Positions 1 through 64,000 of a DNA stretch of 64,000 nt are shown piece by piece. The stretch is from positions 2,480,001 through 2,544,000 of the forward strand of contig NZ_JACCBN010000001.1 of NCBI RefSeq assembly GCF_013409505.1, in the 5' to 3' direction. The first letter of the stretch is position 1, and the number at the start of each line of letters is the position of its first letter. The position numbers were made by a program, and so were the translations under genes. Origin of the DNA: Actinomycetospora corticicola. Its GTDB lineage: Bacteria; Actinomycetota; Actinomycetes; Mycobacteriales; Pseudonocardiaceae. Under the pieces are notes generated by a model, which ran no database searches, was not told the DNA's origin, and was given only the letters and a program-made list of their open reading frames with translations.

Positions 1-2
1 GT

Positions 3-989
3 CCGGTCGCCCGCCGGGTCGCCGGGGAACGGTGGACGCTGCAGTACCGCGTGGTCCACGGCTATCGGCGGGCCTTCCGCCGGGCCGGCAGCGGCCCCGT
101 CCTCCTGCTGATCCACGGGATCGGCGACGACTCCTCGACCTGGGGCCCGGTCCTCGACGACCTCGCGCGCGACCACACCGTGATCGCCCCCGACCTCCTC
201 GGCCACGGCGGCTCCGACAAGCCCCGCGGTGACTACTCGATCGGCGCCTACGCCAACGGCATGCGGGACCTGCTCTCGGTCCTCGACGTCGACCGCGCCA
301 CGCTCGTCGGCCACTCGCTCGGCGGCGGGGTCGCGATGCAGTTCGCCTACCAGTACCCCGAGCGCACGGAGCGACTCGTCCTCGTCGGCGCCGGCGGGGT
401 GGCCCAGTCGGTCACCCCCGCGCTGCGGGCCGCCTCACTCCCCCTCGCCCACCTCGTGCTCCCGATGCTGGGCTGGCCGGGCGTCCGGTTCCAGACCGAG
501 CTGGTGCTGCGCCTCTGCCAGCAGCTCGACACCGGGCTCGGGCGCGACGCCGAGGACCTCGTCCGCCTCGTCGACGCCCTGCCCGACGCCACCAGCCGGT
601 CGGCCTTCCTGCGCACGCTGCGCGCGGTCGTCGACTGGCGGGGCCAGGTCGTCACGATGCTCGACCGGTGCTACCTGACCGTCGGCATGCCCACGCTGCT
701 CGTGTGGGGCGCCGAGGACATGGTGGTCCCGGTCGAGCACGGCGAGACCGCCCACGCGGCGATGCCGGGGAGCCGGCTCGTCGTCTTCGAGCGCGCCGGC
801 CACTTCCCGTTCCACACGGACCCGGCGCGCTTCCTCACCGTGCTCCGCGAGTTCCTCGTCGCCACCGAGCCGGCGCACTGGAGTCCCGCAGAGTGGCGCG
901 AACTGCTGCGCACGGGGGCTCGTCCCGACGGTCCCGCCGACGCTGCGCGGGACGCAGGACTCGTCGTCGAGCACCCCCGGCAGGCGTGA
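3..989 (+). CDS. alpha/beta-fold hydrolase, probably cut at its 5' end
   Basis: A complete alpha/beta-hydrolase core is visible. Counting from the GTG at 51, the nucleophile elbow GHSLGG carries Ser89, Asp223 lies in GAEDMVVP, and His251 in AGHFPFH; an HGIGD oxyanion motif sits near residue 24. No stop occurs between the window edge and position 51, and the upstream residues (WTLQYR before VVHGYRRAF) look like the start region of mycobacterial relatives. The real start may therefore lie outside the window, with GTG 51 an internal codon. The substrate cannot be read; relatives are esterases or C-C bond hydrolases. A 12-bp inverted repeat follows before the next gene. Confidence 0.8.
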   Translation, partial: PVARRVAGERWTLQYRVVHGYRRAFRRAGSGPVLLLIHGIGDDSSTWGPVLDDLARDHTVIAPDLLGHGGSDKPRGDYSIGAYANGMRDLLSVLDVDRATLVGHSLGGGVAMQFAYQYPERTERLVLVGAGGVAQSVTPALRAASLPLAHLVLPMLGWPGVRFQTELVLRLCQQLDTGLGRDAEDLVRLVDALPDATSRSAFLRTLRAVVDWRGQVVTMLDRCYLTVGMPTLLVWGAEDMVVPVEHGETAHAAMPGSRLVVFERAGHFPFHTDPARFLTVLREFLVATEPAHWSPAEWRELLRTGARPDGPADAARDAGLVVEHPRQA

Positions 990-1007
990 CGGCCCGTACC
1001 CGGGCCG

Positions 1008-1055
1008 CGGAGTGCGGCGAACTGCACCAGCGGTGACGCAATCCGCCGCACTCCG
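1008..1055. repeat. intergenic inverted repeat (12-bp arms, 24-nt loop)
   Basis: CGGAGTGCGGCG at 1008-1019 is the exact reverse complement of CGCCGCACTCCG at 1044-1055. It lies in the 111-bp gap between two genes read in the same direction, so it could be a terminator for the hydrolase or a member of a dispersed stem-loop family. There is no T-tract on either side. I saw no second copy in the window. Confidence 0.6.
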
Positions 1056-1100
1056 GGTGCGACCGGGCGACCGGGCCCGGGGATCGGCAGACTGATCAGC

Positions 1101-3182
1101 GTGACCTCGACACCGGCGCCAACGCAGACCGACGACCCGTACCTCTGGCTCGAGGACGTCACCGGCGACGAGGCCCTGTCCTGGGTCCGCGAGCGCAACG
1201 CCGAGAGCCTCGGGCGGCTGACCGACACCGACCGGTTCGGCGAGCTGCGCGACGGGCTGCGCGCCGTCCTCGACTCCGACGACCGCATCCCCTACACCCG
1301 CCGTCGGGGTGAGCGGCTCTACAACTTCTGGCAGGACGCCGAGCACCCGCGCGGGCTCTGGCGCCGCACGACGCTCGACGACTACCGCACCGGCGACCCG
1401 ACCTGGGAGCTCCTGCTCGACGTCGACGCCCTGGCCCGTGACGAGGACGAGAACTGGGTGTGGGCCGGCGCGGCCGCCCGCTGGCCGGACTACACGCGCG
1501 CCCTCGTGCAGCTCTCGCGTGGCGGCGCGGACGCCACGGTCGTCCGCGAGTTCGACCTGGAGGCCAAGCGGTTCCTGACGGCGGAGGAGGGCGGCTTCGC
1601 GCTGCCCGAGGCCAAGAGCCGGGTGTCGTGGATCGACGACGACACGGTGTTCGTCGGCACCGACCTCGGCGAGGGTTCGATGACGACGTCGGGCTACCCG
1701 CGGGTGATGCGGCGGTGGTCGCGCGGGACGCCGGTCGCCGAGGCCCCCGTCGTCTTCGAGGCGCGGGAGACCGACGTGTCCGCCTTCGCCGGGAAGGACC
1801 GGACGGTCGGGTTCGAGCGCGAGATCGTCGGGCGCAGCCCCGACTTCCACACCGTCGAGGAGTTCGTGCTCGGGGCCGACGGGTCGCTCGTGAAGATCGA
1901 CGCGCCGGCCGACGCGGACACCGACATCGACCGTGCCTGGCTGCTCGTGCGCACCCGGTCGCCGTGGACGGTCGAGGGCACCGAGTACGGCGCCGGCACG
2001 CTGCTGGCGTTCGAGGCCGAGGGGTTCCTCGCCGGGCGCCGGGAGCACACGGTGCTGTTCGCGCCGACGCCGTCGCGATCGCTGTCGGGCTGGACGTGGA
2101 CGAAGAGCTACCTGATCCTGACGGTGCTCGAGGACGTCGCGACCCGCCTCGAGGTGCTCACCCCGCCCGCCGGTCCGGAGCGGTGGGCGGCCGGCGACTG
2201 GGTCCGGCGCGAGCTGCCGACCGGCGAGGCGTTCGCCGAGGTCGCGGTGGTCGGTACCGACCCCGACGAGTCCGACGAGATCTTCCTCGACACCGACGGC
2301 TTCACCCGCCCCTCGACCTTCGCCCGCACCGTGCTCGGTGCGTCCGCCGACGAGGACGCGCCGCTGGAGACGCTGCGCTCCGCGCCCGCGTTCTGGGACA
2401 CCACCGGGGTCACGGTGCAGCAGTTCTTCGCGACGAGCGAGGACGGCACGAAGGTGCCCTACTTCGTCGTCGGGAAGGAGTCCGCCGAGGCCGGGCCGGT
2501 GCTCATGACCGGGTACGGCGGGTTCGAGATCTCCCTGACGCCGTCGTACTCCGGGATCATGGGTCGGGGGTGGATCGCGCAGGGCGGGACCTACGTCGTC
2601 GCGAACATCCGCGGCGGCGGCGAGTACGGACCGGAGTGGCACACCTCGGCGCTGCGGGAGAACCGGCACCGGGCGTACGCCGACTTCGCGGCGGTCGCGC
2701 GCGACCTCGTCGACCGCGGGATCACGACGCCGGGTCAGCTCGCCATCCACGGCGGGTCCAACGGCGGGCTGCTCATGGGCGTGATGATCACGCGGTACCC
2801 GGAGCTGTTCGGGGCGGTCGTGGTGATGGTGCCGCTGCTGGACATGCGCCGGTTCCACCTGCTGCTCGCCGGCGCCTCGTGGCAGGCGGAGTACGGGGAG
2901 CCCGACAATCCCGACGACTGGGCGTTCATCTCGCAGTACTCGCCCTACCAGCACCTGTCGAAGGACGCGACGTACCCGTCGATCCTCGTGACCACCTCGA
3001 CGCGCGACGACCGGGTGCACCCCGGGCACGCCCGCAAGTTCGTCGCGCGGCTCCGCGAGTACGGGCACCCCGTGGAGTACTACGAGAACGTCGAGGGCGG
3101 CCACGGCGGCGCGGCGGACAACGCCCAGCGGGCCTTCCAGTGGGCGCTCGTCCTCGAGTTCTGCCGCCGCGTCGTGGGCTGA
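1101..3182 (+). CDS. prolyl oligopeptidase family serine peptidase (S9)
   Basis: This 693-residue protein has the two-part layout of S9A peptidases: an N-terminal beta-propeller region (about residues 70-410) and a C-terminal alpha/beta-hydrolase domain. The nucleophile is Ser553 in GGSNGGLL, the acid is in TRDDRVHP (636-637), and the base is His668 in EGGHGG. The N-terminal DPYLWLED motif is typical of the family. There is no signal peptide, so it is probably a cytoplasmic peptidase acting on short proline-containing peptides. The start is a GTG preceded by a weak ribosome site. It stands alone and converges on the DUF3037 operon. Confidence 0.9.
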   Translation: MTSTPAPTQTDDPYLWLEDVTGDEALSWVRERNAESLGRLTDTDRFGELRDGLRAVLDSDDRIPYTRRRGERLYNFWQDAEHPRGLWRRTTLDDYRTGDPTWELLLDVDALARDEDENWVWAGAAARWPDYTRALVQLSRGGADATVVREFDLEAKRFLTAEEGGFALPEAKSRVSWIDDDTVFVGTDLGEGSMTTSGYPRVMRRWSRGTPVAEAPVVFEARETDVSAFAGKDRTVGFEREIVGRSPDFHTVEEFVLGADGSLVKIDAPADADTDIDRAWLLVRTRSPWTVEGTEYGAGTLLAFEAEGFLAGRREHTVLFAPTPSRSLSGWTWTKSYLILTVLEDVATRLEVLTPPAGPERWAAGDWVRRELPTGEAFAEVAVVGTDPDESDEIFLDTDGFTRPSTFARTVLGASADEDAPLETLRSAPAFWDTTGVTVQQFFATSEDGTKVPYFVVGKESAEAGPVLMTGYGGFEISLTPSYSGIMGRGWIAQGGTYVVANIRGGGEYGPEWHTSALRENRHRAYADFAAVARDLVDRGITTPGQLAIHGGSNGGLLMGVMITRYPELFGAVVVMVPLLDMRRFHLLLAGASWQAEYGEPDNPDDWAFISQYSPYQHLSKDATYPSILVTTSTRDDRVHPGHARKFVARLREYGHPVEYYENVEGGHGGAADNAQRAFQWALVLEFCRRVVG

Positions 3183-3189
3183 TTCCGCG

Positions 3190-3210
3190 CCCCCTGTGGC
3201 AGCGAGGGGG
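3190..3210. terminator. bidirectional stem-loop between convergent genes
   Basis: CCCCCT (3190-3195) pairs with AGGGGG (3205-3210) around a 9-nt loop. It fills the 30-bp gap between the peptidase stop and the stop of the DUF3037 gene on the other strand, so it could end transcription from both sides. There is no T-run, as is common in GC-rich actinomycetes. Confidence 0.5.
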
Positions 3211-3212
3211 AC

Positions 3213-3575
3213 TCAGACCAGGCGCGACAGCAGGCGGTCGACCTCGGCCTCCGGGTCCGCGGTGAGTCCGGTGTGCACCGGGCCGGCCTGGACGACGGTC
3301 GAGCGGGGCGCCGTGAGCCACCGGAACCGCTCCCCCGGCGACAGCACGCCCGCCGGGCCCTCCCCCGCCACGACCCGCGGCCAGGCGTGGACCGCCAGGG
3401 CCACCTCGTCGAGGTCCGCCTCGGGAGCGAGGGCCCGCAGGCGGTCCACGTCGAACGCCAGTCGCATCGTCAGCACCACGGCGTGCCGGCAGTAGAGCAG
3501 CACGCCGACGTTGACGCACTCACCCCGGTCGACACGCGGCACCACCCGCAGCGGGGCCCATTCGTACGTGTTCAC
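3213..3575 (-). CDS. DUF3037 domain protein
   Basis: This small protein (120 residues from GTG 3575) matches the DUF3037 pattern: NTYEWAPLRVVPR, then ECVNVGVLLYC, then a C-terminal acidic helix (DPEAEVDRLLSRL). The chosen GTG overlaps the stop of the upstream HipA-like gene as GTGA; GTG 3584 is an alternative that adds MGP. It is the last gene of a four-gene operon. DUF3037 genes often sit next to short HipA-like kinases, which suggests joint action, but no biochemical role is known to me. Confidence 0.8.
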   Translation of the reverse strand: MNTYEWAPLRVVPRVDRGECVNVGVLLYCRHAVVLTMRLAFDVDRLRALAPEADLDEVALAVHAWPRVVAGEGPAGVLSPGERFRWLTAPRSTVVQAGPVHTGLTADPEAEVDRLLSRLV

Positions 3576-4324
3576 GGGGCCCACGACCGGTCCGCCACGC
3601 GCGCCAGCAGGTGGGCGACGTAGGCCTCCCGCGCCGCACCCGCCGTCGGGAAGTCGGCGTCGAAGCCCCCGACGAGCCAGTCGTCGGGCACCTCGGCGAC
3701 CACGCCCTCCAGCAACGGGCGCGTCACCAGCGCCGACAGCGATGCATCAGCGGCAGCCCGCGCACCCGCCGTCGTGAAGGGCAGGAGCACGTGGTCGGAG
3801 GCGTCGTAGGCGCGACCGACGACGGCGGCCGCGCGCGCCCAGGAGTGGTGGAAGTACAGGCAGGCGCCGTGGTCGATGCACCAGAGGTCGCGGTGCCAGC
3901 GGAGCAGGTTGGGGTTGCGCCAGGAGCGGTCCACGTTCTCGACGAACGCGTCGAACCACACCACCCGTGCCGCTTCGTCCTCGGAGACGGTGTGCGCCAC
4001 CGGGTCGAAGCCGAGCGCGCCGGGCAGGAAGTCCATGCCGAGGTTGTCGCCGCCGGAGCGGGCGAGCAGTTCCTGGACCTCCCAGTCCGGCTCGGACTGC
4101 GCCACCACCGGGTCGAGCTCCACGACGACGAGCTCCGGCACCCGCAGCCCCAGCGCCCGGCCGATCCCACCGGCGACGATCTCGGCCACGAGCGCCTTCA
4201 CGCCCTGCCCGGCGCCGGTGAACTTGACGACGTAGGTGCCGAGGTCGTCCGCCTCGACCAGCCCGGGCAGCGACCCGCCCTCCCGCAGCGGCGTGACGTA
4301 GCGGGTCGCGACGACCCGCCTCAC
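3572..4324 (-). CDS. short HipA-like kinase-fold protein (HipA_2 type)
   Basis: The 250-residue product contains FVENVDRSWRNPNLL and WCIDHGACLYFHH, which resemble the catalytic loop (N/D) and metal-binding D of HipA-type protein kinases, plus an N-terminal YVVKF segment that could hold the ATP-binding lysine. It is much shorter than E. coli HipA (about 440) and lacks the N-terminal HipB-contact domain. No HipB-like DNA-binding gene is adjacent, so it is not a plain toxin-antitoxin pair. The start is set by a GTGA overlap with the GNAT stop; its own stop overlaps the DUF3037 start in the same way. An upstream ORF extension in this frame is a shadow of the GNAT gene. Confidence 0.8.
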   Translation of the reverse strand: MRRVVATRYVTPLREGGSLPGLVEADDLGTYVVKFTGAGQGVKALVAEIVAGGIGRALGLRVPELVVVELDPVVAQSEPDWEVQELLARSGGDNLGMDFLPGALGFDPVAHTVSEDEAARVVWFDAFVENVDRSWRNPNLLRWHRDLWCIDHGACLYFHHSWARAAAVVGRAYDASDHVLLPFTTAGARAAADASLSALVTRPLLEGVVAEVPDDWLVGGFDADFPTAGAAREAYVAHLLARVADRSWAP

Positions 4325-4824
4325 CGCAGGTCCAGCGCGTACCAGACCTGCGCGTACGGGTTCGCGTTGTACGGCTCGACCTCGACGAACCCGGCGCGCT
4401 CGTAGAGCGTGCGGGCCTCGACGAGGTCGGCGCGTGTGTCGAGCACGACCCGGGCACGGCCGGCCTCCCGGGCGCGCCGCAGCAGGTCGTCCAGGAGGGC
4501 CTTCCCGACGCCGAGCCCGCGCGCGGCCGGTGCGGTCCACATGCGCTTGATCTCCGCGGCGTCGTCGGGCACGCCCGGGCCGACGAACCGCAGCCCGGCG
4601 CACCCGAGCACCGTGTCCTCCGCGCCGAGGGCCAGCACGAACACGCCCTCGGGCGGCACCAGCCCGCCGTGTGGGCTCTCCGCGACGAACGCGTCGATCT
4701 CCTCGTCGGTCGCCGGGCGGCCGTTCATCCGACCGATCACGTCGCCGACGTACCCGCGCAGCGCCCCGAGCCCGGGCTCGGCGTCGGGACGGGCGTCGTG
4801 GAGCGTGATGGTCGGGCCGGTCAT
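4321..4824 (-). CDS. GNAT family N-acetyltransferase
   Basis: The 167-residue protein shows the GNAT core: the acetyl-CoA loop is in RGLGVGKALLDDLLRRARE (R/Q-x-x-G-x-G/A), preceded by the beta-strand AEIKRMWT and followed by ARTLYERAGFVEVEPYN. It starts with ATG 4824, whose ATGA overlaps the stop of the VOC gene. It is followed by the HipA-like gene with another 4-base overlap, so the operon is translationally coupled. The substrate cannot be predicted; the family acetylates small molecules or protein N-termini. Confidence 0.88.
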   Translation of the reverse strand: MTGPTITLHDARPDAEPGLGALRGYVGDVIGRMNGRPATDEEIDAFVAESPHGGLVPPEGVFVLALGAEDTVLGCAGLRFVGPGVPDDAAEIKRMWTAPAARGLGVGKALLDDLLRRAREAGRARVVLDTRADLVEARTLYERAGFVEVEPYNANPYAQVWYALDLR

Positions 4825-5222
4825 GCGTCCATTGTCGCGCCCGCCCCGTTCCAGTCGACGAGCTGGACCACCACGCCGTTGGGGTCGCGGGTCTGGAACG
4901 CGCGCTCGCCCCACTCCTCGACGGTCAGCGGCATCGTGATCTCCACGCCCTCGTCCTGCAGCCGCGCGAGCTCGCCCTCCAGGTCGTCGACGACGAACGC
5001 CAGGATGAGGCCCTGCGCGGTGACGTCGCGCTGCTCGGGCGGCATCGTCTCCAGACCCGTGGCCAGGTAGACGACGTTCACGCCCGCGTCCGCCCGCTGC
5101 AGCGAGTGGAAGCTGCCCGGCGCGCTCATCACCGCCTCGAACCCGTAGTGGTCGACGAGGAACCGGGCCGAGGCGTCCGGGTCGGCGACGGTGAGGCTGA
5201 CGGCCGTGGCGGTGATGTGCAC
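4821..5222 (-). CDS. VOC superfamily (glyoxalase/bleomycin-resistance-like) protein
   Basis: The 133-residue protein has two beta-alpha-beta-beta-beta modules typical of VOC proteins (AVSLTVADPDASARFLVDHYGF at the start, FQTRDPNGVVVQLVDW at the end). It is the first gene of the VOC-GNAT-HipA-DUF3037 operon and is divergent from the TetR gene across 29 bp filled by a GTAC heptad repeat, so TetR control is likely. Substrate unknown; relatives are dioxygenases, glyoxalases or drug-binding resistance proteins. Confidence 0.85.
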   Translation of the reverse strand: MHITATAVSLTVADPDASARFLVDHYGFEAVMSAPGSFHSLQRADAGVNVVYLATGLETMPPEQRDVTAQGLILAFVVDDLEGELARLQDEGVEITMPLTVEEWGERAFQTRDPNGVVVQLVDWNGAGATMDA

Positions 5223-5225
5223 CCC

Positions 5226-5260
5226 GTACAGCGTACATTGTACGATGTACGATGTACGAT
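5226..5260. promoter_or_regulatory. five-fold GTAC heptad repeat, candidate TetR operator
   Basis: GTAC occurs at 5226, 5233, 5240, 5247 and 5254, exactly 7 bp apart, as GTACAGC, GTACATT and three copies of GTACGAT. Inside it CGTACATTGTACG (5232-5244) is a perfect 6-1-6 palindrome. The array fills the gap between the divergent VOC and TetR genes and runs into the first TetR codons. This is what a self-regulating TetR operator would look like; the binding itself is inferred. Confidence 0.6.
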
Positions 5261-5977
5261 GTGACCGATCCGGCGCGCGTCATCGCCCTGCTCTGGCGGA
5301 CGGCACCACCGCCGCGGCGCGGCCCGTCACGCGGCCTCACGGTCGACGGGGTGGTCGAGGCCGCGACCCGCCTCGCCGACACCGGCGGCCTCGAGCCCCT
5401 GACCATGCGCGCGCTCGCCGGCGCGCTCGGCGTCGCACCGATGACGCTCTACACCTACGTGCCCGGCAAGGCCGAGCTCGTCGACCTGCTCGTCGACCAC
5501 GCCTTCCTGACGATGGATCGAGGCGGGTCCGCCGGGCCGGGCTGGCGCGAGCGGGTGCAGGCGGTGATGGAGGAGAACCGCGCGCTGTACCGCGCGCACC
5601 CGTGGATCGGCGCGGTCGACCCGGGCCGCCCGGTCCTCGGGCCCGGCACGACGGCGAAGTACGAGCACGAGCTGGGCGCCTTCGGGGGATGCGGGCTGTC
5701 CGACGTCGACCGGGACGCCGCGCTGACGTTCGTCCTCGACTTCGTGGCGGCGTCCGCCCGGGCGGAGGCCCGCTCCGACCCGGCCGGCGACGAGGCGTGG
5801 TGGGCGGCGGCCGGGCCGGCGCTCGCGGAGGTGCTGGACCCGTCGTCGTACCCGCTGGCCACCCGGGTGGGCACCGCCGCGGGCGAGGCACAACGCAGCG
5901 CGCGCCACCCCGACGCCGCGTGGGCGTTCGGGACGGCGCGCGTGCTGGACGGTCTCGCGGCGCTGATCGACCGCTGA
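5252..5977 (+). CDS. TetR/AcrR family regulator
   Basis: The 241-residue protein carries an N-terminal helix-turn-helix (about residues 30-80: LTVDGVVEAATRLAD, then LTMRALAGALGVAPMTLYTYVPGKAEL) and a C-terminal ligand-binding domain of the TetR_C type. The start ATG 5252 lies inside the heptad repeat with no Shine-Dalgarno sequence, so the mRNA may be leaderless. It is divergent from the VOC-GNAT-HipA-DUF3037 operon, which it probably represses together with itself. Confidence 0.88.
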   Translation: MYDVTDPARVIALLWRTAPPPRRGPSRGLTVDGVVEAATRLADTGGLEPLTMRALAGALGVAPMTLYTYVPGKAELVDLLVDHAFLTMDRGGSAGPGWRERVQAVMEENRALYRAHPWIGAVDPGRPVLGPGTTAKYEHELGAFGGCGLSDVDRDAALTFVLDFVAASARAEARSDPAGDEAWWAAAGPALAEVLDPSSYPLATRVGTAAGEAQRSARHPDAAWAFGTARVLDGLAALIDR

Positions 5978-5981
5978 CGAT

Positions 5982-6027
5982 GTGGCTTCTCTGCCACTGG
6001 GTGACAGCAACGACGCTTTGCTGCCAC
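5982..6027. terminator. paired stem-loops between convergent genes (repeat family B, copy 1)
   Basis: GTGGC (5982-5986) pairs with GCCAC (5993-5997), and GTGACAGCAA (6001-6010) pairs with TTGCTGCCAC (6018-6027) with one mismatch. They fill the gap between the convergent TetR and MetX-like genes. The stretch 5995-6021 matches 27881-27907 at about 23 of 27 bases, so this is also a copy of a dispersed palindromic repeat. Confidence 0.6.
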
Positions 6028-6037
6028 GGGGGTGGGG

Positions 6038-7105
6038 TCAGACGGTGTAGCCCGGGCTGGACAGCATCTCGACCATCACGCCGGCGATGCGCTCGACGTC
6101 CGCGGGCTGCAGGCCGAACATCGCGAAGTGGCCGGCCGGGGTGTCGATGACCCGGAGTTCGCCGTGCGGGAGGTGTCCGGCCTCGTTCTCGCAGTCCTCG
6201 ACCGGGAAGAAGTTGTCCCCGCCGAACGGCACCACGAAGAAGTGCGCGGTGATCTTGCCCAGCGCCGCCTCCAACGACCCGCCGCCGTGGGGGGAGATGT
6301 CCCCGGCCCACCACTTGTTCGCCTGCGTGACGAGGTTGTTCGGGTCCATCGGGGCGAAGTAGCCGCGGATGAAGCTCTGCCGGAAGTCGTTCGCCGACGC
6401 GAAGCCCAGCCCGCGCCAGTGCTCGCCGCGGTACCACTCGTGCGTGAAGCCCTCGAGCGAGAACGCGAGGGCGTGGCGGGTCAGGCCCAGCCGCACGTCC
6501 GCGGCGTCGGAGTAGAAGCCGTCGGCGAAGGCCGGGTCGCTCTTGAGCAGCTCCATGTGCAGGTCGATGAAGACCTGGTTGTGCACCGGGGTCTTCGCGG
6601 TGCCGGCGAACGCGGCCGCGCGCGGGACCATGTCGGGGAAGCGCACCGCCCACTCGTAGGTCTGCTGGGCGCCCATCGACCAGCCCAGCACGGCGTGCAG
6701 CTGCTCGACCCCGAAGTGCTCGGTGACCAGCCGGTACTGCGCCAGCACGTCGTCGGCGATGGAGACGAAGGGGAACTGCCCGCGGTCGAAGGGCGGCGGG
6801 GTGTTCGACGGCGAGCTCGACATCCCGCCGCCGAGCTGACCGGGGCACACGACGAAGTACGTGTCGGTGTCGACCGGCTTGCCGGGCCCGATGTAGTCGT
6901 CGAGCGACGACGGGGTGCCGGAGTACATGTGCGGGAAGAGGACGAGGTTGTCCTTGTTCGCATTCAGTGTGCCGTGCGTGCGGAACGCCAGCTGCGCCCC
7001 CGGCAGCGTGTAGCCCGACCGCAGGACGAACCCGCCCAGGTCGAAGTACTCGTGCTCGCCCTGCTGGGCGTGCGAGTAGTAGCCCTGCCGGTCCGTGCCG
7101 GTCAT
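6038..7105 (-). CDS. MetX-like alpha/beta hydrolase (homoserine O-acetyltransferase family)
   Basis: The 355-residue product has the MetX-family layout: YTLPGAQLAFRTHGTLN at the start, a GWSMGAQQ nucleophile elbow (Ser143), Asp297 in FGGDNFFP and His326 in PAGHFAMFG. True MetX carries GGSxGGM-type elbows and long substrate loops; here the elbow is GWSMGAQ, found in the broader family often annotated only as hydrolase. There is no methionine-pathway neighbour, so a role in acyl transfer to homoserine is doubtful. It converges on the TetR gene and lies 54 bp downstream of the molybdenum oxidoreductase gene. Confidence 0.82.
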   Translation of the reverse strand: MTGTDRQGYYSHAQQGEHEYFDLGGFVLRSGYTLPGAQLAFRTHGTLNANKDNLVLFPHMYSGTPSSLDDYIGPGKPVDTDTYFVVCPGQLGGGMSSSPSNTPPPFDRGQFPFVSIADDVLAQYRLVTEHFGVEQLHAVLGWSMGAQQTYEWAVRFPDMVPRAAAFAGTAKTPVHNQVFIDLHMELLKSDPAFADGFYSDAADVRLGLTRHALAFSLEGFTHEWYRGEHWRGLGFASANDFRQSFIRGYFAPMDPNNLVTQANKWWAGDISPHGGGSLEAALGKITAHFFVVPFGGDNFFPVEDCENEAGHLPHGELRVIDTPAGHFAMFGLQPADVERIAGVMVEMLSSPGYTV

Positions 7106-7159
7106 GTCAGACCTCCGCGCCGAGTCGATCTTCCGCGCCGGAGCCTACGGCGACGTGGG

Positions 7160-8065
7160 TCACAGGGACAGCTCGTGCACGGCGTTGCGCGCGCCGGAGG
7201 TCGGTTGTGTGCGACCAAGGGCGTCCGTCGCCCGCGCGGTGATCGTCCGCGCGCTCCCGACCGTCGCCCGGAACCCCTGCCAGGCCCGCCCCCGGGCGCG
7301 TTCGAGCTCGGCGGTGACCGGCCTGCCGTCCGCCGTCACGACGACGCGGGTGACCGGCACGGAGCTCCACGCCCAGCCGCGCGCCACGCCGTCGGTGACG
7401 TCGATGAGCACCGAGGTCACGTCGAGCTCCCGGACCGGCACCGACCGGCCGTCGGGACCGGGCCGCAGGTAGAGCCGCGTGGTGAACAGGTGCTCGGGGC
7501 GGTGGTCGGCGAGCGTGAGCTCGGTCAGCCACTTCACCGAGTTCGTCCCGAAGAACCCGGGGACCACGAGGCGCAGCGGGCCGCCGCGGTCGGCCTGCAA
7601 CCAGGTGTCGTTGCAGGCGTACGCGACGAGCGCGCGGTCGAGGACGGCGTCGACCGGGAGGTCCTTGAGGTAGTCCGGGCTCGTCTCCCCGCCGAACTCG
7701 CCGTGGTCGGCGCCGCGGGCCCAGACCGACGTGGCGTCCGGCTGCACGCCGGCGAGGTCGAGGACGTCGCGCAGCCGCGCGCCGGTCCACACCAGGTTCG
7801 CCGCCCGCCGCACCCACTCCCCCGGCGCCAGCGGGTTGCCGAAGCACTCGTGCACCGACTCGACCCGCCGCTGCGGCAGCGCCCGGACGTCGTCGGGCGT
7901 CAGCTCGACCGCACGGTCCACCAACCCGTTCACGACGACGGGTCGGTCCGGCCGGGGTGCGGCGAGGCCGAAGTGCCCGATGACGAACGCGTCCTCGAGA
8001 GCGGTGACCCGGCTCGTCAGCCGCTCGGGCGGCACGAGCCGACGGACGGCTCCGACGGTGTCCAT
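7160..8065 (-). CDS. sulfite-oxidase-family molybdopterin oxidoreductase
   Basis: About 301 residues. The N-terminal Moco domain contains HECFGNPL (the Cys is the expected molybdenum ligand) and VWTGARLRDVLDLAGV; the C-terminal part (VARGWAWSSVPVTRVVVTADG onward) is the Mo-co dimerisation domain of sulfite oxidases. There is no heme-binding domain and no obvious signal peptide in the chosen start, so the electron acceptor is unknown. ATG 8065 was taken; GTG 8077 would add four residues. It lies 22 bp downstream of the histidine kinase gene on the same strand. Confidence 0.82.
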   Translation of the reverse strand: MDTVGAVRRLVPPERLTSRVTALEDAFVIGHFGLAAPRPDRPVVVNGLVDRAVELTPDDVRALPQRRVESVHECFGNPLAPGEWVRRAANLVWTGARLRDVLDLAGVQPDATSVWARGADHGEFGGETSPDYLKDLPVDAVLDRALVAYACNDTWLQADRGGPLRLVVPGFFGTNSVKWLTELTLADHRPEHLFTTRLYLRPGPDGRSVPVRELDVTSVLIDVTDGVARGWAWSSVPVTRVVVTADGRPVTAELERARGRAWQGFRATVGSARTITARATDALGRTQPTSGARNAVHELSL

Positions 8066-8087
8066 CCGCGCGCGCACGGCCGGGACC

Positions 8088-9470
8088 CTACGGCGCCGAC
8101 GGCCAGCGCACCTCGATCCGCGCGCCGCCCTCGGGCGACCGCGCGGCACGCACGGCCCCGCCCCGGCTCTCGACCAGCCGCGCCACGAGCGCCAGGCCCA
8201 GCCCCGAGCCGGGCGTCCCACCCGTCGCGTCGAGCCGGGTGAAGCGGTCGAACACCCGCGCCCGCTCGTCGTCGGGGATGCCGGGCCCGTCGTCGTCGAC
8301 GAGCAACCGGGCCGACGACCCGGCCGGGACGACCGACACCTTGACCACCGTCGTCGCGTGTCGCCGTGCGTTCCCGAGCAGGTTGTCGAGCACCAGCCCG
8401 ACCTCGGCGGGCGTGCTCAGCGCCGACACCGCGGTCGGCGCCCAGACCGTGGTCACCGGCCCGTCGGGCTGCCGCTCCACGGCCTGGGCGACCGCCTCCC
8501 CGAGGTCGACCGGCTGCGCCTGCGGCAGCCGGCCGCCGTCCGCGCGGGCGAGGGCGAGCAGGTCGGTGACCAGCGAGGACAGGCGTTCGGCGTCCTGGGC
8601 CACGGATCGCCACGCCTCGGTGTCCTCCCCCGGCCGCGGGTGCGCGACCGCCACCTCCGCCTGCGCGCGCACCGAGGCGATCGGCGACCGGAGCTCGTGG
8701 GCGGCGTCGTCGGCGAAGCGCCGGACGGTCGAGACCGCGTCGTCGCGCCGGGCCAGCAGGGCGTTCAGCTCGACGGCGAGGGCGGCCACCTCGTCGTGCG
8801 CGGGCGGGACCGGCAGCCGCTCCCCCTCCCCGACCTGCGCCGCCGCCGTCCGGAGCCGGGTCACCGGACGCAGCGCCGCGCCCGCCGCGAACCAGGCGGC
8901 CGCAGCCAACGCGACCGCCGCGACCACGACCCCCGGCACGAACCAGAACGCGGCGTCGCCGAGCAGGGACGCGGCACCGAGGAGGTCGCGCGAGGCGACG
9001 ACCAGGCGCGGCGTCCCGTCGGGCAGCGTCACCGGCACCGCCACGTACCGGCGCGGTTCGGTCCCCGGCCCGCCGACGGTCACCGGCTCCCCGCTCGCCA
9101 GCGCCCGCACGACCGGCTCGGCGAGCGGCAGCGGACCACGCCCGTCCACCGGTGTCCCGGCCACGTCGGTCACGCGCAGCGGTGGCGGCAAGGGCTCGCC
9201 GTTCCGGACGGCGGGTGCGGCGGCCGCCGCGCGCTCGCGCAGCTCCCCGTCGCCGGCCTCCACGACCGCCGACAGCAGCAGTCCGGCCCCCAGTCGCGCC
9301 AGCGCGCCGAGCACCACGAGCGCCACCACGCCGACGACCAGCGCGATCCGGGTCCGCGTGGTCCGGCGGGCCCACCAGGCGCCGGGCCCCCGTCGTCCGT
9401 GAGGGGAGGATTCGAGCGCTCTCGTGGGCTGAGGGTTCCCCTCACGCGGGGTGGAGGGCGGGCCGTTCAC
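8088..9470 (-). CDS. two-component sensor histidine kinase
   Basis: The 460-residue kinase has two membrane segments (about residues 42-70 and 172-200) flanking an extracytoplasmic domain, a HAMP linker, a HisKA box with His258 in DAAHELRSP, and an ATPase domain with N-box (DNLLGNARRH), DDDGPGIPD and GSGLGLALV. The start is the GTG at 9470, overlapping the response regulator stop as GTGA; the frame stays open far upstream only as a shadow. It pairs with the regulator just upstream. The neighbouring LolA-like/ABC genes are divergent and a plausible target. Confidence 0.93.
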   Translation of the reverse strand: MNGPPSTPREGNPQPTRALESSPHGRRGPGAWWARRTTRTRIALVVGVVALVVLGALARLGAGLLLSAVVEAGDGELRERAAAAAPAVRNGEPLPPPLRVTDVAGTPVDGRGPLPLAEPVVRALASGEPVTVGGPGTEPRRYVAVPVTLPDGTPRLVVASRDLLGAASLLGDAAFWFVPGVVVAAVALAAAAWFAAGAALRPVTRLRTAAAQVGEGERLPVPPAHDEVAALAVELNALLARRDDAVSTVRRFADDAAHELRSPIASVRAQAEVAVAHPRPGEDTEAWRSVAQDAERLSSLVTDLLALARADGGRLPQAQPVDLGEAVAQAVERQPDGPVTTVWAPTAVSALSTPAEVGLVLDNLLGNARRHATTVVKVSVVPAGSSARLLVDDDGPGIPDDERARVFDRFTRLDATGGTPGSGLGLALVARLVESRGGAVRAARSPEGGARIEVRWPSAP

Positions 9471-10132
9471 GACGGCGGGTGCAGCCGGTACCCGCGCCCG
9501 CGCTCGGTGACGACGAGCCCGTCCGCGCCGACGGCCGCGAGCTTGCGGCGCAGGTACCCGACGTACACCTCGACGACGTTGCGGGCGGCCGCCCCGTCGC
9601 CCCAGACGGCGGTGAGCAGCTCGTCCTTGGTCACCACGACCCCGGGCCGGCCGGCGAGGAACCGCAGCACCGCGAGCTCCCGGGCCGACAACCCGATCTC
9701 CGCGCCGGCCCAGGTCGCGGCCTCGCCGTCGACGGTCAACGCGCCGACCACGAGCCGCGGCGCCGAGGGCGTCCGGCGCCGCAGGAGCGCCCGGAGCTGG
9801 GCGACGAGCACGACGAACGAGAACGGCTTCACGACGTACCCGTCGGCGCCCAGGTCGAGCCCGTCGGCCTGGTCGACCTCGCCGTCCTTCGCCGAGAGCA
9901 GCAGCACGGGCGTCTCCACGCCGTCGGCGCGCAGCTGCTCGAGGACCCGGTAGCCGGAGAGCCCGGGCAGGATGATGTCGAGGACGACCGCGTCGAACGT
10001 GCCCGTCGACGCCTCCGCGAGCCCCGCCGGCCCGTCCCCCACGGCGACGACGTCCATCCCCTCGGCGCCCAGCCCGCGCACGAGCGCCGCACGCACGCCG
10101 GGCTCGTCGTCGACGACCAGCACGCGGGGCAC
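9467..10132 (-). CDS. OmpR-family response regulator
   Basis: The 221-residue regulator has a receiver domain with acidic pocket D8/D9, phosphoacceptor D52, S80 and K102, then a winged-helix DNA-binding domain (VVEVYVGYLRRKL, VTERGRGYRLHPP at the C-terminus). It is the first gene of the pair and is translationally coupled to its kinase. The 154 bp to the divergent LolA-like gene is the likely shared control region. Confidence 0.95.
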   Translation of the reverse strand: MPRVLVVDDEPGVRAALVRGLGAEGMDVVAVGDGPAGLAEASTGTFDAVVLDIILPGLSGYRVLEQLRADGVETPVLLLSAKDGEVDQADGLDLGADGYVVKPFSFVVLVAQLRALLRRRTPSAPRLVVGALTVDGEAATWAGAEIGLSARELAVLRFLAGRPGVVVTKDELLTAVWGDGAAARNVVEVYVGYLRRKLAAVGADGLVVTERGRGYRLHPPS

Positions 10133-10286
10133 GGGCGCGACGGTAGTCCCGCGGACCTGTGGCGGTCTCAGTCCAGCCGCGCGAAGGCCCGGACGGGGAA
10201 CGTGGCGAGCCCGACGACCACGGCGTACCTGCCGGCACCGCCCGAGTCTGTGAGCGTCTCAGTGTCACCGCCGCAGGATGGTGTCC

Positions 10287-11324
10287 ATGAGGCGCAGATG
10301 GTTCGGGGCAGCTGGGGTGGTGGCGGCGGGGGCGGTCGCCGCCGCGGTGATCGCGATTCCGACGGCGGCCGCCCAGCCGCAGCTCCCGCCGGTGAGCCCG
10401 GAGGACCTGGTCGCGTCGGTGATGACGGCGCAGCCCGGTCCCTTCAACGGCACGGTCGGGATCGACAACGAGCTGGGCCTCCCGGCGCTCCCCGGCGCCC
10501 CGCAGCTCGGCAACGGCACCCAGACCGCCCGCATCTGGTCCGGCGGCGACGGCAAGGGCCGCGTCGCCCTGCCGTCCGGTGACGGCGAGAAGACGCTGGT
10601 CTCCGACGGCACCACCCGCTGGGCCTACGACGCGACCGACCGCACCGCCACCCGCTCGACGGGCGGCGCGCCGGAGCAGAAGGACCCGCAGACCGACCCG
10701 GCCGGCGCGTCCACCCAGATCATCGGCGAGCTCCGGAAGACCAGCCAGGTCGCCGTCGACGGCACCGCCGAGGTCGCCGGGCGCCCCGCGTACACGCTGG
10801 TGCTGACCCCCCAGCCCACCGAACGCACGATGCTGCGCGAGGTCCGCGTCGCGGTCGACGCCGAGAAGCGCATCCCGCTGGAGCTCACGGTCCTCGCGAC
10901 CGGCTCGGCGACGCCGGCCCTCCAGATCGGCTTCGACGACGTCACCTTCGGGCCGCAGGACCCGTCGCTGTTCACCTTCACCCCGCCGCCCGGCACCACC
11001 GTCAAGGACGCCCCGGCGCGCGAGGGACGGCCCGGGCCGGACCGGCAGGGCCCGCCGGAGGGCACCCGCACGGTCGGCGAGGGCTGGGACCGCGTCCTCG
11101 TCCTGCAGCGGCCGGCCGGTCAGCCGGGTCAGCAGGGTGACCAGCAGCAGCGTCCCGAGGGCGCGCCGGACCTGAACGCGCTCGGCACCCCGGTCAGCGG
11201 ACCGTGGGGCAACGGTCGGGCGATCACGTCCGCGGTCGGCACGGCCATCGTCACCGACGACGGGCGCGTCGCCGTCGGCGCGGTGCCCGAGCCGGTCGTG
11301 GCCGAGGCACTGGGTACGAAGTGA
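10287..11324 (+). CDS. exported LolA/RseB-like lipoprotein-carrier fold protein
   Basis: The protein begins with a classic signal peptide (RRRW, then a long hydrophobic stretch, then IPTAAAQP). The body (about residues 45-230) matches the LolA/RseB-type beta-sheet fold seen in actinobacterial outer-membrane-carrier-like and sigma-E-regulatory proteins. The C-terminal third is proline/glutamine-rich. ATG 10287 was preferred to ATG 10278 because GGATGG then sits at ribosome-site distance. It leads a cluster with an ABC ATPase and permease, and a two-component system reads away from it. It may sense or carry an envelope lipid; this is inference. Confidence 0.72.
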   Translation: MRRRWFGAAGVVAAGAVAAAVIAIPTAAAQPQLPPVSPEDLVASVMTAQPGPFNGTVGIDNELGLPALPGAPQLGNGTQTARIWSGGDGKGRVALPSGDGEKTLVSDGTTRWAYDATDRTATRSTGGAPEQKDPQTDPAGASTQIIGELRKTSQVAVDGTAEVAGRPAYTLVLTPQPTERTMLREVRVAVDAEKRIPLELTVLATGSATPALQIGFDDVTFGPQDPSLFTFTPPPGTTVKDAPAREGRPGPDRQGPPEGTRTVGEGWDRVLVLQRPAGQPGQQGDQQQRPEGAPDLNALGTPVSGPWGNGRAITSAVGTAIVTDDGRVAVGAVPEPVVAEALGTK

Positions 11325-11346
11325 GGCGAGCGGAGCGACGGGGGGT
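11325..11346. repeat. 22-nt intergenic repeat, copy 1
   Basis: This stretch, starting GGCGAGCGGAGC and ending GACGGGGGGT, is identical over 22 bases to 43841-43862. Here it begins immediately after the stop codon of the LolA-like gene and ends 6 bases before the ABC ATPase start codon. Its purine-rich end may serve as a poor ribosome site. Confidence 0.7.
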
Positions 11347-11352
11347 AGATCG

Positions 11353-12315
11353 ATGAGCGTGGCCGAGGAGATCCGCACCTCGGGCGGGCGGGGAGCGGCA
11401 TCGTCGGGAACGGACTCCGAACCCGCCGCCCGGCTGCGGGACCTGCGCAAGACCTACGGGTCGGTGACGGCGGTCGACGGGGTCGATCTCGACCTGCCGG
11501 CGGGCGCGGTCGTCGGGCTCCTCGGCCCGAACGGCTCGGGCAAGACCACGCTGATCCGGATGCTGCTGGGCCTGACTTCGCCGACGGCGGGTCGGGTCGA
11601 GCTGCTCGGGCGCGACGGCACCGAGCTGGAGAAGGCCCTTCCCGACGTCGGGGCGCTCGTCGAGGGCCCCGGGTTCCACCCCTTCCTCTCGGGGCGGGAC
11701 AACCTGCTGCGCGCCGCCGCGTGCGAGCCGCGGCTGGAGGGTGACCTGCGGGCGCCGGTGGACGCGGCGCTGGAGCGGGTCGGGCTCACCGAGGCGGCGC
11801 GCCGCCGGTACCGCGGCTACTCGCTGGGCATGAAGCAGCGCCTCGGGCTCGCCGCGGCCCTGCTCGTGCCGCGACGACTGGTGGTGCTCGACGAGCCGAC
11901 CAACGGGCTGGACCCGGCCGGCACGCGGGACGTGCGGCGGGTGATCGCCGAGCTGCACGAGGCCGGCACCACCGTGCTGCTCTCCTCGCACCTGCTCGCC
12001 GAGGTCGAGGCGGTCTGCACCCACGTGGCCGTGCTGGCCCGCGGGTCGCTGCTGATCTCGGGCGAGCTGTCGAGGCTGCTGGCCTCCGACGGCGAGCTCG
12101 CCGTCACCGTCGACGACCCCGCCCGCGGGCTGGCGGCTCTGCGCGCCGAGGGGTTCCGGGCCTACCTGCGGGACGACGCGCTGGCCGTCACCGAGGTCGA
12201 CCCGCCCGCGGTGGTGGCCGCACTGGTGCACGCCGGGATCGGAGTGTGGGAGGTGTCCCGACGACGGGCGCACCTCGAGGAGCTGTTCGCGCGGCTGACC
12301 GAGGAGGACGCGTGA
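11353..12315 (+). CDS. ABC transporter ATP-binding protein (drug/lipid exporter type)
   Basis: The 320-residue ATPase shows Walker A (LGPNGSGKTTL), the signature (YSLGMKQRLGLA), Walker B (LVVLDEPTNGLDP) and the switch histidine (LLSSHLL), followed by the C-terminal extension typical of the CcmA/DrrA group. Its stop overlaps the permease start as GTGA. Together they form a two-component exporter; the adjacent LolA-like exported protein suggests an envelope or lipid substrate, which is inference only. Confidence 0.93.
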   Translation: MSVAEEIRTSGGRGAASSGTDSEPAARLRDLRKTYGSVTAVDGVDLDLPAGAVVGLLGPNGSGKTTLIRMLLGLTSPTAGRVELLGRDGTELEKALPDVGALVEGPGFHPFLSGRDNLLRAAACEPRLEGDLRAPVDAALERVGLTEAARRRYRGYSLGMKQRLGLAAALLVPRRLVVLDEPTNGLDPAGTRDVRRVIAELHEAGTTVLLSSHLLAEVEAVCTHVAVLARGSLLISGELSRLLASDGELAVTVDDPARGLAALRAEGFRAYLRDDALAVTEVDPPAVVAALVHAGIGVWEVSRRRAHLEELFARLTEEDA

Positions 12316-13139
12316 CCGCTGTCCTGGAACGCACCCACGCCCCGCTCGGGCGAGTGATCGGCGCCGAGGTGCGGTGGGTGCTCCGGCGTCCGCGCACCCT
12401 CGTCGTGCTGGGGCTGCTGGCGCTGATCCCGGTGGCCGTGGCGATCGGGATCGCCGTCGCCGGACAGGGTGGCCGCGGGCTGATCGCCCAGGTCGCGGGC
12501 AACGGGTTCGTGCTGCCGGTCGTGGCCCTCGGGCTGGCCCTCACCCTCCTGCTGCCGCTGGCCGTGGCCTCGGCCGCCGCCGACGCGGTGGCCGGCGAGG
12601 CCGGGTCGGGCACCCTGCGCGGGCTGCTGGTCGCACCGGTCGGCCGGGCCCGCTTCGTCGTCATGAAGGCGGCCGGGGTGATCACGGTGGCGGTGCTCGC
12701 CGTCGTGATCATCGCGGTGGTCGGGATGATCGCCGGGACGCTCGTCGTCGGGAGCCCCGGCTCGTTGATCACGCTGTCCGGCACCACGCTCGGCTACGGC
12801 GAGGCCCTCGCGCGGATCGCGCTCGTCGCGGTGTGGACGATCGGGCAGCTCCTCGCGATCGGGGCCGTGGCGCTGGCGATCTCGACGTTCACCGAGCACC
12901 CGCTCGTCGTCCTCGCCTGCGTGCTCGGCGGCATGATCGTGTTCGGCGTGCTGGGCGCCATCCCGGCGCTGGACTGGCTGCAGCCGCTGCTCCTGACGTC
13001 GGGCTTCACCGCCGGCACGGATGTCCTGCGCGACCCGCTCCCGCTCGACGGGCTGGGCTCGTCGTCGCTGCGGGCGCTGGTCTACGTGGTGCTCGGGGTC
13101 GGCGTCACGTCCTGGCGGATGGCGCGCCGGGACGGCTGA
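12312..13139 (+). CDS. ABC-2 type permease
   Basis: The 275-residue membrane protein has about six hydrophobic segments in the ABC-2 pattern (an N-terminal cytoplasmic helix ending in VLRRPRTLVVL, then membrane helices to the C-terminus ending in RMARRDG). GTG 12312 is the start because it overlaps the ATPase stop; an upstream in-frame extension lies inside the ATPase gene. It forms the channel half of the exporter and converges with the amidohydrolase gene with a 3-base gap. Confidence 0.88.
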   Translation: MTAVLERTHAPLGRVIGAEVRWVLRRPRTLVVLGLLALIPVAVAIGIAVAGQGGRGLIAQVAGNGFVLPVVALGLALTLLLPLAVASAAADAVAGEAGSGTLRGLLVAPVGRARFVVMKAAGVITVAVLAVVIIAVVGMIAGTLVVGSPGSLITLSGTTLGYGEALARIALVAVWTIGQLLAIGAVALAISTFTEHPLVVLACVLGGMIVFGVLGAIPALDWLQPLLLTSGFTAGTDVLRDPLPLDGLGSSSLRALVYVVLGVGVTSWRMARRDG

Positions 13140-13142
13140 TCC

Positions 13143-14588
13143 TCAGGCGGCCCCGCGGGCCGCCCGCACCGCCTCGGCGTGGAAACCGCGGGCCACGGGC
13201 TCCAGCGCCTCGAACGCGCCGGGCGGGGTGCCCGGGAGCTCGCGGCCCGCGTCCCGGACGCGCCCCAGGATCGCGTCCGCGGCGGTGTCGGCCTCGGCCG
13301 TGAGCCGCGGCAGGTCGACGCCGGTGAGCACCCCGTCGCGCTTCACCACCCGGCCGTCGACCAGCACCGTCGCGACGTCCGCGGCCGTCGTCTGGAAGAC
13401 CAGGGTCGCGTAGGGGTCGATCCGCGGGTGCTGCTCGAGGGCGCCCCCGCCGACGAGCTGCAGGTCGGCGCGCTTGCCCGGGGTCAGCGAGCCGATCCGG
13501 TCGCCGAGGCCGAGCGCGTCGGCGGCGTTCACCGTGGTCCAGGTCAGCGCCTCCTTCGCGAGGCTGGTCACCCGCTCCGGCATCGCGCCCGCGCGGTTGA
13601 CCGCCTCGGTGGCCTCCCAGCGCGTGAAGCCGAGCCCGAACCGCATCTCGTGCCAGAGGTCGCCGGAGTTGAGCGAGATGACGTCGGCGGACAGCGTCGG
13701 CGCCAGGCCGTGCCGGCGGCACCGCTCGAACACCGGACGCCCCATCCCCATGTTCAGCTCGGTCTCGACGGAGATCGACACCTTCCCGCCGCTGCGGACC
13801 ACGGCCTCCCACTCCGCGTCGTCGAGCGCGTTGCAGTGGACGTGGACCATGTCCGGACCGAGCAGCCCGAGCGCGTCCAGCTCGCCGATCCCGCCGGTCA
13901 GCACGCTGCCCCAGACGCAACCGGTGTGGTTGACGATCAGCGCGCGGCGCTCGCGGGCGGCCGCGAGCTCGGCCACCGTCCGGTCGAACGGCAGGCCGAA
14001 CAGCTCGGACAGCGAGACCCCCAGGGTGAGCAGACCGTCCGCCGTCGGGAAGTACGCGTCGGCGATGCGGTGGAAGTCCGCCAGGCGGGCCTCGTGCTCC
14101 CCGAACCGCGACGCCTCCGGCGAGCTCTCGAAGAAGCCGTAGCAGAACGCCGCCCGGATCCCGGCGTCGCGGAGCCCCAGCACCGCGGCGTCGCTGTGGT
14201 CGGGGGTGTTGTTGCAGTGCGAGAAGTCCAGCAGGGTCGTGACGCCCGCGTTGAGCGCGTCGAGCCCGCCGAGGCGCTGCCCCAGCCGCACGTCGTCCGC
14301 GGTGAAGGCGGGCGAGATCGCGAGCCGGATACCGAAGTAGTAGTCGCCGAGCGTCCAGTCCCCGCAGATGCCGCGCGCCAGCGACTGCCACGTGTGCCGG
14401 TGGGTGTCGATCAGGCCCGGCAGGACCAGGTGGCCCCGGGCGTCGATCACCTCGGCGTCGGTGTCGGGCAGCGACGGGGCGACGGCGGCGATCACGCCGT
14501 CCTCGATCAGGACGTCGCCGGTGGTCAGGTCGCCGAGCGCGGGGTCCATCGTCAGGACGTGACCGCCCCGGATCAGGGTGCGGGCCAT
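13143..14588 (-). CDS. amidohydrolase family protein (chlorohydrolase/deaminase-like)
   Basis: The 481-residue enzyme has the metal-dependent hydrolase barrel: His63 and His65 in DTHRHTW, later histidines in HTGCVWG and HVHCNALDD, a metal Asp region near SADVISLNSGDLW, and the C-terminal composite domain (GKRADLQLV). It resembles the TrzA/AtzB/guanine-deaminase group that removes amino or chloro groups from heterocycles. It is divergent from the LysR-FAH-MBL genes and probably belongs to the same catabolic unit, feeding a ring-derived acid to the FAH hydrolase. Substrate unknown. Confidence 0.85.
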   Translation of the reverse strand: MARTLIRGGHVLTMDPALGDLTTGDVLIEDGVIAAVAPSLPDTDAEVIDARGHLVLPGLIDTHRHTWQSLARGICGDWTLGDYYFGIRLAISPAFTADDVRLGQRLGGLDALNAGVTTLLDFSHCNNTPDHSDAAVLGLRDAGIRAAFCYGFFESSPEASRFGEHEARLADFHRIADAYFPTADGLLTLGVSLSELFGLPFDRTVAELAAARERRALIVNHTGCVWGSVLTGGIGELDALGLLGPDMVHVHCNALDDAEWEAVVRSGGKVSISVETELNMGMGRPVFERCRRHGLAPTLSADVISLNSGDLWHEMRFGLGFTRWEATEAVNRAGAMPERVTSLAKEALTWTTVNAADALGLGDRIGSLTPGKRADLQLVGGGALEQHPRIDPYATLVFQTTAADVATVLVDGRVVKRDGVLTGVDLPRLTAEADTAADAILGRVRDAGRELPGTPPGAFEALEPVARGFHAEAVRAARGAA

Positions 14589-14665
14589 GGTGCCTCCTCG
14601 TGGTCGGGTTCCGGGCCAGCATCGGAGGGCGCACCGCGGAGAACATGTCCCGTTCCGGTTCCGAT

Positions 14666-14683
14666 CGCCGGTCGAAGACGGCG
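14666..14683. promoter_or_regulatory. candidate LysR operator dyad
   Basis: CGCCG (14666-14670) and CGGCG (14679-14683) form a dyad around GTCGAAGA in the 143-bp gap between the divergent amidohydrolase and LysR genes. LysR regulators usually bind such an interrupted dyad upstream of the target gene. GC-rich dyads arise easily here, so this is tentative. Confidence 0.3.
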
Positions 14684-14731
14684 GGTCGGGCGTCGTAGCA
14701 TCGCGACGCGCCCCGGTGGAGGTGGTGGGAC

Positions 14732-15610
14732 ATGGACGTCCGGGCCCTGCGGTACGCGGTGACGCTCGCCGAGACCCTGCACTTCGGGCGCGCGGCGCAG
14801 GCGCACTTCATCGCCGCGCAGCCCTTCGGGCGCCGCATCCAGGCCCTCGAGCGCGAGCTCGGCACCCCGCTGTTCGCGCGCACGAGCCGTCGGGTCGCGC
14901 TGACCCCGGCCGGCGAGCGGTTCCTCCCCCGCGCGCGGCAGGCCCTGGCGGGCCTGGACGCGCTGGTCGACGAGGTCGACGTCCGGCGCGACGTCCCCGG
15001 GGTGCTGCGGATCGGCGTGCTCGGCTTCGGGCTGGCCGACCTCTGGCCCGACGTCTGGGACCTCGTCGAGGCCCGCTGCCCGGACCTCGTGGTGGAGACC
15101 GTCGAGCTGACCTGGGCCGACCAGTACGACGCCGTCCGCTCCGGGGAGGTCGACCTCGCCCTCGTCCACGACGTGGGCGGCGCGGACGACCTCGCGCTGG
15201 ACCGGGTCCTGACCACCGGCCGCGTCGCGGTCGTCCCGGTGCGCTCCGAGTTCGCCGGGGCCGACCGGCTCACCGGCTCCGACGTCGCCGGGCACCGCCT
15301 GGTCTCCCCGGTCGGCGCCTCCGCGGGCCTCGCGGAGTGGGGCGAGGGCGGCGGCGGGCGGGGCCGGGTGACGGTGCGCTCGCCCGCCGGGGTCGCGACG
15401 GCGGTGGCGACCAGCGGGTGGCTCGGCCTGCACGCGGAACCGGCCCGACGGTTCTTCCCCCACCCCGGGGTGCGCTACGTCCCGATGGACGGCCCGCCGG
15501 CCACGGTCGCCGTCGCGAGCCGCCCGGGCGAGCGCCGCGACGCGGTGGCCGTCGTCCGAGCCGCGGCGCGCGCGGTCTCGGGGCTGGACCGCAACCGGAT
15601 CGGTGCATGA
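14732..15610 (+). CDS. LysR-family transcriptional regulator
   Basis: The 292-residue protein begins with the LysR winged helix (MDVRALRYAVTLAETLHFGRAAQ, then PFGRRIQALERELGTPLF) and continues with the periplasmic-binding-like effector domain. It is divergent from the amidohydrolase and is followed after 48 bp by the FAH and MBL hydrolase genes. By LysR convention it would control the divergent gene and perhaps the downstream pair in response to a pathway intermediate. Confidence 0.92.
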   Translation: MDVRALRYAVTLAETLHFGRAAQAHFIAAQPFGRRIQALERELGTPLFARTSRRVALTPAGERFLPRARQALAGLDALVDEVDVRRDVPGVLRIGVLGFGLADLWPDVWDLVEARCPDLVVETVELTWADQYDAVRSGEVDLALVHDVGGADDLALDRVLTTGRVAVVPVRSEFAGADRLTGSDVAGHRLVSPVGASAGLAEWGEGGGGRGRVTVRSPAGVATAVATSGWLGLHAEPARRFFPHPGVRYVPMDGPPATVAVASRPGERRDAVAVVRAAARAVSGLDRNRIGA

Positions 15611-15658
15611 TCCCCGAGGTCGCGCGACGCAGACTGGCGGCCGACGAGAGGAGCGCGG

Positions 15659-16576
15659 ATGCGCTGGAGCAGCTACGCGGAGGCCGACGGGACCGTCTGG
15701 ACGGCGGTGTGGCGGGACGACGTCCTGCACCCGGTCCCCGGCACGACGTCGCTGGTGGACCTGCTCGGTGACGACGGGTCGCGGCTCGGTCGGGCCGCCT
15801 CCGACGCGCTCGCCGGGCCCGCCGTCGACCCCGGCACCGTGACCCTGCTCCCCCCGGTGCCGCGGCCGCCGTCCGTCCGCGACTTCATGGCCTTCGAGGA
15901 ACACGTGGTGACGGCCAGCGCCGCGATCGGGCTGACGGTCGACCCGCTCTGGTACCGGCAGCCGGTCTTCTACTTCACCAACCCGGCGGCGCTGCGCGGA
16001 GCACACGATCCCGTCCCCGTCTCCCCCGGCAGCGCCGCGTTCGACTACGAGCTGGAGGTCGCGGCGGTGATCGGCCGGGAGGGCGCGGACCTCGATCCCG
16101 ACGAGGCCGTGGACCACATCGCGGGCTACGTGCTGTTCTGCGACTGGAGCGCCCGGGACCTGCAGGGCGAGGAGATGAAGCTGAACCTCGGCCCGGCCAA
16201 GGGCAAGGACTCGGCGTCGAGCTGCGGGCCCTGGATGCTCACGCCCGACGAACTCCCGGCGGCCGCGGCGATGCAGGCCGCCGTGAACGGCCGGCCGTAC
16301 AGCGCGGGCCGGTTGGACGCCCTGTACTGGTCCTTCGGGGAGATGATCGCCTACGCCTCGCGGGGCACGCGGGTCGTCCCCGGGGACCTCATCGGCTCCG
16401 GCACCGTCGGCACCGGCTGCATCCTCGAGCTCTCCCGCGTCCACGGCGCGGACGCCTACCCCTACCTGGTGCCCGGCGACCGGGTCCGCCTCGAGGTCGA
16501 CGGCCTCGGGGCCGTCGACGCCCCGATCACCGCCGGCGCCCCGGTCCGTCCCCTCCGGAAGGAGACCCCCGCGTGA
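15659..16576 (+). CDS. fumarylacetoacetate hydrolase family protein
   Basis: The 305-residue protein has the FAH C-terminal fold: RDFMAFEEHV, FDYELEVAAVIG (metal-binding Glu residues), FCDWSARDLQ and GSGTVGTGC. The family hydrolyses or decarboxylates beta-diketo acids in aromatic and heterocycle breakdown. The start ATG 15659 follows the ribosome site GAGAGGAGC. Its stop overlaps the next start as GTGA, so it is coupled to the MBL hydrolase. The exact substrate is not readable. Confidence 0.9.
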   Translation: MRWSSYAEADGTVWTAVWRDDVLHPVPGTTSLVDLLGDDGSRLGRAASDALAGPAVDPGTVTLLPPVPRPPSVRDFMAFEEHVVTASAAIGLTVDPLWYRQPVFYFTNPAALRGAHDPVPVSPGSAAFDYELEVAAVIGREGADLDPDEAVDHIAGYVLFCDWSARDLQGEEMKLNLGPAKGKDSASSCGPWMLTPDELPAAAAMQAAVNGRPYSAGRLDALYWSFGEMIAYASRGTRVVPGDLIGSGTVGTGCILELSRVHGADAYPYLVPGDRVRLEVDGLGAVDAPITAGAPVRPLRKETPA

Positions 16577-17517
16577 GTGCCCACGCCCACGACATCACCG
16601 TCCCCGGCCCGCCGCGGCTGGAGGAGGTGTCCGACGGCATCCACGCCTACGTGCAGCCCGACGGCACGTGGTGGATCAACAACACCGGCTTCGCGGTCGG
16701 GCCGCAGGGCGTCGTCGCCGTCGACTCGTGCTCCACCGAGCGGCGCACCCGGGCCTTCGTCGACGCCATCGCCTCGGTGACGTCCGCGCCGGTCCGGACC
16801 CTGGTCAACACCCACCACCACGGCGACCACACGTGGGGCAACGCGCTGTTCGGCACCGCGACGATCGTGGCCCACGAACGGGCCCGCGACGAGATGATCG
16901 CGTTCGGGCCGCCCCGGGAGCTGCCGTTCTGGGAGAACCCGGAGTGGGGGTCGCTGCCCCTCGACCCGCCGTTCCTCACCTTCACCGACCGCGTCGCGCT
17001 GCACGTCGGGGACCTGCGGGCCGAGGTGCTGCACGTGGGCACGCCCGCGCACACCACCAACGACTCGCTGGTGTGGTTCCCGGAGCGGTCCACGCTGTTC
17101 TGCGGCGACCTCGTGTTCAACGGCGGGACCCCGTTCCTGCTCATGGGGTCCGTGACCGGTGCGATCGAGGTCCTCGAGCAGGTCGTCGGGCCGCTCGGCG
17201 CGACGACGACGGTGCCCGGTCACGGCCCGGTCTTCCACGACCGGGCTCCGCTCGACGCCACGCTGGACTACCTGCGGTTCGTGCTCGACGTCGCCGAGCG
17301 GGGGCGCGCGGCGGGGCTGACGCCGCTGGCCGCCGCGCAGGACACCGACCTGGGCCGCTTCGCCGACTGGCCGGACGCCGAGCGGATCGTCGGCAACCTG
17401 CACCGTGCGTACGCCGAACTCGACGGCCTCCCCCGCGGCGGAGCGATCGACGTCATGGCGGCCCTGGGCGACATGGTGACCTGGAACGGCGGCCGCCCGC
17501 TGACCTGCCTGGCCTGA
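16573..17517 (+). CDS. metallo-beta-lactamase-fold hydrolase
   Basis: The 314-residue protein has the MBL metal motif as H81-H82-H83-G84-D85-H86, a further His in HVGTPAHTTND, Asp in FCGDLVFNGG and His in PGHGPVF, giving a full two-metal site. There is no signal peptide. Translational coupling to the FAH gene suggests a second hydrolytic step of the same pathway, for example on a lactone or thioester, but this is inferred. Confidence 0.9.
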   Translation: MSAHAHDITVPGPPRLEEVSDGIHAYVQPDGTWWINNTGFAVGPQGVVAVDSCSTERRTRAFVDAIASVTSAPVRTLVNTHHHGDHTWGNALFGTATIVAHERARDEMIAFGPPRELPFWENPEWGSLPLDPPFLTFTDRVALHVGDLRAEVLHVGTPAHTTNDSLVWFPERSTLFCGDLVFNGGTPFLLMGSVTGAIEVLEQVVGPLGATTTVPGHGPVFHDRAPLDATLDYLRFVLDVAERGRAAGLTPLAAAQDTDLGRFADWPDAERIVGNLHRAYAELDGLPRGGAIDVMAALGDMVTWNGGRPLTCLA

Positions 17518-17532
17518 CGCCAGGTCCGGGGT

Positions 17533-17583
17533 GAGCGAGCGGCCCGTTCGCAGCATCTACGTGCGCGAGAGTGCCGTTCGCTC
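17533..17583. repeat. palindromic repeat family A, copy 1 (convergent junction)
   Basis: The left arm GAGCGAGCGGCCCGTTCGC (17533-17551) pairs at 15 of 19 positions with the right arm (17565-17583), whose core GAGAGTGCCGTTCG recurs at 33322-33335. It sits at the junction of the convergent MBL and membrane-protein genes. Its right arm is translated as the C-terminus of the membrane protein. A terminator role on both strands is plausible. Confidence 0.6.
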
Positions 17584-18225
17584 GTCGCGGGTGGTCGTCG
17601 TGACCGACGACCGGGCCGCCCGGATCGCGAGGACCCCGAGCCCCACGGCGCCTATCGCCTCGAACAGCTCGACCTGCAGCCCCGTGAGGACCGGCGCCTC
17701 GGGCAGCGGGACGAGCACGCCGAGCGCGGAGAGCACGAAGGCCGCGCCGATCCACCACGGCACGCCCGACCCGCGGCGCAGCAGGGCGATCCCGGTCAGG
17801 AGCACCCCGGCGACGAAGACGAGCCCGCCGACGGTCTGCAGGGTGACGAAGGCGCCCGAGGCGACGATCGACCCGTCGTCGGGAACGGCCTGGGGAATCT
17901 CCCGCGCGACGAAGCCCTCGACGACGAGGTGCGACTGCGCGGAGAGGGCGTTGCCCACGAAGTACAGCGTCAGGCCGACGACGCCGAGCACGCCGATCCG
18001 CGGCGCGAGCCACGCGGTGACGGCCGGGAGCCCGAGCATCAGCAGGATCGCGCCCCCGTAGAGCAGCAGGTAGGCGGGTGGACCGCCCGGCGCGGTGATC
18101 GACGCGGCGGAATGGGACTGTCCGTCGACGACGGGGTGCAGCATACCGCCGGCGAGCCCGGTGACCCCGGACAGGGCGAGGGCGGCGCCGCCGAGGGCGA
18201 GCAGGTGGCGGGGGGTGACGGTCAT
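17557..18225 (-). CDS. hypothetical membrane protein, five to six membrane segments
   Basis: This 222-residue protein has hydrophobic segments near residues 9-28, 50-70, 78-95, 125-148, 158-176 and 183-203. I recognise no family motif. It follows the SARP-type regulator gene on the same strand after 61 bp, so it may be co-transcribed with it. Its last residues (DERTALSRT) are encoded by the right arm of repeat family A, which also lies next to the stop codon. Confidence 0.7.
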   Translation of the reverse strand: MTVTPRHLLALGGAALALSGVTGLAGGMLHPVVDGQSHSAASITAPGGPPAYLLLYGGAILLMLGLPAVTAWLAPRIGVLGVVGLTLYFVGNALSAQSHLVVEGFVAREIPQAVPDDGSIVASGAFVTLQTVGGLVFVAGVLLTGIALLRRGSGVPWWIGAAFVLSALGVLVPLPEAPVLTGLQVELFEAIGAVGLGVLAIRAARSSVTTTTRDERTALSRT

Positions 18226-18286
18226 GGTGACTCCTCGGTCGTGGGTGTCCCGACCGTGCCCGCCGCCACTTGCGATCGACTTGCGG

Positions 18287-21200
18287 TCAGGCTCGCGCCG
18301 CCGCCAGCCACTGCGGGGCGGCCAGACGGCGGGCGAGCGCCGCGGCGGCCTCGGCGTGCGGGCGCGGGTCCTCGCCGAGGGCGGTGGCGGCGCGCGCGAG
18401 GACGAGGTCGACCGGGCCGAGGACGAGCTGGCCGTTGCCGGTCCGGACGAGCTGCCCGGCCCACGGCCGTAGCTCGTCCCGGGTCCGCCGCACCACCTCG
18501 ACGTCTCCGAGGCGGCACGCCGCCAGGCACTGGAACGCGGTCTCCAGGAGCCAGGTGGCCTCCCGCGGATAGGGCGGGAGCGGCCAGAGCGCGCGGGCGT
18601 CGGCCTCGCGGCCCGCGTCGAGGTGGGCGAGCACCCGCAGCACCGCGACGTAGCCCGCCCCGCCCGCCGCCGCCACGGCTTCCAGCTCGTCGAGGACGAC
18701 CGAGCAGTCCCCGGCCACGGCGGCCACCGTCGTCCGGATCCAGGTGCGGATGACGCGCCCGTTCGGGTCGCCGGACGCGGTGATGCGCGCGCTGAGCTCG
18801 TCGAACGCGCGGCGGGCGGCGTCGAGGCGGCCGTGGACGAGGTCGAGGGTCGCGGCGAAGACGGTCACCGACAGGGCGAGCACCGGGAGCTGCCCCGCGC
18901 CCGCGGTGGCGGTGGCCGCGTCGAGGTGGCCCTGTGCGGCGTCGAGCTCGCCGCGCCCGACCGCCGCGGCGGAGAGGACCAGGTGGGCGAGGGCGACGTG
19001 GTCGCCGAGGTGGGCTCCGCTCGCGACGGCGAGCATCTCCTCCCCGACCCGGCGTTGGTGGTGGGGGTCGTCGGTCGCGAACGTGTGGAAGTGCGCCACC
19101 GCCAGGGCGCGGCAGCGCAGGCGCGGGTCGTCCAGCTCGACGGCGATCGCGAGCGCCTCCTCGCCGGCGGCCCGTCCGACGTCGACGAGCCACGGCTGGG
19201 ACTCGTGCGCGAGGGCCAGCAGCAGTTCCGCCCGGAGTCGCCGGTCGGACGGGTCGATCGCGTCGAGCAGCTCCCGGACACGTGCGATCGCAGCGTCCTG
19301 CTCGTCCAGCGCCGGGCGCGTGGCCCACAGCGCGACGACGTCCCAGCTCCAGGCCCACGCCTCGTCGGTGAGGTCGCCGTCGCGGCGGGCGACGGCGATC
19401 GACCGGTCACGTTCGGCCAGCGCCGCGAGGACGTCCCCGGAGGCGGCGAGGGCCCGGACCAGGGACCGATGGGTGCTCAGCCGGCTCGCGGTGTCGCCGG
19501 CGCCCAGATCGTGGGCCCGCAGCGCCGCCCGCCACCACCGGACGGCCTCCTCCACCGCGCCCGCGTCGAGGGCCGCCGTCGCCCCGGCGACCAGGTGGGG
19601 CAGGGCGCGGCCGGCCGTGGTGGTGTCGAGGGCGAGTTCCGCGTGGTGGGCGAGTGCGTGGACCCGCTCCGGGTGCCGGGTCCCGAGCGCGTCGAGCAGT
19701 GCGCGGTGCAGGCGGGCCCGGCGCAGCGGCGGCATCCGGGCGGCGACGGTGTCGCGGACGAGGGCGTGGGAGAAGCGCAGGTCGGGGTCGCTCTCGAGCA
19801 GCCCCGCCACCACCCCGGTGTCGAGGTCGTCGAGCAGCTCCTCCTCGTCCAGCGGTCCCCGGAGCGCCTCGACCCCGAGCATCAGGTCGACGTCGACCTC
19901 CCGGCCGAGCACCGCCGCCCGGGTCAGGGTGGCGACCGCCCGGGCCGGCAGCCGCGCGAGCCGCCGGCTCAGCACGTCCCCGACGCCGGCCGGCAGGTCC
20001 CGGGTCGCCACGTCGTCACCCTCGGTCCGCGCGAGGTCGCCCAGTTCCCGGAGGAAGAGCGCGTTGCCCGCGGCACGGTCGAGCAACGCCCGCCACGTAC
20101 GTTCGGCGAGATCCCGCCCGGCGTGGCGGGCGAGGAGGCGACGCCCGGACTCGGGATCGAGCCCGGCCAGGCGGATCCGGTCGACGGTCTGGGCGGCGAG
20201 CAGCGCCAGGGTCGCCCGCAGGTCGTCGGACACCTCGTCGTCGCGGTAGGTCGCGACGACGAGCAGCGCCCCGTCGCCGTTCGCGACGAGGTGGCGCAGC
20301 ACCTGCAGCGTCTCCCCGTCCGCGCCGTGCACGTCCTCGCAGACGAGCGTGACCGGGCCCGCGAGCACCGGCGCGACGGCCGCGGCGAGCGTGAACGGGT
20401 CGGCCGCGGTGGGCGGCGTCCCGGTCGCGGCGGTGACGAGCTCGCGCCACGCCCACCCCGGTGGGGCGCCACCCGCCTCCGGGCAGCGGGCCCGCAGCAC
20501 CCGACCCGTGACCTCCCGCGCGAACCGCTCGACGAGTGCCGACTTGCCCGTCCCGGCCTCGGCGGCGACCCACACGACGCCCGCCCGGGAACGCCGGGTG
20601 CCGTGCGCGCGGTGCAGCCGCGCGAGTTCTGCGGTCCGGCCGAGGAAGCCGTCGTCGGGCTCCGCGGCGACGACCGGCGCTGCCCGACGACGGGCGGGGG
20701 TCGCGACGGGGGCGAGCACGGCCTGCTGGGCCTCGTGCCACGCCGGGCCCGGGTCGAGGCCGAGCTCCTCGCCGAGCCGGGTGCGCACGTCCCGCAGCAC
20801 CGCCGACGCGTCGCCCGGCCGTCCGACCGCAGCCAGGGTGCGGGCGAGCAGCGCGGCGGCACTCTCGCGCAGCGGCTCGGCGCGGGCCAGCTCGTCGAGG
20901 GCGGACAACACCTCCCCGGGCCGGCCGACGGCCAGGGCCGCCTCCCCCGCGATCTCGGCCGCCGCGGCGTGGACCTCGCCCAGGCGCGTCGCCGCGTCGG
21001 CCGCCCACGGTTCGTCGGCGTACGCGGCGAACGGCGGGCCGGTCCAGCGGCTCCGGGCCGCGAGAGCCAGGGTGAGGGCCTCGGCGGCCGGCGCCGCCCG
21101 GGCGGCGTCGACGAGCCGGGCGACGTCCCAGGCGTCGACCTGCTCGTCGGGCAGGACCAGCCGGTAGCCGGGCGCTGCACTGACGAGGACGGCGGCGGGC

Positions 21201-21445
21201 GTCCGGGGCGCCCGGTCCGGTTCGAGCCGCCGCCTCAGGTGGGAGACGTAGGCCTGCAGCGCCCCGAGCGCCTTGGGCGGCGGATCCCCGGCCCACAGGT
21301 CCTCGACGAACCGGTCGGTGGACACGATCCGTCCGCTCGCGGCGGCGAGGAGGCCGAGCACCGCCCGCTGCCGGGGTCCCCCGAGATCCAGCGGCCGACC
21401 GTCGATCGTCGCCCGGACGTCGCCGAGCACGTCGACGCGGAGCAC
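18287..21445 (-). CDS. SARP/AfsR-type regulator with AAA and TPR regions
   Basis: The 1052-residue protein starts with an OmpR-like DNA-binding domain (residues 1-95) and a bacterial transcriptional activation domain (BTAD, about 100-245: DEQVDAWDVARLVDAA to LDPGPAWHEAQQAVL). An AAA-type ATPase follows, with Walker A EAGTGKSALVE (K301) and Walker B LVCEDVH; the rest (600-1052) is alanine-rich helical repeat, probably TPR. This is the layout of AfsR-like regulators of secondary metabolism. No biosynthetic cluster is directly adjacent, so its target is open. The start is GTG 21445. Confidence 0.9.
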   Translation of the reverse strand: MLRVDVLGDVRATIDGRPLDLGGPRQRAVLGLLAAASGRIVSTDRFVEDLWAGDPPPKALGALQAYVSHLRRRLEPDRAPRTPAAVLVSAAPGYRLVLPDEQVDAWDVARLVDAARAAPAAEALTLALAARSRWTGPPFAAYADEPWAADAATRLGEVHAAAAEIAGEAALAVGRPGEVLSALDELARAEPLRESAAALLARTLAAVGRPGDASAVLRDVRTRLGEELGLDPGPAWHEAQQAVLAPVATPARRRAAPVVAAEPDDGFLGRTAELARLHRAHGTRRSRAGVVWVAAEAGTGKSALVERFAREVTGRVLRARCPEAGGAPPGWAWRELVTAATGTPPTAADPFTLAAAVAPVLAGPVTLVCEDVHGADGETLQVLRHLVANGDGALLVVATYRDDEVSDDLRATLALLAAQTVDRIRLAGLDPESGRRLLARHAGRDLAERTWRALLDRAAGNALFLRELGDLARTEGDDVATRDLPAGVGDVLSRRLARLPARAVATLTRAAVLGREVDVDLMLGVEALRGPLDEEELLDDLDTGVVAGLLESDPDLRFSHALVRDTVAARMPPLRRARLHRALLDALGTRHPERVHALAHHAELALDTTTAGRALPHLVAGATAALDAGAVEEAVRWWRAALRAHDLGAGDTASRLSTHRSLVRALAASGDVLAALAERDRSIAVARRDGDLTDEAWAWSWDVVALWATRPALDEQDAAIARVRELLDAIDPSDRRLRAELLLALAHESQPWLVDVGRAAGEEALAIAVELDDPRLRCRALAVAHFHTFATDDPHHQRRVGEEMLAVASGAHLGDHVALAHLVLSAAAVGRGELDAAQGHLDAATATAGAGQLPVLALSVTVFAATLDLVHGRLDAARRAFDELSARITASGDPNGRVIRTWIRTTVAAVAGDCSVVLDELEAVAAAGGAGYVAVLRVLAHLDAGREADARALWPLPPYPREATWLLETAFQCLAACRLGDVEVVRRTRDELRPWAGQLVRTGNGQLVLGPVDLVLARAATALGEDPRPHAEAAAALARRLAAPQWLAAARA

Positions 21446-21509
21446 GTGACCAGCCTAGGGACCGGAGTGGGAGGGCGCTCGACCCTCCCACTCCGTCCCG
21501 GGTGCCGGA

Positions 21510-24353
21510 CTAGCTGCAGCCGCTGGTGGAGCCGCAGCCCTCGCAGACGTAGCAGGAGCCGGCGGGCCGCATCTTGGTGCCGCAGGTCAGGCACAGCGGC
21601 GCGTCGGCCGCCTTGCCCTGCTGCAGCTCGAGCAGCTCGGTCGAGCTGCCCACCGAGATGTCGGCCTTGCGCACGCCGGCCGGCTTGGCGGGCTCGTCGG
21701 CCGCGTCGACCGTCGTGCGGAGCTCCTCGACGACCTCCACCGGAGCGGCCGGGGCCTGCCCGTAGTCGTTCGCCACCTGCGCGGTGCGCTCGTCCGCCGA
21801 GAAGATGCCGAGCTGCGCCCGCTTCTCGTAGGGCAGGTGGTCGAGGGCGATCCGGCGGAACAGGTAGTCGACGATGCTCGTCGCCATCCGCACGTCCGGG
21901 TCGTCGGTCATGCCCGCGGGCTCGAAGCGCATGTTCACGAACTTCGACACGTAGGTCTCCAGCGGCACCCCGTACTGCAGCGCGATGGAGATCGCCATCG
22001 AGAACGCGTCCATGACGCCGGCGAGCGTGGACCCCTGCTTCGACATCTTGACGAAGATCTCGCCGAGGCCGTCGTCGGGGTAGGAGCCCGCCGTCATGTA
22101 GCCCTCGGCGCCGGCGACCGCGAACGACACCGTCTCGCTGGGGCGCTTCTTCGGGAGGCGCTTGCGCACCGGGCGGTGGTCGGTGGTCGCGACCTCGGCG
22201 CCGGTGGTGGACTCCGCGGTCGACCCGCCGGTCTTGCCGGCCGACAGCGGCTGCCCGACCTTGCAGTTGTCGCGGTAGATCGCGAGCGCCTTGAGCCCGG
22301 ACTTCCAGGACTCGAAGTAGATCTCCTCGACGTCCTCGACGGTGGCCCGCTCGGGCATGTTCACCGTCTTGGAGATCGCGCCGGAGATGAACGGCTGGAC
22401 GGCCGCCATCATCCGCACGTGGCCCATCGGCGCGATGGCCCGCTCACCCATGGCGCAGTCGAAGACCTCGTAGTGCTCGGGACGCAGGCCCGGGGCGTCG
22501 ACGACGTGGCCGTGCTCGGCGATGAACTCGACGATCGCCTCGATCTGCTCGCCCTGGTACCCGAGGGCCTCCAGCGCGCGCGGCACCGTCTGGTTGACGA
22601 TCTGCATCGAGCCGCCGCCGACCAGCTTCTTGAACTTGACCAGCGAGAAGTCCGGCTCCACCCCGGTGGTGTCGCAGTCCATCATGAAGCCGATGGTGCC
22701 GGTGGGGGCGAGCACGCTGGCCTGCGCGTTGCGCCACCCGTTGCGGGCGCCGATGTCCAGGCCGTCCTGCCACTGCTTCGTGGCGGCGTCGCGGATCCGG
22801 GCGTCCTCGCGGTGCAGCGTGCGGATCGCGTCGTTCGCCGCGGCGTGCTTGCGCATGACCCGACGGTGGGCGTCGGCGTTGCGGGCGAACCCGTCGTAGG
22901 GCGCGACGGCGCCGGCGAGCTCGGCGGAGCGCCGGTAGGCGGTGCCGGTCATCAGCGAGGTGATCGCCGCGGCGAGCGCTTGGCCGCCCGCGGAGTCGTA
23001 CGCGTGGCCGGTGGCCATCAGCAGCGCACCGAGGTTGGCGTAGCCGATCCCCAGCTGCCGGAAGGCCCGGGTGGTCTCGCCGATCTCCGGCGTCGGGAAG
23101 TCGGCGAAGCAGATGGAGATGTCCATCGCGGTGATGACGAGCTCGACCGAGCGCGTGAAGCCCTCGACGTCGAAGCGGCCGTCGTCGCCCAGGAACTTCA
23201 TGAGGTTCAGCGAGGCGAGGTTGCAGCTGGAGTTGTCCAGGTGCAGGTACTCCGAGCAGGGGTTCGACGCGGTGATGCGACCGGACTCCGGCGAGGTGTG
23301 CCAGTCGTTGATCGTGTCGTCGTACTGCAGGCCCGGGTCGGCGCACTCCCACGCCGCCTCGGCCATCTGGCGGAACAGGCCCTTGGCGTCGACGGACTCG
23401 ATGACCTCGTGCGTCATCCGGGCGCGGAGCCCGAACTGCCCGCCGGACTGCACGGCCCGCATGAACTCGTCGGTGACCCGGACCGAGTTGTTGGCGTTCT
23501 GGTACTGCACGGAGGCGATGTCGGCGCCGCCGAGGTCCATGTCGAAGCCGGCGTCGCGCAGGACGCGGATCTTCCTCTCCTCGGCGCGCTTGGTCTCGAC
23601 GAACTCCGCGATGTCGGGGTGGTCGACGTCGAGCACGACCATTTTCGCGGCCCGCCGGGTCGCCCCGCCGGACTTGATCGTCCCGGCGGACGCGTCGGCG
23701 CCGCGCATGAACGAGACCGGGCCGGAGGCGGTGCCGCCGGAGGAGAGCAGCTCCTTGGAGGAGCGGATGCGCGAGAGGTTGAGGCCGGCGCCGGAGCCGC
23801 CCTTGAAGATCAGCCCCTCCTCGCGGTACCAGTTGAGGATCGACTCCATGGTGTCGTCCACGGAGAGGATGAAGCAGGCGCTGACCTGCTGCGGCGAGGC
23901 CGTGCCGACGTTGAACCAGACCGGCGAGTTGAAGCTGAAGTACTGGTGCAGCAGCATCCAGGTCAGCTCGTCGGAGAAGATCTCCGCGTCGGCGGGCGTG
24001 GCGAAGTAGGCGTGGGTGCGGCCCGCCTCGGTGTAGCTGCGCACCACGCGGTCGATCAGCTGGCGCAGGCTCGACTCGCGCTGCGGGGTGCCGACCGCCC
24101 CGCGGAAGTACTTGCTCGTGACGATGTTCGTGGCGTTCACCGACCACGTCGAGGGGAACTCGACGCCGCGCTGCTCGAAGTTGATCGAGCCGTCGCGCCA
24201 GTTGGTCATGACGACGTCACGGCGCTCCCACTCCACCCCGTCGTACGGGTGGACCCCCTCGGTGGTGTGGACGCGCGTGATCGACAGGCCCCGACCGGCC
24301 GCGCCGTCCGGCGCGCCGCTCGTGCTCGTGCCGGACCCGACGGTCTCCGTCAT
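21510..24353 (-). CDS. nrdJ: vitamin B12-dependent (class II) ribonucleotide reductase
   Basis: The 947-residue protein carries the NrdJ signatures: FNSPVWFNVG, ACFILSVDDTM, GGSGAGLNLSRIRS, NPCSEY with NSSCNLASLNL, and the barrel motif APTGTIGFMMDCDTTGVEP. The C-terminus has a zinc-ribbon-like segment (CLTCGTKM, CYVCEGCG) and a final GC pair for thiol exchange. It makes deoxyribonucleotides with adenosylcobalamin and needs no oxygen. The start ATG 24353 lies 95 bp after nrdR, so the two are one operon. No cobalamin riboswitch fits in that gap. Confidence 0.97.
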   Translation of the reverse strand: MTETVGSGTSTSGAPDGAAGRGLSITRVHTTEGVHPYDGVEWERRDVVMTNWRDGSINFEQRGVEFPSTWSVNATNIVTSKYFRGAVGTPQRESSLRQLIDRVVRSYTEAGRTHAYFATPADAEIFSDELTWMLLHQYFSFNSPVWFNVGTASPQQVSACFILSVDDTMESILNWYREEGLIFKGGSGAGLNLSRIRSSKELLSSGGTASGPVSFMRGADASAGTIKSGGATRRAAKMVVLDVDHPDIAEFVETKRAEERKIRVLRDAGFDMDLGGADIASVQYQNANNSVRVTDEFMRAVQSGGQFGLRARMTHEVIESVDAKGLFRQMAEAAWECADPGLQYDDTINDWHTSPESGRITASNPCSEYLHLDNSSCNLASLNLMKFLGDDGRFDVEGFTRSVELVITAMDISICFADFPTPEIGETTRAFRQLGIGYANLGALLMATGHAYDSAGGQALAAAITSLMTGTAYRRSAELAGAVAPYDGFARNADAHRRVMRKHAAANDAIRTLHREDARIRDAATKQWQDGLDIGARNGWRNAQASVLAPTGTIGFMMDCDTTGVEPDFSLVKFKKLVGGGSMQIVNQTVPRALEALGYQGEQIEAIVEFIAEHGHVVDAPGLRPEHYEVFDCAMGERAIAPMGHVRMMAAVQPFISGAISKTVNMPERATVEDVEEIYFESWKSGLKALAIYRDNCKVGQPLSAGKTGGSTAESTTGAEVATTDHRPVRKRLPKKRPSETVSFAVAGAEGYMTAGSYPDDGLGEIFVKMSKQGSTLAGVMDAFSMAISIALQYGVPLETYVSKFVNMRFEPAGMTDDPDVRMATSIVDYLFRRIALDHLPYEKRAQLGIFSADERTAQVANDYGQAPAAPVEVVEELRTTVDAADEPAKPAGVRKADISVGSSTELLELQQGKAADAPLCLTCGTKMRPAGSCYVCEGCGSTSGCS

Positions 24354-24448
24354 GCGTTCCTCGCCTCCTGCACCGGGGACGCTTCCCCACGATCCGGTGC
24401 TCCGTAATCCCCGACTCATCGACCGGCGTCGCCGCCGGCCCTGTTCGA

Positions 24449-24937
24449 TCACACTGATTCGTGCTCTGTTCCCTGGTCCTCCGGCTCCGCGGCGAGCCGA
24501 CCCCGGAGGTCGGCGATCTCGGCCTCGAAGTCGGCCACGCAGGAGAAGTTCCGGTAGACGCTGGCGAACCGCAGGTAGGCCACGGCGTCGAGCTCCCGCA
24601 GCGGACCCAGGATCGCCATCCCGACCTCGTGGCTCGGCACCTCGGCCGTGCCCGACGCCCGCACCGTCTCCTCCACCTGGTGCGCCAGCAGGGCCAACGC
24701 GTCCGGGTCGACCGGACGGCCCTGGCAGGCGCGGGCCACCCCGCGCACGACCTTGTCGCGGCTGAACGGCTCGGTGACCCCGCTGCGCTTGACCACCGCG
24801 AGCACGGCCTCCTCGACGGTGGTGAACCGCTTCCCGCACGCCGTGCAGGAGCGGCGGCGACGGATCGCCTGCCCCTCGTCGGCCTCGCGCGAGTCGACGA
24901 CGCGCGAGTCGTCGTTGCGGCAGAACGGGCAGCGCAC
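24449..24937 (-). CDS. nrdR: transcriptional repressor NrdR
   Basis: The 162-residue product begins RCPFC and has the four-cysteine zinc ribbon (CPFC at the start, CTACGKRF further on) followed by an ATP-cone domain ([24 protein letters not shown]). It represses ribonucleotide reductase genes when dATP is high. GTG 24937 is the start, because the ribosome site GAGGAG precedes it and the zinc ribbon begins directly. It sits upstream of nrdJ on the same strand, and NrdR-like boxes lie upstream of it. Confidence 0.96.
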
Positions 24938-25106
24938 CCGGTTCTCCTCTCGCCCGGCCGGACGGCCTGTGGATGGACGGCCTCCCCGCGTACCGCCTGG
25001 GGACACCGCTGTGGACCAGACGCTCCCGGGGTGTGGATTCGGGGGCGCCGCCGGTGGAAGAACCACCGACCTCGGTGGAGCGATGCCCGGATCCTGTGCG
25101 GGACCC

Positions 25107-25115
25107 TGTGGACAA
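25107..25115 (-). promoter_or_regulatory. DnaA-box match (TTGTCCACA)
   Basis: TGTGGACAA on the plus strand is the exact complement of the consensus DnaA box TTGTCCACA. Four further TGTGGA motifs lie within 170 bp, all in the same orientation. DnaA control of nrd operons is known in E. coli; here it is inferred. Confidence 0.45.
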
Positions 25116-25129
25116 CGCCTCACCTGCAC

Positions 25130-25177
25130 ACACAACCTGTGGACTAACTACACGCATGTAACCACAAGATGTTGGGG
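25130..25177 (-). promoter_or_regulatory. tandem NrdR-box-like sites upstream of nrdR-nrdJ
   Basis: On the minus strand, CCCCAACATCTTGTGG (25177-25162) and AGTCCACAGGTTGTGT (25145-25130) share the pattern CnACAnnTTGTG and start 32 bp apart, about three helical turns. NrdR boxes (consensus near ACACWATATATWGTGT) normally come as such spaced pairs. The first is the better match. Placement about 190-240 bp before nrdR leaves room for a long leader. Confidence 0.45.
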
Positions 25178-25330
25178 CGGGACGCTAGCGACACCCGAGA
25201 GAGCGGTGCAAGCCGGATCCCCCCGTCCGGGGACGCCCGCGGCGAGCGGCTCCCTCGGGCGCCGGGCGGCCGTGTGTGGTGCCGGTGAGCGCACGCGTGG
25301 GTGACACGGCGACGCCACCCCGTCGGCGGC

Positions 25331-25921
25331 TCAGGGGGCGGCGGGGACCACGAGGGGGCGACCGGGAGTGACCAGGGACGACGAGAGGTGGTTCGCGTCG
25401 CGGATGCGCTCGACCACCGCGCTCCGCTCGGAACCCGGCGCCACCCGGGCCGCCACGTCGAGCAGGGTCTCCCCCGGCGCCACGACCGTGACCGCCGTAC
25501 CGGCGGGCACCGGCGCTACGGGACCGGCCGGGCCGACGACGTCCGCACCGAGCCGGACCACCAGGGCCAGCAGGCCCACGAGCAGCGCGGCGAGCACGAC
25601 CGCCGCGACGGTCCGTCGCCGGCGCAGCACCACCGCAGGCGCGGGAGCGACATGAATCACATCCATGCAATTCACCCGCCCGACGGAGGCCGGGAGCGGC
25701 GTCGCGGGGACCACCAGCGCGGCCGGGCGACCGGCCGGGCGGCAGGCGTCGCGCCGGGGCGCCGGACGGGTCGGGACACCGGCGACCGACCGCCCCGTGG
25801 GCCGCACACGACCGGGTGACCGACTGCCCCACCCGGCGTCGACACCCCCGGTGACCTGCGCGGGAACCGCAGCGGGACCGACGGCCGCGGACCGCGGCCG
25901 GACCGGAGTCGGAGAGCTCAT
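25331..25921 (-). CDS. LysM-domain protein, ChiZ/Rv2719c-like SOS gene
   Basis: The protein has a long basic, proline-rich N-terminal region, one membrane segment (residues ~105-128, VAAVVLAALLVGLLALVV) and a C-terminal LysM domain (TAVTVVAPGETLLDVAARVAP to LVTPGRPLVVP). Its place between nrdR and lexA, divergent from lexA, matches M. tuberculosis Rv2719c, a DNA-damage-induced protein that affects division and the cell wall. Two abutting LexA-type boxes lie 17-48 bp before ATG 25921. A shorter start at an internal ATG (MDVIH) is possible. It is not recognisably a catalytic hydrolase by sequence. Confidence 0.8.
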   Translation of the reverse strand: MSSPTPVRPRSAAVGPAAVPAQVTGGVDAGWGSRSPGRVRPTGRSVAGVPTRPAPRRDACRPAGRPAALVVPATPLPASVGRVNCMDVIHVAPAPAVVLRRRRTVAAVVLAALLVGLLALVVRLGADVVGPAGPVAPVPAGTAVTVVAPGETLLDVAARVAPGSERSAVVERIRDANHLSSSLVTPGRPLVVPAAP

Positions 25922-25937
25922 CGGGCACCTTCTTCCA

Positions 25938-25969
25938 TCGCACAGGCGTTCGATCGAACGTCTGTGCGA
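25938..25969. promoter_or_regulatory. two abutting LexA (SOS) boxes forming a 36-bp palindrome
   Basis: TCGCACAGGCGTTCGA (25938-25953) and TCGAACGTCTGTGCGA (25954-25969) each match the actinobacterial SOS box TCGAAC-N4-GTTCGA with one change. They are mirror images, so 25936-25971 is an inverted repeat with a single mismatch. They lie just upstream of the LysM gene. Confidence 0.75.
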
Positions 25970-26018
25970 TGTCTAGCACCGACCCCCGACAACGTCGACG
26001 TACCGACCGGCGTGTCCT

Positions 26019-26034
26019 TCGAACACGTGTTTGA
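26019..26034. promoter_or_regulatory. LexA (SOS) box upstream of lexA
   Basis: TCGAACACGTGTTTGA fits TCGAAC-N4-GTTCGA with one change. It lies 111 bp before the lexA start, as expected for autoregulation. Confidence 0.8.
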
Positions 26035-26145
26035 TCCGTCGCGCACTCGGCGCTACCTTCTCCCACGGGAGCACGCAGCGTCACCGTCCCGGCCGACCAC
26101 GGCCGGCCCGACGCCGGGCTCACGCTTCGAACCGAGGAGGACGCC

Positions 26146-26928
26146 ATGACCGGTCGCCGACGCGACGGGACGCCCGACCCGCCCGGGACCGACGCCGAGG
26201 CCGCCGGGGTCGCCACGGCCGTGACCGCCGAGGTGCACGCGTTCCCCGACCGGGAGCCCGAGCCCTCCGCCTCCGGGGCGCCCGCCCTGACCCCGCGCCA
26301 GCGCAAGGTCCTCGAGGTCATCCGCGACTACATGGACCGCGTCGGCTACCCGCCCAGCGTCCGCGAGATCGGCGACGCCGCGGGCCTCACCTCCACCTCC
26401 TCGGTGGCGCACCAGATGAAGGTGCTCGAGAAGAAGGGGTTCCTGCGCCGCAACGCGAGCCGGCCCCGCGCGCTCGAGGTCTTCATGCCCGAGGAGCTCG
26501 ACCCCGAGTTCGGCGGCGGCTCCGAGACCGAGGGGGTGCGCGCCGACCGGCCGACGCCCTCCTACGTCCCGGTGGTCGGCCGCATCGCCGCCGGTGGGCC
26601 GATCCTCGCCGAGCAGGCCGTCGAGGACGTCTTCCCGCTGCCCAAGGAGCTCGTCGGCGAGGGCTCGCTGTTCCTGCTCAAGGTCGTCGGGGACTCGATG
26701 ATCGAGGCCGCCATCACCGACGGCGACTGGGTGGTCGTGCGCCAGCAGCCGAACGCCGAGAACGGCGAGATCGTGGCCGCGATGCTCGACAACGAGGCCA
26801 CGGTGAAGACCTACAAGCGCAAGGACGGCCACGTCTGGCTGCTCCCCGCCAACGAGGCCTACGAGCCCATCCCCGGCGACGAGGCCACGGTGCTCGGCAA
26901 GGTCACGGCGGTCCTGCGACGGCTCTAG
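26146..26928 (+). CDS. lexA: LexA repressor, S24 self-cleaving protease
   Basis: The 260-residue protein has a helix-turn-helix domain (residues 44-108: [29 protein letters not shown]) and an S24 domain. The self-cleavage site is Ala149-Gly150 (RIAAGG), with Ser184 (GDSM) and Lys221 (ATVKTY); the spacings 35 and 72 equal those of E. coli LexA. A 43-residue acidic/proline N-terminal extension precedes the DNA-binding domain. It represses SOS genes until RecA filaments trigger cleavage. ATG 26146 follows the ribosome site GAGGAGG. Its stop shares CTAG with the stop of the next gene. Confidence 0.98.
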
Positions 26929-27950
26929 GGTCGCCGCCGGCGCCGCCGCGCCAGGAGCAGCCCGCCGACGACGACCGCGAGCGCACCGAGCGCCACGGCG
27001 GCGATCACGGTCCCGCGTCTGTCCCCGGACCCGTCCGGTGGCGCGCCGACCTGCGCCCGTGGCGCGGGCGACGTCGACACGGGCGGCACCGGGAACCCGT
27101 ACAGCCGGGCCGTGGGTGCGCCGTCCGGTGACTCCCCCGCCGACAGCAGCGAGCCGTCGGCGCCGAACGCGAGCGCCTCGCCCTGCGGCTCCCCGGGCAG
27201 CGGGACCGGTGTCGGTGTCCCCTGCAGCCCGGCGATCACGTCGTCCGCCGTCGGGCCGCCGACCGGGAAGAGCCATGCGTCGGTGTAGGTGCGCAGTGCG
27301 GCGGTCCGACCGTCCTCCGCCAGGGCGCCGCCCGTGATCAGCCCGCGGCCGAGGAAGCTCACCGGCCCGCCCTCCGTGGTCGACGACGGGAGCCGCACCT
27401 CACCCGCCGCCCGCAGGGCCAGGGGCTCGGCGGAGGCGTCGGGGAGTGGGCGGTCGGTCGTGTAGACGCGGCCGAATCCACCGCCCTCCTTCGTGACGAT
27501 CACCGGCCGTCCGTCGGCGGGCAGCAGCAGCGCCTCGGCGTCGTGCGGGCCGTCCGGGTAGGCCAGCCGCACCACCGTGCCCGTCCCCGAGCGCGGGACC
27601 CGGATCAGCGCCACGGTGGACCGTTCCCGGTCGTTGTCGCCGACGTCGGCCAGCCACAGCGTCCCGTCTGCGCCCCGCGCCAGGTCCTCGACGTCCCGGC
27701 CCCGCACCCCGACCGGCCGGGCCGAGGCCACGGAGCAGTCGGGGCGCAGCGTGTACACCACGGTCGCGTTCCCGCTGTCGTTCACGACGACGGGTCCGGC
27801 CGGCGTCACCGCCAGCCCGGACACCTCCGCGAGCCGGTCGTCGCTCAGCGCGCAGTCGACCGACGGTGTGGCGTCACTGGCACTGGGTGCAAGCAGCGAC
27901 GCATTGCCTGCACCCAGGAGACCTGCCGTCAGGAAGAGCTCGAGGATCAG
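26925..27950 (-). CDS. secreted beta-propeller-like protein with C-terminal anchor; start unclear
   Basis: The mature part starts near [16 protein letters not shown] and continues with repeated beta-strand motifs ([38 protein letters not shown]) like secreted propeller proteins. It ends with a proline-rich linker, a membrane helix ([20 protein letters not shown]) and arginines, a typical cell-wall or membrane anchor. No ATG, GTG or TTG exists between the hflX stop and the conserved region. The best start is CTG 27950, overlapping the hflX stop as CTGA; GTG 27824 would remove the signal peptide. The signal region is encoded by a palindromic repeat (27881-27917). Function unknown. Confidence 0.6.
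27881..27917. repeat. palindromic repeat family B, copy 2, inside a signal-peptide region
   Basis: CACTGGGTGCAAGCAGCGAC and the following 17 bases form a stem: CTGGGTGCA near the left end pairs with TGCACCCAG at the right end. It matches the intergenic element at 5995-6021 at about 23 of 27 bases. Here it encodes [12 protein letters not shown] in the leader of the secreted protein. Confidence 0.6.
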
Positions 27951-29497
27951 GGGACCGGCACCGGGACGGCCGCCTCGGTGACGGCCGCGGCCAGCTCCGA
28001 GGACACCCGGGCGTGCAGCACGGTGCCCTCCGCGACGTGCCGCTCGTCCAGCACCTCGCCCTCGGCGTGCACCCGCGCCACCAGGGCACCCTCGGTGTAG
28101 GGCAGCACGACCTCCACCTCGACCTCCGGGCGCGGGAGCGCCTCGGCGATGCGACGACGGAGCAGGTCGATGCCCTCCCCCGTGCGGGCGGACACGAACA
28201 CGGCGCCGGACAGCGTGGCGCGCAGCTGCGCGATCGCCATCGGGTCGGCGTCGTCGACCTTGTTGACGACGAGCAGCTCGGGCGGCGTGGGCAGCGCGCG
28301 CTGGGGGTCGTCGCCGCGGGACGGCGGACGCGGGGCCTCGGGGTCCTGCCCGATCTCGGCGATCACCTCGCGGACCGCGGCGATCTGGTCGAGCGCGGCG
28401 GGGTCGGACCCGTCGACCACGTGCACGATGAGGTCGGCGTCGCCCACCTCCTCGAGCGTCGACCGGAAGGCCTCCACGAGCTGGTGGGGCAGGTGCCGGA
28501 CGAAGCCGACGGTGTCGGTGAGCGTCGCGACGCGTCCGTCGGCGGTCTCCCACCGGCGGGTCGTCGGGTCGAGGGTGGCGAACAGCGCGTCCTCGACGAG
28601 CACGCCGGCGTCCGTGATGGCGTTGAGCAGCGAGGACTTGCCGGCGTTGGTGTACCCGGCGATCGCCACGGCCGGGACGTCCCGACGACGGCGGCGGTCG
28701 CGCTGGGTGTCGCGCACGGTCTTCATGCCCTCGAGCTCGCGGCGCAGCTTCGCGATCCGCTGGTGGATGCGCCGCCGGTCGGTCTCGAGCTTGGTCTCAC
28801 CGGGGCCACGGGTGCCGACGCCGCCGCCGGCGCCACCACCCGCACCACCACCCTGCCGGGACATCGACTCGCCCCAGCCGCGCAGGCGGGGCAGGAAGTA
28901 GCGGAGCTGGGCCAGCTCGACCTGCGCCTTGCCCTCCCGGGAGCGGGCGTGCTGGGCGAAGATGTCGAGGATCAGGGCGGTCCGGTCGACCACCTTGACC
29001 TTGAGCTTCTCCTCGAGCTGCCGCAGCTGACCGGGCGAGAGCTCGCCGTCGGCGATCACGGTGTCCGCGCCGGTGGCCTGGACCGTCTCCTTGAGCTCGG
29101 CGACCTTGCCGGAGCCGACGAAGGTGGCCGGGTCGGGCGAGGAGCGGCGCTGGACGAGTCCGTCGAGGACCTCGGAGCCGGCGGTCTCGGCGAGGCGCGC
29201 GAGCTCGACCATCGAGGCGTCCGCCATCGCGGCGTTGCCCGTGGTCCACACGCCGATCAGCACGACGCGCTCGAGGCGCAGCTGCCGGTACTCGACCTCG
29301 GTGACGTCGGTGAGCTCGGTGGACGCGCCGGTCAGGCCGGGGACGCGCCGCAGGGAGGTGCGCTCCTCCAGCTCCATCGTCCCGGTCGTGACGTCGGGAG
29401 CGGGCTCCAGGTCGACGTCGTCGTCGAGACGGATCGGTCGACCGACGGGACGGGGGTCGGGGGACGCGGCGGGGCGGGCGTGTGCAGGTTCAGTCAT
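27947..29497 (-). CDS. hflX: GTPase HflX
   Basis: The 516-residue protein has the HflX N-terminal domain (RLERVVLIGVWTTG, FVGSGKVAEL, VIADGELSPGQLRQLE), a glycine-rich linker of GAGGG repeats, and the GTPase motifs G1 GYTNAGKSSL, G3 DTVGFVRHLPHQLVEAF, G4 NKVD and G5 SARTGEG. HflX rescues stalled ribosomes during stress. ATG 29497 follows GGAGACAAG. Its stop overlaps the CTG of the secreted protein gene. It lies downstream of dapF and miaA on the same strand, as in mycobacteria. Confidence 0.97.
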   Translation of the reverse strand: MTEPAHARPAASPDPRPVGRPIRLDDDVDLEPAPDVTTGTMELEERTSLRRVPGLTGASTELTDVTEVEYRQLRLERVVLIGVWTTGNAAMADASMVELARLAETAGSEVLDGLVQRRSSPDPATFVGSGKVAELKETVQATGADTVIADGELSPGQLRQLEEKLKVKVVDRTALILDIFAQHARSREGKAQVELAQLRYFLPRLRGWGESMSRQGGGAGGGAGGGVGTRGPGETKLETDRRRIHQRIAKLRRELEGMKTVRDTQRDRRRRRDVPAVAIAGYTNAGKSSLLNAITDAGVLVEDALFATLDPTTRRWETADGRVATLTDTVGFVRHLPHQLVEAFRSTLEEVGDADLIVHVVDGSDPAALDQIAAVREVIAEIGQDPEAPRPPSRGDDPQRALPTPPELLVVNKVDDADPMAIAQLRATLSGAVFVSARTGEGIDLLRRRIAEALPRPEVEVEVVLPYTEGALVARVHAEGEVLDERHVAEGTVLHARVSSELAAAVTEAAVPVPVP

Positions 29498-29552
29498 CTT
29501 GTCTCCACTGTCCCACGACGCCGGGCGCCTCACCACGTCTTATCGACGGCTG

Positions 29553-30416
29553 CTACGCGCGCGCCACCTGCGCCACCCGGGTGAACGCGTACGGCTCGGT
29601 GTCGGAGCCGCCGAGCTCGACCTCGCCGCGGGCGATGAGGACGGCCGGGCCGGTCAGCGTGGTCGTGCCGGCCTCGACGCCCACCTGCAGGACCCCACCC
29701 GGCGTCGTGACCGTGACCGTCCCGGTGTCCCGCCCTGCGGCGCGCAGCCCGGCCACGGCGCCGGCCACCGTCCCCGTGCCGCAGGACCGGGTCTCGCCCG
29801 AACCGCGCTCGTGGACCCGCAGGCGCGTCGCCAGGCCGTCGGTCAGCGGGGACAGGAACTCGACGTTGACCCCGTGCGGGAAGAGGGCCGGGTCGTACCC
29901 CGGGGCGACGGTGAGGTCGAGCGCGTCGACGTCGGCGCCGGTGACGCAGGCGAGGTGCGGGTTGCCGACGTCGACGGCGATGCCCGGGAACGACGTCACC
30001 GACCCGACCGGGCCCGCCGTGGACGGCACGATCGCGGTCGACTCCGCCCCGATCCGGGCCGGGCCCATGTCGACGGTGACCTCCCCCTCGCCGACGGTCA
30101 CGTGCCGCAGCCCGGCCCGGGTGGCGACGTCGAACTCGCGCCCGGACTCGAGCCCGGCCTCCACCAGGTAGCGGGCGAACACCCGGACCCCGTTGCCGCA
30201 CATCTCGGCGATCGAGCCGTCGGCGTTGCGGTAGTCCATGAACCACGTCGCGCCCGGGTCCTCGGACGGCGCCACCCGCAGCACCCCGTCGGCCCCGAGG
30301 CCGCGTCGGCGGTGGCACAGGGCGCGGACGGCCGCGGGGCCGAGGTCGAGACGGGCGTCGGGGTCGGGCAGCAGCACGAAGTCGTTCTCCGTGCCGTGGC
30401 CGAGGACGTACTCCAT
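29553..30416 (-). CDS. dapF: diaminopimelate epimerase
   Basis: The 287-residue enzyme shows both catalytic cysteines, in EMCGNGVRVFAR and RSCGTGTVAG, along with GNPHLACV and the N-terminal GTENDFVLLPD. It converts LL- to meso-diaminopimelate for lysine and peptidoglycan. It lies 10 bp after miaA on the same strand, consistent with a miaA-dapF-hflX transcript. Confidence 0.97.
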   Translation of the reverse strand: MEYVLGHGTENDFVLLPDPDARLDLGPAAVRALCHRRRGLGADGVLRVAPSEDPGATWFMDYRNADGSIAEMCGNGVRVFARYLVEAGLESGREFDVATRAGLRHVTVGEGEVTVDMGPARIGAESTAIVPSTAGPVGSVTSFPGIAVDVGNPHLACVTGADVDALDLTVAPGYDPALFPHGVNVEFLSPLTDGLATRLRVHERGSGETRSCGTGTVAGAVAGLRAAGRDTGTVTVTTPGGVLQVGVEAGTTTLTGPAVLIARGEVELGGSDTEPYAFTRVAQVARA

Positions 30417-30426
30417 GCGCCCCAGC

Positions 30427-31347
30427 CTACGAACCGTCGCGCAGTGCGGTGAGCACCTCGTCGACGAGCGTGGGCGACGCCGCGTCGAACCACCGCACCC
30501 GGTCGTCGCGCCGGAACCACGAGCGCTGGCGGCGCACCAGCCGACGCGTGGCGACGACGATCCGGCGGCGGGCCTCGGCGAGCTGCGCCGCCCCGTCGTC
30601 GGGAAGGGGCAGGACCTCGAGGAGCTCCCGGTAGCCGACCGCGCGGGACGCGGTCTCCCCCGCGCGCAACCCGCGGGCCTCGAGCGCCCGGACCTCGGCG
30701 ACGAGCCCGGCGTCGAACATCACGTCGACCCGCGTCGCGATCCGCGCGTCGAGCTCGGCGGTGTCGCGGTCGAGGCCGACGAGCAGCGTGTCGTGGCGGG
30801 GGCGTCCGGGCCTCGGCAGGCTCGCGGCGAAGGGGCGCCCGGTGAGCTCGACGACCTCCAGCGCCCGCACGATCCGGCGGCCGTTGCTGGGCAGGATGGT
30901 CGCAGCCGCGTCGGCGTCGACGCCCGCGAGCCGACCGTGCAGCACGCCCGGCCCGACCTCCGCGAGCTCCGCCTCGAGCCGGGCCCGCACCGCGGGATCG
31001 GTGCCCGGGAAGGCGAGGTCGTCCAGGAGCGCCTGCACGTAGAGGCCCGATCCGCCCACCGCGATCGGGGTGCGGTCCCGACGACGGGTCGCGTCGACCG
31101 CCGCCCGCGCCGCGCGCTGGTAGGCCGCGACCGACGCGGTCTCGGTGACCTCGAGGACGTCGAGCAGGTGGTGCGGCACGCCGCGGCGTTGGGCGACGGG
31201 GAGCTTCGCGGTGCCGATGTCCATCCCGCGGTAGAGCTGCATGGCGTCGGTGTTGACGATCTCGCCGTCGAGACGTTCGGCCAACGCCAGGGCGAGGTCG
31301 GACTTCCCCGTGGCGGTGGGCCCGACGAGCGCGATCGGCCTGGTCAT
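30427..31347 (-). CDS. miaA: tRNA dimethylallyltransferase MiaA
   Basis: The 306-residue protein has the P-loop [11 protein letters not shown], the [16 protein letters not shown] loop, a [12 protein letters not shown] motif and VGYRELLE. It adds the dimethylallyl group to A37 of tRNAs reading U-starting codons, and MiaB (49687-51195) then thiomethylates it. ATG 31347 was chosen; ATG 31356 would add MAS. Confidence 0.96.
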
Positions 31348-31489
31348 CGAGGCCATGGTCCCGTGGGGCGCCGGAGGACGCGTGGGGCGGGTGGGGTGCC
31401 GCGACATCGAGTCGTCGCTGGTCGGGGGTGCGGCACCGCCGGGATTGCTGTTTGAATGCCCCGACGATCCAGCGGGAGGTGTGCGGCGC

Positions 31490-33274
31490 ATGGCCGACGA
31501 GCAGGTCACGGGGGTGGCCGGCGCGGTCCCGGGTGCGAGCGGGGCGACGGACGACGTGACGGAGAACGTGACGGGTGACGTGACGGAGAACGTGACGGAC
31601 GACGTGGCGGGGCAGGAGTCGGTGAGCGACGGGGGCGACGGGCAGGTGGACGCGCCCGAGCCGGACGAGCAGGTGCAGATCTCCCCCGCCGCGGTGGCCG
31701 TGGACGACCCCGAGCCCTCGTCCTCCGAGGCGGCGCCGGACGTGGCGGGCCCCGGCCTGACCTCCGACGAGCCCGTGCCCGCGACCTCCGGCGACGCCCT
31801 CGTCACGGTGTCCCCCGCTGCGGTGGCCCCGGACGACGCGACCTCCGAGGACGCCGCCGCCGACGACGCCTCCGGGGCCGTGGACCGCGCCGCGCCTCCC
31901 GTGCCCGCCCCCGGTCCGCCGCCCGGCGCGCCCGAGGTGCCCTCCGTCCCCCCCGGCGTGGCCGCGGTCCACGACCAGGCCGACGGCAGCACCGACGGCT
32001 CCGAGCGACCCGTCCCGGCGAGCCCGGCGTCGGAGTCCGCCGAGCTGCCCACCGTGCCCGCCGCGACCGACGACCCCACCCAGTGGGGCCGCGTCGACCC
32101 CGACGGCACCGTCTACACCGTCGCGCCCGAGGGCGAGCGCGCCGTCGGGTCGTGGCAGGCCGGGGATGCCACCGAGGGGCTGGCCCACTTCGCCCGCCGC
32201 TTCGACGACCTCCGGACCGAGGCCGACCTCCTCGTCCGCCGCCTGCAGACCGGACGCGGCGACGCGGCGAACGTGCTCCGCAGCGCCACCGTCCTGCGCG
32301 AGCGGCTCGACGTCGCGTCCGTCGTCGGGGACCTGCCCGGCCTCGTCGTGCGTCTCGACGCCGTCATCACGGCCGCCGAGCAGGCCGGGAAGGCCGAGAA
32401 GACGGCCAAGGCCGGCGCGCGCGACCAGTCCGTCGCGCGCAAGGAGGCGCTGATCGGCGAGGCGGAGACGCTCGCCGAGGAGACGACGCGCTGGAAGCAC
32501 GCGGGCGACCGCTTCTCGGCGATGCTCGAGGAGTGGAAGACGATCCGCGGGATCGACCGCAAGACCGACGACGCGCTCTGGAAGCGCTTCGCGAAGGCCC
32601 GCGAGACCTTCACCCGCCGTCGTGGGGCGCACTTCGCCGAGCTCGACCGCGAGCGGGCCTCTGCGAAGGCGCGCAAGGAGGAGCTCGTCGTCGAGGCGGA
32701 GTCGCTGCAGTCCTCGGAGGACTGGGGCGCGACCGCCGGGCGCTACAAGGAACTGATGACCGAGTGGAAGGCGGCCGGGCGGACGTCGAAGGACGCCGAC
32801 GACGCGCTCTGGGCCCGCTTCCGCGGGGCGCAGGACGCGTTCTTCTCCCGCCGCTCGGCCACGTTCGACGCCCGCGACGCCGAGTTCACGCAGAACGCCA
32901 CGGCCAAGGACGCCCTCCTCAAGGAGGCCGCCGCCATCGACCTGTCCGACACCGACGCGGCCCGCGCCGCGCTGCGCTCCGTGCAGGAGCGGTGGGACCA
33001 GATCGGCAAGGTCCCGCGCGAGCGGGTGCGGGAGTTCCAGAACCGGCTCAAGGAGGTCGAGGACCGCGTCCGCGCGGCCGTCGACAAGCGCTGGTCGCGC
33101 ACCGACCCGGAGAAGGAGGCCCGCGTCGGGCAGTTCCGGGAGCGCGTCGAGGCCTACGAGGCGCAGGCCGCGAAGGCCCGGGCCGCCGGGGACGAGCGCC
33201 GGGCCAAGGAGGCCGAGCAACAGGCGTCCACGTGGCGCGAGTGGCTCGCCGCCGCGGAGCGGGCGACGGGCTGA
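31490..33274 (+). CDS. DUF349 domain protein (Rv2731-like)
   Basis: The 594-residue protein has an acidic low-complexity N-terminal half (about residues 1-190, rich in D, E, P, A, with a DVTENVT repeat). Several DUF349 helical repeats follow ([74 protein letters not shown]) and a charged coiled coil. The family is tied to RNA or ribosome interaction without a settled function. It is divergent from miaA, as Rv2731 is in mycobacteria. ATG 31490 is preceded by GGGAGG at 10 bases. Confidence 0.88.
31553..31598 (+). repeat. 22-nt tandem repeat in the DUF349 gene
   Basis: Two identical 22-base units (31553-31574 and 31577-31598, period 24) begin GACGTGACGG and end GAACGTGACGG. They encode DVTENVT twice in the acidic leader. 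Nucleotide identity with no synonymous change suggests a recent duplication, likely variable in length between strains. Confidence 0.8.
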
Positions 33275-33289
33275 CCCTCCCCCGGTCTT

Positions 33290-33338
33290 GAACGAGCGGC
33301 TCTCGCCGCTTCTCGCTGTCAGAGAGTGCCGTTCGTTC
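33290..33338. repeat. palindromic repeat family A, copy 2 (convergent junction)
   Basis: GAACGAGCGGCTCTCGC (33290-33306) pairs at 14 of 17 positions with GAGAGTGCCGTTCGTTC (33322-33338). It fills the gap between the convergent DUF349 and VOC genes, the same setting as copy 1 at 17533-17583, and could terminate both transcripts. Confidence 0.6.
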
Positions 33339-33355
33339 CTCCGGGGAGTCGCCGA

Positions 33356-33793
33356 TCAGTGGCCGTCGTCCGGCGTCCCGGGCGCCACGAAGATGCAGAA
33401 GGGGTGCCCGGCCGGATCGGCGTAGACGTACAGCGGCTCGTCCTCGTCGTCGGAGCGGTCGAGCAGCAGGGTCGAGCCGAGGCCGAGGGCGCGCCGGTGC
33501 TGCCGCTCCAGGTCCTCCATCGTCGGGACGGTCAGGTCGAGGTGCACCCGCTGGTGCCCGCTGGGCCAGTCGACGGGCGGGAGCTCCGCCACGGGCTGGA
33601 CGGCGAGCACCGGCATCCCGCGTTCGTCGCGCAGCGCGAGCCACTCCTGCGCCTGCCGGTCCGGTCCGCCGTCGGTCGGGGGTTCGTCGCCGATCCGGTA
33701 CCGCAGCCCGAGCAGCTCCCGGTAGAACTCGGCGATGCCGCGAGCGTCCACGGCATCGAGCACGGTCTGGCGCAGGATCGGGTGGTCCACCAT
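33356..33793 (-). CDS. VOC family protein (glyoxalase-like)
   Basis: The 145-residue protein has the VOC pattern: ARGIAEFYRELLGLRYRIGD at the start, HQRVHLDLTV in the middle and YVYADPAGHPFCIFV at the end, common in actinobacterial enzymes of unknown substrate. It is divergent from the SDR gene across 38 bp, where CCCACC/GGTGGG (33797-33813) forms a dyad. Confidence 0.85.
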   Translation of the reverse strand: MVDHPILRQTVLDAVDARGIAEFYRELLGLRYRIGDEPPTDGGPDRQAQEWLALRDERGMPVLAVQPVAELPPVDWPSGHQRVHLDLTVPTMEDLERQHRRALGLGSTLLLDRSDDEDEPLYVYADPAGHPFCIFVAPGTPDDGH

Positions 33794-33831
33794 GGGCCCA
33801 CCATGCCGGTGGGGTCTGACAGTCTCGACCC

Positions 33832-34572
33832 ATGGCCTCCGTCGTCGTCACCGGAGCCGGGCGCGGCGTCGGTCGGGCGATCGCCGAACGGCTTCTCGTC
33901 GACCACACGGTGATCGCGGTCGACCTCGACGCGGACGCGCTCGCGGAGGTCGACGGAGTGGTCGGCGTGGTCGCGGACGCCTCCGACGAGGAGGCGATGC
34001 AGGAGGCCGCCGGCATCGCCGAGCGCGTGTCCCCCCCGGTGGGCTGGGTCAACAACGCCGCGATCTTCCGCGATGCGGACCTCACCGACGGTTCGCCCGC
34101 GGTGCTCGACCTCGTCGTCGCCAATCTGGCACCCGCCGTCGTCGGCACATCGGTCGCCGTCCGCCACTTCCTGACGACGGGTCGGGCCGGCTCGATCGTC
34201 ACCGTCTCGAGCCATCAGGCGCAGCGGGCCGTCCGCGGTGCGCTGCCGTACGCGACGGCGAAAGCCGCGGTCGAGGGCCTCGTCCGTGCCGCCGCGGTCG
34301 ATCACGGCCCCGACGGCATCCGAGTCAATGCGGTCGCCCTCGGGTCGATCGAGACGGAGCGCTCGGAAGCTCATCGGGCCGGGCTGTCGGATCCCGCCGA
34401 CTTCGACCGTCAGATCGCGGCCCTGCACCCGCTCGGTCGGATCGGGCGGAGCGCAGAAGTCGCCGACGTGGTGGCGTTCCTGCTGTCCGATGTGGCAGCG
34501 TTCGTCTCCGGCGCCGTGCTGCCCGTGGACGGTGGCCGGGCCGCACAGGGACAGGACCCGGAGGCCCGCTGA
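33832..34572 (+). CDS. short-chain dehydrogenase/reductase
   Basis: The 246-residue oxidoreductase has the NAD(P) site TGAGRGVGRAI, an NNAAIF motif, Ser in VSSHQAQ, and YATAKAAVEG (catalytic Y and K), ending in FVSGAVLPVDGG. It is a classical SDR of unknown substrate. The 38-bp gap from the divergent VOC gene leaves little room for a leader, so its mRNA may be leaderless. Confidence 0.92.
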   Translation: MASVVVTGAGRGVGRAIAERLLVDHTVIAVDLDADALAEVDGVVGVVADASDEEAMQEAAGIAERVSPPVGWVNNAAIFRDADLTDGSPAVLDLVVANLAPAVVGTSVAVRHFLTTGRAGSIVTVSSHQAQRAVRGALPYATAKAAVEGLVRAAAVDHGPDGIRVNAVALGSIETERSEAHRAGLSDPADFDRQIAALHPLGRIGRSAEVADVVAFLLSDVAAFVSGAVLPVDGGRAAQGQDPEAR

Positions 34573-34594
34573 TCCGGCCGTGATTGTCGGACCC

Positions 34595-34610
34595 TCGAAC
34601 TAGTATTCGA
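34595..34610. promoter_or_regulatory. LexA (SOS) box abutting the HNH endonuclease start
   Basis: TCGAACTAGTATTCGA fits TCGAAC-N4-GTTCGA with one change and ends 3 bp before ATG 34614. LexA bound here would cover the start of transcription of a leaderless or short-leader mRNA. Members of the 13E12/DUF222 family in M. tuberculosis also carry SOS boxes upstream. Confidence 0.7.
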
Positions 34611-34613
34611 ACC

Positions 34614-36611
34614 ATGGCCGCCGTCCTGCTCACCGAGACCCCGGGCGGGGACCCGTTCGCCGGGGTCCCCGCCGGGCCGGCGCTCGCTGAGGCGCTGGCG
34701 GCGGTGACGGTGGCCGACCTGCCCGGCGAGCAGGTCGCGGCGTGGCTGCGGGCGAGTTTCCGGCAGCGCAACCACGACGACGCGGTGTTCCTCGACGCGG
34801 TCCGCCAGACCTGCCGCTCCCGCGCCGGGACGTGTCGTCGGGTGCTCGACGACGGGTTCGCGCCGCGGGTCGTCGCGGCCAATCTGGGCTGGTCGGCGAT
34901 CACCGCCTCGGCCCGCTACGGGCTGGCGCTGTTCGTGCTCGACGCCCACCCCGCCCTGGGCGCGGCGATGTCCAGCGGTGAGCTGGAGCAGCGCAAGGCC
35001 GAGATCTTCGAGGCGGCCACCGAGGGCCTCGCCGACCACCAGATCGCCGAGGTGATCCGGATCGTGCTGCCCGAGGCGCCGGGGCTGGCCTACCAGGCGC
35101 TGCGGGAACGGATCCTCGAGGTCGCCCGCGCCCTGGACCCGGCGTGGGCGGCGGCACGGCTCGCGGCGGCGGTCGCCCGGGCGCGGGTGGCGACCCGCCC
35201 CTCACCGTCCGGGGCGGTCGACCTGTGTGGCTACGACCTGCCCCCCGACCTGGCCCAGGACGCGAAGGCCCACCTCGACGCGCTGGCCGGGCCGGTGCAG
35301 GCGCGGCTGGCGTTGCTCGGGGTCGACCTCGGGATCGGGTTCATCTCCGCCCGCATCTTCACCCGGCTGCTCGACGGCACCCTCGCCGGACTCGACGACC
35401 CGGGCGTGCAGGACGCCATCGTCACCGAACTCGACGGCGGCGGTGCGCCCGACGACGGCGGGGCGGACCCCGACGACCAGGGACCCGATGACCAGGGACC
35501 CGATGACCAGGGACCCGACGATCGGGGACGCGACGGTCACGGACCCGAGCGCAGCCCGGACGGCGGACCGCAGCGCCCCGACGACAAATCCCCGGACGAC
35601 AGCAACCCCGACGACGGTCCCTCCAACGACGGCCCGCCCGACGACGGCCCGCACACTCCGCACGACAGCGACCCTGACGACGGGGACGGCCCGTCGGCCG
35701 AGGAGCCGGCCCCGGACACTCCGCCCGACAACGAGCCCGCGTCCGGCAGTTCCGCCCGCGGTGGGCCGCCGCGCGAAGCGGTGGTCGAGCCCTACCCCGC
35801 CGAGGTGGCGCTGCGGATGCGGCTGTCCACCCTGCTCGGCCACGACGACCACCCCGCCGAACTACCCGCCCTCGCCGGCACCCTGCCCGAGATCGCCCGC
35901 CGCCGCGCCCACGACCTCGGCGCCGCCACCTGGCAGATCCTCGTCCACGACGACCACGGCCACCTCACCCACGTGCTCTCCCTACGCGCCCCACCCCACG
36001 CCGACCGCGACCCCCGACACCGCCGACGCACCGTGCAGATCACCGCCCATGCGGCACTGCTCGACACCCTCGACCCGCCACGCGACCCGTGGCTGGCCGC
36101 GCTGCTCGCCGCCTACCACCGATCCCGCGACGCCCCACCCGACGAACACCCCGCCACCACCGGCCGCGACAGCGACCGACGCCTCCCCGGCGCCGCCCTC
36201 GCCCGCTGGATCGACGCCCGCGACCCCGTCTGCGTCGCCCCCGGCTGCCGCACCCTCGCCCGCCGCTGCGAACACGACCACACCCGCGACTGGCAGGACG
36301 GCGGCCGCACCCGCGCCGACGGCCTGGCCAACCTCTGCAAAGCCGACCACCGCGCCAAACACGCCCGCGGCTGGACCCACGACCAACCCGCCCCCGGCCG
36401 GTTCACCATCACCGACCCCACCGGCACCGTCCACCACACCGAGAGCCGCATCGTGCGCCCCCTACCCGACCCTGCCCCGGCCGAACACCCCCACGACCGA
36501 CCCGACCACGTATCGAGGACCGCCGGCGGCACCCTCGACTACCTCCGCGCCACCCGCGCCGTCCGCCGAGCGACGCCGACACCCAGCGAGGACGACGACC
36601 CGCCCTACTGA
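34614..36611 (+). CDS. DUF222/HNH endonuclease (13E12-type), SOS-controlled
   Basis: The 665-residue protein joins an N-terminal DUF222 domain (about 30-270), an Asp/Pro-rich linker (about 280-390) containing a DQGPD tandem repeat, and a C-terminal HNH nuclease (CVAPGC, CEHDHTRDWQDGG, LCKADHRAKH). The family is expanded in actinobacteria and resembles the REP13E12 genes of M. tuberculosis; its biological role is unsettled. ATG 34614 directly follows a LexA box. The second half of the gene uses almost only C-ending codons. Its last 7 bases overlap the convergent NUDIX gene. Confidence 0.9.
   Translation: MAAVLLTETPGGDPFAGVPAGPALAEALAAVTVADLPGEQVAAWLRASFRQRNHDDAVFLDAVRQTCRSRAGTCRRVLDDGFAPRVVAANLGWSAITASARYGLALFVLDAHPALGAAMSSGELEQRKAEIFEAATEGLADHQIAEVIRIVLPEAPGLAYQALRERILEVARALDPAWAAARLAAAVARARVATRPSPSGAVDLCGYDLPPDLAQDAKAHLDALAGPVQARLALLGVDLGIGFISARIFTRLLDGTLAGLDDPGVQDAIVTELDGGGAPDDGGADPDDQGPDDQGPDDQGPDDRGRDGHGPERSPDGGPQRPDDKSPDDSNPDDGPSNDGPPDDGPHTPHDSDPDDGDGPSAEEPAPDTPPDNEPASGSSARGGPPREAVVEPYPAEVALRMRLSTLLGHDDHPAELPALAGTLPEIARRRAHDLGAATWQILVHDDHGHLTHVLSLRAPPHADRDPRHRRRTVQITAHAALLDTLDPPRDPWLAALLAAYHRSRDAPPDEHPATTGRDSDRRLPGAALARWIDARDPVCVAPGCRTLARRCEHDHTRDWQDGGRTRADGLANLCKADHRAKHARGWTHDQPAPGRFTITDPTGTVHHTESRIVRPLPDPAPAEHPHDRPDHVSRTAGGTLDYLRATRAVRRATPTPSEDDDPPY
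35475..35519 (+). repeat. three 15-bp tandem repeats in the HNH gene linker
   Basis: GACCAGGGACCCGAT is repeated at 35475, 35490 and 35505 (the last unit ends GAC), encoding DQGPD three times, with a decayed fourth unit (DRGRD). Copy number is likely to vary between strains without breaking the frame. Confidence 0.85.
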
Positions 36612-37027
36612 CCGGACGACAGGAGCTCCAGGAGCCCCTCCGGGTACAGGACGGCGCGGCCGGCCACCACGTCGCGGAGCGGGAGCCACCGCACCGGCGT
36701 GCCCTCGTCGAGGATCGGACCCGGATCGGGGCGGTCGTAGAAGGCGGGGTCGGCGATCGACGCCGTGTAGAGCACCACGATCTCGTGGCCCGGACGCCCC
36801 TCGAACTCGAACACGTTCTCCAGCACGCCGACGCGCGCGACGTCCGTCAACGCCACGTCGAGCTCCTCGCGGAACTCCCGGTGCAGCGCCTGCTCGGAGA
36901 GCTCCCCGAACTCGATGCCCCCACCGAGCGGCCGGTAGAAGGTGTGGCCCCGGACGGCGTCGTGGCCCTCGAGCACCAGCAGGTCGTCACCGCGCCGCAC
37001 GATGCCCAGCACGAGCGGACGGATCAC
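36605..37027 (-). CDS. NUDIX hydrolase
   Basis: The 140-residue protein carries a NUDIX box (GGGIEFGELSEQALHREFREELDV, matching GX5EX7REUXEEXGU with the last G replaced). GTG 37027 is the start; the longer frame upstream is a shadow of mysD. It lies 10 bp after the mysD stop on the same strand, so it may be the tail of the mycosporine operon, but family members are general house-cleaning enzymes. Confidence 0.88.
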   Translation of the reverse strand: MIRPLVLGIVRRGDDLLVLEGHDAVRGHTFYRPLGGGIEFGELSEQALHREFREELDVALTDVARVGVLENVFEFEGRPGHEIVVLYTASIADPAFYDRPDPGPILDEGTPVRWLPLRDVVAGRAVLYPEGLLELLSSGQ

Positions 37028-37037
37028 GCCCGCAGTC

Positions 37038-38048
37038 TCACCGCCGGGCGACCGCGCGCGCCACCAGGTCGGAGAACAACGTCGACAGCGGAATCCCGGC
37101 CGCCCCGGCCATCGTCGCCACGACGCTCGACGGGCTGAACGAGCAGTACGGCCCCGCCTCGAGGAACCAGGGCCGCCCGTCGGGGTCGATCCGGAAGTCG
37201 AACAGCCCGTAGTCCCGGCACCCCAGGGCCGCGTAGCAGCGCCGCGACGCCTCCCACACGGCCTCGGTCGCCGGGTCGGACACGTCGACGATCCACGCCC
37301 GGCCCTCCCCCTTGGCCACCAGCCCGAGCTCCCCCGAGTCGGAGCGCGCGAGCTTGTCGGCCTCGCCACGGATCGGCGCGAGATCGCCCACCGGGTACTC
37401 CTCGAGCGGCAGGCACTCCAGCCCGTGGCCGCGGTCGAGCACCCCGCAGCGCACTTCGCGCCCGGCCGGGACGAACGTCTGCACCAGCGCCGACGCCGAG
37501 TGCTCGAACGCCGCCGTCAGCGCGTCGGGGTACTGCCCGGCGGCCCGGACGAGGGTCGTGCCCACCGAGTTGTCGGCGTCCGCGGGCTTCACGACGACGG
37601 GTGGCGCGAGCGTCGGGGTCTCCCCCGGCGCCAGGACCTCGGACGCCGGGACGTCCACGCCGGCCGCCGCGACCAGCGCGTTCGCCCGCGGCTTCACCAT
37701 CGACGCCGCCATGACCTCCGGGGCGTTGCCCACGTACGGCACACCGAGCACGTCGAAGAGGGCCCGGTAGGCGGTCATCCCGGCCGGACAGAACATCTGC
37801 GGGATCATGACGTCGGGGGCGAGTGCGGTCAGGTGCCCCACGGCGCCCGCCAGGTCCACCGGCGGGGCGGCGTCGAGGGCCGCCGGTGACAGGTCCCGCG
37901 GGAACCGCCACCGGCCGTCGGGCGAGACGTGGGCGACGGCGTCGTCGGGCCCGCCCACCGCGGAGAGCGCGCCGCGGGCGTAGAGCCGGGACAGGTCGGC
38001 GAAGAACTCGTCGGTCGGCGAGCCGACCAGGTGCAGGGCCCTAGTCAC
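37038..38048 (-). CDS. mysD: MysD-like D-Ala-D-Ala-ligase-type ATP-grasp enzyme
   Basis: The 336-residue protein has ATP-grasp motifs (PPVVVKPADADNSVGTTLV, LVQTFVPAGREVRCGVLD, RDYGLFDFRIDPDGRPWFLEAGPYCSF) and the MysD-type N-terminal run HVSPDGRWRFPRDLS and PQMFCPAGMTAYRALFDVLGVPYVGNAPEVM. MysD adds a second amino acid to mycosporine-glycine to give imine MAAs such as shinorine. Its GTG overlaps the mysC stop by 8 bases. It completes mysABCD. Confidence 0.88.
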   Translation of the reverse strand: MTRALHLVGSPTDEFFADLSRLYARGALSAVGGPDDAVAHVSPDGRWRFPRDLSPAALDAAPPVDLAGAVGHLTALAPDVMIPQMFCPAGMTAYRALFDVLGVPYVGNAPEVMAASMVKPRANALVAAAGVDVPASEVLAPGETPTLAPPVVVKPADADNSVGTTLVRAAGQYPDALTAAFEHSASALVQTFVPAGREVRCGVLDRGHGLECLPLEEYPVGDLAPIRGEADKLARSDSGELGLVAKGEGRAWIVDVSDPATEAVWEASRRCYAALGCRDYGLFDFRIDPDGRPWFLEAGPYCSFSPSSVVATMAGAAGIPLSTLFSDLVARAVARR

Positions 38049-39348
38049 CGCCGGGCTCCACGAGCTTCCCGATGTTGACGTCGATCTTCACCCAGTCCCG
38101 GCCGCCCAGCAGGTTCTCCAGGAGCAACGACGGGATCTGCAGGTGGTGGACCAGCAGGAACGGCAGCGGGTCGTGCACCGAGAAGATCGCGTCGGTGCCC
38201 TCCCACAGCGTCCGCACCCGCTCGGCCACCGACGACGGGTTCGACAACAGCCGCCACAGCTCCTGGTAGAGCCAGTAGGTGGGCCGGCTCTCGGTCGTCG
38301 GCCGCAGCGTCGGGCCCCCGTCCTCGAGGTAGGCCCTCGCCAGGGCGGGCTCCTGGTCGTAGAACATCGTGATCGCGGAGTGGGTCCGCGGGTTGCACTC
38401 GATCGCCCGCACACCGCCGTCGGCACCCACGATGAAGTCGAACGAGTACTGCCCGGTGAGCTTCCGCTCCGCGACGAACCGCGTCACCCACGCCTCGATC
38501 TCCGGGCGCTCGACGTGGTCGTAGTTGAGCTGGAACGCCGAGGACTCGCAGCAGCAGTAGACGGTGAGCACGCCGTCGCGTGCGGTCCCGTGCGTGCAGT
38601 ACTCCGTGCCCGCGACGAACTCCTGCAGGATCCACGGCCGGTCCGGCGCGATCGGCTTCGAGGCCGCGAACGCGCGGGTCTCCTCGACGCTCGCGCGCGG
38701 CAGCGGCGTGAGGTCGAGCCGGTTGACCGAGTCGTAGGGGATCGACTTGAGCACGTAGGTCGATCCCGGCGGGAAGTCGAACGCCGCGACCTCGTCGGCC
38801 GAGGTGACCCGGTGCGTGTCCGGCACCGGCAGCCCCACGTCGGAGGCCGCCGCGGCGAAGGCGGCCTTGTCGTCCACGGTGCCGATGTCCTCGACGTCGC
38901 CGTGCACGACCTCGCAGTACTGCTCGAGCAGCGGCCGGGCCTGCGCGTCGTACCAGCTCGACGCGGGGCTGCACACCGGGACGTACACGTCGACGCCCTC
39001 GGCCCGCACCACGTCGACGAGGGCCTGCGCGTAGCCCGGGTCGTCCGGCGGCGGCACGACGTGGAACGCGTCGACGGCCGCCGAGAAGCGGTGCCCGGTG
39101 AGGCGGTACTTCGCCGCCTCGACGAGCACCACCCGGTGCCCCGCGGCGTGGAACGCCCGCGCCAGCGCGAGCGCCTTCGTCATCTTCCCGCCGCTGATCA
39201 GCACGGTGCGCGGCCGGTCCGGCCGCTCCCGTGCGGGTGTCCCGACGACGGACGAGTACAGCAGCGCCCCCGCCGTCACCGCGAGGTTGGCGGGCAGGGC
39301 GGCCGCGAGCAGCGCCTGCATCCCGACGGTGCGCAGGACGCGGTTCAC
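38041..39348 (-). CDS. mysC: MysC-like ATP-grasp ligase
   Basis: The 435-residue protein begins with a hydrophobic helix (VGMQALLAAALPANLAV), then a Rossmann start (RTVLISGGKMTKALALARAFH) and an ATP-grasp fold (STYVLKSIPYDSVNRLDL, PWILQEFVAGTEYCTHG, YSFDFIVGADGGVRAIECNPRTHS). MysC joins glycine to 4-deoxygadusol to form mycosporine-glycine. The GTG start overlaps the mysB stop as GTGA. Confidence 0.9.
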   Translation of the reverse strand: MNRVLRTVGMQALLAAALPANLAVTAGALLYSSVVGTPARERPDRPRTVLISGGKMTKALALARAFHAAGHRVVLVEAAKYRLTGHRFSAAVDAFHVVPPPDDPGYAQALVDVVRAEGVDVYVPVCSPASSWYDAQARPLLEQYCEVVHGDVEDIGTVDDKAAFAAAASDVGLPVPDTHRVTSADEVAAFDFPPGSTYVLKSIPYDSVNRLDLTPLPRASVEETRAFAASKPIAPDRPWILQEFVAGTEYCTHGTARDGVLTVYCCCESSAFQLNYDHVERPEIEAWVTRFVAERKLTGQYSFDFIVGADGGVRAIECNPRTHSAITMFYDQEPALARAYLEDGGPTLRPTTESRPTYWLYQELWRLLSNPSSVAERVRTLWEGTDAIFSVHDPLPFLLVHHLQIPSLLLENLLGGRDWVKIDVNIGKLVEPGGD

Positions 39349-40130
39349 GGCAGCACCCGGATCAGCGTGATGCCGTCCCGCAGCGGGACGACCACCTGCT
39401 CGAGGCGAGGGTCCGCCGCGACGTCCGCGTTGAACGCCGCGATCGCGCGCCCGTTCTCCGTGTCCGGCCCCGCCCAGGGCTGGCCCTGCATGAGGGTGTT
39501 GTCCACGCACACCAGCCCGCCCGGGGCGAGCAGCCCCGTCGTCAGGATCGTCTCGAGGTAGTCGGCGTAGCCGGCCTTGTCGGCGTCGATGAAGACCAGG
39601 TCGAACGCCTCCCCGGCCAGCGCGGACAGGGTCTCGCCGGCCGGGCCGACGCGGACGTCGATGCGGCGGCCCGCCGTGGAGCCGGCGAACTGTTCACGGG
39701 CGAACGCGGCGACCTCCGGGTCGATCTCGAGGGCGACCACCGACCCGTCGTCGGGAAGGGCCTCGGCGAGGGCGAGCGCCGAGTAACCGGTGAACATCCC
39801 GACCTCCAGCACCCGCCGCGCGCGCATGGCGTGCGCGAGCATCGCGAGGAAGCGTCCTTCGACGTGCCCGGAGAGCATTTCCTGCTCGAGGGAGCCGGCG
39901 GCGTCGCGCCAGTCGTACGCGGCGGTCGCCCGGGCGAGGGCCGCGAGGTCAGCCGACTCGGCCGACGTCATGGACTCGACGTAGGGGTCGAGCCCGACGG
40001 CGAGGTCGCGCGCCGCCCGGAGGTCGTCCTCCAGCGGCGTCCCCGCCGCCCGCCCGAGGAGATCCTCGAGGCGGGCGGCCAGGATCGAGGCCGGCGTGAC
40101 CGGGCGCGCGGCGCCCGGAGCGGTCCTCAC
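39345..40130 (-). CDS. mysB: MysB-like O-methyltransferase
   Basis: The 261-residue protein is a SAM-dependent catechol-type O-methyltransferase: [58 protein letters not shown], and [12 protein letters not shown]. With the adjacent cyclase it would convert 2-demethyl-4-deoxygadusol to 4-deoxygadusol. It starts at GTG 40130, overlapping the mysA stop; a longer ATG frame only shadows mysA. Confidence 0.92.
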
Positions 40131-41341
40131 GCCTGCTCCGGCACCACGAACATGTCCTCGCCCTCGCCCTGGCGGGGGTACGAGCGGACGACCTCGTTGT
40201 GCGTGTCGACCGTCTCGGAGAGCTCCTCCGGGGTGAGGTCGTTGATGAAGAAGCAGGTGCCGATCGGCCGCGGGACCGCCGCGCGCAGCTGGCCGTTGCG
40301 GGTCTGGGTGATCGAGTCGGTGGCCTTGGCCAGCAACTCCGGCGTCAGGTGCGGACTGGTGAGGGTGAGCCCGATGCGGCTCATCAGCCAGAAGATGCGG
40401 TCGCGCTCGCTGACCGAGATGTAGCCCCGGCGCTCGGCGAGCGTGGTGGAGAGGGCCATGTCGATCGAGATGGCGTGCCCGTGGAAGTACGGGGGCTCCG
40501 GGGTGAGCTCGATCGTCGGGCTCCAGGTGTGCCCGAAGGCGATGACACGGTCGAGGTCGAGCTCCCAGAGGTTGGGCACCTCGAGCTCGAGCATGGTGCG
40601 GATCGCGTCGTAGGTCAGACGGTGCGCGATCTCGCGCAGCTCCGGCGTCCCGTCGAGGTGCCCGAAGCGGGTGTGGAGCAGGTCCTCGCCGTACTTCTCG
40701 AGCAGCTCGAAGATGCCGGCGTTGCCCACCGTCGAGATCTTGACCAGTTCGGCCATCCCGTTGCGGACCTGGTCGACCGGCAGGGTCTTCAGGAACGAGA
40801 AGTCGAGGATGACCTGCTGCGACGCGTGGAACGAGCCCAGGCGGTTCTTGTTCTTGCCGTGGTTGACCGCGACCTTGATCGCCACGCTGGCGTCGATGAG
40901 CCCGATCAGCGTGGTGGGGATCCGGATGTAGGGCGTGGCGCGTCGGAACAGCGAACAGGCCGTGCCGGTCACGTCGGTCATCAGCCCGCCGCCGACCACC
41001 AGCACCGGCTCGGTGCGGTTCAGGCCGAAGTCGCCGAACGCGTCGACGATCTTCTCGACCGTCCGCAGCGTCTTGTCGGGCTCGCGGATGATGATCGGGA
41101 ACGTCGTCAGCGCGAGGCCGTGGTGGTCGAAGTAGGCCTGCATCTGCTCGCCGTAGAGCTCGTGGACGGTCCGGTCCACGATCATCAGCGAGCGGCCGAA
41201 CGGACGGTACGCGTCGGCGAGCTGGGGGTTGGCGGGATCGAAGACGCCGTCGACGTAGACCAACGAGTAGTCGATCTTCTCGTAGGCCTCGACGTGGAAG
41301 GCGGTCTCGGTGCTGGTCAACGTGGGCTGAGGGGCGACCAT
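40127..41341 (-). CDS. mysA: MysA-like sugar-phosphate cyclase (2-demethyl-4-deoxygadusol synthase)
   Basis: The 404-residue protein belongs to the dehydroquinate-synthase-like cyclases: [49 protein letters not shown] holds the NAD and metal-site residues, [11 protein letters not shown] is conserved, and AFGHTWSP carries the metal His. The methyltransferase and ATP-grasp neighbours favour the DDGS (mycosporine) branch over the valiolone synthase branch, both of which use sedoheptulose 7-phosphate. It is the first canonical gene of mysABCD, 79 bp after the HAD-like gene. Confidence 0.92.
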
Positions 41342-41371
41342 GGCTCGGGCTCCATTGGGCAGGCCGGATCA

Positions 41372-41394
41372 CGGCCCGGCGGTGTGCCGGGCCG
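41372..41394. terminator. strong stem-loop between the HAD-like gene and mysA
   Basis: CGGCCCGGC (41372-41380) pairs perfectly with GCCGGGCCG (41386-41394) around GGTGT. In the minus-strand transcript it lies 31 bases before the mysA start, so it could attenuate or process the message between the two genes. No T-tract follows. Confidence 0.5.
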
Positions 41395-41420
41395 GTCGGG
41401 AAGACGGGGGGAGGGTGGGA

Positions 41421-42083
41421 CTACGCGAGCGCGCGCAGCTCGGCGAGGTTCAGGGTGTCCACGCGGGTGTCGGCGGCCGAGAAGTCGTGGCCCGCGGTGT
41501 TGGCGTTCGGGAAGGCGACGGTGGTGATCCCGGCGCCCTTGGCGGCGGCGACCCCGCCGACGTTGTCCTCGATGGCGACGACGTCGCCCGGCTCGAGGCC
41601 GGTCTCGCGCAGCGCCGTCCGGTAGGCCTCCGGGTCGGGCTTGACGTTCTCCACCCGGGAGGTGTCCTCGATGACGTCGAAGTCCGCGGTCCGGATGTCG
41701 GGCTCGAGCGCGTCGAGCAGCGCGCGGACGTTGTCCCGGCTCGTGGACGTGACGAGTCCCAGCTTCAGGCCGGACTCCTTGGCCCCGCGCACGACGTCGA
41801 GGACGCCGGGCCGCGGGGCGGTCTGCTCGGTGGCGAGCGACTCCTGGAAGATGCGCGACTTGGTCGCGTGGACGGCCTCGGCGTCGACCGACTGGCCGTG
41901 CTGGGCGGCGAAGTCGGCGATCCGCTGCGCTCCGCCGTTGCTCTCGAGCATCGCGAGGTAGTCCTCGCGGCTCCACTCCCAGCCCAGGTCGTGCTCGGCG
42001 AAGGCCCGGTTGAAGGCCTTGCGCTGCAGCTCCGAGGTGTCGACGACGGTCGAGATCGAGCCGAAGAAGATCGCAGAGGTCAC
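41421..42083 (-). CDS. HAD-IA-like protein lacking the catalytic DxD
   Basis: The 220-residue protein matches CbbY/beta-phosphoglucomutase-type HADs over its length (ELQRKAFNRAFAEHDL cap; LKLGLVTSTSRDN motif II; ENVKPDPEAYRTAL motif III; VVAIEDNVGGVAAAKGAG motif IV). But motif I, normally FDxDGT, reads FFGSIST: the nucleophile Asp is Gly8 and the second Asp is Ile10. Ordinary HAD phosphatase chemistry should not work. Start GTG 42083. It precedes mysA by 79 bp and lies behind a perfect palindrome, so it may serve the MAA pathway as a binding or regulatory protein or an enzyme with other chemistry. Confidence 0.82.
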   Translation of the reverse strand: MTSAIFFGSISTVVDTSELQRKAFNRAFAEHDLGWEWSREDYLAMLESNGGAQRIADFAAQHGQSVDAEAVHATKSRIFQESLATEQTAPRPGVLDVVRGAKESGLKLGLVTSTSRDNVRALLDALEPDIRTADFDVIEDTSRVENVKPDPEAYRTALRETGLEPGDVVAIEDNVGGVAAAKGAGITTVAFPNANTAGHDFSAADTRVDTLNLAELRALA

Positions 42084-42108
42084 GGGTCAGCCGCTCCAGG
42101 GATGGCGG

Positions 42109-42125
42109 GGAGACGATTCGTCTCC
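42109..42125. promoter_or_regulatory. 17-bp perfect palindrome upstream of the HAD-mys operon
   Basis: GGAGACGATTCGTCTCC has two perfect 8-base arms around one base and lies 25 bp upstream of the HAD-like gene start. A second perfect palindrome, CCGGTGGCCACCGG, is at 42158-42171. The first is a good operator candidate for the mycosporine operon; the second may instead end the transcript of the small membrane gene. Confidence 0.5.
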
Positions 42126-42220
42126 GCGTCGGGTGCGTGGGATGCAGGGGGCCGACGCCGGTGGCCACCGGACGACGGGAGAGGTTCCTCGGTGGAAGGG
42201 CTACCCCACGATCCCGAGCA

Positions 42221-42487
42221 CTAACGTGTCGAGTCCTCCGACACTGCGCGCACGAGGGCGACCGCGGCCACGACCCCCAGCACGACGACGGGCACCCACA
42301 GGTTGAACGGCGCCGGCAGGAGCGCGGTGAGGACCGCGACGAGCAGGGCGACCGCGAGCACGGCGAGCACCTGGGCGGGCGCCGGGGCGTCGCCGGGGCG
42401 GCGGGCGGTGCGGCGGTACCCGGTGAGGATCGCCTCGAACTCGCCCTGCTCGCGGGCGTCGAGGGGCCGCCCGCCGTCGTCGGTCAC
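42221..42487 (-). CDS. small two-helix membrane protein (DUF3040-like)
   Basis: The 88-residue protein has an N-terminal LDAREQGEFEAILTGYRR helix and two adjacent membrane segments (VLAVLAVALLVAVLTALL and LWVPVVVLGVVAAVALV), the layout of actinobacterial DUF3040-type proteins. GTG 42487 is the start; the longer frame upstream is a shadow of the P450. It lies 40 bp after the P450 gene on the same strand. Function unknown. Confidence 0.6.
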   Translation of the reverse strand: MTDDGGRPLDAREQGEFEAILTGYRRTARRPGDAPAPAQVLAVLAVALLVAVLTALLPAPFNLWVPVVVLGVVAAVALVRAVSEDSTR

Positions 42488-42527
42488 GGAAGACCGTTCG
42501 ACGACGGGCGACCGGACGGTTCGGACC

Positions 42528-43823
42528 TCAGACGTGCGCCGGCATCCGCTTGACCACGTGGAAGAAGTTGCCCGGCATGAGCTCCGGCTCGCCCGCGGCG
42601 ATGTGCGGGGCCCGCGTGAGCAGTTCGGTGAACAGGGCGCGGAGCTGGAAGCGGGCGAGCTGGTTGCCCAGGCAGTGGTGGATACCACCGCCGCCGAAGC
42701 TGACGTGCGGGTTCGGGTGGCGGGAGAGGTCGAGCTCGTGGGCCCGCTCGATCCGGCTCTCGTCGCGGTTCGCGGAGCTGTAGAACATGACGACCTTGTC
42801 GCCCGCGGTGATCTGCGCACCCCGGAACTCCACGTCGCGGGACGCGGTGCGCCGGAAGGTCATGATCGGCGTCGCCCAGCGCACGATCTCCTCGACGGCG
42901 GGCTGGATGCGGCCCTCGAGGTCCTCGAGCAACCACGCCCGCTGCTCCGGGTGGTCGGTGAGGGCGCGCAGCCCGTGGCTCGTCGACTGCCGCGTGGTGT
43001 CGGTGCCGGCGATCGTGAGCAGGCAGAAGAAGGCCGCGATGTCGGCGTCGGTGAGCTTCTCCCCGTCGACCTCGGCCTCCACCAGCGCCGTGATCAGGTC
43101 GTCCTGCGGCTGCTCACGACGCTCGTTCGCCAGCCGCGTGCACAGCTGGTGGGTGGTGACGATCGCCTGGAACATCCGTCCGAGGCGCTCCTCCTGCGTG
43201 GTCCCCACGAGCTCGGGGTCCTGCCACCCGACGAGGACCTTCATCTCGCGGTTGGCCTCCTGCCGGTCCCCCTCCGGCACGCCCATCATGTCGTTGATGT
43301 TGTGCATCGGGAGCAGCTCGGCGCACTCGGCGACGAACTCGGCGGTGCCGCCGCCGGCCTCGGCCACCTCGAGGAGGTGGTCGACGACCGAGCGGGCGTT
43401 CGCCTCGATCCGGTCGTTGATCCGCCGCATCTGCTTGGGGGTGAAGGCGGCGGACACCAGGCGGCGCATCTTCGTGTGCCGCGGCGGGTCCATGCCGATG
43501 ATCGACTGCGCGGCCTCGACGAACTCGTGCGGCGCGCTCTCCATGAGGATGCCCGGCCCGGAGAGGAAGTCGTCCGGACGCCGGGTCACCTCGACCAGGT
43601 CGTCGTAGGTGGTCACCGCCCAGAACCCGTGGTCGTCCGGGTCGTCGAGCAGCGAGTCCTCCATCGGCGGGTGCCAGGTGATCGTCCCGCGGGCCCGCAG
43701 CCGCGCGAACGTCTCCTCCCGCTCCTCACCGGTCGCGGACCAGAAGGCCTTCGACGAGATGTCCTCGGCGTCGTACGGCCGGTCCGGGTTCCCGCTGGCG
43801 GTGCTGGTCGAGTGCTGGGTCAT
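42528..43823 (-). CDS. cytochrome P450
   Basis: The 431-residue enzyme shows the heme loop FGGGGIHHCLGN with Cys384, the I-helix AGTDTTR, the ExxR-type region, and DPPRHTKMRRLVSAAFTPK. It resembles actinobacterial P450s acting on sterol or fatty-acid-like substrates, but the substrate cannot be assigned. No ferredoxin gene is adjacent. It is divergent from a TetR gene, the probable regulator. Confidence 0.95.
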   Translation of the reverse strand: MTQHSTSTASGNPDRPYDAEDISSKAFWSATGEEREETFARLRARGTITWHPPMEDSLLDDPDDHGFWAVTTYDDLVEVTRRPDDFLSGPGILMESAPHEFVEAAQSIIGMDPPRHTKMRRLVSAAFTPKQMRRINDRIEANARSVVDHLLEVAEAGGGTAEFVAECAELLPMHNINDMMGVPEGDRQEANREMKVLVGWQDPELVGTTQEERLGRMFQAIVTTHQLCTRLANERREQPQDDLITALVEAEVDGEKLTDADIAAFFCLLTIAGTDTTRQSTSHGLRALTDHPEQRAWLLEDLEGRIQPAVEEIVRWATPIMTFRRTASRDVEFRGAQITAGDKVVMFYSSANRDESRIERAHELDLSRHPNPHVSFGGGGIHHCLGNQLARFQLRALFTELLTRAPHIAAGEPELMPGNFFHVVKRMPAHV

Positions 43824-43840
43824 CGGTGACCTCCGGATGG

Positions 43841-43862
43841 GGCGAGCGGAGCGACGGGGGGT
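43841..43862. repeat. 22-nt intergenic repeat, copy 2
   Basis: Identical over 22 bases to 11325-11346. Here it lies 17 bp upstream of the P450 start, in the P450-TetR divergent gap. Confidence 0.7.
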
Positions 43863-43889
43863 GCTGTGGCGGCGACGACTCGAATGATG

Positions 43890-43910
43890 GACACAAAGCG
43901 ACGATGTGTC
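43890..43910. promoter_or_regulatory. candidate TetR operator
   Basis: GACACA (43890-43895) and TGTGTC (43905-43910) form an inverted repeat with a 9-bp spacer, between the divergent P450 and TetR genes. TACTCT at 43936-43941 could be the -10 element for a leaderless TetR mRNA starting near GTG 43948. Confidence 0.5.
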
Positions 43911-43947
43911 AAACACCGAGCAGCGCGCTGTCCAGTACTCTGCCGAG

Positions 43948-44532
43948 GTGCCCCGTCCCCGCGACTCCGCCCGACAGCTGCTGCGCGACGCGGTGCTGGA
44001 CATCGCCGCCGAGGAGGTCATCGCCCACGGCTGGGACGGGCTGCAGGTCCGCACCGTGGCCACCCGGGCGGGCGTGAGCCGCCAGACGGTCTACAACGCC
44101 TTCGGCGACAAGCACGGCGTGGCCGAGGCGCTGGTCCACCGCCTGCTCGACCGCTTCCTCGCCGGCATCGACGCCGCGATCGCGGCCCGGGAATCGCTCC
44201 ACGACCAGTGGGAGGCGGCGGTGCTCCACACGCTGGAGACCGCCGCGTCCGACCCGCTGCTCACCGCGGTCCTCGTCGGCACGAGCAGCGACGAGTTCCT
44301 GCCCCTGCTGACCAGCGACGGCGGCCCGGTGATCATCCGCGCACGGGACCGGCTCGTGGCGACCCTCGGCGGCCACCACCCCGACCTCGACCCGCGCGTG
44401 CTCTCCCCGGTCGCCGAGACGGTCACGCGGCTCACCGTCAGCCACGTCGTGCTGCCGCTGCACCCCCCGCAGCGGGTCGCGGCCCACGTCGCGGAGCTGG
44501 CGACGGCGGCGAGCGCGCTCGCCTACCGCTAG
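43948..44532 (+). CDS. TetR family regulator
   Basis: The 194-residue protein has an N-terminal HTH (DSARQLLRDAVLDIAAEEVIAHGWDGLQVRTVATRAGVSRQTVYNAFGDKHGVAEAL) and a C-terminal effector domain. GTG 43948 was taken because TetR proteins usually begin about ten residues before the first helix; GTG 43906 would overlap the operator. Its stop shares CTAG with the stop of pxpC. It probably controls the divergent P450. Confidence 0.88.
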   Translation: MPRPRDSARQLLRDAVLDIAAEEVIAHGWDGLQVRTVATRAGVSRQTVYNAFGDKHGVAEALVHRLLDRFLAGIDAAIAARESLHDQWEAAVLHTLETAASDPLLTAVLVGTSSDEFLPLLTSDGGPVIIRARDRLVATLGGHHPDLDPRVLSPVAETVTRLTVSHVVLPLHPPQRVAAHVAELATAASALAYR

Positions 44533-45380
44533 ACCCGCCGGAACCGCACCTGCTCCCCCGGGCGGAGCTGCCCCGCGACATCGGTGTCGGCGTCCAGGAC
44601 GACCCCGATCACCGGGTAGCCCCCGGTGACGGGATGGTCGGCGAGGAACACCGTCGGCCGTCCCGACGGCGGCACCTGCACGCTCCCCCGGATCACGCCC
44701 TCGCTGGGCAGCTCGACCTCGGCGAAGGTCTCCGAGCGCCCGAGTTCCGGGCCCTCGAGACGGAACCCGACCCGGTTCAGGTCGTCGGTGACGGTCCAGA
44801 CGCTGCGCAGGAAGAGCCCGGGATCGGCGAACCAGTCGTCCCGCGGTCCGAGGACCACCCGCAGCACCCCGTCCGCCCGCGGCGGCGGCGCGAGGTCGAC
44901 GGCGGGCACGGGCGCGCCCGGCGCCGGACCGACCGGCAGCTCGTCGCCCTCGCCCACGACGGCGGGTCCGAGGCCGGCGATGACATCGGTGGACCGGCTG
45001 CCCAGCACCCGTTCCACCGCGATGCCGCCGCGCACGGCGAGGTAGGTCCGCAGGCCGGTCGGCGGGGTCCCGAGCCGCAGCTCCGCCCCCGCCGGCACGA
45101 CGACGGGTCGGTGCAGGTCCCCCGCGCGGCCGTCGATCGTGAGCGGCGCGGGGGCGCCCGCCAGGGCGACCACCCCCGACGTCGGGAAGTCCGCGGCGAA
45201 GCCCCCGAGGGTGATCTCGAGGCCGGCGGCCTCCGCGTCGTTGCCGACGAGGCGGTTGGCGAGGGCCAGGGCGCGGCGGTCGGCGGCGCCGGACACCCCG
45301 ACGCCCAGATCGGCGTGGCCCGGACGGCCGCGGACGTCCTGCACGGTGGTGTGCGGCCCGGTGGCGCGGACGATGATCAC
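44529..45380 (-). CDS. pxpC: 5-oxoprolinase subunit PxpC (KipA-like)
   Basis: The 283-residue protein has the KipA/biotin-dependent carboxyltransferase-like domain: TTVQDVRGRPGHADLGVGVSGAADRRALALANRLVGN at the start and RTYLAVRGGIAVERVLGSRST further on. It works with PxpB and PxpA in ATP-dependent 5-oxoproline cleavage. It starts at GTG 45380, overlapping the pxpB stop. No pxpA (LamB/YcsF) gene is in the window. Confidence 0.93.
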   Translation of the reverse strand: MIIVRATGPHTTVQDVRGRPGHADLGVGVSGAADRRALALANRLVGNDAEAAGLEITLGGFAADFPTSGVVALAGAPAPLTIDGRAGDLHRPVVVPAGAELRLGTPPTGLRTYLAVRGGIAVERVLGSRSTDVIAGLGPAVVGEGDELPVGPAPGAPVPAVDLAPPPRADGVLRVVLGPRDDWFADPGLFLRSVWTVTDDLNRVGFRLEGPELGRSETFAEVELPSEGVIRGSVQVPPSGRPTVFLADHPVTGGYPVIGVVLDADTDVAGQLRPGEQVRFRRV

Positions 45381-45991
45381 GAGCGCACGAACCGGACGCG
45401 GGTGCCGGGGCGGAGCACGGCGGGCGGGTCCCGGTCGAGGTCCCAGAGCACGTGGTCGGTGCGGCCGATCAGCTGCCAGCCGCCCGGCGACTCCCGCGGG
45501 TAGACGCCGCTGAACTCCCCCGCGAGTCCGACCGCCCCGGCCGGGACGCGGGTGCGCGAGGACTCCCGACGCGGGACGTGGAGCCGGTCGTCGACGCCGA
45601 CGAGGTAGCCGAACCCGGGGGTGAAGCCGGCGAACGCCACCGTCCACGTCTGGTCGGTGTGGGCCGCGACGACCTCCTCGGTCGTCAGCCCGGTGTGCCC
45701 GGCGACGTCGTCGAGGTCCTCGCCGTCGTAGGTCACGGCGATCTCGACGACGTCGGACCCCTCTCGGGCGACGACGGGCTCCGGCTCCCGGGCGCGGACG
45801 TCGGCCGCCACCGCGGCGAGGTCGACCCCGCTGCCGACCCGGATGAGCACCGTGCGCGCGGCCGGCACGAGGTCGACGGTTCCCGACGGCGGGTCCGCGG
45901 CCAGGTCCGCGTGCAGGGCGAGGACGTCGTCGAGCGCGTCGAGCTCCACGAGCAGGCCGGTGTCCCCGCAGGGACGGAGGGTGCGCGTCAC
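45377..45991 (-). CDS. pxpB: 5-oxoprolinase subunit PxpB (KipI-like)
   Basis: The 204-residue protein matches KipI/PxpB: CGDTGLLVELD at the start, VVEIAVTYDGEDLDDVAGHTGLTTEEVVAAHT, and the conserved FAGFTPGFGYLVGVDDRLHVPRR followed by GAVGLAGEFSGVYPRESPGGWQLIG. In Bacillus it inhibits sporulation kinase; its enzymatic role is 5-oxoproline cleavage with PxpC and PxpA. It is coupled by 4-base overlaps to the NRAMP-like gene and to pxpC. Confidence 0.94.
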   Translation of the reverse strand: MTRTLRPCGDTGLLVELDALDDVLALHADLAADPPSGTVDLVPAARTVLIRVGSGVDLAAVAADVRAREPEPVVAREGSDVVEIAVTYDGEDLDDVAGHTGLTTEEVVAAHTDQTWTVAFAGFTPGFGYLVGVDDRLHVPRRESSRTRVPAGAVGLAGEFSGVYPRESPGGWQLIGRTDHVLWDLDRDPPAVLRPGTRVRFVRS

Positions 45992-47205
45992 TGGAAGATC
46001 GTCGGCAGTTTCGCGAGCGACTGCACGCTCGCAACGACGGTGAACACGAACGCGGCCGTGCCGATCGCCAGCAGCCAGACGGGCTGACGCAGCCCGGCGA
46101 GCAGGTCGCGGCGCCGCCAGCCGACCCAGAGGAGCAGGCCGAGCCCGAAGGGCAGGATGAGGCCGTTGAAGGCGCCGGCGAACACGAGCAGCGCCGACGG
46201 GGTCTGGCCGAGCAGCAGGAACGCGACGGTGCAGACCGTGATGAAGGCCGAGATGGTGAGGTTGAACCGCCGGTCGACCACGCCCGAGAGCGTGCGCAGG
46301 AAGGTCGCCGAGGTGAACGAGGCGCCGATGGTGGAGGTCATGCCGGCGGTCCACAGCACCACGCCGAACAGCTGCAGCCCGACGGGGCCGAGGGCGAACT
46401 CGAAGGCCGACCCGGCGGGGTCCGCCTTCGAGAGCTGCGCGCCCCCCGCGACGGCCCCGAGGATCCCGAGGAACAGCAGGATGCGCAGCACGCCGGTGAC
46501 GAGGATGCCGTTGACCGACCCGCGGCTGATGGTGCGCAGGTTCTCCGGCCCGGTGGTGCCGGACTCGATGAGCCGGTGGGCGCCGGCGTAGGTGATGTAG
46601 CCGCCGACCGTGCCGCCGATGAGGGTGAGGACCGGCAGGAAGTCCAGGCCGACCGGAGCCACGGTGCGCAGCGCGGCCTCGCCGACCGGCGGTGCGGTCA
46701 CCACCGCGACGACGGCGATCAGACCGATCTTGAGCACGCCGAGCACCAGCACCGCCCGGTCGATCGTCCCCTCGAGCGCCTTGTAGTTGAAGATCACGAT
46801 CGCGAGGACGGCGCTGAGGACCGCCCCGAGCCGGACGTCCAGGCCGAACGTGTCGTGGAGGCCCAGTCCCGCGGCGCTGATGTTGCCGATGCCGAACACG
46901 AGGCCGCCGACGACGACCAGGAACGCCAGCACGTGGCCGGAGTACGGCACGACCTGGTTCGCGAGATCCTGGGCCCGCATCCCGGACAGCCCGACGATCC
47001 GCCAGACGTTGAGCTGGATCGCGACGTCGATGAGGACGCTCGCCACGATGGCCGCCGCGAAACTCGCGCCGTACTGCGCGGTGAACGTGCCGGTCTGGGA
47101 GATGAACCCGGGCCCGGCCGCGGACATCGCCATGAGGAACATCGCCCCGGCGACGGCCAGTGTCCGTTTCACGTCGACGGTGGGCCGGGCCTCGTCCGCT
47201 GCCAT
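45988..47205 (-). CDS. NRAMP-like transporter lacking the DPGN metal motif (YcsG type)
   Basis: The 405-residue protein has eleven or so hydrophobic segments in the NRAMP arrangement. The first-helix metal motif DPGN of true MntH is replaced (AAGPGFISQTGTFT), and the MPHN-type motif of helix 6 reads GGYITYAG. It resembles Bacillus YcsG, which is encoded with kipI and kipA. A substrate other than manganese or iron, perhaps 5-oxoproline or another organic compound, is therefore likely. It leads the operon and lies behind a perfect palindrome. Confidence 0.85.
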   Translation of the reverse strand: MAADEARPTVDVKRTLAVAGAMFLMAMSAAGPGFISQTGTFTAQYGASFAAAIVASVLIDVAIQLNVWRIVGLSGMRAQDLANQVVPYSGHVLAFLVVVGGLVFGIGNISAAGLGLHDTFGLDVRLGAVLSAVLAIVIFNYKALEGTIDRAVLVLGVLKIGLIAVVAVVTAPPVGEAALRTVAPVGLDFLPVLTLIGGTVGGYITYAGAHRLIESGTTGPENLRTISRGSVNGILVTGVLRILLFLGILGAVAGGAQLSKADPAGSAFEFALGPVGLQLFGVVLWTAGMTSTIGASFTSATFLRTLSGVVDRRFNLTISAFITVCTVAFLLLGQTPSALLVFAGAFNGLILPFGLGLLLWVGWRRRDLLAGLRQPVWLLAIGTAAFVFTVVASVQSLAKLPTIFQ

Positions 47206-47218
47206 GCGGGGAACGTAA

Positions 47219-47235
47219 GGATTGTTCAACAATCC
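47219..47235. promoter_or_regulatory. 17-bp perfect palindrome, operator candidate
   Basis: GGATTGTTCAACAATCC has perfect 8-base arms and lies 14 bp upstream of the NRAMP-like start. The TTGTTNAACAA core resembles sites of FadR/FCD-type GntR regulators. No such regulator gene is in the window. It could also affect the divergent kup gene. Confidence 0.6.
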
Positions 47236-47295
47236 GTCAACCCGATCGGGCAGGTCGATCCGCCGTGCACACCCGGGCGGAGCACACTGTCGACC

Positions 47296-49236
47296 ATGAC
47301 TCAGGTTGAGAGCGTCGCCACCCCGCGTGGGCGCTCCACCGGCATGGACCACCCGGCGGCCCGCGGACGCAAGGGCGCGGCCGGTCTGGCCCTCGGGGCC
47401 CTCGGGGTGGTCTTCGGCGACATCGGCACGAGCCCGCTCTACGCGATGCAGACGGTGTTCTCGATCGACAACGGGGCGGTCAGCCCCACGGAGGGCGACG
47501 TCTACGGCGTCATCTCGCTGATCTTCTGGTCCGTGCTGATCGTCGTGACGATCAAGTACGTCGTGTTCATGCTGCGCGCCGACAACGACGGCGAGGGCGG
47601 TGTGATGGCGCTCGCCGCGCTCGTGCGCAGCGCGCTGACGGGGCGGGCGGCGACGTTCGCGATCGGCCTCGGCGTGCTCGGGGCGGCCCTGTTCTACGGC
47701 GACTCGCTCATCACCCCCGCGATCTCGGTGCTCTCCGCCGTGGAGGGCGTCGAGGTGGTGCGTCCCGAGCTGGCCGAGGCCGTCCTGCCGATCGGCGCGG
47801 TGATCCTCGCGGCACTCTTCGTGGTGCAGCGCGGTGGCACCGAGCGGGTGGGGCGCCTGTTCGGGCCGGTCATGGCGGTCTGGTTCGTCGTGCTTGCCGT
47901 CCTCGGGCTGCCGCACATCATCGAGCACCCGGACGTCCTGGCCGGCCTCTCCCCCACCTACATCGTCACCTTCATCGCCGACCACCCCTACACCGCGTTC
48001 ATCGCCATGGGCGCGGTCGTCCTGTCGATCACCGGCGCGGAGGCGCTCTACGCCGACATGGGCCACTTCGGCCGCCGCCCGATCCGGATGGCGTGGTTCT
48101 CCGCCGTCTTCCCGGCGCTGATCGTCAACTACCTCGGCCAGGGCGCGCTCGTGCTGCACGACCCGTCGACGATCTCGAGCCCCTTCTACCTGCTCGCGCC
48201 CGGCTGGGCCCGCATCCCGCTCATCGTGCTCGCCACCGCGGCCACGGTCATCGCCTCCCAGGCCGTGATCTCCGGGGCCTACTCGGTGTCGCTGCAGGCC
48301 ATGCGTCTGGGCTATCTGCCGCGGCTCACCGTGCGGCACACCTCCGCGCGGGAGAGCGGCCAGATCTACGTCCCGGCGGTGAACTGGCTGCTCTTCGGCG
48401 GGGTGCTGATCCTCGTCGCGACCTTCCGCTCGTCGTCGAGCCTCGCGACGGCCTACGGACTCGCCGTCACCGGCACGCTGCTGATCTCCACCACACTGTT
48501 CCTCCTGCACGCCCGGCACACCTGGCAGTGGGCGTGGTGGCGGGTGATCGGCCTGGGCGTGCTGTTCGGCGTGGTCGAGCTGCTCTACTTCGGCGCGAAC
48601 GTCATCAAGATCGAGTCCGGCGGCTGGTTGCCGCTGCTCGTCGCGGTCGTCGTCGTGATCACGATGACCACCTGGCAGAGCGGACGCCGCGTCATCACCC
48701 AGCGACGCACCTCGCTGGAGGGGTCGCTCCCCGACTTCCTCGACGGGCTCGACGGCGTCACGCGCGTCCCCGGCATGGCGGTCTTCCCGCACCCCACCAA
48801 CGAGACCGCTCCCCTGGCCCTGCGGGCGAACGTCGAGTTCAACCACGTGCTGCACGAGCGCGTGGTGATCGTCTCGCTGGTGTCGGTGGACGTGCCGCAC
48901 GTCCCCCGCGAGGAGCGGGTCACCGTCGACGACCTCGAGCACTCCCACGACGGCGTGGTCCACGTCCGCGCCCGCTTCGGGTTCCAGGACCGGCAGAACG
49001 TGCCCGACGTCCTGCGCCAGGCCGTCGAGCTCGCTCCCGAGCTCGAGGGTGCCGACCCGGATTCCGCGATGTACTACATCTCGCGGCTGATGATCGAGCG
49101 TGGCGACGCGCCGGGACTGCCGACGTGGCGCAAACGGCTGTTCGTGGGGCTGGCGCACAACGCGGCCTCACCCGCCGGGTCGTTCAAGCTGCCGGTGGCA
49201 CGAACCGTGGTGATGGGGTCGACCCTGGAGCTGTAG
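47296..49236 (+). CDS. kup: KUP-family potassium transporter
   Basis: The 646-residue protein begins LALGALGVVFGDIGTSPLYAMQTVF, the KUP hallmark, with about twelve membrane helices to residue ~460 and a soluble C-terminal domain. It takes up K+ with protons. ATG 47296 fits; the frame is open upstream only as a shadow of the NRAMP gene. It is divergent from the NRAMP-pxpBC operon and ends one base before the convergent Rv2732c-like gene. Confidence 0.96.
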   Translation: MTQVESVATPRGRSTGMDHPAARGRKGAAGLALGALGVVFGDIGTSPLYAMQTVFSIDNGAVSPTEGDVYGVISLIFWSVLIVVTIKYVVFMLRADNDGEGGVMALAALVRSALTGRAATFAIGLGVLGAALFYGDSLITPAISVLSAVEGVEVVRPELAEAVLPIGAVILAALFVVQRGGTERVGRLFGPVMAVWFVVLAVLGLPHIIEHPDVLAGLSPTYIVTFIADHPYTAFIAMGAVVLSITGAEALYADMGHFGRRPIRMAWFSAVFPALIVNYLGQGALVLHDPSTISSPFYLLAPGWARIPLIVLATAATVIASQAVISGAYSVSLQAMRLGYLPRLTVRHTSARESGQIYVPAVNWLLFGGVLILVATFRSSSSLATAYGLAVTGTLLISTTLFLLHARHTWQWAWWRVIGLGVLFGVVELLYFGANVIKIESGGWLPLLVAVVVVITMTTWQSGRRVITQRRTSLEGSLPDFLDGLDGVTRVPGMAVFPHPTNETAPLALRANVEFNHVLHERVVIVSLVSVDVPHVPREERVTVDDLEHSHDGVVHVRARFGFQDRQNVPDVLRQAVELAPELEGADPDSAMYYISRLMIERGDAPGLPTWRKRLFVGLAHNAASPAGSFKLPVARTVVMGSTLEL

Positions 49237-49237
49237 C

Positions 49238-49690
49238 TCAGACCCGCGAGAACGCCCATCCCGCCCACCGGCCGGTCAGCACCACCATCGCGAGGAGCGC
49301 CAGGACGAGACCGATCCCGGGGCCGCCCCCCGGGACGGTGTTCTGCGACCACACGGCCCAGACCCCGGTGACCGAGGTGACGGCGCAGCCGGCCGCCGTC
49401 ACGAAGACGAGGACCCAGCGGCGCGTCATCACCGAGGCGACCGACAGGCCGACCCCGAAGACGAGCGCGAGGATCGAGAACAGCCGCGGCAGGGCCGTGA
49501 CGCCCGGGTCCCCGGACACGACCTGCCATCCGCTCGCGCCCGCGGCGGTCCAGCGCAGGATCGCCGCGACCAGCAGGACGAAGATCGCGATCGCGACGAC
49601 GAGCACCTTCGGCCCGAAGTCGACCTCCCGGGAGATCGACGGGCGCGCCGGCTCCCGCTCGGTGGTCGTCTCGCTGTCGAACGGGTTCAC
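49238..49690 (-). CDS. four-helix membrane protein (Rv2732c-like)
   Basis: The 150-residue protein has membrane segments near residues 28-46, 63-84, 91-111 and 121-140, and a basic N-terminus. It follows miaB with a GTGA overlap, the same place as Rv2732c in M. tuberculosis. Function unknown. Confidence 0.75.
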
Positions 49691-51195
49691 CCGGTACTCC
49701 CCACGGTGCATCCGGTCTCGACCGGCTGTTCCTGCGGCTTACCCATGGCGGGCAGCCCCAACCCGACCCTTGGCGTGGTCGGCCGCGTCCCCGCCTCGTG
49801 CGCGTCCCCGGCACGGGTCCGCCGGTGCCCGAGGACGTCACCGTCGGCGACGACGTGGTGCGGGGCGCCGTAGGTGGCGCGGACGGTGACCACGTCGCCC
49901 GGCCGGATCGGCCCCGGCACACCGGTCGGCGTGAAGTGCACCAGCCGCCCGTCGCGCGCCCGGCCGGACATCCGCCGGGTCGCCGCGTCCTTGCGGCCCT
50001 CGCCGGTGGCCACGAGCAGCTCCAGCTCCCGGCCGACCTGCGCGCGGTTCCCCGCGAGCGACATCTCCTCCTGCAGCGCGACCAGCCGCTCGTACCGGTC
50101 CTGGACGACGGCCTTCGGCACCTGGTCGGGCAGCGTCGCGGCCGGGGTCCCCGGGCGCGGCGAGTACTGGAAGGTGAACGCCTGGGAGAAGCGGGACTCC
50201 TCGACCACGCGCAGGGTCTCGGCGAAGTCGGCCTCGGTCTCGCCCGGGAACCCGACGATGATGTCGGTGGTCAGCGCCGCGTCCGGCATGGCCTCGCGGA
50301 CCTCGGCGACGATGTCGAGGTAGCGCCGCGCCCGGTACGAGCGGCGCATGGCCTTCAGCACGCGGTCCGAGCCGGACTGCAGCGGCATGTGCAGCTGCGG
50401 GCAGACGTTCGGGGTCTCGGCCATCGCGGTGATGACGTCGGAGGTGAAGTCCCGCGGGTGCGGGCTGGTGAAGCGGACCCGCTCCAGACCCTCGACGTCA
50501 CCGCAGGCCCGCAGCAGGTCGGCGAACGCGGTCCGCCCGGTGGCCCGGTCGGAGAAGTCGACGCCGTAGGCGTTGACGTTCTGCCCGAGCAGGGTGACCT
50601 CGAGGACGCCGTCGGCGACCAGCGCCTCGACCTCGCCCAGGATCTCCCCCGGGCGCCGGTCGACCTCCTTGCCGCGCAGCGACGGGACGATGCAGAAGGT
50701 GCACGTGTTGTTGCAGCCGACCGAGATCGACACCCAGCCCGAGTAGGCGGAGTCGCGGCGGGCGGGCAGGTGCGAGGGGAACGTCTCGAGCGACTCGAGG
50801 ATCTCCACCTGCGCCTCGCCGTTGTGCCGGGCGCGCTCCAGCAGCGCCGGCAGGGACCCGACGTTGTGCGTGCCGAACACGACGTCGACCCACGGGGCCT
50901 TCGCCGTGACGGTGCTCCGGTCCTTCTGGGCGAGGCAGCCGCCCACGGCGATCTGCTGGTCGGGCCGCGCGGCCTTGACCGGCGCGAGGCGACCGAGCTG
51001 CCCGTAGAGCTTGTTGTCGGCGTTCTCCCGCACCGCACACGTGTTGAACACGACGAGGTCGGCGTCCTCGACGGCCTGGTCCTCGGGGGCCGGTTCCCAG
51101 CCCGCCTCGACGAGGACGCCGGCCAGGCGCTCGGAGTCGTGCACGTTCATCTGGCATCCGTGGGTGCGGATGGCGAAGGTCCTGGCGCCGCTCAT
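49687..51195 (-). CDS. miaB: tRNA-2-methylthio-N6-dimethylallyladenosine synthase MiaB
   Basis: The 502-residue radical-SAM enzyme has the N-terminal UPF0004 domain ([40 protein letters not shown]), the radical-SAM cluster [16 protein letters not shown], and a TRAM domain. It thiomethylates i6A37 made by MiaA. ATG 51195 was chosen. The last ~45 residues are a proline/arginine-rich extension. Confidence 0.96.
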
Positions 51196-51235
51196 CGGTG
51201 TCCAGGGTAGGCCCGTCGACTGGGAGGATGTCCCC

Positions 51236-52186
51236 GTGGTCGGTCGGCGGACGGTGCTGCTGGGCGCCGGGGCACTCGCCCTCGGCGTCGGTGTCCCCGG
51301 TCTGGCCTGCGCGCACGATGGGGCGGGGGTGCCGGTCGCCCTCGCGAGCGGCAACCCGGCGGGCGTCTACCACCGGCTCGGCGCGGCGCTCGTCGACGTG
51401 TGGCGCTCCGATCTCGGCGCGACGACGTCGCTGCTCGACAGCCAGGGGTCGGTGGACAACGTCGGGATGCTCGCGGCGGGCCTCGCCGACGTCGCGTTCT
51501 GCGCGCTGGACGTGGCCGCGGACGGCGCGGTCGACGGCGCCCGCCCGGACCGGCCGCTGCAGGCCCTCGCCCGCATGCACGACGACGCGATCCACGTGGT
51601 CGTCCCGGCCGACTCCCCGATCCGCACCCTCGCCGACCTGCGCGGCCGCCGGGTGTCCGTGGGCGCACCGAACTCCGGGGTGCTGGTCATCGCACCGCGG
51701 CTGCTCGCCACGGTGGGCCTCTTCCCCGAGACCGGGCTCGCCGCGGTCCAGCTGGGTCTCGGCGAGTCGGTCGCCGCGCTGCGCGAGGGCCGCATCGACG
51801 CGTTCTTCTGGTCCGGCGGGGTCCCGACGGCGGGGGTGGAGGACCTGGCGCGGTCGGTGCCGCTGCGGCTGCTGGACCTCACGGCCGAGGTCGACGCACT
51901 GCGCCGGGCCTACCCCGTGTACGACGTGACGACCGTGCCGGCCCGGACGTACGGCATCGCGGACCCGGTCACGACGGTGGCCGTGCGGAACGTCCTGCTC
52001 GTCACCGCCGCGATGGCCGACACCACCGCCCGCGGCCTCACCCGCGTGCTGCTCGACCGGGTCGACGCGCTCGTCGCCGCCGACCCGGCGGGGCGCAGCG
52101 TCGACCCGCGCACCGCGATCGGCACGCAGCCGGTGGCGCTGCACGCCGGGGCGGCCGCGGCGTTCCGCGCGCTCAAGCCGTACTGA
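51236..52186 (+). CDS. TAXI-family solute-binding protein without a TRAP permease
   Basis: The 316-residue protein begins with a Tat-like leader ([17 protein letters not shown]) and continues with the TAXI/NMT1-type fold ([29 protein letters not shown]-like region, [29 protein letters not shown]). GTG 51236 follows GGGAGGA. TAXI proteins usually serve TRAP transporters, but no DctM-type membrane gene is nearby. It converges with a histidine kinase, overlapping it by 14 bases, so it may be the extracellular sensing subunit of that kinase. Confidence 0.88.
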
Positions 52187-53585
52187 GCGCCACCGACCGC
52201 CAGCGCAGGACCACCCGCAGGCCACCGTCGTCCGGGAGTTCCAGCGAGAGTGCCGCGCCGGCGCGCTCGGCGCCCCGGGCCGCGATCGCCAGGCCGAGGC
52301 CGGACCCGCCGTCGGGGACCGGCGCCTTCCGCCAGAAGCGCTCCGTCGCCCGCTCGAGCTCCTCGGGCCGCAGGCCGGGGCCGTGGTCGCGGACCGAGAC
52401 CTCCACCGTGCCCTCGACCCGCGCGGTGGTCAGCTCGACCGTCGAGCCCTTCGGTGCGTACTTGACCGCGTTGTCGAGGACCGCGTCGAGCACGGTCGCG
52501 ACCGTGACCGGGTCGGAGTGGACGACGAGGCCCCGCGCCCCGGCGCGGTGCAGCTCCAGGCCCTCGAACTCGGCGAGCACCGACCAGGTCCCGACCCGCT
52601 CGTCGAGGACCCGGTCGAGGCCGACCTCGACCGGCGGCACCACCCGGCCCTCGGTGCGCGCGAGGGCGAGCAGGGCGTCGAGGACCGCGGTGAGGCGGTC
52701 GATCTCCTCGAGCGCGGCGCCCGGGCCGTCGCGGATCTCCGGGGGTACCGGCGCGTCGGCGAGGTCCTCCGCGTGCGTCGCGAGGCGCAGCCGCAGCGCC
52801 GTCAGCGGGTTGCGGAGCTGGTGCCCGGCGTCGGCCACGAAGGAGCGTTGCGCCTCCAGGGTCGCCGTCACGGTCGCGGCCATCGCGTCGAAGTCGCGGG
52901 TGAGCCGGCGCAGCTCGGGTGGGCCGTGGTCGCCGCCGATCGGCTCGGCGGGCCGCCCCGCACGCACCGCCGCCGCCACCTTCGCGGTCCCGACGTCGAG
53001 ATCCTCGACCGGCGAGAGGATCCAGCGGACCAGCGGGAGCGCCGCGAGGGCCGCGATCACGAGCGCCACGGCACCGGCGAGCGCGAGCACGCCCCACACG
53101 ACCAGCACCGAGGCGCGTGCCTCGGCGGTCGGCGAGATCGTCACCGCCGCGCCGCGCACCTCCCCGCCCACCAGGACCGGCTCCGCGAGGAGCATCGGCC
53201 GGCCGTCCCAGGGCCAGATCGTGGTGTGGGTCGGTGACCGGCGACCGGCGAGGGCCAGGGCGATCCGCGCCTCGTCGTCGGCCTGCGCGATGCTCGCGAC
53301 GACGGACGGGCGGGACGCGACGAGCAGCTCGCCCTGCCGGTCGAGGACGGCGGCGGGGGCGTCGTAGAGCTGGTCGTAGCGGGTCAGCTCGGCGGCCAGC
53401 GCGGTGGTGTCGGAGTCGGTCACGGGCCGCTGCGCCAGGGCCGCGAAGCGGGTGGTGTCGCCCAGCCGGTCGGTGAACATCTCCGCGGTCGACGTGGCCG
53501 CGGCCGCCATCGCGAGCGGCACGCCGAGGCCGAGCACCACCGCCACGACCAGCACCGACACGACGACGAGCAGGCGGTTCCGCAC
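52173..53585 (-). CDS. two-component sensor histidine kinase
   Basis: The 470-residue kinase has an N-terminal membrane segment (residues 4-28), an extracytoplasmic domain, a second membrane segment (about 162-188), a HAMP linker, a HisKA box with His255 in AGHQLRNP, and ATPase motifs DAVLDNAVKYAP, DHGPGLRP and GSGLGLAIA. It lies 1 bp after its response regulator and converges with the TAXI gene. Confidence 0.94.
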   Translation of the reverse strand: MRNRLLVVVSVLVVAVVLGLGVPLAMAAAATSTAEMFTDRLGDTTRFAALAQRPVTDSDTTALAAELTRYDQLYDAPAAVLDRQGELLVASRPSVVASIAQADDEARIALALAGRRSPTHTTIWPWDGRPMLLAEPVLVGGEVRGAAVTISPTAEARASVLVVWGVLALAGAVALVIAALAALPLVRWILSPVEDLDVGTAKVAAAVRAGRPAEPIGGDHGPPELRRLTRDFDAMAATVTATLEAQRSFVADAGHQLRNPLTALRLRLATHAEDLADAPVPPEIRDGPGAALEEIDRLTAVLDALLALARTEGRVVPPVEVGLDRVLDERVGTWSVLAEFEGLELHRAGARGLVVHSDPVTVATVLDAVLDNAVKYAPKGSTVELTTARVEGTVEVSVRDHGPGLRPEELERATERFWRKAPVPDGGSGLGLAIAARGAERAGAALSLELPDDGGLRVVLRWRSVALSTA

Positions 53586-53586
53586 G

Positions 53587-54252
53587 TCAGCGCCGCGTCA
53601 GCCGGTAGCCCACCCCGCGCACGGTCGCGACGACGTCGGGCCGCCCCAGCTTGGTCCGCAGCGTCGCCACGTGGACGTCGAGCGTGCGGTTGGCCCCGGG
53701 CCAGGTCCGGCCCCAGACCTCGGCCACGATGCGCTCGCGGGTGCACACCGCGCCGTCCGCGCGGGCGACCTGGGCGAGCACCGCGAACTCCTTGCGACTC
53801 AGGGCGACGGGGTCGGCACCGTCGCGGACCTCGCGCCGGGCGAGGTCGACGACGAGGCCCGCGCCGAGGTCGACGACGTCGTCGGCCGGTCCGGGCCGGC
53901 GCCGCCGGAGCACCGTGTGGATGCGGGCGAGCAGTTCCCCGGCGTCGTAGGGCTTGACGAGGTAGTCGTCGGCGCCGGAGTGCAGGCCGAGGATGCGGTC
54001 CTCGACCTCGCCGCGGGCACTCACGACGATCACCGGGGTGTCCCCCGCCTCGCGGATGCGGCGGCAGACGTCGATGCCGTCGACGTCGGGCAGGCCGAGG
54101 TCGAGCAGGACCACGTCGGTGCCCGGGAGATGGGCGACGACGTCGCGGCCGCCGGCGAGCCGGGTGACCTCGATCTGCTGACGGGCGAGTGCCGTGCGGA
54201 GCGCCGCGGCGACGCGGTCGTCGTCCTCCACCAACAGGATCCGCATCGTCAC
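53587..54252 (-). CDS. OmpR-family response regulator
   Basis: The 221-residue protein has a receiver domain (acidic pocket E9-D12, D51, S78, K100) and a winged helix ending VRGVGYRLTRR. GTG 54252 is the first start; ATG 54246 is an alternative. It is divergent from gluA across 111 bp that hold an 11-bp-spaced direct repeat, making gluABCD its likely target. Confidence 0.95.
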   Translation of the reverse strand: MTMRILLVEDDDRVAAALRTALARQQIEVTRLAGGRDVVAHLPGTDVVLLDLGLPDVDGIDVCRRIREAGDTPVIVVSARGEVEDRILGLHSGADDYLVKPYDAGELLARIHTVLRRRRPGPADDVVDLGAGLVVDLARREVRDGADPVALSRKEFAVLAQVARADGAVCTRERIVAEVWGRTWPGANRTLDVHVATLRTKLGRPDVVATVRGVGYRLTRR

Positions 54253-54276
54253 CCCGTTCCGGTCATGTCAAGACAA

Positions 54277-54294
54277 CCCTAAGTCTTCCCCAAG
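54277..54294. promoter_or_regulatory. direct repeat in the regulator-gluA gap
   Basis: CCCTAAG (54277-54283) and CCCCAAG (54288-54294) are 11 bp apart, one helical turn, as OmpR-family regulators bind. On the minus strand TTGACA (54271-54266) could be the -35 element of the regulator promoter. Confidence 0.45.
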
Positions 54295-54363
54295 AGACCT
54301 GGGCACCTCGTCCATCCCCCGGCAGGGTTCTCCGCCATCGGGTCGATGTGAGGAGGACCACTG

Positions 54364-55101
54364 ATGACACCGATGGTGCGTCTCGCCGGGGTGAACAAAC
54401 ACTTCGGTGACCTCCACGTGTTGCGCGAGATCGATCTCGAGATCGCGCCCGGCGAGGTCGTCGTCGTGCTGGGGCCGTCCGGTTCCGGCAAGTCGACCCT
54501 GTGCCGGGCGATCAACCGGCTCGAGCCGATCGACGGTGGCGTCGTCGAGATCGACGGCAAGGAGCTGCCGGCGGAGGGCCGTGACCTCGCGGCGCTCCGC
54601 AGCGACGTGGGCATGGTGTTCCAGCAGTTCAACCTGTTCGCCCACAAGACGATCCTGGAGAACGTCACCCTCGCGCCGACGAAGGTGCGCAAGGTGTCGA
54701 AGGGCGAGGCCGAGAACCGGGCGAAGACCCTGCTCGACCGGGTCGGCATCGCGAACCAGGCCTCGAAGTACCCCGCCCAGCTCTCCGGCGGTCAGCAGCA
54801 GCGCGTCGCGATCGCCCGGGCGCTCGCGATGGACCCGAAGGTCATGCTCTTCGACGAGCCCACCTCGGCGCTCGACCCGGAGATGGTCGGCGAGGTCGTC
54901 GAGGTGATGTCCGACCTCGCCCGCGACGGCATGACGATGGTCGTGGTCACCCACGAGATGGGCTTCGCCCGCCGTGCGGCGCACCGCGTCGTGTTCATGG
55001 CCGACGGCGAGATCGTCGAGGACTCCACCCCCGACGCGTTCTTCGCGCGCCCCTCCTCGGACCGGGCGCGCGACTTCCTCGGCAAGATCCTCACCCACTA
55101 A
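54364..55101 (+). CDS. gluA: glutamate-type ABC transporter ATP-binding protein
   Basis: The 245-residue polar amino-acid importer ATPase has Walker [11 protein letters not shown], signature [17 protein letters not shown], Walker [15 protein letters not shown] and the H-loop VVTHEM. ATG 54364 follows GAGGAGGA. It heads a four-gene operon. Confidence 0.95.
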
Positions 55102-55112
55102 GGAGAACTCGC

Positions 55113-56000
55113 ATGAGACGCGTCGGCGTCATCCTGGTGGCCATCGCCGCCTTCGTCCTCGCCGGCTGCGGCCGCGAGGGTGGTCCCGGAGCCGCTCAGA
55201 GCGAGCAGCTCAGCTTCCCGGTGGCCCAGAACGTGCAGGTGCCGGGCTCGGCCACCGTCGCGAAGATCCAGCAGGCCGGCCGCATCAAGATGGGCGTGAA
55301 GAACGACCAGCCCGGCCTCGGCGTGCAGGACCCGACCAACGGGCAGTACACCGGCTTCGACATCGAGATGGGCCGCATGATCGCGGCGGGCCTCGGGGTC
55401 TCCCCCGACCGCATCGACTACGTCGTCGTCCCGTCCGCCGCCCGTGAGGACGCCATCTCGCGCGGCGACGTCGACTACTACGTCGGCACCTACACGATCA
55501 ACGACAACCGCAAGCAGCGCGTCGGCTTCGCCGGGCCGTACTACCAGGCCGGGCAGGACCTGCTGGTCCGCGCCGACGACTCCTCGATCACCGGCCCGCA
55601 GACCCTCATGGGCAAGAAGGTCTGCTCGGTCACCGGCTCCACCCCGATCCAGCGGGTGCGGCAGCAGAACCTGACCCAGCCCGAGAACGTGGTCGAGTTC
55701 CAGACCTACTCGCAGTGCGTGAACCAGCTGATCGCGCGCCAGGTCGACGCCGTGACCACCGACGACGCGATCCTCAAGGGCTTCGCCGCCCAGGACCCGC
55801 AGCAGCTCAAGGTGGTCGGCCAGGTCTTCTCCGAGGAGCCCTACGGCGTGGGCGTCCCGCGCGACGACGTCGCCTTCCGGAACAAGGTCAACGACCTGAT
55901 CCAGCAGGCCGAGACCGACGGCACCTGGCAGCGCATCTACGACGCGACGCTGGGCAAGTCGGGCACGCCGGCCACCCCGCCCGCCATCCAGCGGTACTGA
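55113..56000 (+). CDS. gluB: amino-acid-binding lipoprotein
   Basis: The 295-residue protein has a lipoprotein signal (FVLAGC, Cys19) and the SBP family 3 fold (IKMGVKNDQPGLGVQDPTNGQYTGFDIEMG, then DVDYYVGTYTINDNRK). It is the extracellular binding protein of the importer. A perfect hairpin follows its stop. Confidence 0.94.
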   Translation: MRRVGVILVAIAAFVLAGCGREGGPGAAQSEQLSFPVAQNVQVPGSATVAKIQQAGRIKMGVKNDQPGLGVQDPTNGQYTGFDIEMGRMIAAGLGVSPDRIDYVVVPSAAREDAISRGDVDYYVGTYTINDNRKQRVGFAGPYYQAGQDLLVRADDSSITGPQTLMGKKVCSVTGSTPIQRVRQQNLTQPENVVEFQTYSQCVNQLIARQVDAVTTDDAILKGFAAQDPQQLKVVGQVFSEEPYGVGVPRDDVAFRNKVNDLIQQAETDGTWQRIYDATLGKSGTPATPPAIQRY

Positions 56001-56008
56001 CGCATGAC

Positions 56009-56036
56009 GACGGGGCCCGGTCCGCCGGGCCCCGTC
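56009..56036 (+). terminator. 12-bp perfect stem-loop between gluB and gluC
   Basis: GACGGGGCCCGG (56009-56020) pairs with CCGGGCCCCGTC (56025-56036) around TCCG. No T-tract follows, so it may stabilise the gluB message 3' end or partly stop transcription, raising binding-protein levels over permease, as known for malE-malF. Confidence 0.7.
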
Positions 56037-56052
56037 CTCGTGGAGGCCACCC

Positions 56053-56727
56053 ATGAACGTCCTGTTCGACAACCTCGGTGAGTTCGGCACCCGCTTCCTC
56101 GGCACGATCGAACTGTTCGTCCTGGCCGCGATCGCCTCGCTGGTCCTCGGCACCGTGCTCGCCGCCATGCGCGTCAGCCCGGTGCCCGCGATGCGGGTCG
56201 CCGCGACCGGCTACGTGACGCTGCTGCGCAACACGCCGCTGACGCTGGTGTTCTTCTTCTTCGCGTTCGGCTTCCCGCTGCTCGAGATCGCCGACCTGAG
56301 CTTCTTCACCCTCGCCGTCGTCGCGCTGTCGCTCTACACCGCGGCGTTCGTGTGCGAGACGGTCCGCGCCGGCATCACCACCGTGCCGCCGGGGCAGGCC
56401 GAGGCGGCCCGCGCCCTGGGTCTCGGGTTCGGCCAGTCGCTGACCCTGATCGTGCTCCCCCAGGCGATCCGCGCGGTCGTCCCGCCGCTGACCAGCGTGC
56501 AGATCGCGCTGCTCAAGAACACGACGGTGGCCGCAGGCTTCTCCGTGGTCGAGGCCGGCGGCATCTACCAGGTGCTCTCCGAGCGCGGCTACTCGACGCT
56601 GGTCGGGCTGCTCTGGGTCGCGCTGGGCTTCGTCATCCTGATCACCCCTCTGACGTTGCTGCAGCGCTCGCTGGAACGCCGCTGGTCGGCCTCCTCGGGC
56701 GGTGCGGTCAAGGCAGGTGCCCGATGA
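56053..56727 (+). CDS. gluC: amino-acid ABC permease
   Basis: The 224-residue HisM-type permease has five or so membrane helices and the EAA loop ETVRAGITTVPPGQAEAARALGLGFGQSL. It overlaps gluD as ATGA. The two permeases form the heteromeric channel. Confidence 0.94.
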   Translation: MNVLFDNLGEFGTRFLGTIELFVLAAIASLVLGTVLAAMRVSPVPAMRVAATGYVTLLRNTPLTLVFFFFAFGFPLLEIADLSFFTLAVVALSLYTAAFVCETVRAGITTVPPGQAEAARALGLGFGQSLTLIVLPQAIRAVVPPLTSVQIALLKNTTVAAGFSVVEAGGIYQVLSERGYSTLVGLLWVALGFVILITPLTLLQRSLERRWSASSGGAVKAGAR

Positions 56728-57572
56728 GTGCTCCCACCGCCGTGCTCTACGACGTCCCCGGCCCGAAGGCGCGCGCCCGCAACGGGGCCCTCGGCGTCGT
56801 CGCCGTGATCGTGGTCGCCGCCCTGCTGGCCTTCGTGATCGTCCGGCTGGTCGCCACCGGGCAGTTCGAGGGCCGGGTCTGGGAGTGGATCCTCTACGAG
56901 AACATCCAGCTCGCCCTGCTCGAGGGGCTGCTCAACACGCTGCGGGCCTTCGCGGTCGGGGCCGTGCTGGCGCTGGCGTTCGGCGCGGTGTTCGCGCTCG
57001 GCCGGCTCTCCGACCACGCGTGGGTGCGGGGGATCTCGACCGGTGTCGTCGAGTTCTTCCGTGCCGTCCCGCTCGTCGTGCTGATGTTCATCTTCTACTT
57101 CGGCATGCCGTCGGCCGGGATCACGGTCTCGACGTTCACCGCCGTCGTCCTGGCACTCACGCTCTACAACGGGTCCGTGCTCGCCGAGATCTTCCGGTCC
57201 GGCGTGCAGGCGGTGCCGCGGGGACAGTCCGAGGCGGCGTACGCGCTCGGCATGCGGAAGTCCGCGGTGATGCGGTTCGTCCTGCTGCCGCAGGCGGTCC
57301 GGTCGATGCTGCCGACGATCGTCAGCCAGCTCGTGGTGCTGCTCAAGGACTCCGCACTCGGGTTCCTCATCCTCTACCCCGAGCTGCTCTACCAGGCCCG
57401 CGTGCTCGGGTCGTCCGGCCAGCTGGGCCGGCCGCTGCTGCCGGTGGCGATCGTGGTGGCGATCGTCTACATCACGCTGTGCCTGCTGCTCACCGCGCTC
57501 GCGAACTACCTGGAGCGGCGCACCCGTCGGACCTCACCCGCGCCCGCCGTACCCGCCGACGGCGCGGTCTGA
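56724..57572 (+). CDS. gluD: amino-acid ABC permease
   Basis: The 282-residue permease shows the EAA loop EIFRSGVQAVPRGQSEAAYALGMRKSAV. ATG 56724 is fixed by the overlap with gluC; a longer upstream frame is a shadow. The last ~20 residues are a charged tail. It converges with the acyltransferase gene, 13 bp away. Confidence 0.94.
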   Translation: MSAPTAVLYDVPGPKARARNGALGVVAVIVVAALLAFVIVRLVATGQFEGRVWEWILYENIQLALLEGLLNTLRAFAVGAVLALAFGAVFALGRLSDHAWVRGISTGVVEFFRAVPLVVLMFIFYFGMPSAGITVSTFTAVVLALTLYNGSVLAEIFRSGVQAVPRGQSEAAYALGMRKSAVMRFVLLPQAVRSMLPTIVSQLVVLLKDSALGFLILYPELLYQARVLGSSGQLGRPLLPVAIVVAIVYITLCLLLTALANYLERRTRRTSPAPAVPADGAV

Positions 57573-57585
57573 CCTCACGCAGCTC

Positions 57586-59007
57586 TCACCCGGAGACGGC
57601 CAGGACCTCGGCGAACCCGTCGTCGAGGTCCTGGCCGAAGCCGTCGAGGTCGGTGATCGCCGCGGCGTCGAGGTTCGCGGCGACGCAGCACGTGTCACCG
57701 TGGGTCAGCATCGCGATCATCGCCGCGCACCCGGGCAGCGGGGCGAACGGGTAGCTCCGCACGATCCTGGCGCCCGCGAGGTACACGTCCTCGCGCAGCC
57801 CGGGGACGCTGCTGGCCTGCAGGTCGTTCCCGCCGGTGGAGCCGCCGCCGAACCGGGCGACCAGGGCGCCGGGCAGGCGCGCCAGCAGCGGCGTCACGAG
57901 CTCCACGCTCTCCAGCGCGGGCTCGGCCTGGGCGGCCCGCACCCGCCGGTGCACGTCGGCGATGCGGGTGGCGGGGTCGACGATCCCGACGGGCGCCGAG
58001 AGCCGGGCCGGCGCGAAGCGGTTGCCGCCGGGCTCGTCGGACTCGCGCCGGACCGACACCGGCAGCGTCACGGGCATGAGCCGGTCGGGCGGCACCGGGT
58101 CGCCGCAGCGGGCGCTGTAGCGGCGGAAGGCCCCGAGCAGCGCCGCGATGTAGGCGCTGTTGACCGAGCCGCCGCCCGCCCTCCCGGCGGCGTGGAGGTC
58201 CGCGAACGGCACGTCGAGGGTCCGGAACCGCCAGGCCGGGCTCCGGCGGGCCAGGACCGGCAGCGGTGGTGCCGGCGGGGGCGAGAGGACCCGGGCGGCC
58301 GAGGCGACGTAGCCGACGGCGTCCCGGACCGCCCGGTCAGGCCGCGTCACCGTCGCTCCCAGGAGGCTCCGCACCGCGCCGCCGGCCAGGGCGAGGTCGG
58401 TGGTGACCTGCCGGACGAGGTCCCGCCCGAGCCCGCCCGGCTCCGGCAGGGGGGCGGGCGGTTGGGGCTTGTCCGGCGTGGGCTCCCGGGTGCGGGAGTG
58501 CAGCCCCGCGAGCAGCTGGGCGAGGCCCATCCCGTCGGAGAGGACGTGGCTGAGCTTGAACAGCAGCGCCGCCCCGTCGTCGGGCAGGCCGGTCACGAGG
58601 CTCGCCTCCCACAGCGGCCGGGCCGGGTCGAGCGGGGTCATCGCCACCTGTTCGGCCGCCGCGAGCAGGTCGGTGTGGCCGGCGCCGTCGTGCAGCCGCA
58701 GGCGCCGCAGGTGGTAGTGCAGGTCGAAGTCGGGGTCGAGCGACCAGTAGGGGGTGCCCGCCCCGAGGAACGGCGTGACGATCCGTTCCCGCAACCGCGG
58801 GACCACCCGTGACGCCCACTCGGTCGCCGCGACCAGCCGGTCCCAGTCGGGCGCCACGTCGAGGGTCTCGACGATGAGCACCGTCGAGCGCATCCGCGGG
58901 TCCGCCTCGACGCGCCACATCAGGGCCTCGAAGCCGGTCAGCTCCGACGACCGCGACCACAGCAGCCGACCGTCCGGACCACGGGGCGGTGTCGGATCGA
59001 TGCTCAC
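57586..59007 (-). CDS. wax ester synthase/diacylglycerol acyltransferase family protein
   Basis: The 473-residue protein has the WS/DGAT catalytic motif as SHVLSDG (His154, Asp158), with Ser instead of the first His of HHxxxDG, then PLWEASLV before it and NSAYIAALLGAFRRY and PVSVRRESDEPGGNRF in the C-terminal half. It would transfer acyl groups from acyl-CoA to diacylglycerol or alcohols for storage lipid. GTG 59007 is the start; longer frames run into non-coding sequence. It stands alone downstream of the sdh operon. Confidence 0.92.
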   Translation of the reverse strand: MSIDPTPPRGPDGRLLWSRSSELTGFEALMWRVEADPRMRSTVLIVETLDVAPDWDRLVAATEWASRVVPRLRERIVTPFLGAGTPYWSLDPDFDLHYHLRRLRLHDGAGHTDLLAAAEQVAMTPLDPARPLWEASLVTGLPDDGAALLFKLSHVLSDGMGLAQLLAGLHSRTREPTPDKPQPPAPLPEPGGLGRDLVRQVTTDLALAGGAVRSLLGATVTRPDRAVRDAVGYVASAARVLSPPPAPPLPVLARRSPAWRFRTLDVPFADLHAAGRAGGGSVNSAYIAALLGAFRRYSARCGDPVPPDRLMPVTLPVSVRRESDEPGGNRFAPARLSAPVGIVDPATRIADVHRRVRAAQAEPALESVELVTPLLARLPGALVARFGGGSTGGNDLQASSVPGLREDVYLAGARIVRSYPFAPLPGCAAMIAMLTHGDTCCVAANLDAAAITDLDGFGQDLDDGFAEVLAVSG

Positions 59008-59068
59008 CTGCGGATCGTGCCTCCACCGTCGTCGGTCCGTCCCCCGCCGACCGGGCGCGATCCCGGCA

Positions 59069-59103
59069 TCCCGACGGCGGGTGCGGTGCACCCGCCGTCG
59101 GGA
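59069..59103 (-). terminator. 16-bp perfect stem-loop after sdhB
   Basis: TCCCGACGGCGGGTGC (59069-59084) pairs perfectly with GCACCCGCCGTCGGGA (59088-59103) around GGT. It starts 5 bases after the sdhB stop on the minus strand, so it most likely ends the sdh transcript despite lacking a T-run. Confidence 0.75.
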
Positions 59104-59107
59104 AGGA

Positions 59108-59962
59108 CTACGTCCCGGCCGGGCCGATCGAGTCCGCCGGCAGCGGCGAGCCGTTGTCCGGTCCGGCGTCGTCGAGGGAGCGCCTGCCCGTGGCCGTCTT
59201 CGCCTCGAGGTCCTCCCGCTTGAAGATCTTGCGCCCGAGCCAGACCAGCGGGTCGTACTTCGTGTCGACGACGCGTTCCTTCATCGGGATGAGCGCGTTG
59301 TCGGTGATCTTGATGTGCTCGGGGCAGACCTCGGTGCAGCACTTGGTGATGTTGCAGTAGCCGAGGCCGTGGTCCTCCTGCGCCGCGTCCTTGCGGTCGC
59401 GCACGTCGAGGGGATGCATGTCGAGCTCGGAGACCCGCATCAGGTAGCGCGGGCCGGCGAACTGCTCCTTGTTCTCCTCGTGGTCACGCACCGCGTGGCA
59501 GGTGTTCTGGCACAGGTAGCACTCGATGCACTTGCGGAACTCCTGCGGCCGCTCGACGTCGAGCTGGTCCATCCGGTACTCGCCCGGCGCCAGGTCCTCC
59601 GGCGGCGCGAACGACGGGATCTCGCGCGCCTTGACGTAGTTGAAGTCGACGTCGGTGACGAGGTCCCGGATCACCGGGAAGGTCCGCAACGGCGTGATCG
59701 TCACGGTCTCGTGCTCGTCGAAGGTCGACATGCGCGTCATGCACATCAGGCGCGGCCGGCCGTTGATCTCGGCCGAGCAGCTGCCGCACTTGCCGGCCTT
59801 GCAGTTCCAGCGCACCGCGAGGTCGCCCGCCTGGGTGGCCTGCAGCCGGTGCACGATGTCGAGGACGACCTCGCCCTCGTTGACGTCCACCTCGTAGGGC
59901 TGCAGCGCCCCCTCGCCGGAGGAGTCGCCGCGCCAGACCTCGAACTTCGCCCGGTAGCCCAT
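59108..59962 (-). CDS. sdhB: succinate dehydrogenase iron-sulfur subunit
   Basis: The 284-residue protein has the 2Fe-2S site CKAGKCGSCS, and CIECYLCQNTC and CNITKCCTEVCP for the 4Fe-4S and 3Fe-4S clusters. Its last ~30 residues are a polar tail. It passes electrons from SdhA to the quinone. It lies 3 bases after sdhA. Confidence 0.95.
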   Translation of the reverse strand: MGYRAKFEVWRGDSSGEGALQPYEVDVNEGEVVLDIVHRLQATQAGDLAVRWNCKAGKCGSCSAEINGRPRLMCMTRMSTFDEHETVTITPLRTFPVIRDLVTDVDFNYVKAREIPSFAPPEDLAPGEYRMDQLDVERPQEFRKCIECYLCQNTCHAVRDHEENKEQFAGPRYLMRVSELDMHPLDVRDRKDAAQEDHGLGYCNITKCCTEVCPEHIKITDNALIPMKERVVDTKYDPLVWLGRKIFKREDLEAKTATGRRSLDDAGPDNGSPLPADSIGPAGT

Positions 59963-59965
59963 GGC

Positions 59966-61894
59966 TCACATCCCCTGGTCGGCGCGGTGCCCGCCGAGCT
60001 CGTCGCCGGTGTAGTACTTCTTCAGCTCGTCGAGCTCGAAGAGGTCGAACAGGTCGGACCGCATCGCCGGCTGCGGCTGGTGCTCCAGCTGCACCTCCGG
60101 GCCGTCGGGACCCTCGGCGAGCGAGCAGTTCAGCAGCTCGCGTCGCCAGTTCTCGTCCATCGCCGGGTAGTCGTCGCGCGTGTGGCCGCCGCGGCTCTCC
60201 TGGCGCTCCAGGGCCGCCATGGCGATGCACTGGCTGACCATGAGCATGTTGCGCAGGTCCATCGCCAGGTGCCAGCCCGGGTTGTAGGCGCGGCCCCCGG
60301 AGACCCCGACGCGCGGGATGCGGTCGCGCAGCTCGGCGAGCCGCTTGAGCGCCATCTCCATCTCGTCGGCCCGCCGGATGATGCCGACGAGGTCGTTCAT
60401 CGTCTGCTGCAGCTCCTGGTGCAGCGTGTAGGCGTTCTCCTCGCCGCGGACCGAGAACGGCTTCTCGGCCTCGGCCAGCGCCGCGTCGACCGCGTGGTCG
60501 GCGACGGCGGGTGCGGTGCCGAGGCCGTCGAGGTAGTCGGCCGCCCCGGCGCCGGCCCGGCAGCCGAACACCAGCAGGTCGGACAGCGAGTTCCCGCCGA
60601 GCCGGTTCGAGCCGTGCATCCCGCCCGCGACCTCGCCGGCCGCGAAGAGCCCGGGCACGACGGTGCCTGCGGTGTCGGGGTCGACCTCGACGCCGCCCAT
60701 CACGTAGTGGCAGGTCGGGCCGACCTCCATCGGCTCGGCGGTGATGTCGACGTCGGCCAGCTCCTTGAACTGGTGGTACATCGACGGCAGGCGCTTGCGG
60801 ATGAACTCCGTGGTGCGGCGGCTCGCGATGTCGAGGTAGACCCCGCCGGCGGGTGACCCGCGACCCTCCTTGACCTCGTTGTTGATCGCCCGGGCCACCT
60901 CGTCGCGCGGCAGCAGCTCCGGGGGACGCCGGTTGTTGTCGGCGTCCTCGTACCAGCGGTCGCCCTCGTCCTCGCTGGTGGCGTACTGCTCGCGGAACAC
61001 GTCGGGGATGTAGCGGAACATGAACCGCTCGCCCTCGGAGTTCTTGAGGACACCGCCGTCCCCCCGGACCGACTCGGTCACGAGGATGCCCTTGACGCTG
61101 GGCGGCCAGACCATCCCCGTGGGGTGGAACTGCACGAACTCCATGTTGATCAGCCGCGCGCCGGCCCGGAGCGCGAGGGCGTGGCCGTCGCCGGTGTACT
61201 CCCAGGAGTTGCTGGTGACCTTGAACGACTTGCCGATGCCACCGGTCGCGAGGACCACCGCGGGGGCGTGGAAGCAGAGGTACTCCCCCGTCGGCCGCCG
61301 GTAGCCGAAGGCGCCGGCGATCCGGTCGCCGTCCTTGAACAGCTCGGTGACGGTGAACTCGTGGAAGACCTTGAGGTCGGACTCGTAGTCGCCGGTCCGG
61401 GCGTGGTCCTCCTGCTGCAGCGAGACGATCTTCTGCTGCAGCGTGCGGATGAGCTCCAGCCCGGTGCGGTCGCCGACGTGCGCGAGGCGGGGGAACTGGT
61501 GGCCGCCGAAGTTGCGCTGGCTGATCTTGCCCTCGGGCGTGCGGTCGAACAGCGCGCCGTAGGTCTCGAGCTCCCAGACCCGCTGCGGGGCCTCCTTGGC
61601 GTGCAGCTCCGCCATGCGCCAGTTGTTGAGGAACTTCCCGCCGCGCATCGTGTCGCGGTAGTGGACCTCCCAGTTGTCGCGGGGGTTCGCGTTCCCCATC
61701 GACGCGGCGATCCCGCCCTCGGCCATGACCGTGTGCGCCTTGCCGAACAGCGACTTCGACAGGATCGCGACCCGCTTGCCCCGCATCCGCGCCTCGATCG
61801 CCGCGCGCAGACCGGCGCCACCGGCGCCGATGACGAGGACGTCGTAGGTGTGGTGGACGACGGTCGTGTCGTTCCCGGCTGCGGTGTCGGCCAT
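59966..61894 (-). CDS. sdhA: succinate dehydrogenase flavoprotein subunit
   Basis: The 642-residue protein has the FAD site LVIGAGGAGLRAAIEA, the flavin-linking region KAHTVMAEGGIAASMGN, and catalytic motifs QFHPTGM, TESVRGDGG and HGSNRLGGNSL. It matches the Sdh1 (Rv0248c) type. ATG 61894 overlaps the sdhC stop by one base. Confidence 0.96.
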   Translation of the reverse strand: MADTAAGNDTTVVHHTYDVLVIGAGGAGLRAAIEARMRGKRVAILSKSLFGKAHTVMAEGGIAASMGNANPRDNWEVHYRDTMRGGKFLNNWRMAELHAKEAPQRVWELETYGALFDRTPEGKISQRNFGGHQFPRLAHVGDRTGLELIRTLQQKIVSLQQEDHARTGDYESDLKVFHEFTVTELFKDGDRIAGAFGYRRPTGEYLCFHAPAVVLATGGIGKSFKVTSNSWEYTGDGHALALRAGARLINMEFVQFHPTGMVWPPSVKGILVTESVRGDGGVLKNSEGERFMFRYIPDVFREQYATSEDEGDRWYEDADNNRRPPELLPRDEVARAINNEVKEGRGSPAGGVYLDIASRRTTEFIRKRLPSMYHQFKELADVDITAEPMEVGPTCHYVMGGVEVDPDTAGTVVPGLFAAGEVAGGMHGSNRLGGNSLSDLLVFGCRAGAGAADYLDGLGTAPAVADHAVDAALAEAEKPFSVRGEENAYTLHQELQQTMNDLVGIIRRADEMEMALKRLAELRDRIPRVGVSGGRAYNPGWHLAMDLRNMLMVSQCIAMAALERQESRGGHTRDDYPAMDENWRRELLNCSLAEGPDGPEVQLEHQPQPAMRSDLFDLFELDELKKYYTGDELGGHRADQGM

Positions 61895-62730
61895 CAGTTC
61901 ACGATCCTCAGGTCGGAGATGGTGCCGCTCGCGACGAGCATGATGTAGAGGTCGGTGAGGATCAGCGTCCCGATGGTGATCCAGGCGAACAGCATGTGCC
62001 GCGTGTTCAGCGCCGAGACCCCGGTCCAGACCTTGTAGCGCACCGGGTGCTTCGAGAAGTGCTTGAGCCGCCCGCCGGTGATGTGCCGGCAGGAGTGGCA
62101 GGACAGCGTGTAGAGCCACAGCCCGATCACGTTGACCAGCAGGATGAGGTTGCCGAGCCCGATCCCGAACCGTTCGGTGCCGTCGGGGGCGTCGCTCCGG
62201 AACGCCACCACCATGTCGTAGGTGTTGATCAGCGAGATCAGGAACGCGAAGTAGAAGAAGTAGCGGTGCGCGTTCTGCAGGATCAACGGGAACCGGGTCT
62301 CTCCGGTGTACTTCCCGTGCGGCTCGGAGACGGCGCAGGCGGGCGGCGACATCCAGAACGCCCGGTAGTAGGACTTCCGGTAGTAGTAGCAGGTCAGCCG
62401 GAAGCCGAGCAGGAACGGCAGCGACAGCAGCGCGAGCGGGATCCACGGCGGGAACTCCGGCAGGAACGTCCCGAAGTGGCTCGACCCCGGCACGCAGCTC
62501 GCCGAGAAGCACGGCGAGTAGAACGGCGAGAGGTAGTGGTACTGGGGCACGTAGTACGCCGATCCCCAGAACGACCGGATCGTCGCGTAGACGACGAACG
62601 TGGCCAGCCCGAGGGCGTTCACCAGCGGGGCCAGCCACCAGCGGTCGCGGCGGAGGGTTCTCGCCCGGATGTCCGCCCGGCCGGGGTTGTCGGCCGAAGG
62701 CGCTCCGGGGTCGTGCGCTGTGGTGGTCAC
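61894..62730 (-). CDS. sdhC: succinate dehydrogenase membrane anchor (Sdh1 type, single subunit)
   Basis: The 278-residue protein has five membrane helices and the TLSCHSCRHITGG and AHRYFFYFAF histidines for heme, as in the fused anchors of mycobacterial Sdh1 (Rv0249c). GTG 62730 is favoured, with GAGG upstream; a start near 62832 would add an arginine-rich run not expected in the family. First gene of sdhCAB. Confidence 0.88.
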   Translation of the reverse strand: MTTTAHDPGAPSADNPGRADIRARTLRRDRWWLAPLVNALGLATFVVYATIRSFWGSAYYVPQYHYLSPFYSPCFSASCVPGSSHFGTFLPEFPPWIPLALLSLPFLLGFRLTCYYYRKSYYRAFWMSPPACAVSEPHGKYTGETRFPLILQNAHRYFFYFAFLISLINTYDMVVAFRSDAPDGTERFGIGLGNLILLVNVIGLWLYTLSCHSCRHITGGRLKHFSKHPVRYKVWTGVSALNTRHMLFAWITIGTLILTDLYIMLVASGTISDLRIVN

Positions 62731-62899
62731 TGGCACCGGTCCTCGTCGACGGAGCTCGCGCGACGCGCGCGCTGCCGTCGGCGCGGTCGTGGTGGTGACC
62801 GCTCGTGGCCGTCGCTGCGCACGGCGTCGCACCGTGTGGTGCGCAGCACACTACGACGTGTCATTCCCGGTTGTCGTCCGGGTCACAGGTGATGTTGTG

Positions 62900-62915
62900 C
62901 GTGATCCCGGTCACG
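62900..62915. promoter_or_regulatory. CRP/GlxR-like site upstream of sdhCAB
   Basis: CGTGATCCCGGTCACG keeps the GTGA-N6-TCAC core of CRP/GlxR sites (TGTGA-N6-TCACA). It lies 170 bp before the sdhC start, in the 211-bp gap after recX. CGCACC/GGTGCG (62828-62843) forms a hairpin within the leader. GlxR is known to bind upstream of sdhCAB in Corynebacterium. Confidence 0.5.
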
Positions 62916-62941
62916 ACCGGCTGATTCCGGAGGGACGGGCG

Positions 62942-63544
62942 CTACCGCCGGCCCGCGGCCACCTCGTCGTCGCCCTCGAGGTCGGTCTCCGCCTCGATCT
63001 CGGCGCCCCGGGCGGCCATCTCGGTCTTCACGACCTCGTAGGCCAGCCCCGCGCCGTAGCCCTTGCGGGCCAGCATCCCGACCAGCCGGCGCGCGGCCAC
63101 GGGGGGCTCGACGCGGTCGAGCGAGGGCAGCCGCTTGCGGACCAGCTCGGCAGCCTTCGAGCGCTCGGCCTCGGGGTCGAGCTCGTCGAGGGCCGCGTTG
63201 GCGACCTCGGTCTCGACGCCCTTGTGGCGCAGTTCCTGGGACAGCGCCCGCTTCCCGAGGCCCCGGTGGCGGTGCCGCGAGTCGACCCACTGCTCGGCGA
63301 ACGCGGAGTCGTCGAGGAGGCGGACCTCCTCCAGCCGGTCGAGCACCGTGGCGGCGACCTCGTCGTCGACCTCGCGGCGCGTCAGCTCGGTGGCCAGCTC
63401 GGCGCGGGTGCGGGCCCGGACGCTGAGCAGGTTCAGACAGATGGTCCGGGCGACCGATTCGGGGTCGGCCGCCGGATCGGCGGGACCCTCGAGCTCCGGC
63501 GCCTCCCGGGCCGGGCGCCGCGGGCGTCGCCCGAACCCCGCCAT
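62942..63544 (-). CDS. recX: RecX regulatory protein
   Basis: The 200-residue protein has the RecX repeats (ICLNLLSVRARTRAELATELTRREV, RLLDDSAFAEQWVDSRHRHRGLGKRALSQELRHKGV, AARRLVGMLARKGYGAGLAYEVV). It inhibits RecA filament growth. ATG 63544 overlaps the recA stop by one base, so it is co-translated with recA. Confidence 0.95.
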   Translation of the reverse strand: MAGFGRRPRRPAREAPELEGPADPAADPESVARTICLNLLSVRARTRAELATELTRREVDDEVAATVLDRLEEVRLLDDSAFAEQWVDSRHRHRGLGKRALSQELRHKGVETEVANAALDELDPEAERSKAAELVRKRLPSLDRVEPPVAARRLVGMLARKGYGAGLAYEVVKTEMAARGAEIEAETDLEGDDEVAAGRR

Positions 63545-64000
63545 CAGAAGTCGACCGGGGCGGGCGCCGGCTCGGCCACCTCGGCGTCGAGCTTCGGCCC
63601 GATGCCGAGCTTCTCCTTGATGCGCTTCTCGATCTCGCCGGCGACGTCCGGGTTCTCCCGCAGGAACTTGCGGGCGTTCTCCTTGCCCTGGCCGAGCTGG
63701 TCGCCGTCGTAGGTGTACCAGGCGCCCGACTTGCGGACGAAGCCCTGCTCGACGCCGACGTCGATCAGCGAGCCCTCCTTCGAGATGCCGTGGCCGTAGA
63801 TCATGTCGAACTCGGCCTGCTTGAACGGCGGCGCGACCTTGTTCTTCACGACCTTGACGCGCGTCCGGTTGCCGACCGCGTCGGTGCCGTCCTTCAGCGT
63901 CTCGATCCGGCGGATGTCCAGGCGCACCGACGAGTAGAACTTCAGCGCGCGGCCACCGGTGGTGGTCTCCGGCGAGCCGAACATGACGCCGACCTTCTCG
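63544..64000 (-). CDS. recA: RecA recombinase, C-terminal part only
   Basis: The window ends inside the gene. The visible ~151 residues hold [33 protein letters not shown] and the L2-to-C-terminal region to the acidic tail ([14 protein letters not shown]). RecA triggers LexA self-cleavage, so the SOS circuit in this window closes on the neighbouring lexA gene. Confidence 0.97.

Follow-up and report, generated by a model that had tools for sequence, protein, structure and literature searches.

The MAA operon of Actinomycetospora corticicola is headed by a gene for a HAD-like protein in which both catalytic aspartates of motif I, the nucleophile and the acid/base, have been replaced while motifs II–IV have been retained. 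The reading favoured here, at a probability of about 0.45, is that this protein is a CbbY-derived pseudophosphatase that would bind a sugar or cyclitol phosphate without cleaving it, and would thereby assist or regulate the pathway. The whole stretch of DNA analysed, 64,000 nucleotides in length, is referred to below as the window.

Organization of the operon

The operon was read on one strand in the order HAD, 79 nt, mysA, mysB, mysC, mysD and Nudix, with the following features.

41421–42083, minus strand: gene for a predicted CbbY-type HAD pseudophosphatase (220 aa; start codon GTG)
42048–42065, minus strand: codons of motif I (F7-G8-S9-I10-S11-T12), in which both the nucleophile and the acid/base Asp are replaced
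41748–41750, minus strand: motif II Thr112 codon, retained
41640–41642, minus strand: motif III Lys148 codon, retained
41565–41570, minus strand: motif IV Glu172-Asp173 codons, retained
41342–41420, minus strand: 79-nt gap between the HAD stop and the mysA start
40127–41341, minus strand: mysA, desmethyl-4-deoxygadusol synthase (DDGS) type sugar phosphate cyclase; 582 bits against PDB 5tpr, 290 bits against ValA (4p53)
39345–40130, minus strand: mysB, O-methyltransferase, 4-nt overlap with mysA
38041–39348, minus strand: mysC, ATP-grasp ligase (NF005315, 417 bits), start inferred, GTGA overlap with the mysB stop
37038–38048, minus strand: mysD, D-Ala-D-Ala-ligase-like
36605–37120, minus strand: Nudix hydrolase, 3' of mysD, start uncertain

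The HAD protein starts MTSAIFFGSISTVVDTSELQR (translation of window positions 41421–42083, minus strand). The initial annotation had the coordinates of the gene right and placed it ahead of mysA, where it was found on the same strand; the minus strand itself was absent from that annotation. The operon was assigned to the DDGS type because the mysA product scored 582 bits against 5tpr, an entry titled 3-dehydroquinate synthase which we take to be the Anabaena DDGS, and only 290 bits against ValA. The genes by which an MAA cluster is recognised, those for a DDGS, an O-methyltransferase and an ATP-grasp ligase, optionally joined by one for a D-Ala ligase-like protein, were all present, and the nearest named loci, at 95% identity, were from Actinomycetospora. 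A scan of 41300–42300 for sigma-70-like promoters and intrinsic-terminator-like sites was negative, a result of little weight in a high-GC actinobacterium. The Nudix gene also occurred in four other clusters that lack tauD (L009, L010, L011 and L031). A cytochrome P450 gene lies upstream of the HAD gene on the same strand (42528–43874, minus strand); it was also present in L009 and partly in L011, and was not found in L010 or L031.

Residues replaced and retained

Alignment columns were compared across three sets: distinct HADs of actinobacterial MAA clusters (49), GSI-type HADs of Rhodobacterales (19) and canonical CbbY-like HADs (33). Three identical duplicates (L028–L030) were dropped, and L130, at first placed with the Rhodobacterales set, was counted as canonical since it has DxD. 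Positions 8, 10, 17 and 20 were D, D, E and H in all 33 canonical sequences, so that loss of the aspartates as a general trait of CbbY relatives was rejected; the second HAD copies found in Actinomycetospora genomes that have the Asp-less copy also keep DxD. The MAA set had G8, S17 and Q20 in 49/49 and I10 in 47/49, with L10 in the other two. Motif I, for which the initial annotation had read FFGSIST with G8 and I10 in place of the aspartates, was confirmed in the window protein and was FGSIST in 31 members of the set, LGSIST in six, FGSISS in six and LGSISS in two, with FGSLSS, FGSLST, FGSISV and FGSIGT found once each. FGSIGT was also read in a copy outside the 49, that of genome G1067.

Motifs II–IV, described as intact in the same annotation, were found complete. 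Nine residues (G50, G51, R54, H72, K75, T112, K148, E172 and D173) were invariant in 49/49 MAA HADs, and these together with R21, N25 and R91 were among 24 columns that were identical in the MAA and canonical sets at a level of at least 95%. Eight columns were fixed differently in the two sets (canonical to MAA: D8G, V9S, D10I, G11S, E17S, H20Q, A111V and S174N), six of them within motif I and the linker that follows it and two, A111V and S174N, outside. Measured against the HAD superfamily, the protein thus has the core and cap fold and the Thr, Lys and Glu-Asp of motifs II, III and IV, and lacks the DxD of motif I. The column comparison indicates that the chemistry of motif I has been removed and other residues fixed in its place, with motifs II–IV and several cap-region positions kept. 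By analogy with relatives, the cap positions would bind substrate.

Selection on the gene was examined with simple pairwise Nei-Gojobori estimates of dN/dS for nine chosen pairs. Of the six pairings that the window, L009, L010 and L011 allow, four were used and gave 0.08–0.16 for the HAD gene, 0.07–0.12 for mysA and 0.10–0.16 for mysB. Higher values were obtained for the HAD gene than for mysA in three pairs with L031 (0.22–0.27 vs 0.12–0.15), between L033 and L034 (0.37 vs 0.22) and between the window and L033 (0.60 vs 0.29), which indicates that the HAD is constrained, yet less so than the cyclase. The fixation of G8 and of I10 or L10 in 49/49 sequences, combined with a dN/dS of 0.08–0.16 among the closest relatives, makes the motif I replacement more than chance, and drift or pseudogene formation was rejected on the same grounds. 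The proposal that the fold has been kept and re-purposed is supported by these fixed replacements and by purifying selection among close relatives.

Predicted structure and phylogeny

The protein matched Pfam HAD_2 at 9.2e-26. Structure prediction, suggested as a check by the initial annotation, gave a CbbY-type fold: the AlphaFold2 model, built from 14 sequences, had a mean pLDDT of 93.2, and its top PDB matches in Foldseek were the Rhodobacter sphaeroides CbbY entries 4uau, 4uar and 4uat, with TM scores of 0.87–0.89 and 37–38% identity. CbbY was also the first match of the sequence profile. CbbY is described in PMC10212915 as a specific phosphatase of xylulose-1,5-bisphosphate (XuBP).

An unrooted maximum-likelihood tree of 101 rows, constructed without nine more divergent Asp-less copies from Rhodobacterales, placed the MAA proteins in one clade with support of 100/92. 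A branch supported at 100/99 set the 68 Asp-less rows (49 MAA and 19 Rhodobacterales GSI-type) apart from the 33 canonical ones, and the MAA HADs are therefore not placed among the canonical CbbY-like proteins. For these 101 rows the simplest reading is that both aspartates would have been lost once, with recruitment to MAA operons following.

Linkage to mysA in Actinomycetota

Within the genus the Asp-less HAD was found in 14/18 genomes, the same 14 that had mysA at more than 700 bits, and the remaining four had neither. Across the order it was present in 26/397 genomes, always with an adjoining mysA, and mysA itself in 28/397; both counts fell at clear gaps in bit score (HAD at least 292, next 144; mysA at least 667, next 350). 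Counted by genus, the nine genera with the HAD all fell within the ten with mysA, out of 85 in the order sample. Two genomes of this sample, G100 and G167, have mysABCD without the HAD. A phylum-wide sample, which shares some genomes with that of the order, gave the HAD in 7/396 genomes (at least 278 bits, next 151) with a cyclase adjoining in 7/7. The cyclase was divergent in two of the seven, G765 and G901, at 292–302 bits; an EEVS-type cyclase was not supported in either, since both scored higher against 5tpr (235–257 bits) than against ValA (186–190 bits). In the corresponding loci, L167 and L168, the cyclase is 36–38% to the window MysA and the order is cyclase-HAD-mysB-mysC-mysD-tauD.

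The weaker HAD matches in the genus (14) and the order (12) all keep D8 and D10. Two CbbY-like HADs of the order, L216 and L218, have FDLDA as motif I, with both aspartates present and the next Gly (G11) replaced.

A search of the family of G205 found the HAD in 3/94 genomes, two of them already counted and the third being G1067. In G1067 (L182, C1:5095000-5114000) the HAD lies beside mysC and mysD with tauD on the other strand, and no mysA or mysB was present within the 19 kb around it; the locus could represent either a cluster in decay or one supplied by a cyclase at another site. A scan of named genomes gave 19 loci, and all eight actinobacterial loci among them adjoin mysABCD. Taken over the whole-genome searches, 44 of the 45 HAD-bearing Actinomycetota genomes have an adjoining mysA-type cyclase, these genomes being related and not independent. 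The suggestion that the protein is linked to the pathway is therefore borne out in Actinomycetota, where the Asp-less HAD is nearly always next to mysA, and it very likely has a role in MAA biology.

The HAD gene was immediately 5' of mysA in 47/49 loci, with a median gap of 33 nt (range −4 to 181) as estimated from mysA starts projected from the window protein, and followed the cyclase in the two divergent-cyclase loci. The position of tauD was more variable. It followed mysB in 22/49 loci, one of them (L134) with mysC and mysD read from the other strand, followed mysD in 15 loci and in both divergent-cyclase loci, and was itself read from the other strand in L012 and L139. L015 had just a distant TauD relative (28%), 5.5 kb away. 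No tauD was found in the stretches of seven loci (the window, L009, L010, L011, L031, L037 and L171), nor any TauD match at 1e-20 in the window genome, and the HAD is retained in these clusters without tauD. In L035 and L036 (G001 and G003; about 5100–5700) tauD is degenerate between mysB and mysC and the HAD is intact. In the MAA clusters L142 and L144 mysB went undetected; the mysA and mysC matches there are about 96–216 bp apart, too close to hold an O-methyltransferase gene.

Asp-less relatives in Rhodobacterales

In the family to which Jannaschia marina (G414) belongs, a search of 248 genomes gave 63 HAD matches, spread over 55 genomes, and motif I was read in all 63. Both aspartates were kept in 36 of the matches, and 27, from 22 genomes, lacked D8 and D10; among the 28 matches at or below 175 bits, 19 had both aspartates and nine lacked them. 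One further GSI-type HAD was found on a Roseobacter litoralis plasmid in a tblastn scan that returned 66 plasmid records, motif I being read in the R. litoralis record alone. DDGS-like mysA was absent from the 14 of the 22 Asp-less-HAD genomes that were searched, which are those with the higher-scoring copies; the best match was 123 bits, in the range of aroB, and one of the 14 had no cyclase match at all. Loss of the motif I aspartates is thus not specific to MAA clusters, and such specificity was rejected. The initial annotation had held that GSI-type HADs occurring widely with no link to mysA would speak against a role in the pathway; such proteins do occur in Rhodobacterales, and the linkage in Actinomycetota holds.

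The 19 Rhodobacterales proteins of the column comparison (L017 and L112–L129) share D8G, D10I/V, E17S and H20Q with the MAA set in 19/19 each, and differ in that G11 is kept in 19/19 and position 174 is variable. Nine further copies, for which motif I alone was compared, were more varied (FGSIG, FGSLG, FGSLQ, FGGIG, FGGMG and FAGIG). The divergent Asp-less loci L196, L202, L204, L205, L207 and L210 have FGSLQ, FGGIG, FAGIG, FGGMG and FGSLG. The genes around the Rhodobacterales copies showed no common function among the loci examined. Three GSI-type HADs adjoin a TauD gene in the absence of mysA (L017/L131, with L017 at 8004–9391, L114 and L119), several have carB and aspS on either side or close by, and one (L118, 2866–5926, minus strand) has as its immediate neighbours genes for a V4R-domain and a radical-SAM/B12 protein, presumably bchJ and bchE.

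Discussion

Judged by its residues, the MAA HAD very probably lacks HAD phosphatase activity. With the two catalytic residues lost and the phosphate-binding ones kept, it is probably a helper or sensor and not an ordinary enzyme, and the chance that it binds a phosphorylated metabolite may be put at slightly better than even. In the proposed course of events a CbbY-type sugar phosphatase would have lost its nucleophile and acid/base aspartates in an ancestor shared with the Rhodobacterales proteins, and one Asp-less branch would then have been recruited into actinobacterial MAA operons. The resulting pseudophosphatase would use its retained core and cap residues to hold a sugar or cyclitol in phosphorylated form, without cleaving it. 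The step most likely to be served would be the mysA cyclase reaction, either by delivery of substrate to MysA or by allosteric control through direct contact. This placement is tentative; in its favour, the HAD keeps its place beside mysA where tauD does not, and the ligands of the CbbY class are ketose phosphates. Sedoheptulose 7-phosphate, by analogy with that class, is a plausible candidate ligand. Phosphorylated 4-deoxygadusol is an intermediate of MysC and an alternative candidate. A strictly cyclase-bound role is challenged chiefly by G1067 and the Rhodobacterales HAD-TauD pairs. The G100 and G167 operons without a HAD, the faster evolution of the HAD relative to mysA, the mycosporine-glycine obtained from mysABC alone (PMC11284840, below) and the persistence of Asp-less relatives in mysA-free Rhodobacterales among the genomes searched also count against the favoured reading. 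A more specific and unlikely version is that the pseudophosphatase is a metabolite sensor or valve which would read sedoheptulose 7-phosphate or phosphorylated 4-deoxygadusol in the old ketose-phosphatase pocket and gate the cyclase; sunscreen synthesis would then follow the pentose-phosphate supply.

The same invariant residues could serve an active enzyme that works on an MAA intermediate without an Asp nucleophile, with G8, S9, S17, Q20, N174, N193 and N195 forming a new active site. Conservation of T112, K148, E172 and D173 in 49/49 proteins and fixation of the replacing residues would suit such an enzyme, which is nonetheless unlikely: no HAD enzyme is known to us to dispense with the motif I aspartate, two clusters do without the HAD, and the mysABC genes of R. 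fascians alone led to mycosporine-glycine in Streptomyces, as reported in the accessible part of PMC11284840. Since mysABC suffices there, the mycosporine-glycine route does not require the HAD as an enzyme.

The frequency of tauD in these clusters raises the question of whether the HAD is a partner of the TauD-family dioxygenase, which is thought to make palythines, and a relic elsewhere. A TauD gene is in or beside 41/49 HAD-bearing clusters (two of the genes being degenerate), the two clusters that lack the HAD have no tauD in their stretches (L145 and L146), three Rhodobacterales HADs adjoin TauD without mysA, and HAD and TauD are described as highly co-localized in PMC11888242. The window genome and its TauD-less congeners nevertheless keep the HAD with all its fixed residues and a dN/dS of 0.08–0.27, and the HAD remains next to mysA even where tauD is found in another place or on the other strand. 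Upkeep of the HAD in TauD-less clusters weakens partnership with TauD as the sole role, and this explanation is considered improbable.

Loss of catalysis with conservation of the fold is a common course for pseudoenzymes, and would fit a regulator or scaffold acting purely through protein-protein contacts, in which the pocket residues merely hold the fold. Relatives use the core residues T112, K148, E172 and D173 in catalysis; all 49 proteins have them, with no obvious need for them in a scaffold, which leaves this explanation with a low probability. That the gene is a hitch-hiker with a function unrelated to MAAs, as the unrelated settings of the Asp-less relatives in Rhodobacterales (carB/aspS; the radical-SAM and V4R pair) might suggest, is very improbable given the adjoining mysA-type cyclase in 44/45 Actinomycetota genomes.

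MAAs are UV-screening compounds that soil bacteria make, and their clusters are commonly presented as sets of three or four enzymes. If the favoured pseudophosphatase reading is correct, a non-catalytic protein beside the cyclase across Actinomycetota would be an unrecognised control or assembly component, and might account for differences in yield in heterologous MAA production. The published HAD gene would be better probed for binding and regulation than for phosphatase activity, and the Rhodobacterales relatives offer a second, MAA-independent setting in which the role of Asp-less CbbY proteins could be approached.

Comparison with known systems

A HAD gene has been reported in MAA clusters before. 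The 2025 GATOR-GC preprint (PMC11888242), in its accessible text, describes conservation of a HAD and a TauD gene in actinobacterial MAA clusters and records both from Actinomycetota, Pseudomonadota and Bacillota, with the role of the HAD unvalidated. The claim in the initial annotation that no MAA cluster with such a protein was described is therefore too strong. The HAD of the preprint is very probably the same gene, the two being equated by description and not through the P. alni sequence: both have a HAD Pfam domain, both belong to Actinomycetota MAA clusters, in the preprint including those of Pseudonocardia, and both have TauD nearby, and conservation of a HAD gene in actinobacterial MAA clusters was found here too. 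They differ in that the available text treats the HAD as a possible enzyme, and the main text, as far as accessible, does not mention lost catalytic residues. The new part is the lost motif I nucleophile, which was not found in print in the portions of the literature accessible. Literature searches covering few subscription journals returned no other paper on the MAA-cluster HAD or its pseudoenzyme state, a weak absence, and the term haloacid is absent from the text of PMC9789016, PMC8928166 and PMC10510106.

Among proteins of known structure, the closest is CbbY of R. sphaeroides (4uar, 4uat and 4uau), which the MAA HAD resembles in predicted fold, in its colinear motif I numbering and in the residues of motifs II–IV and the cap. 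It is unlike CbbY in that D8, D10, E17 and H20 are all replaced and in its linkage to mysA, and it was not classed as a CbbY phosphatase because the catalytic residues are absent. Another HAD-fold pseudoenzyme is Tim50, which likewise has a HAD-like fold without catalysis, and which belongs to a different HAD branch and has a different role.
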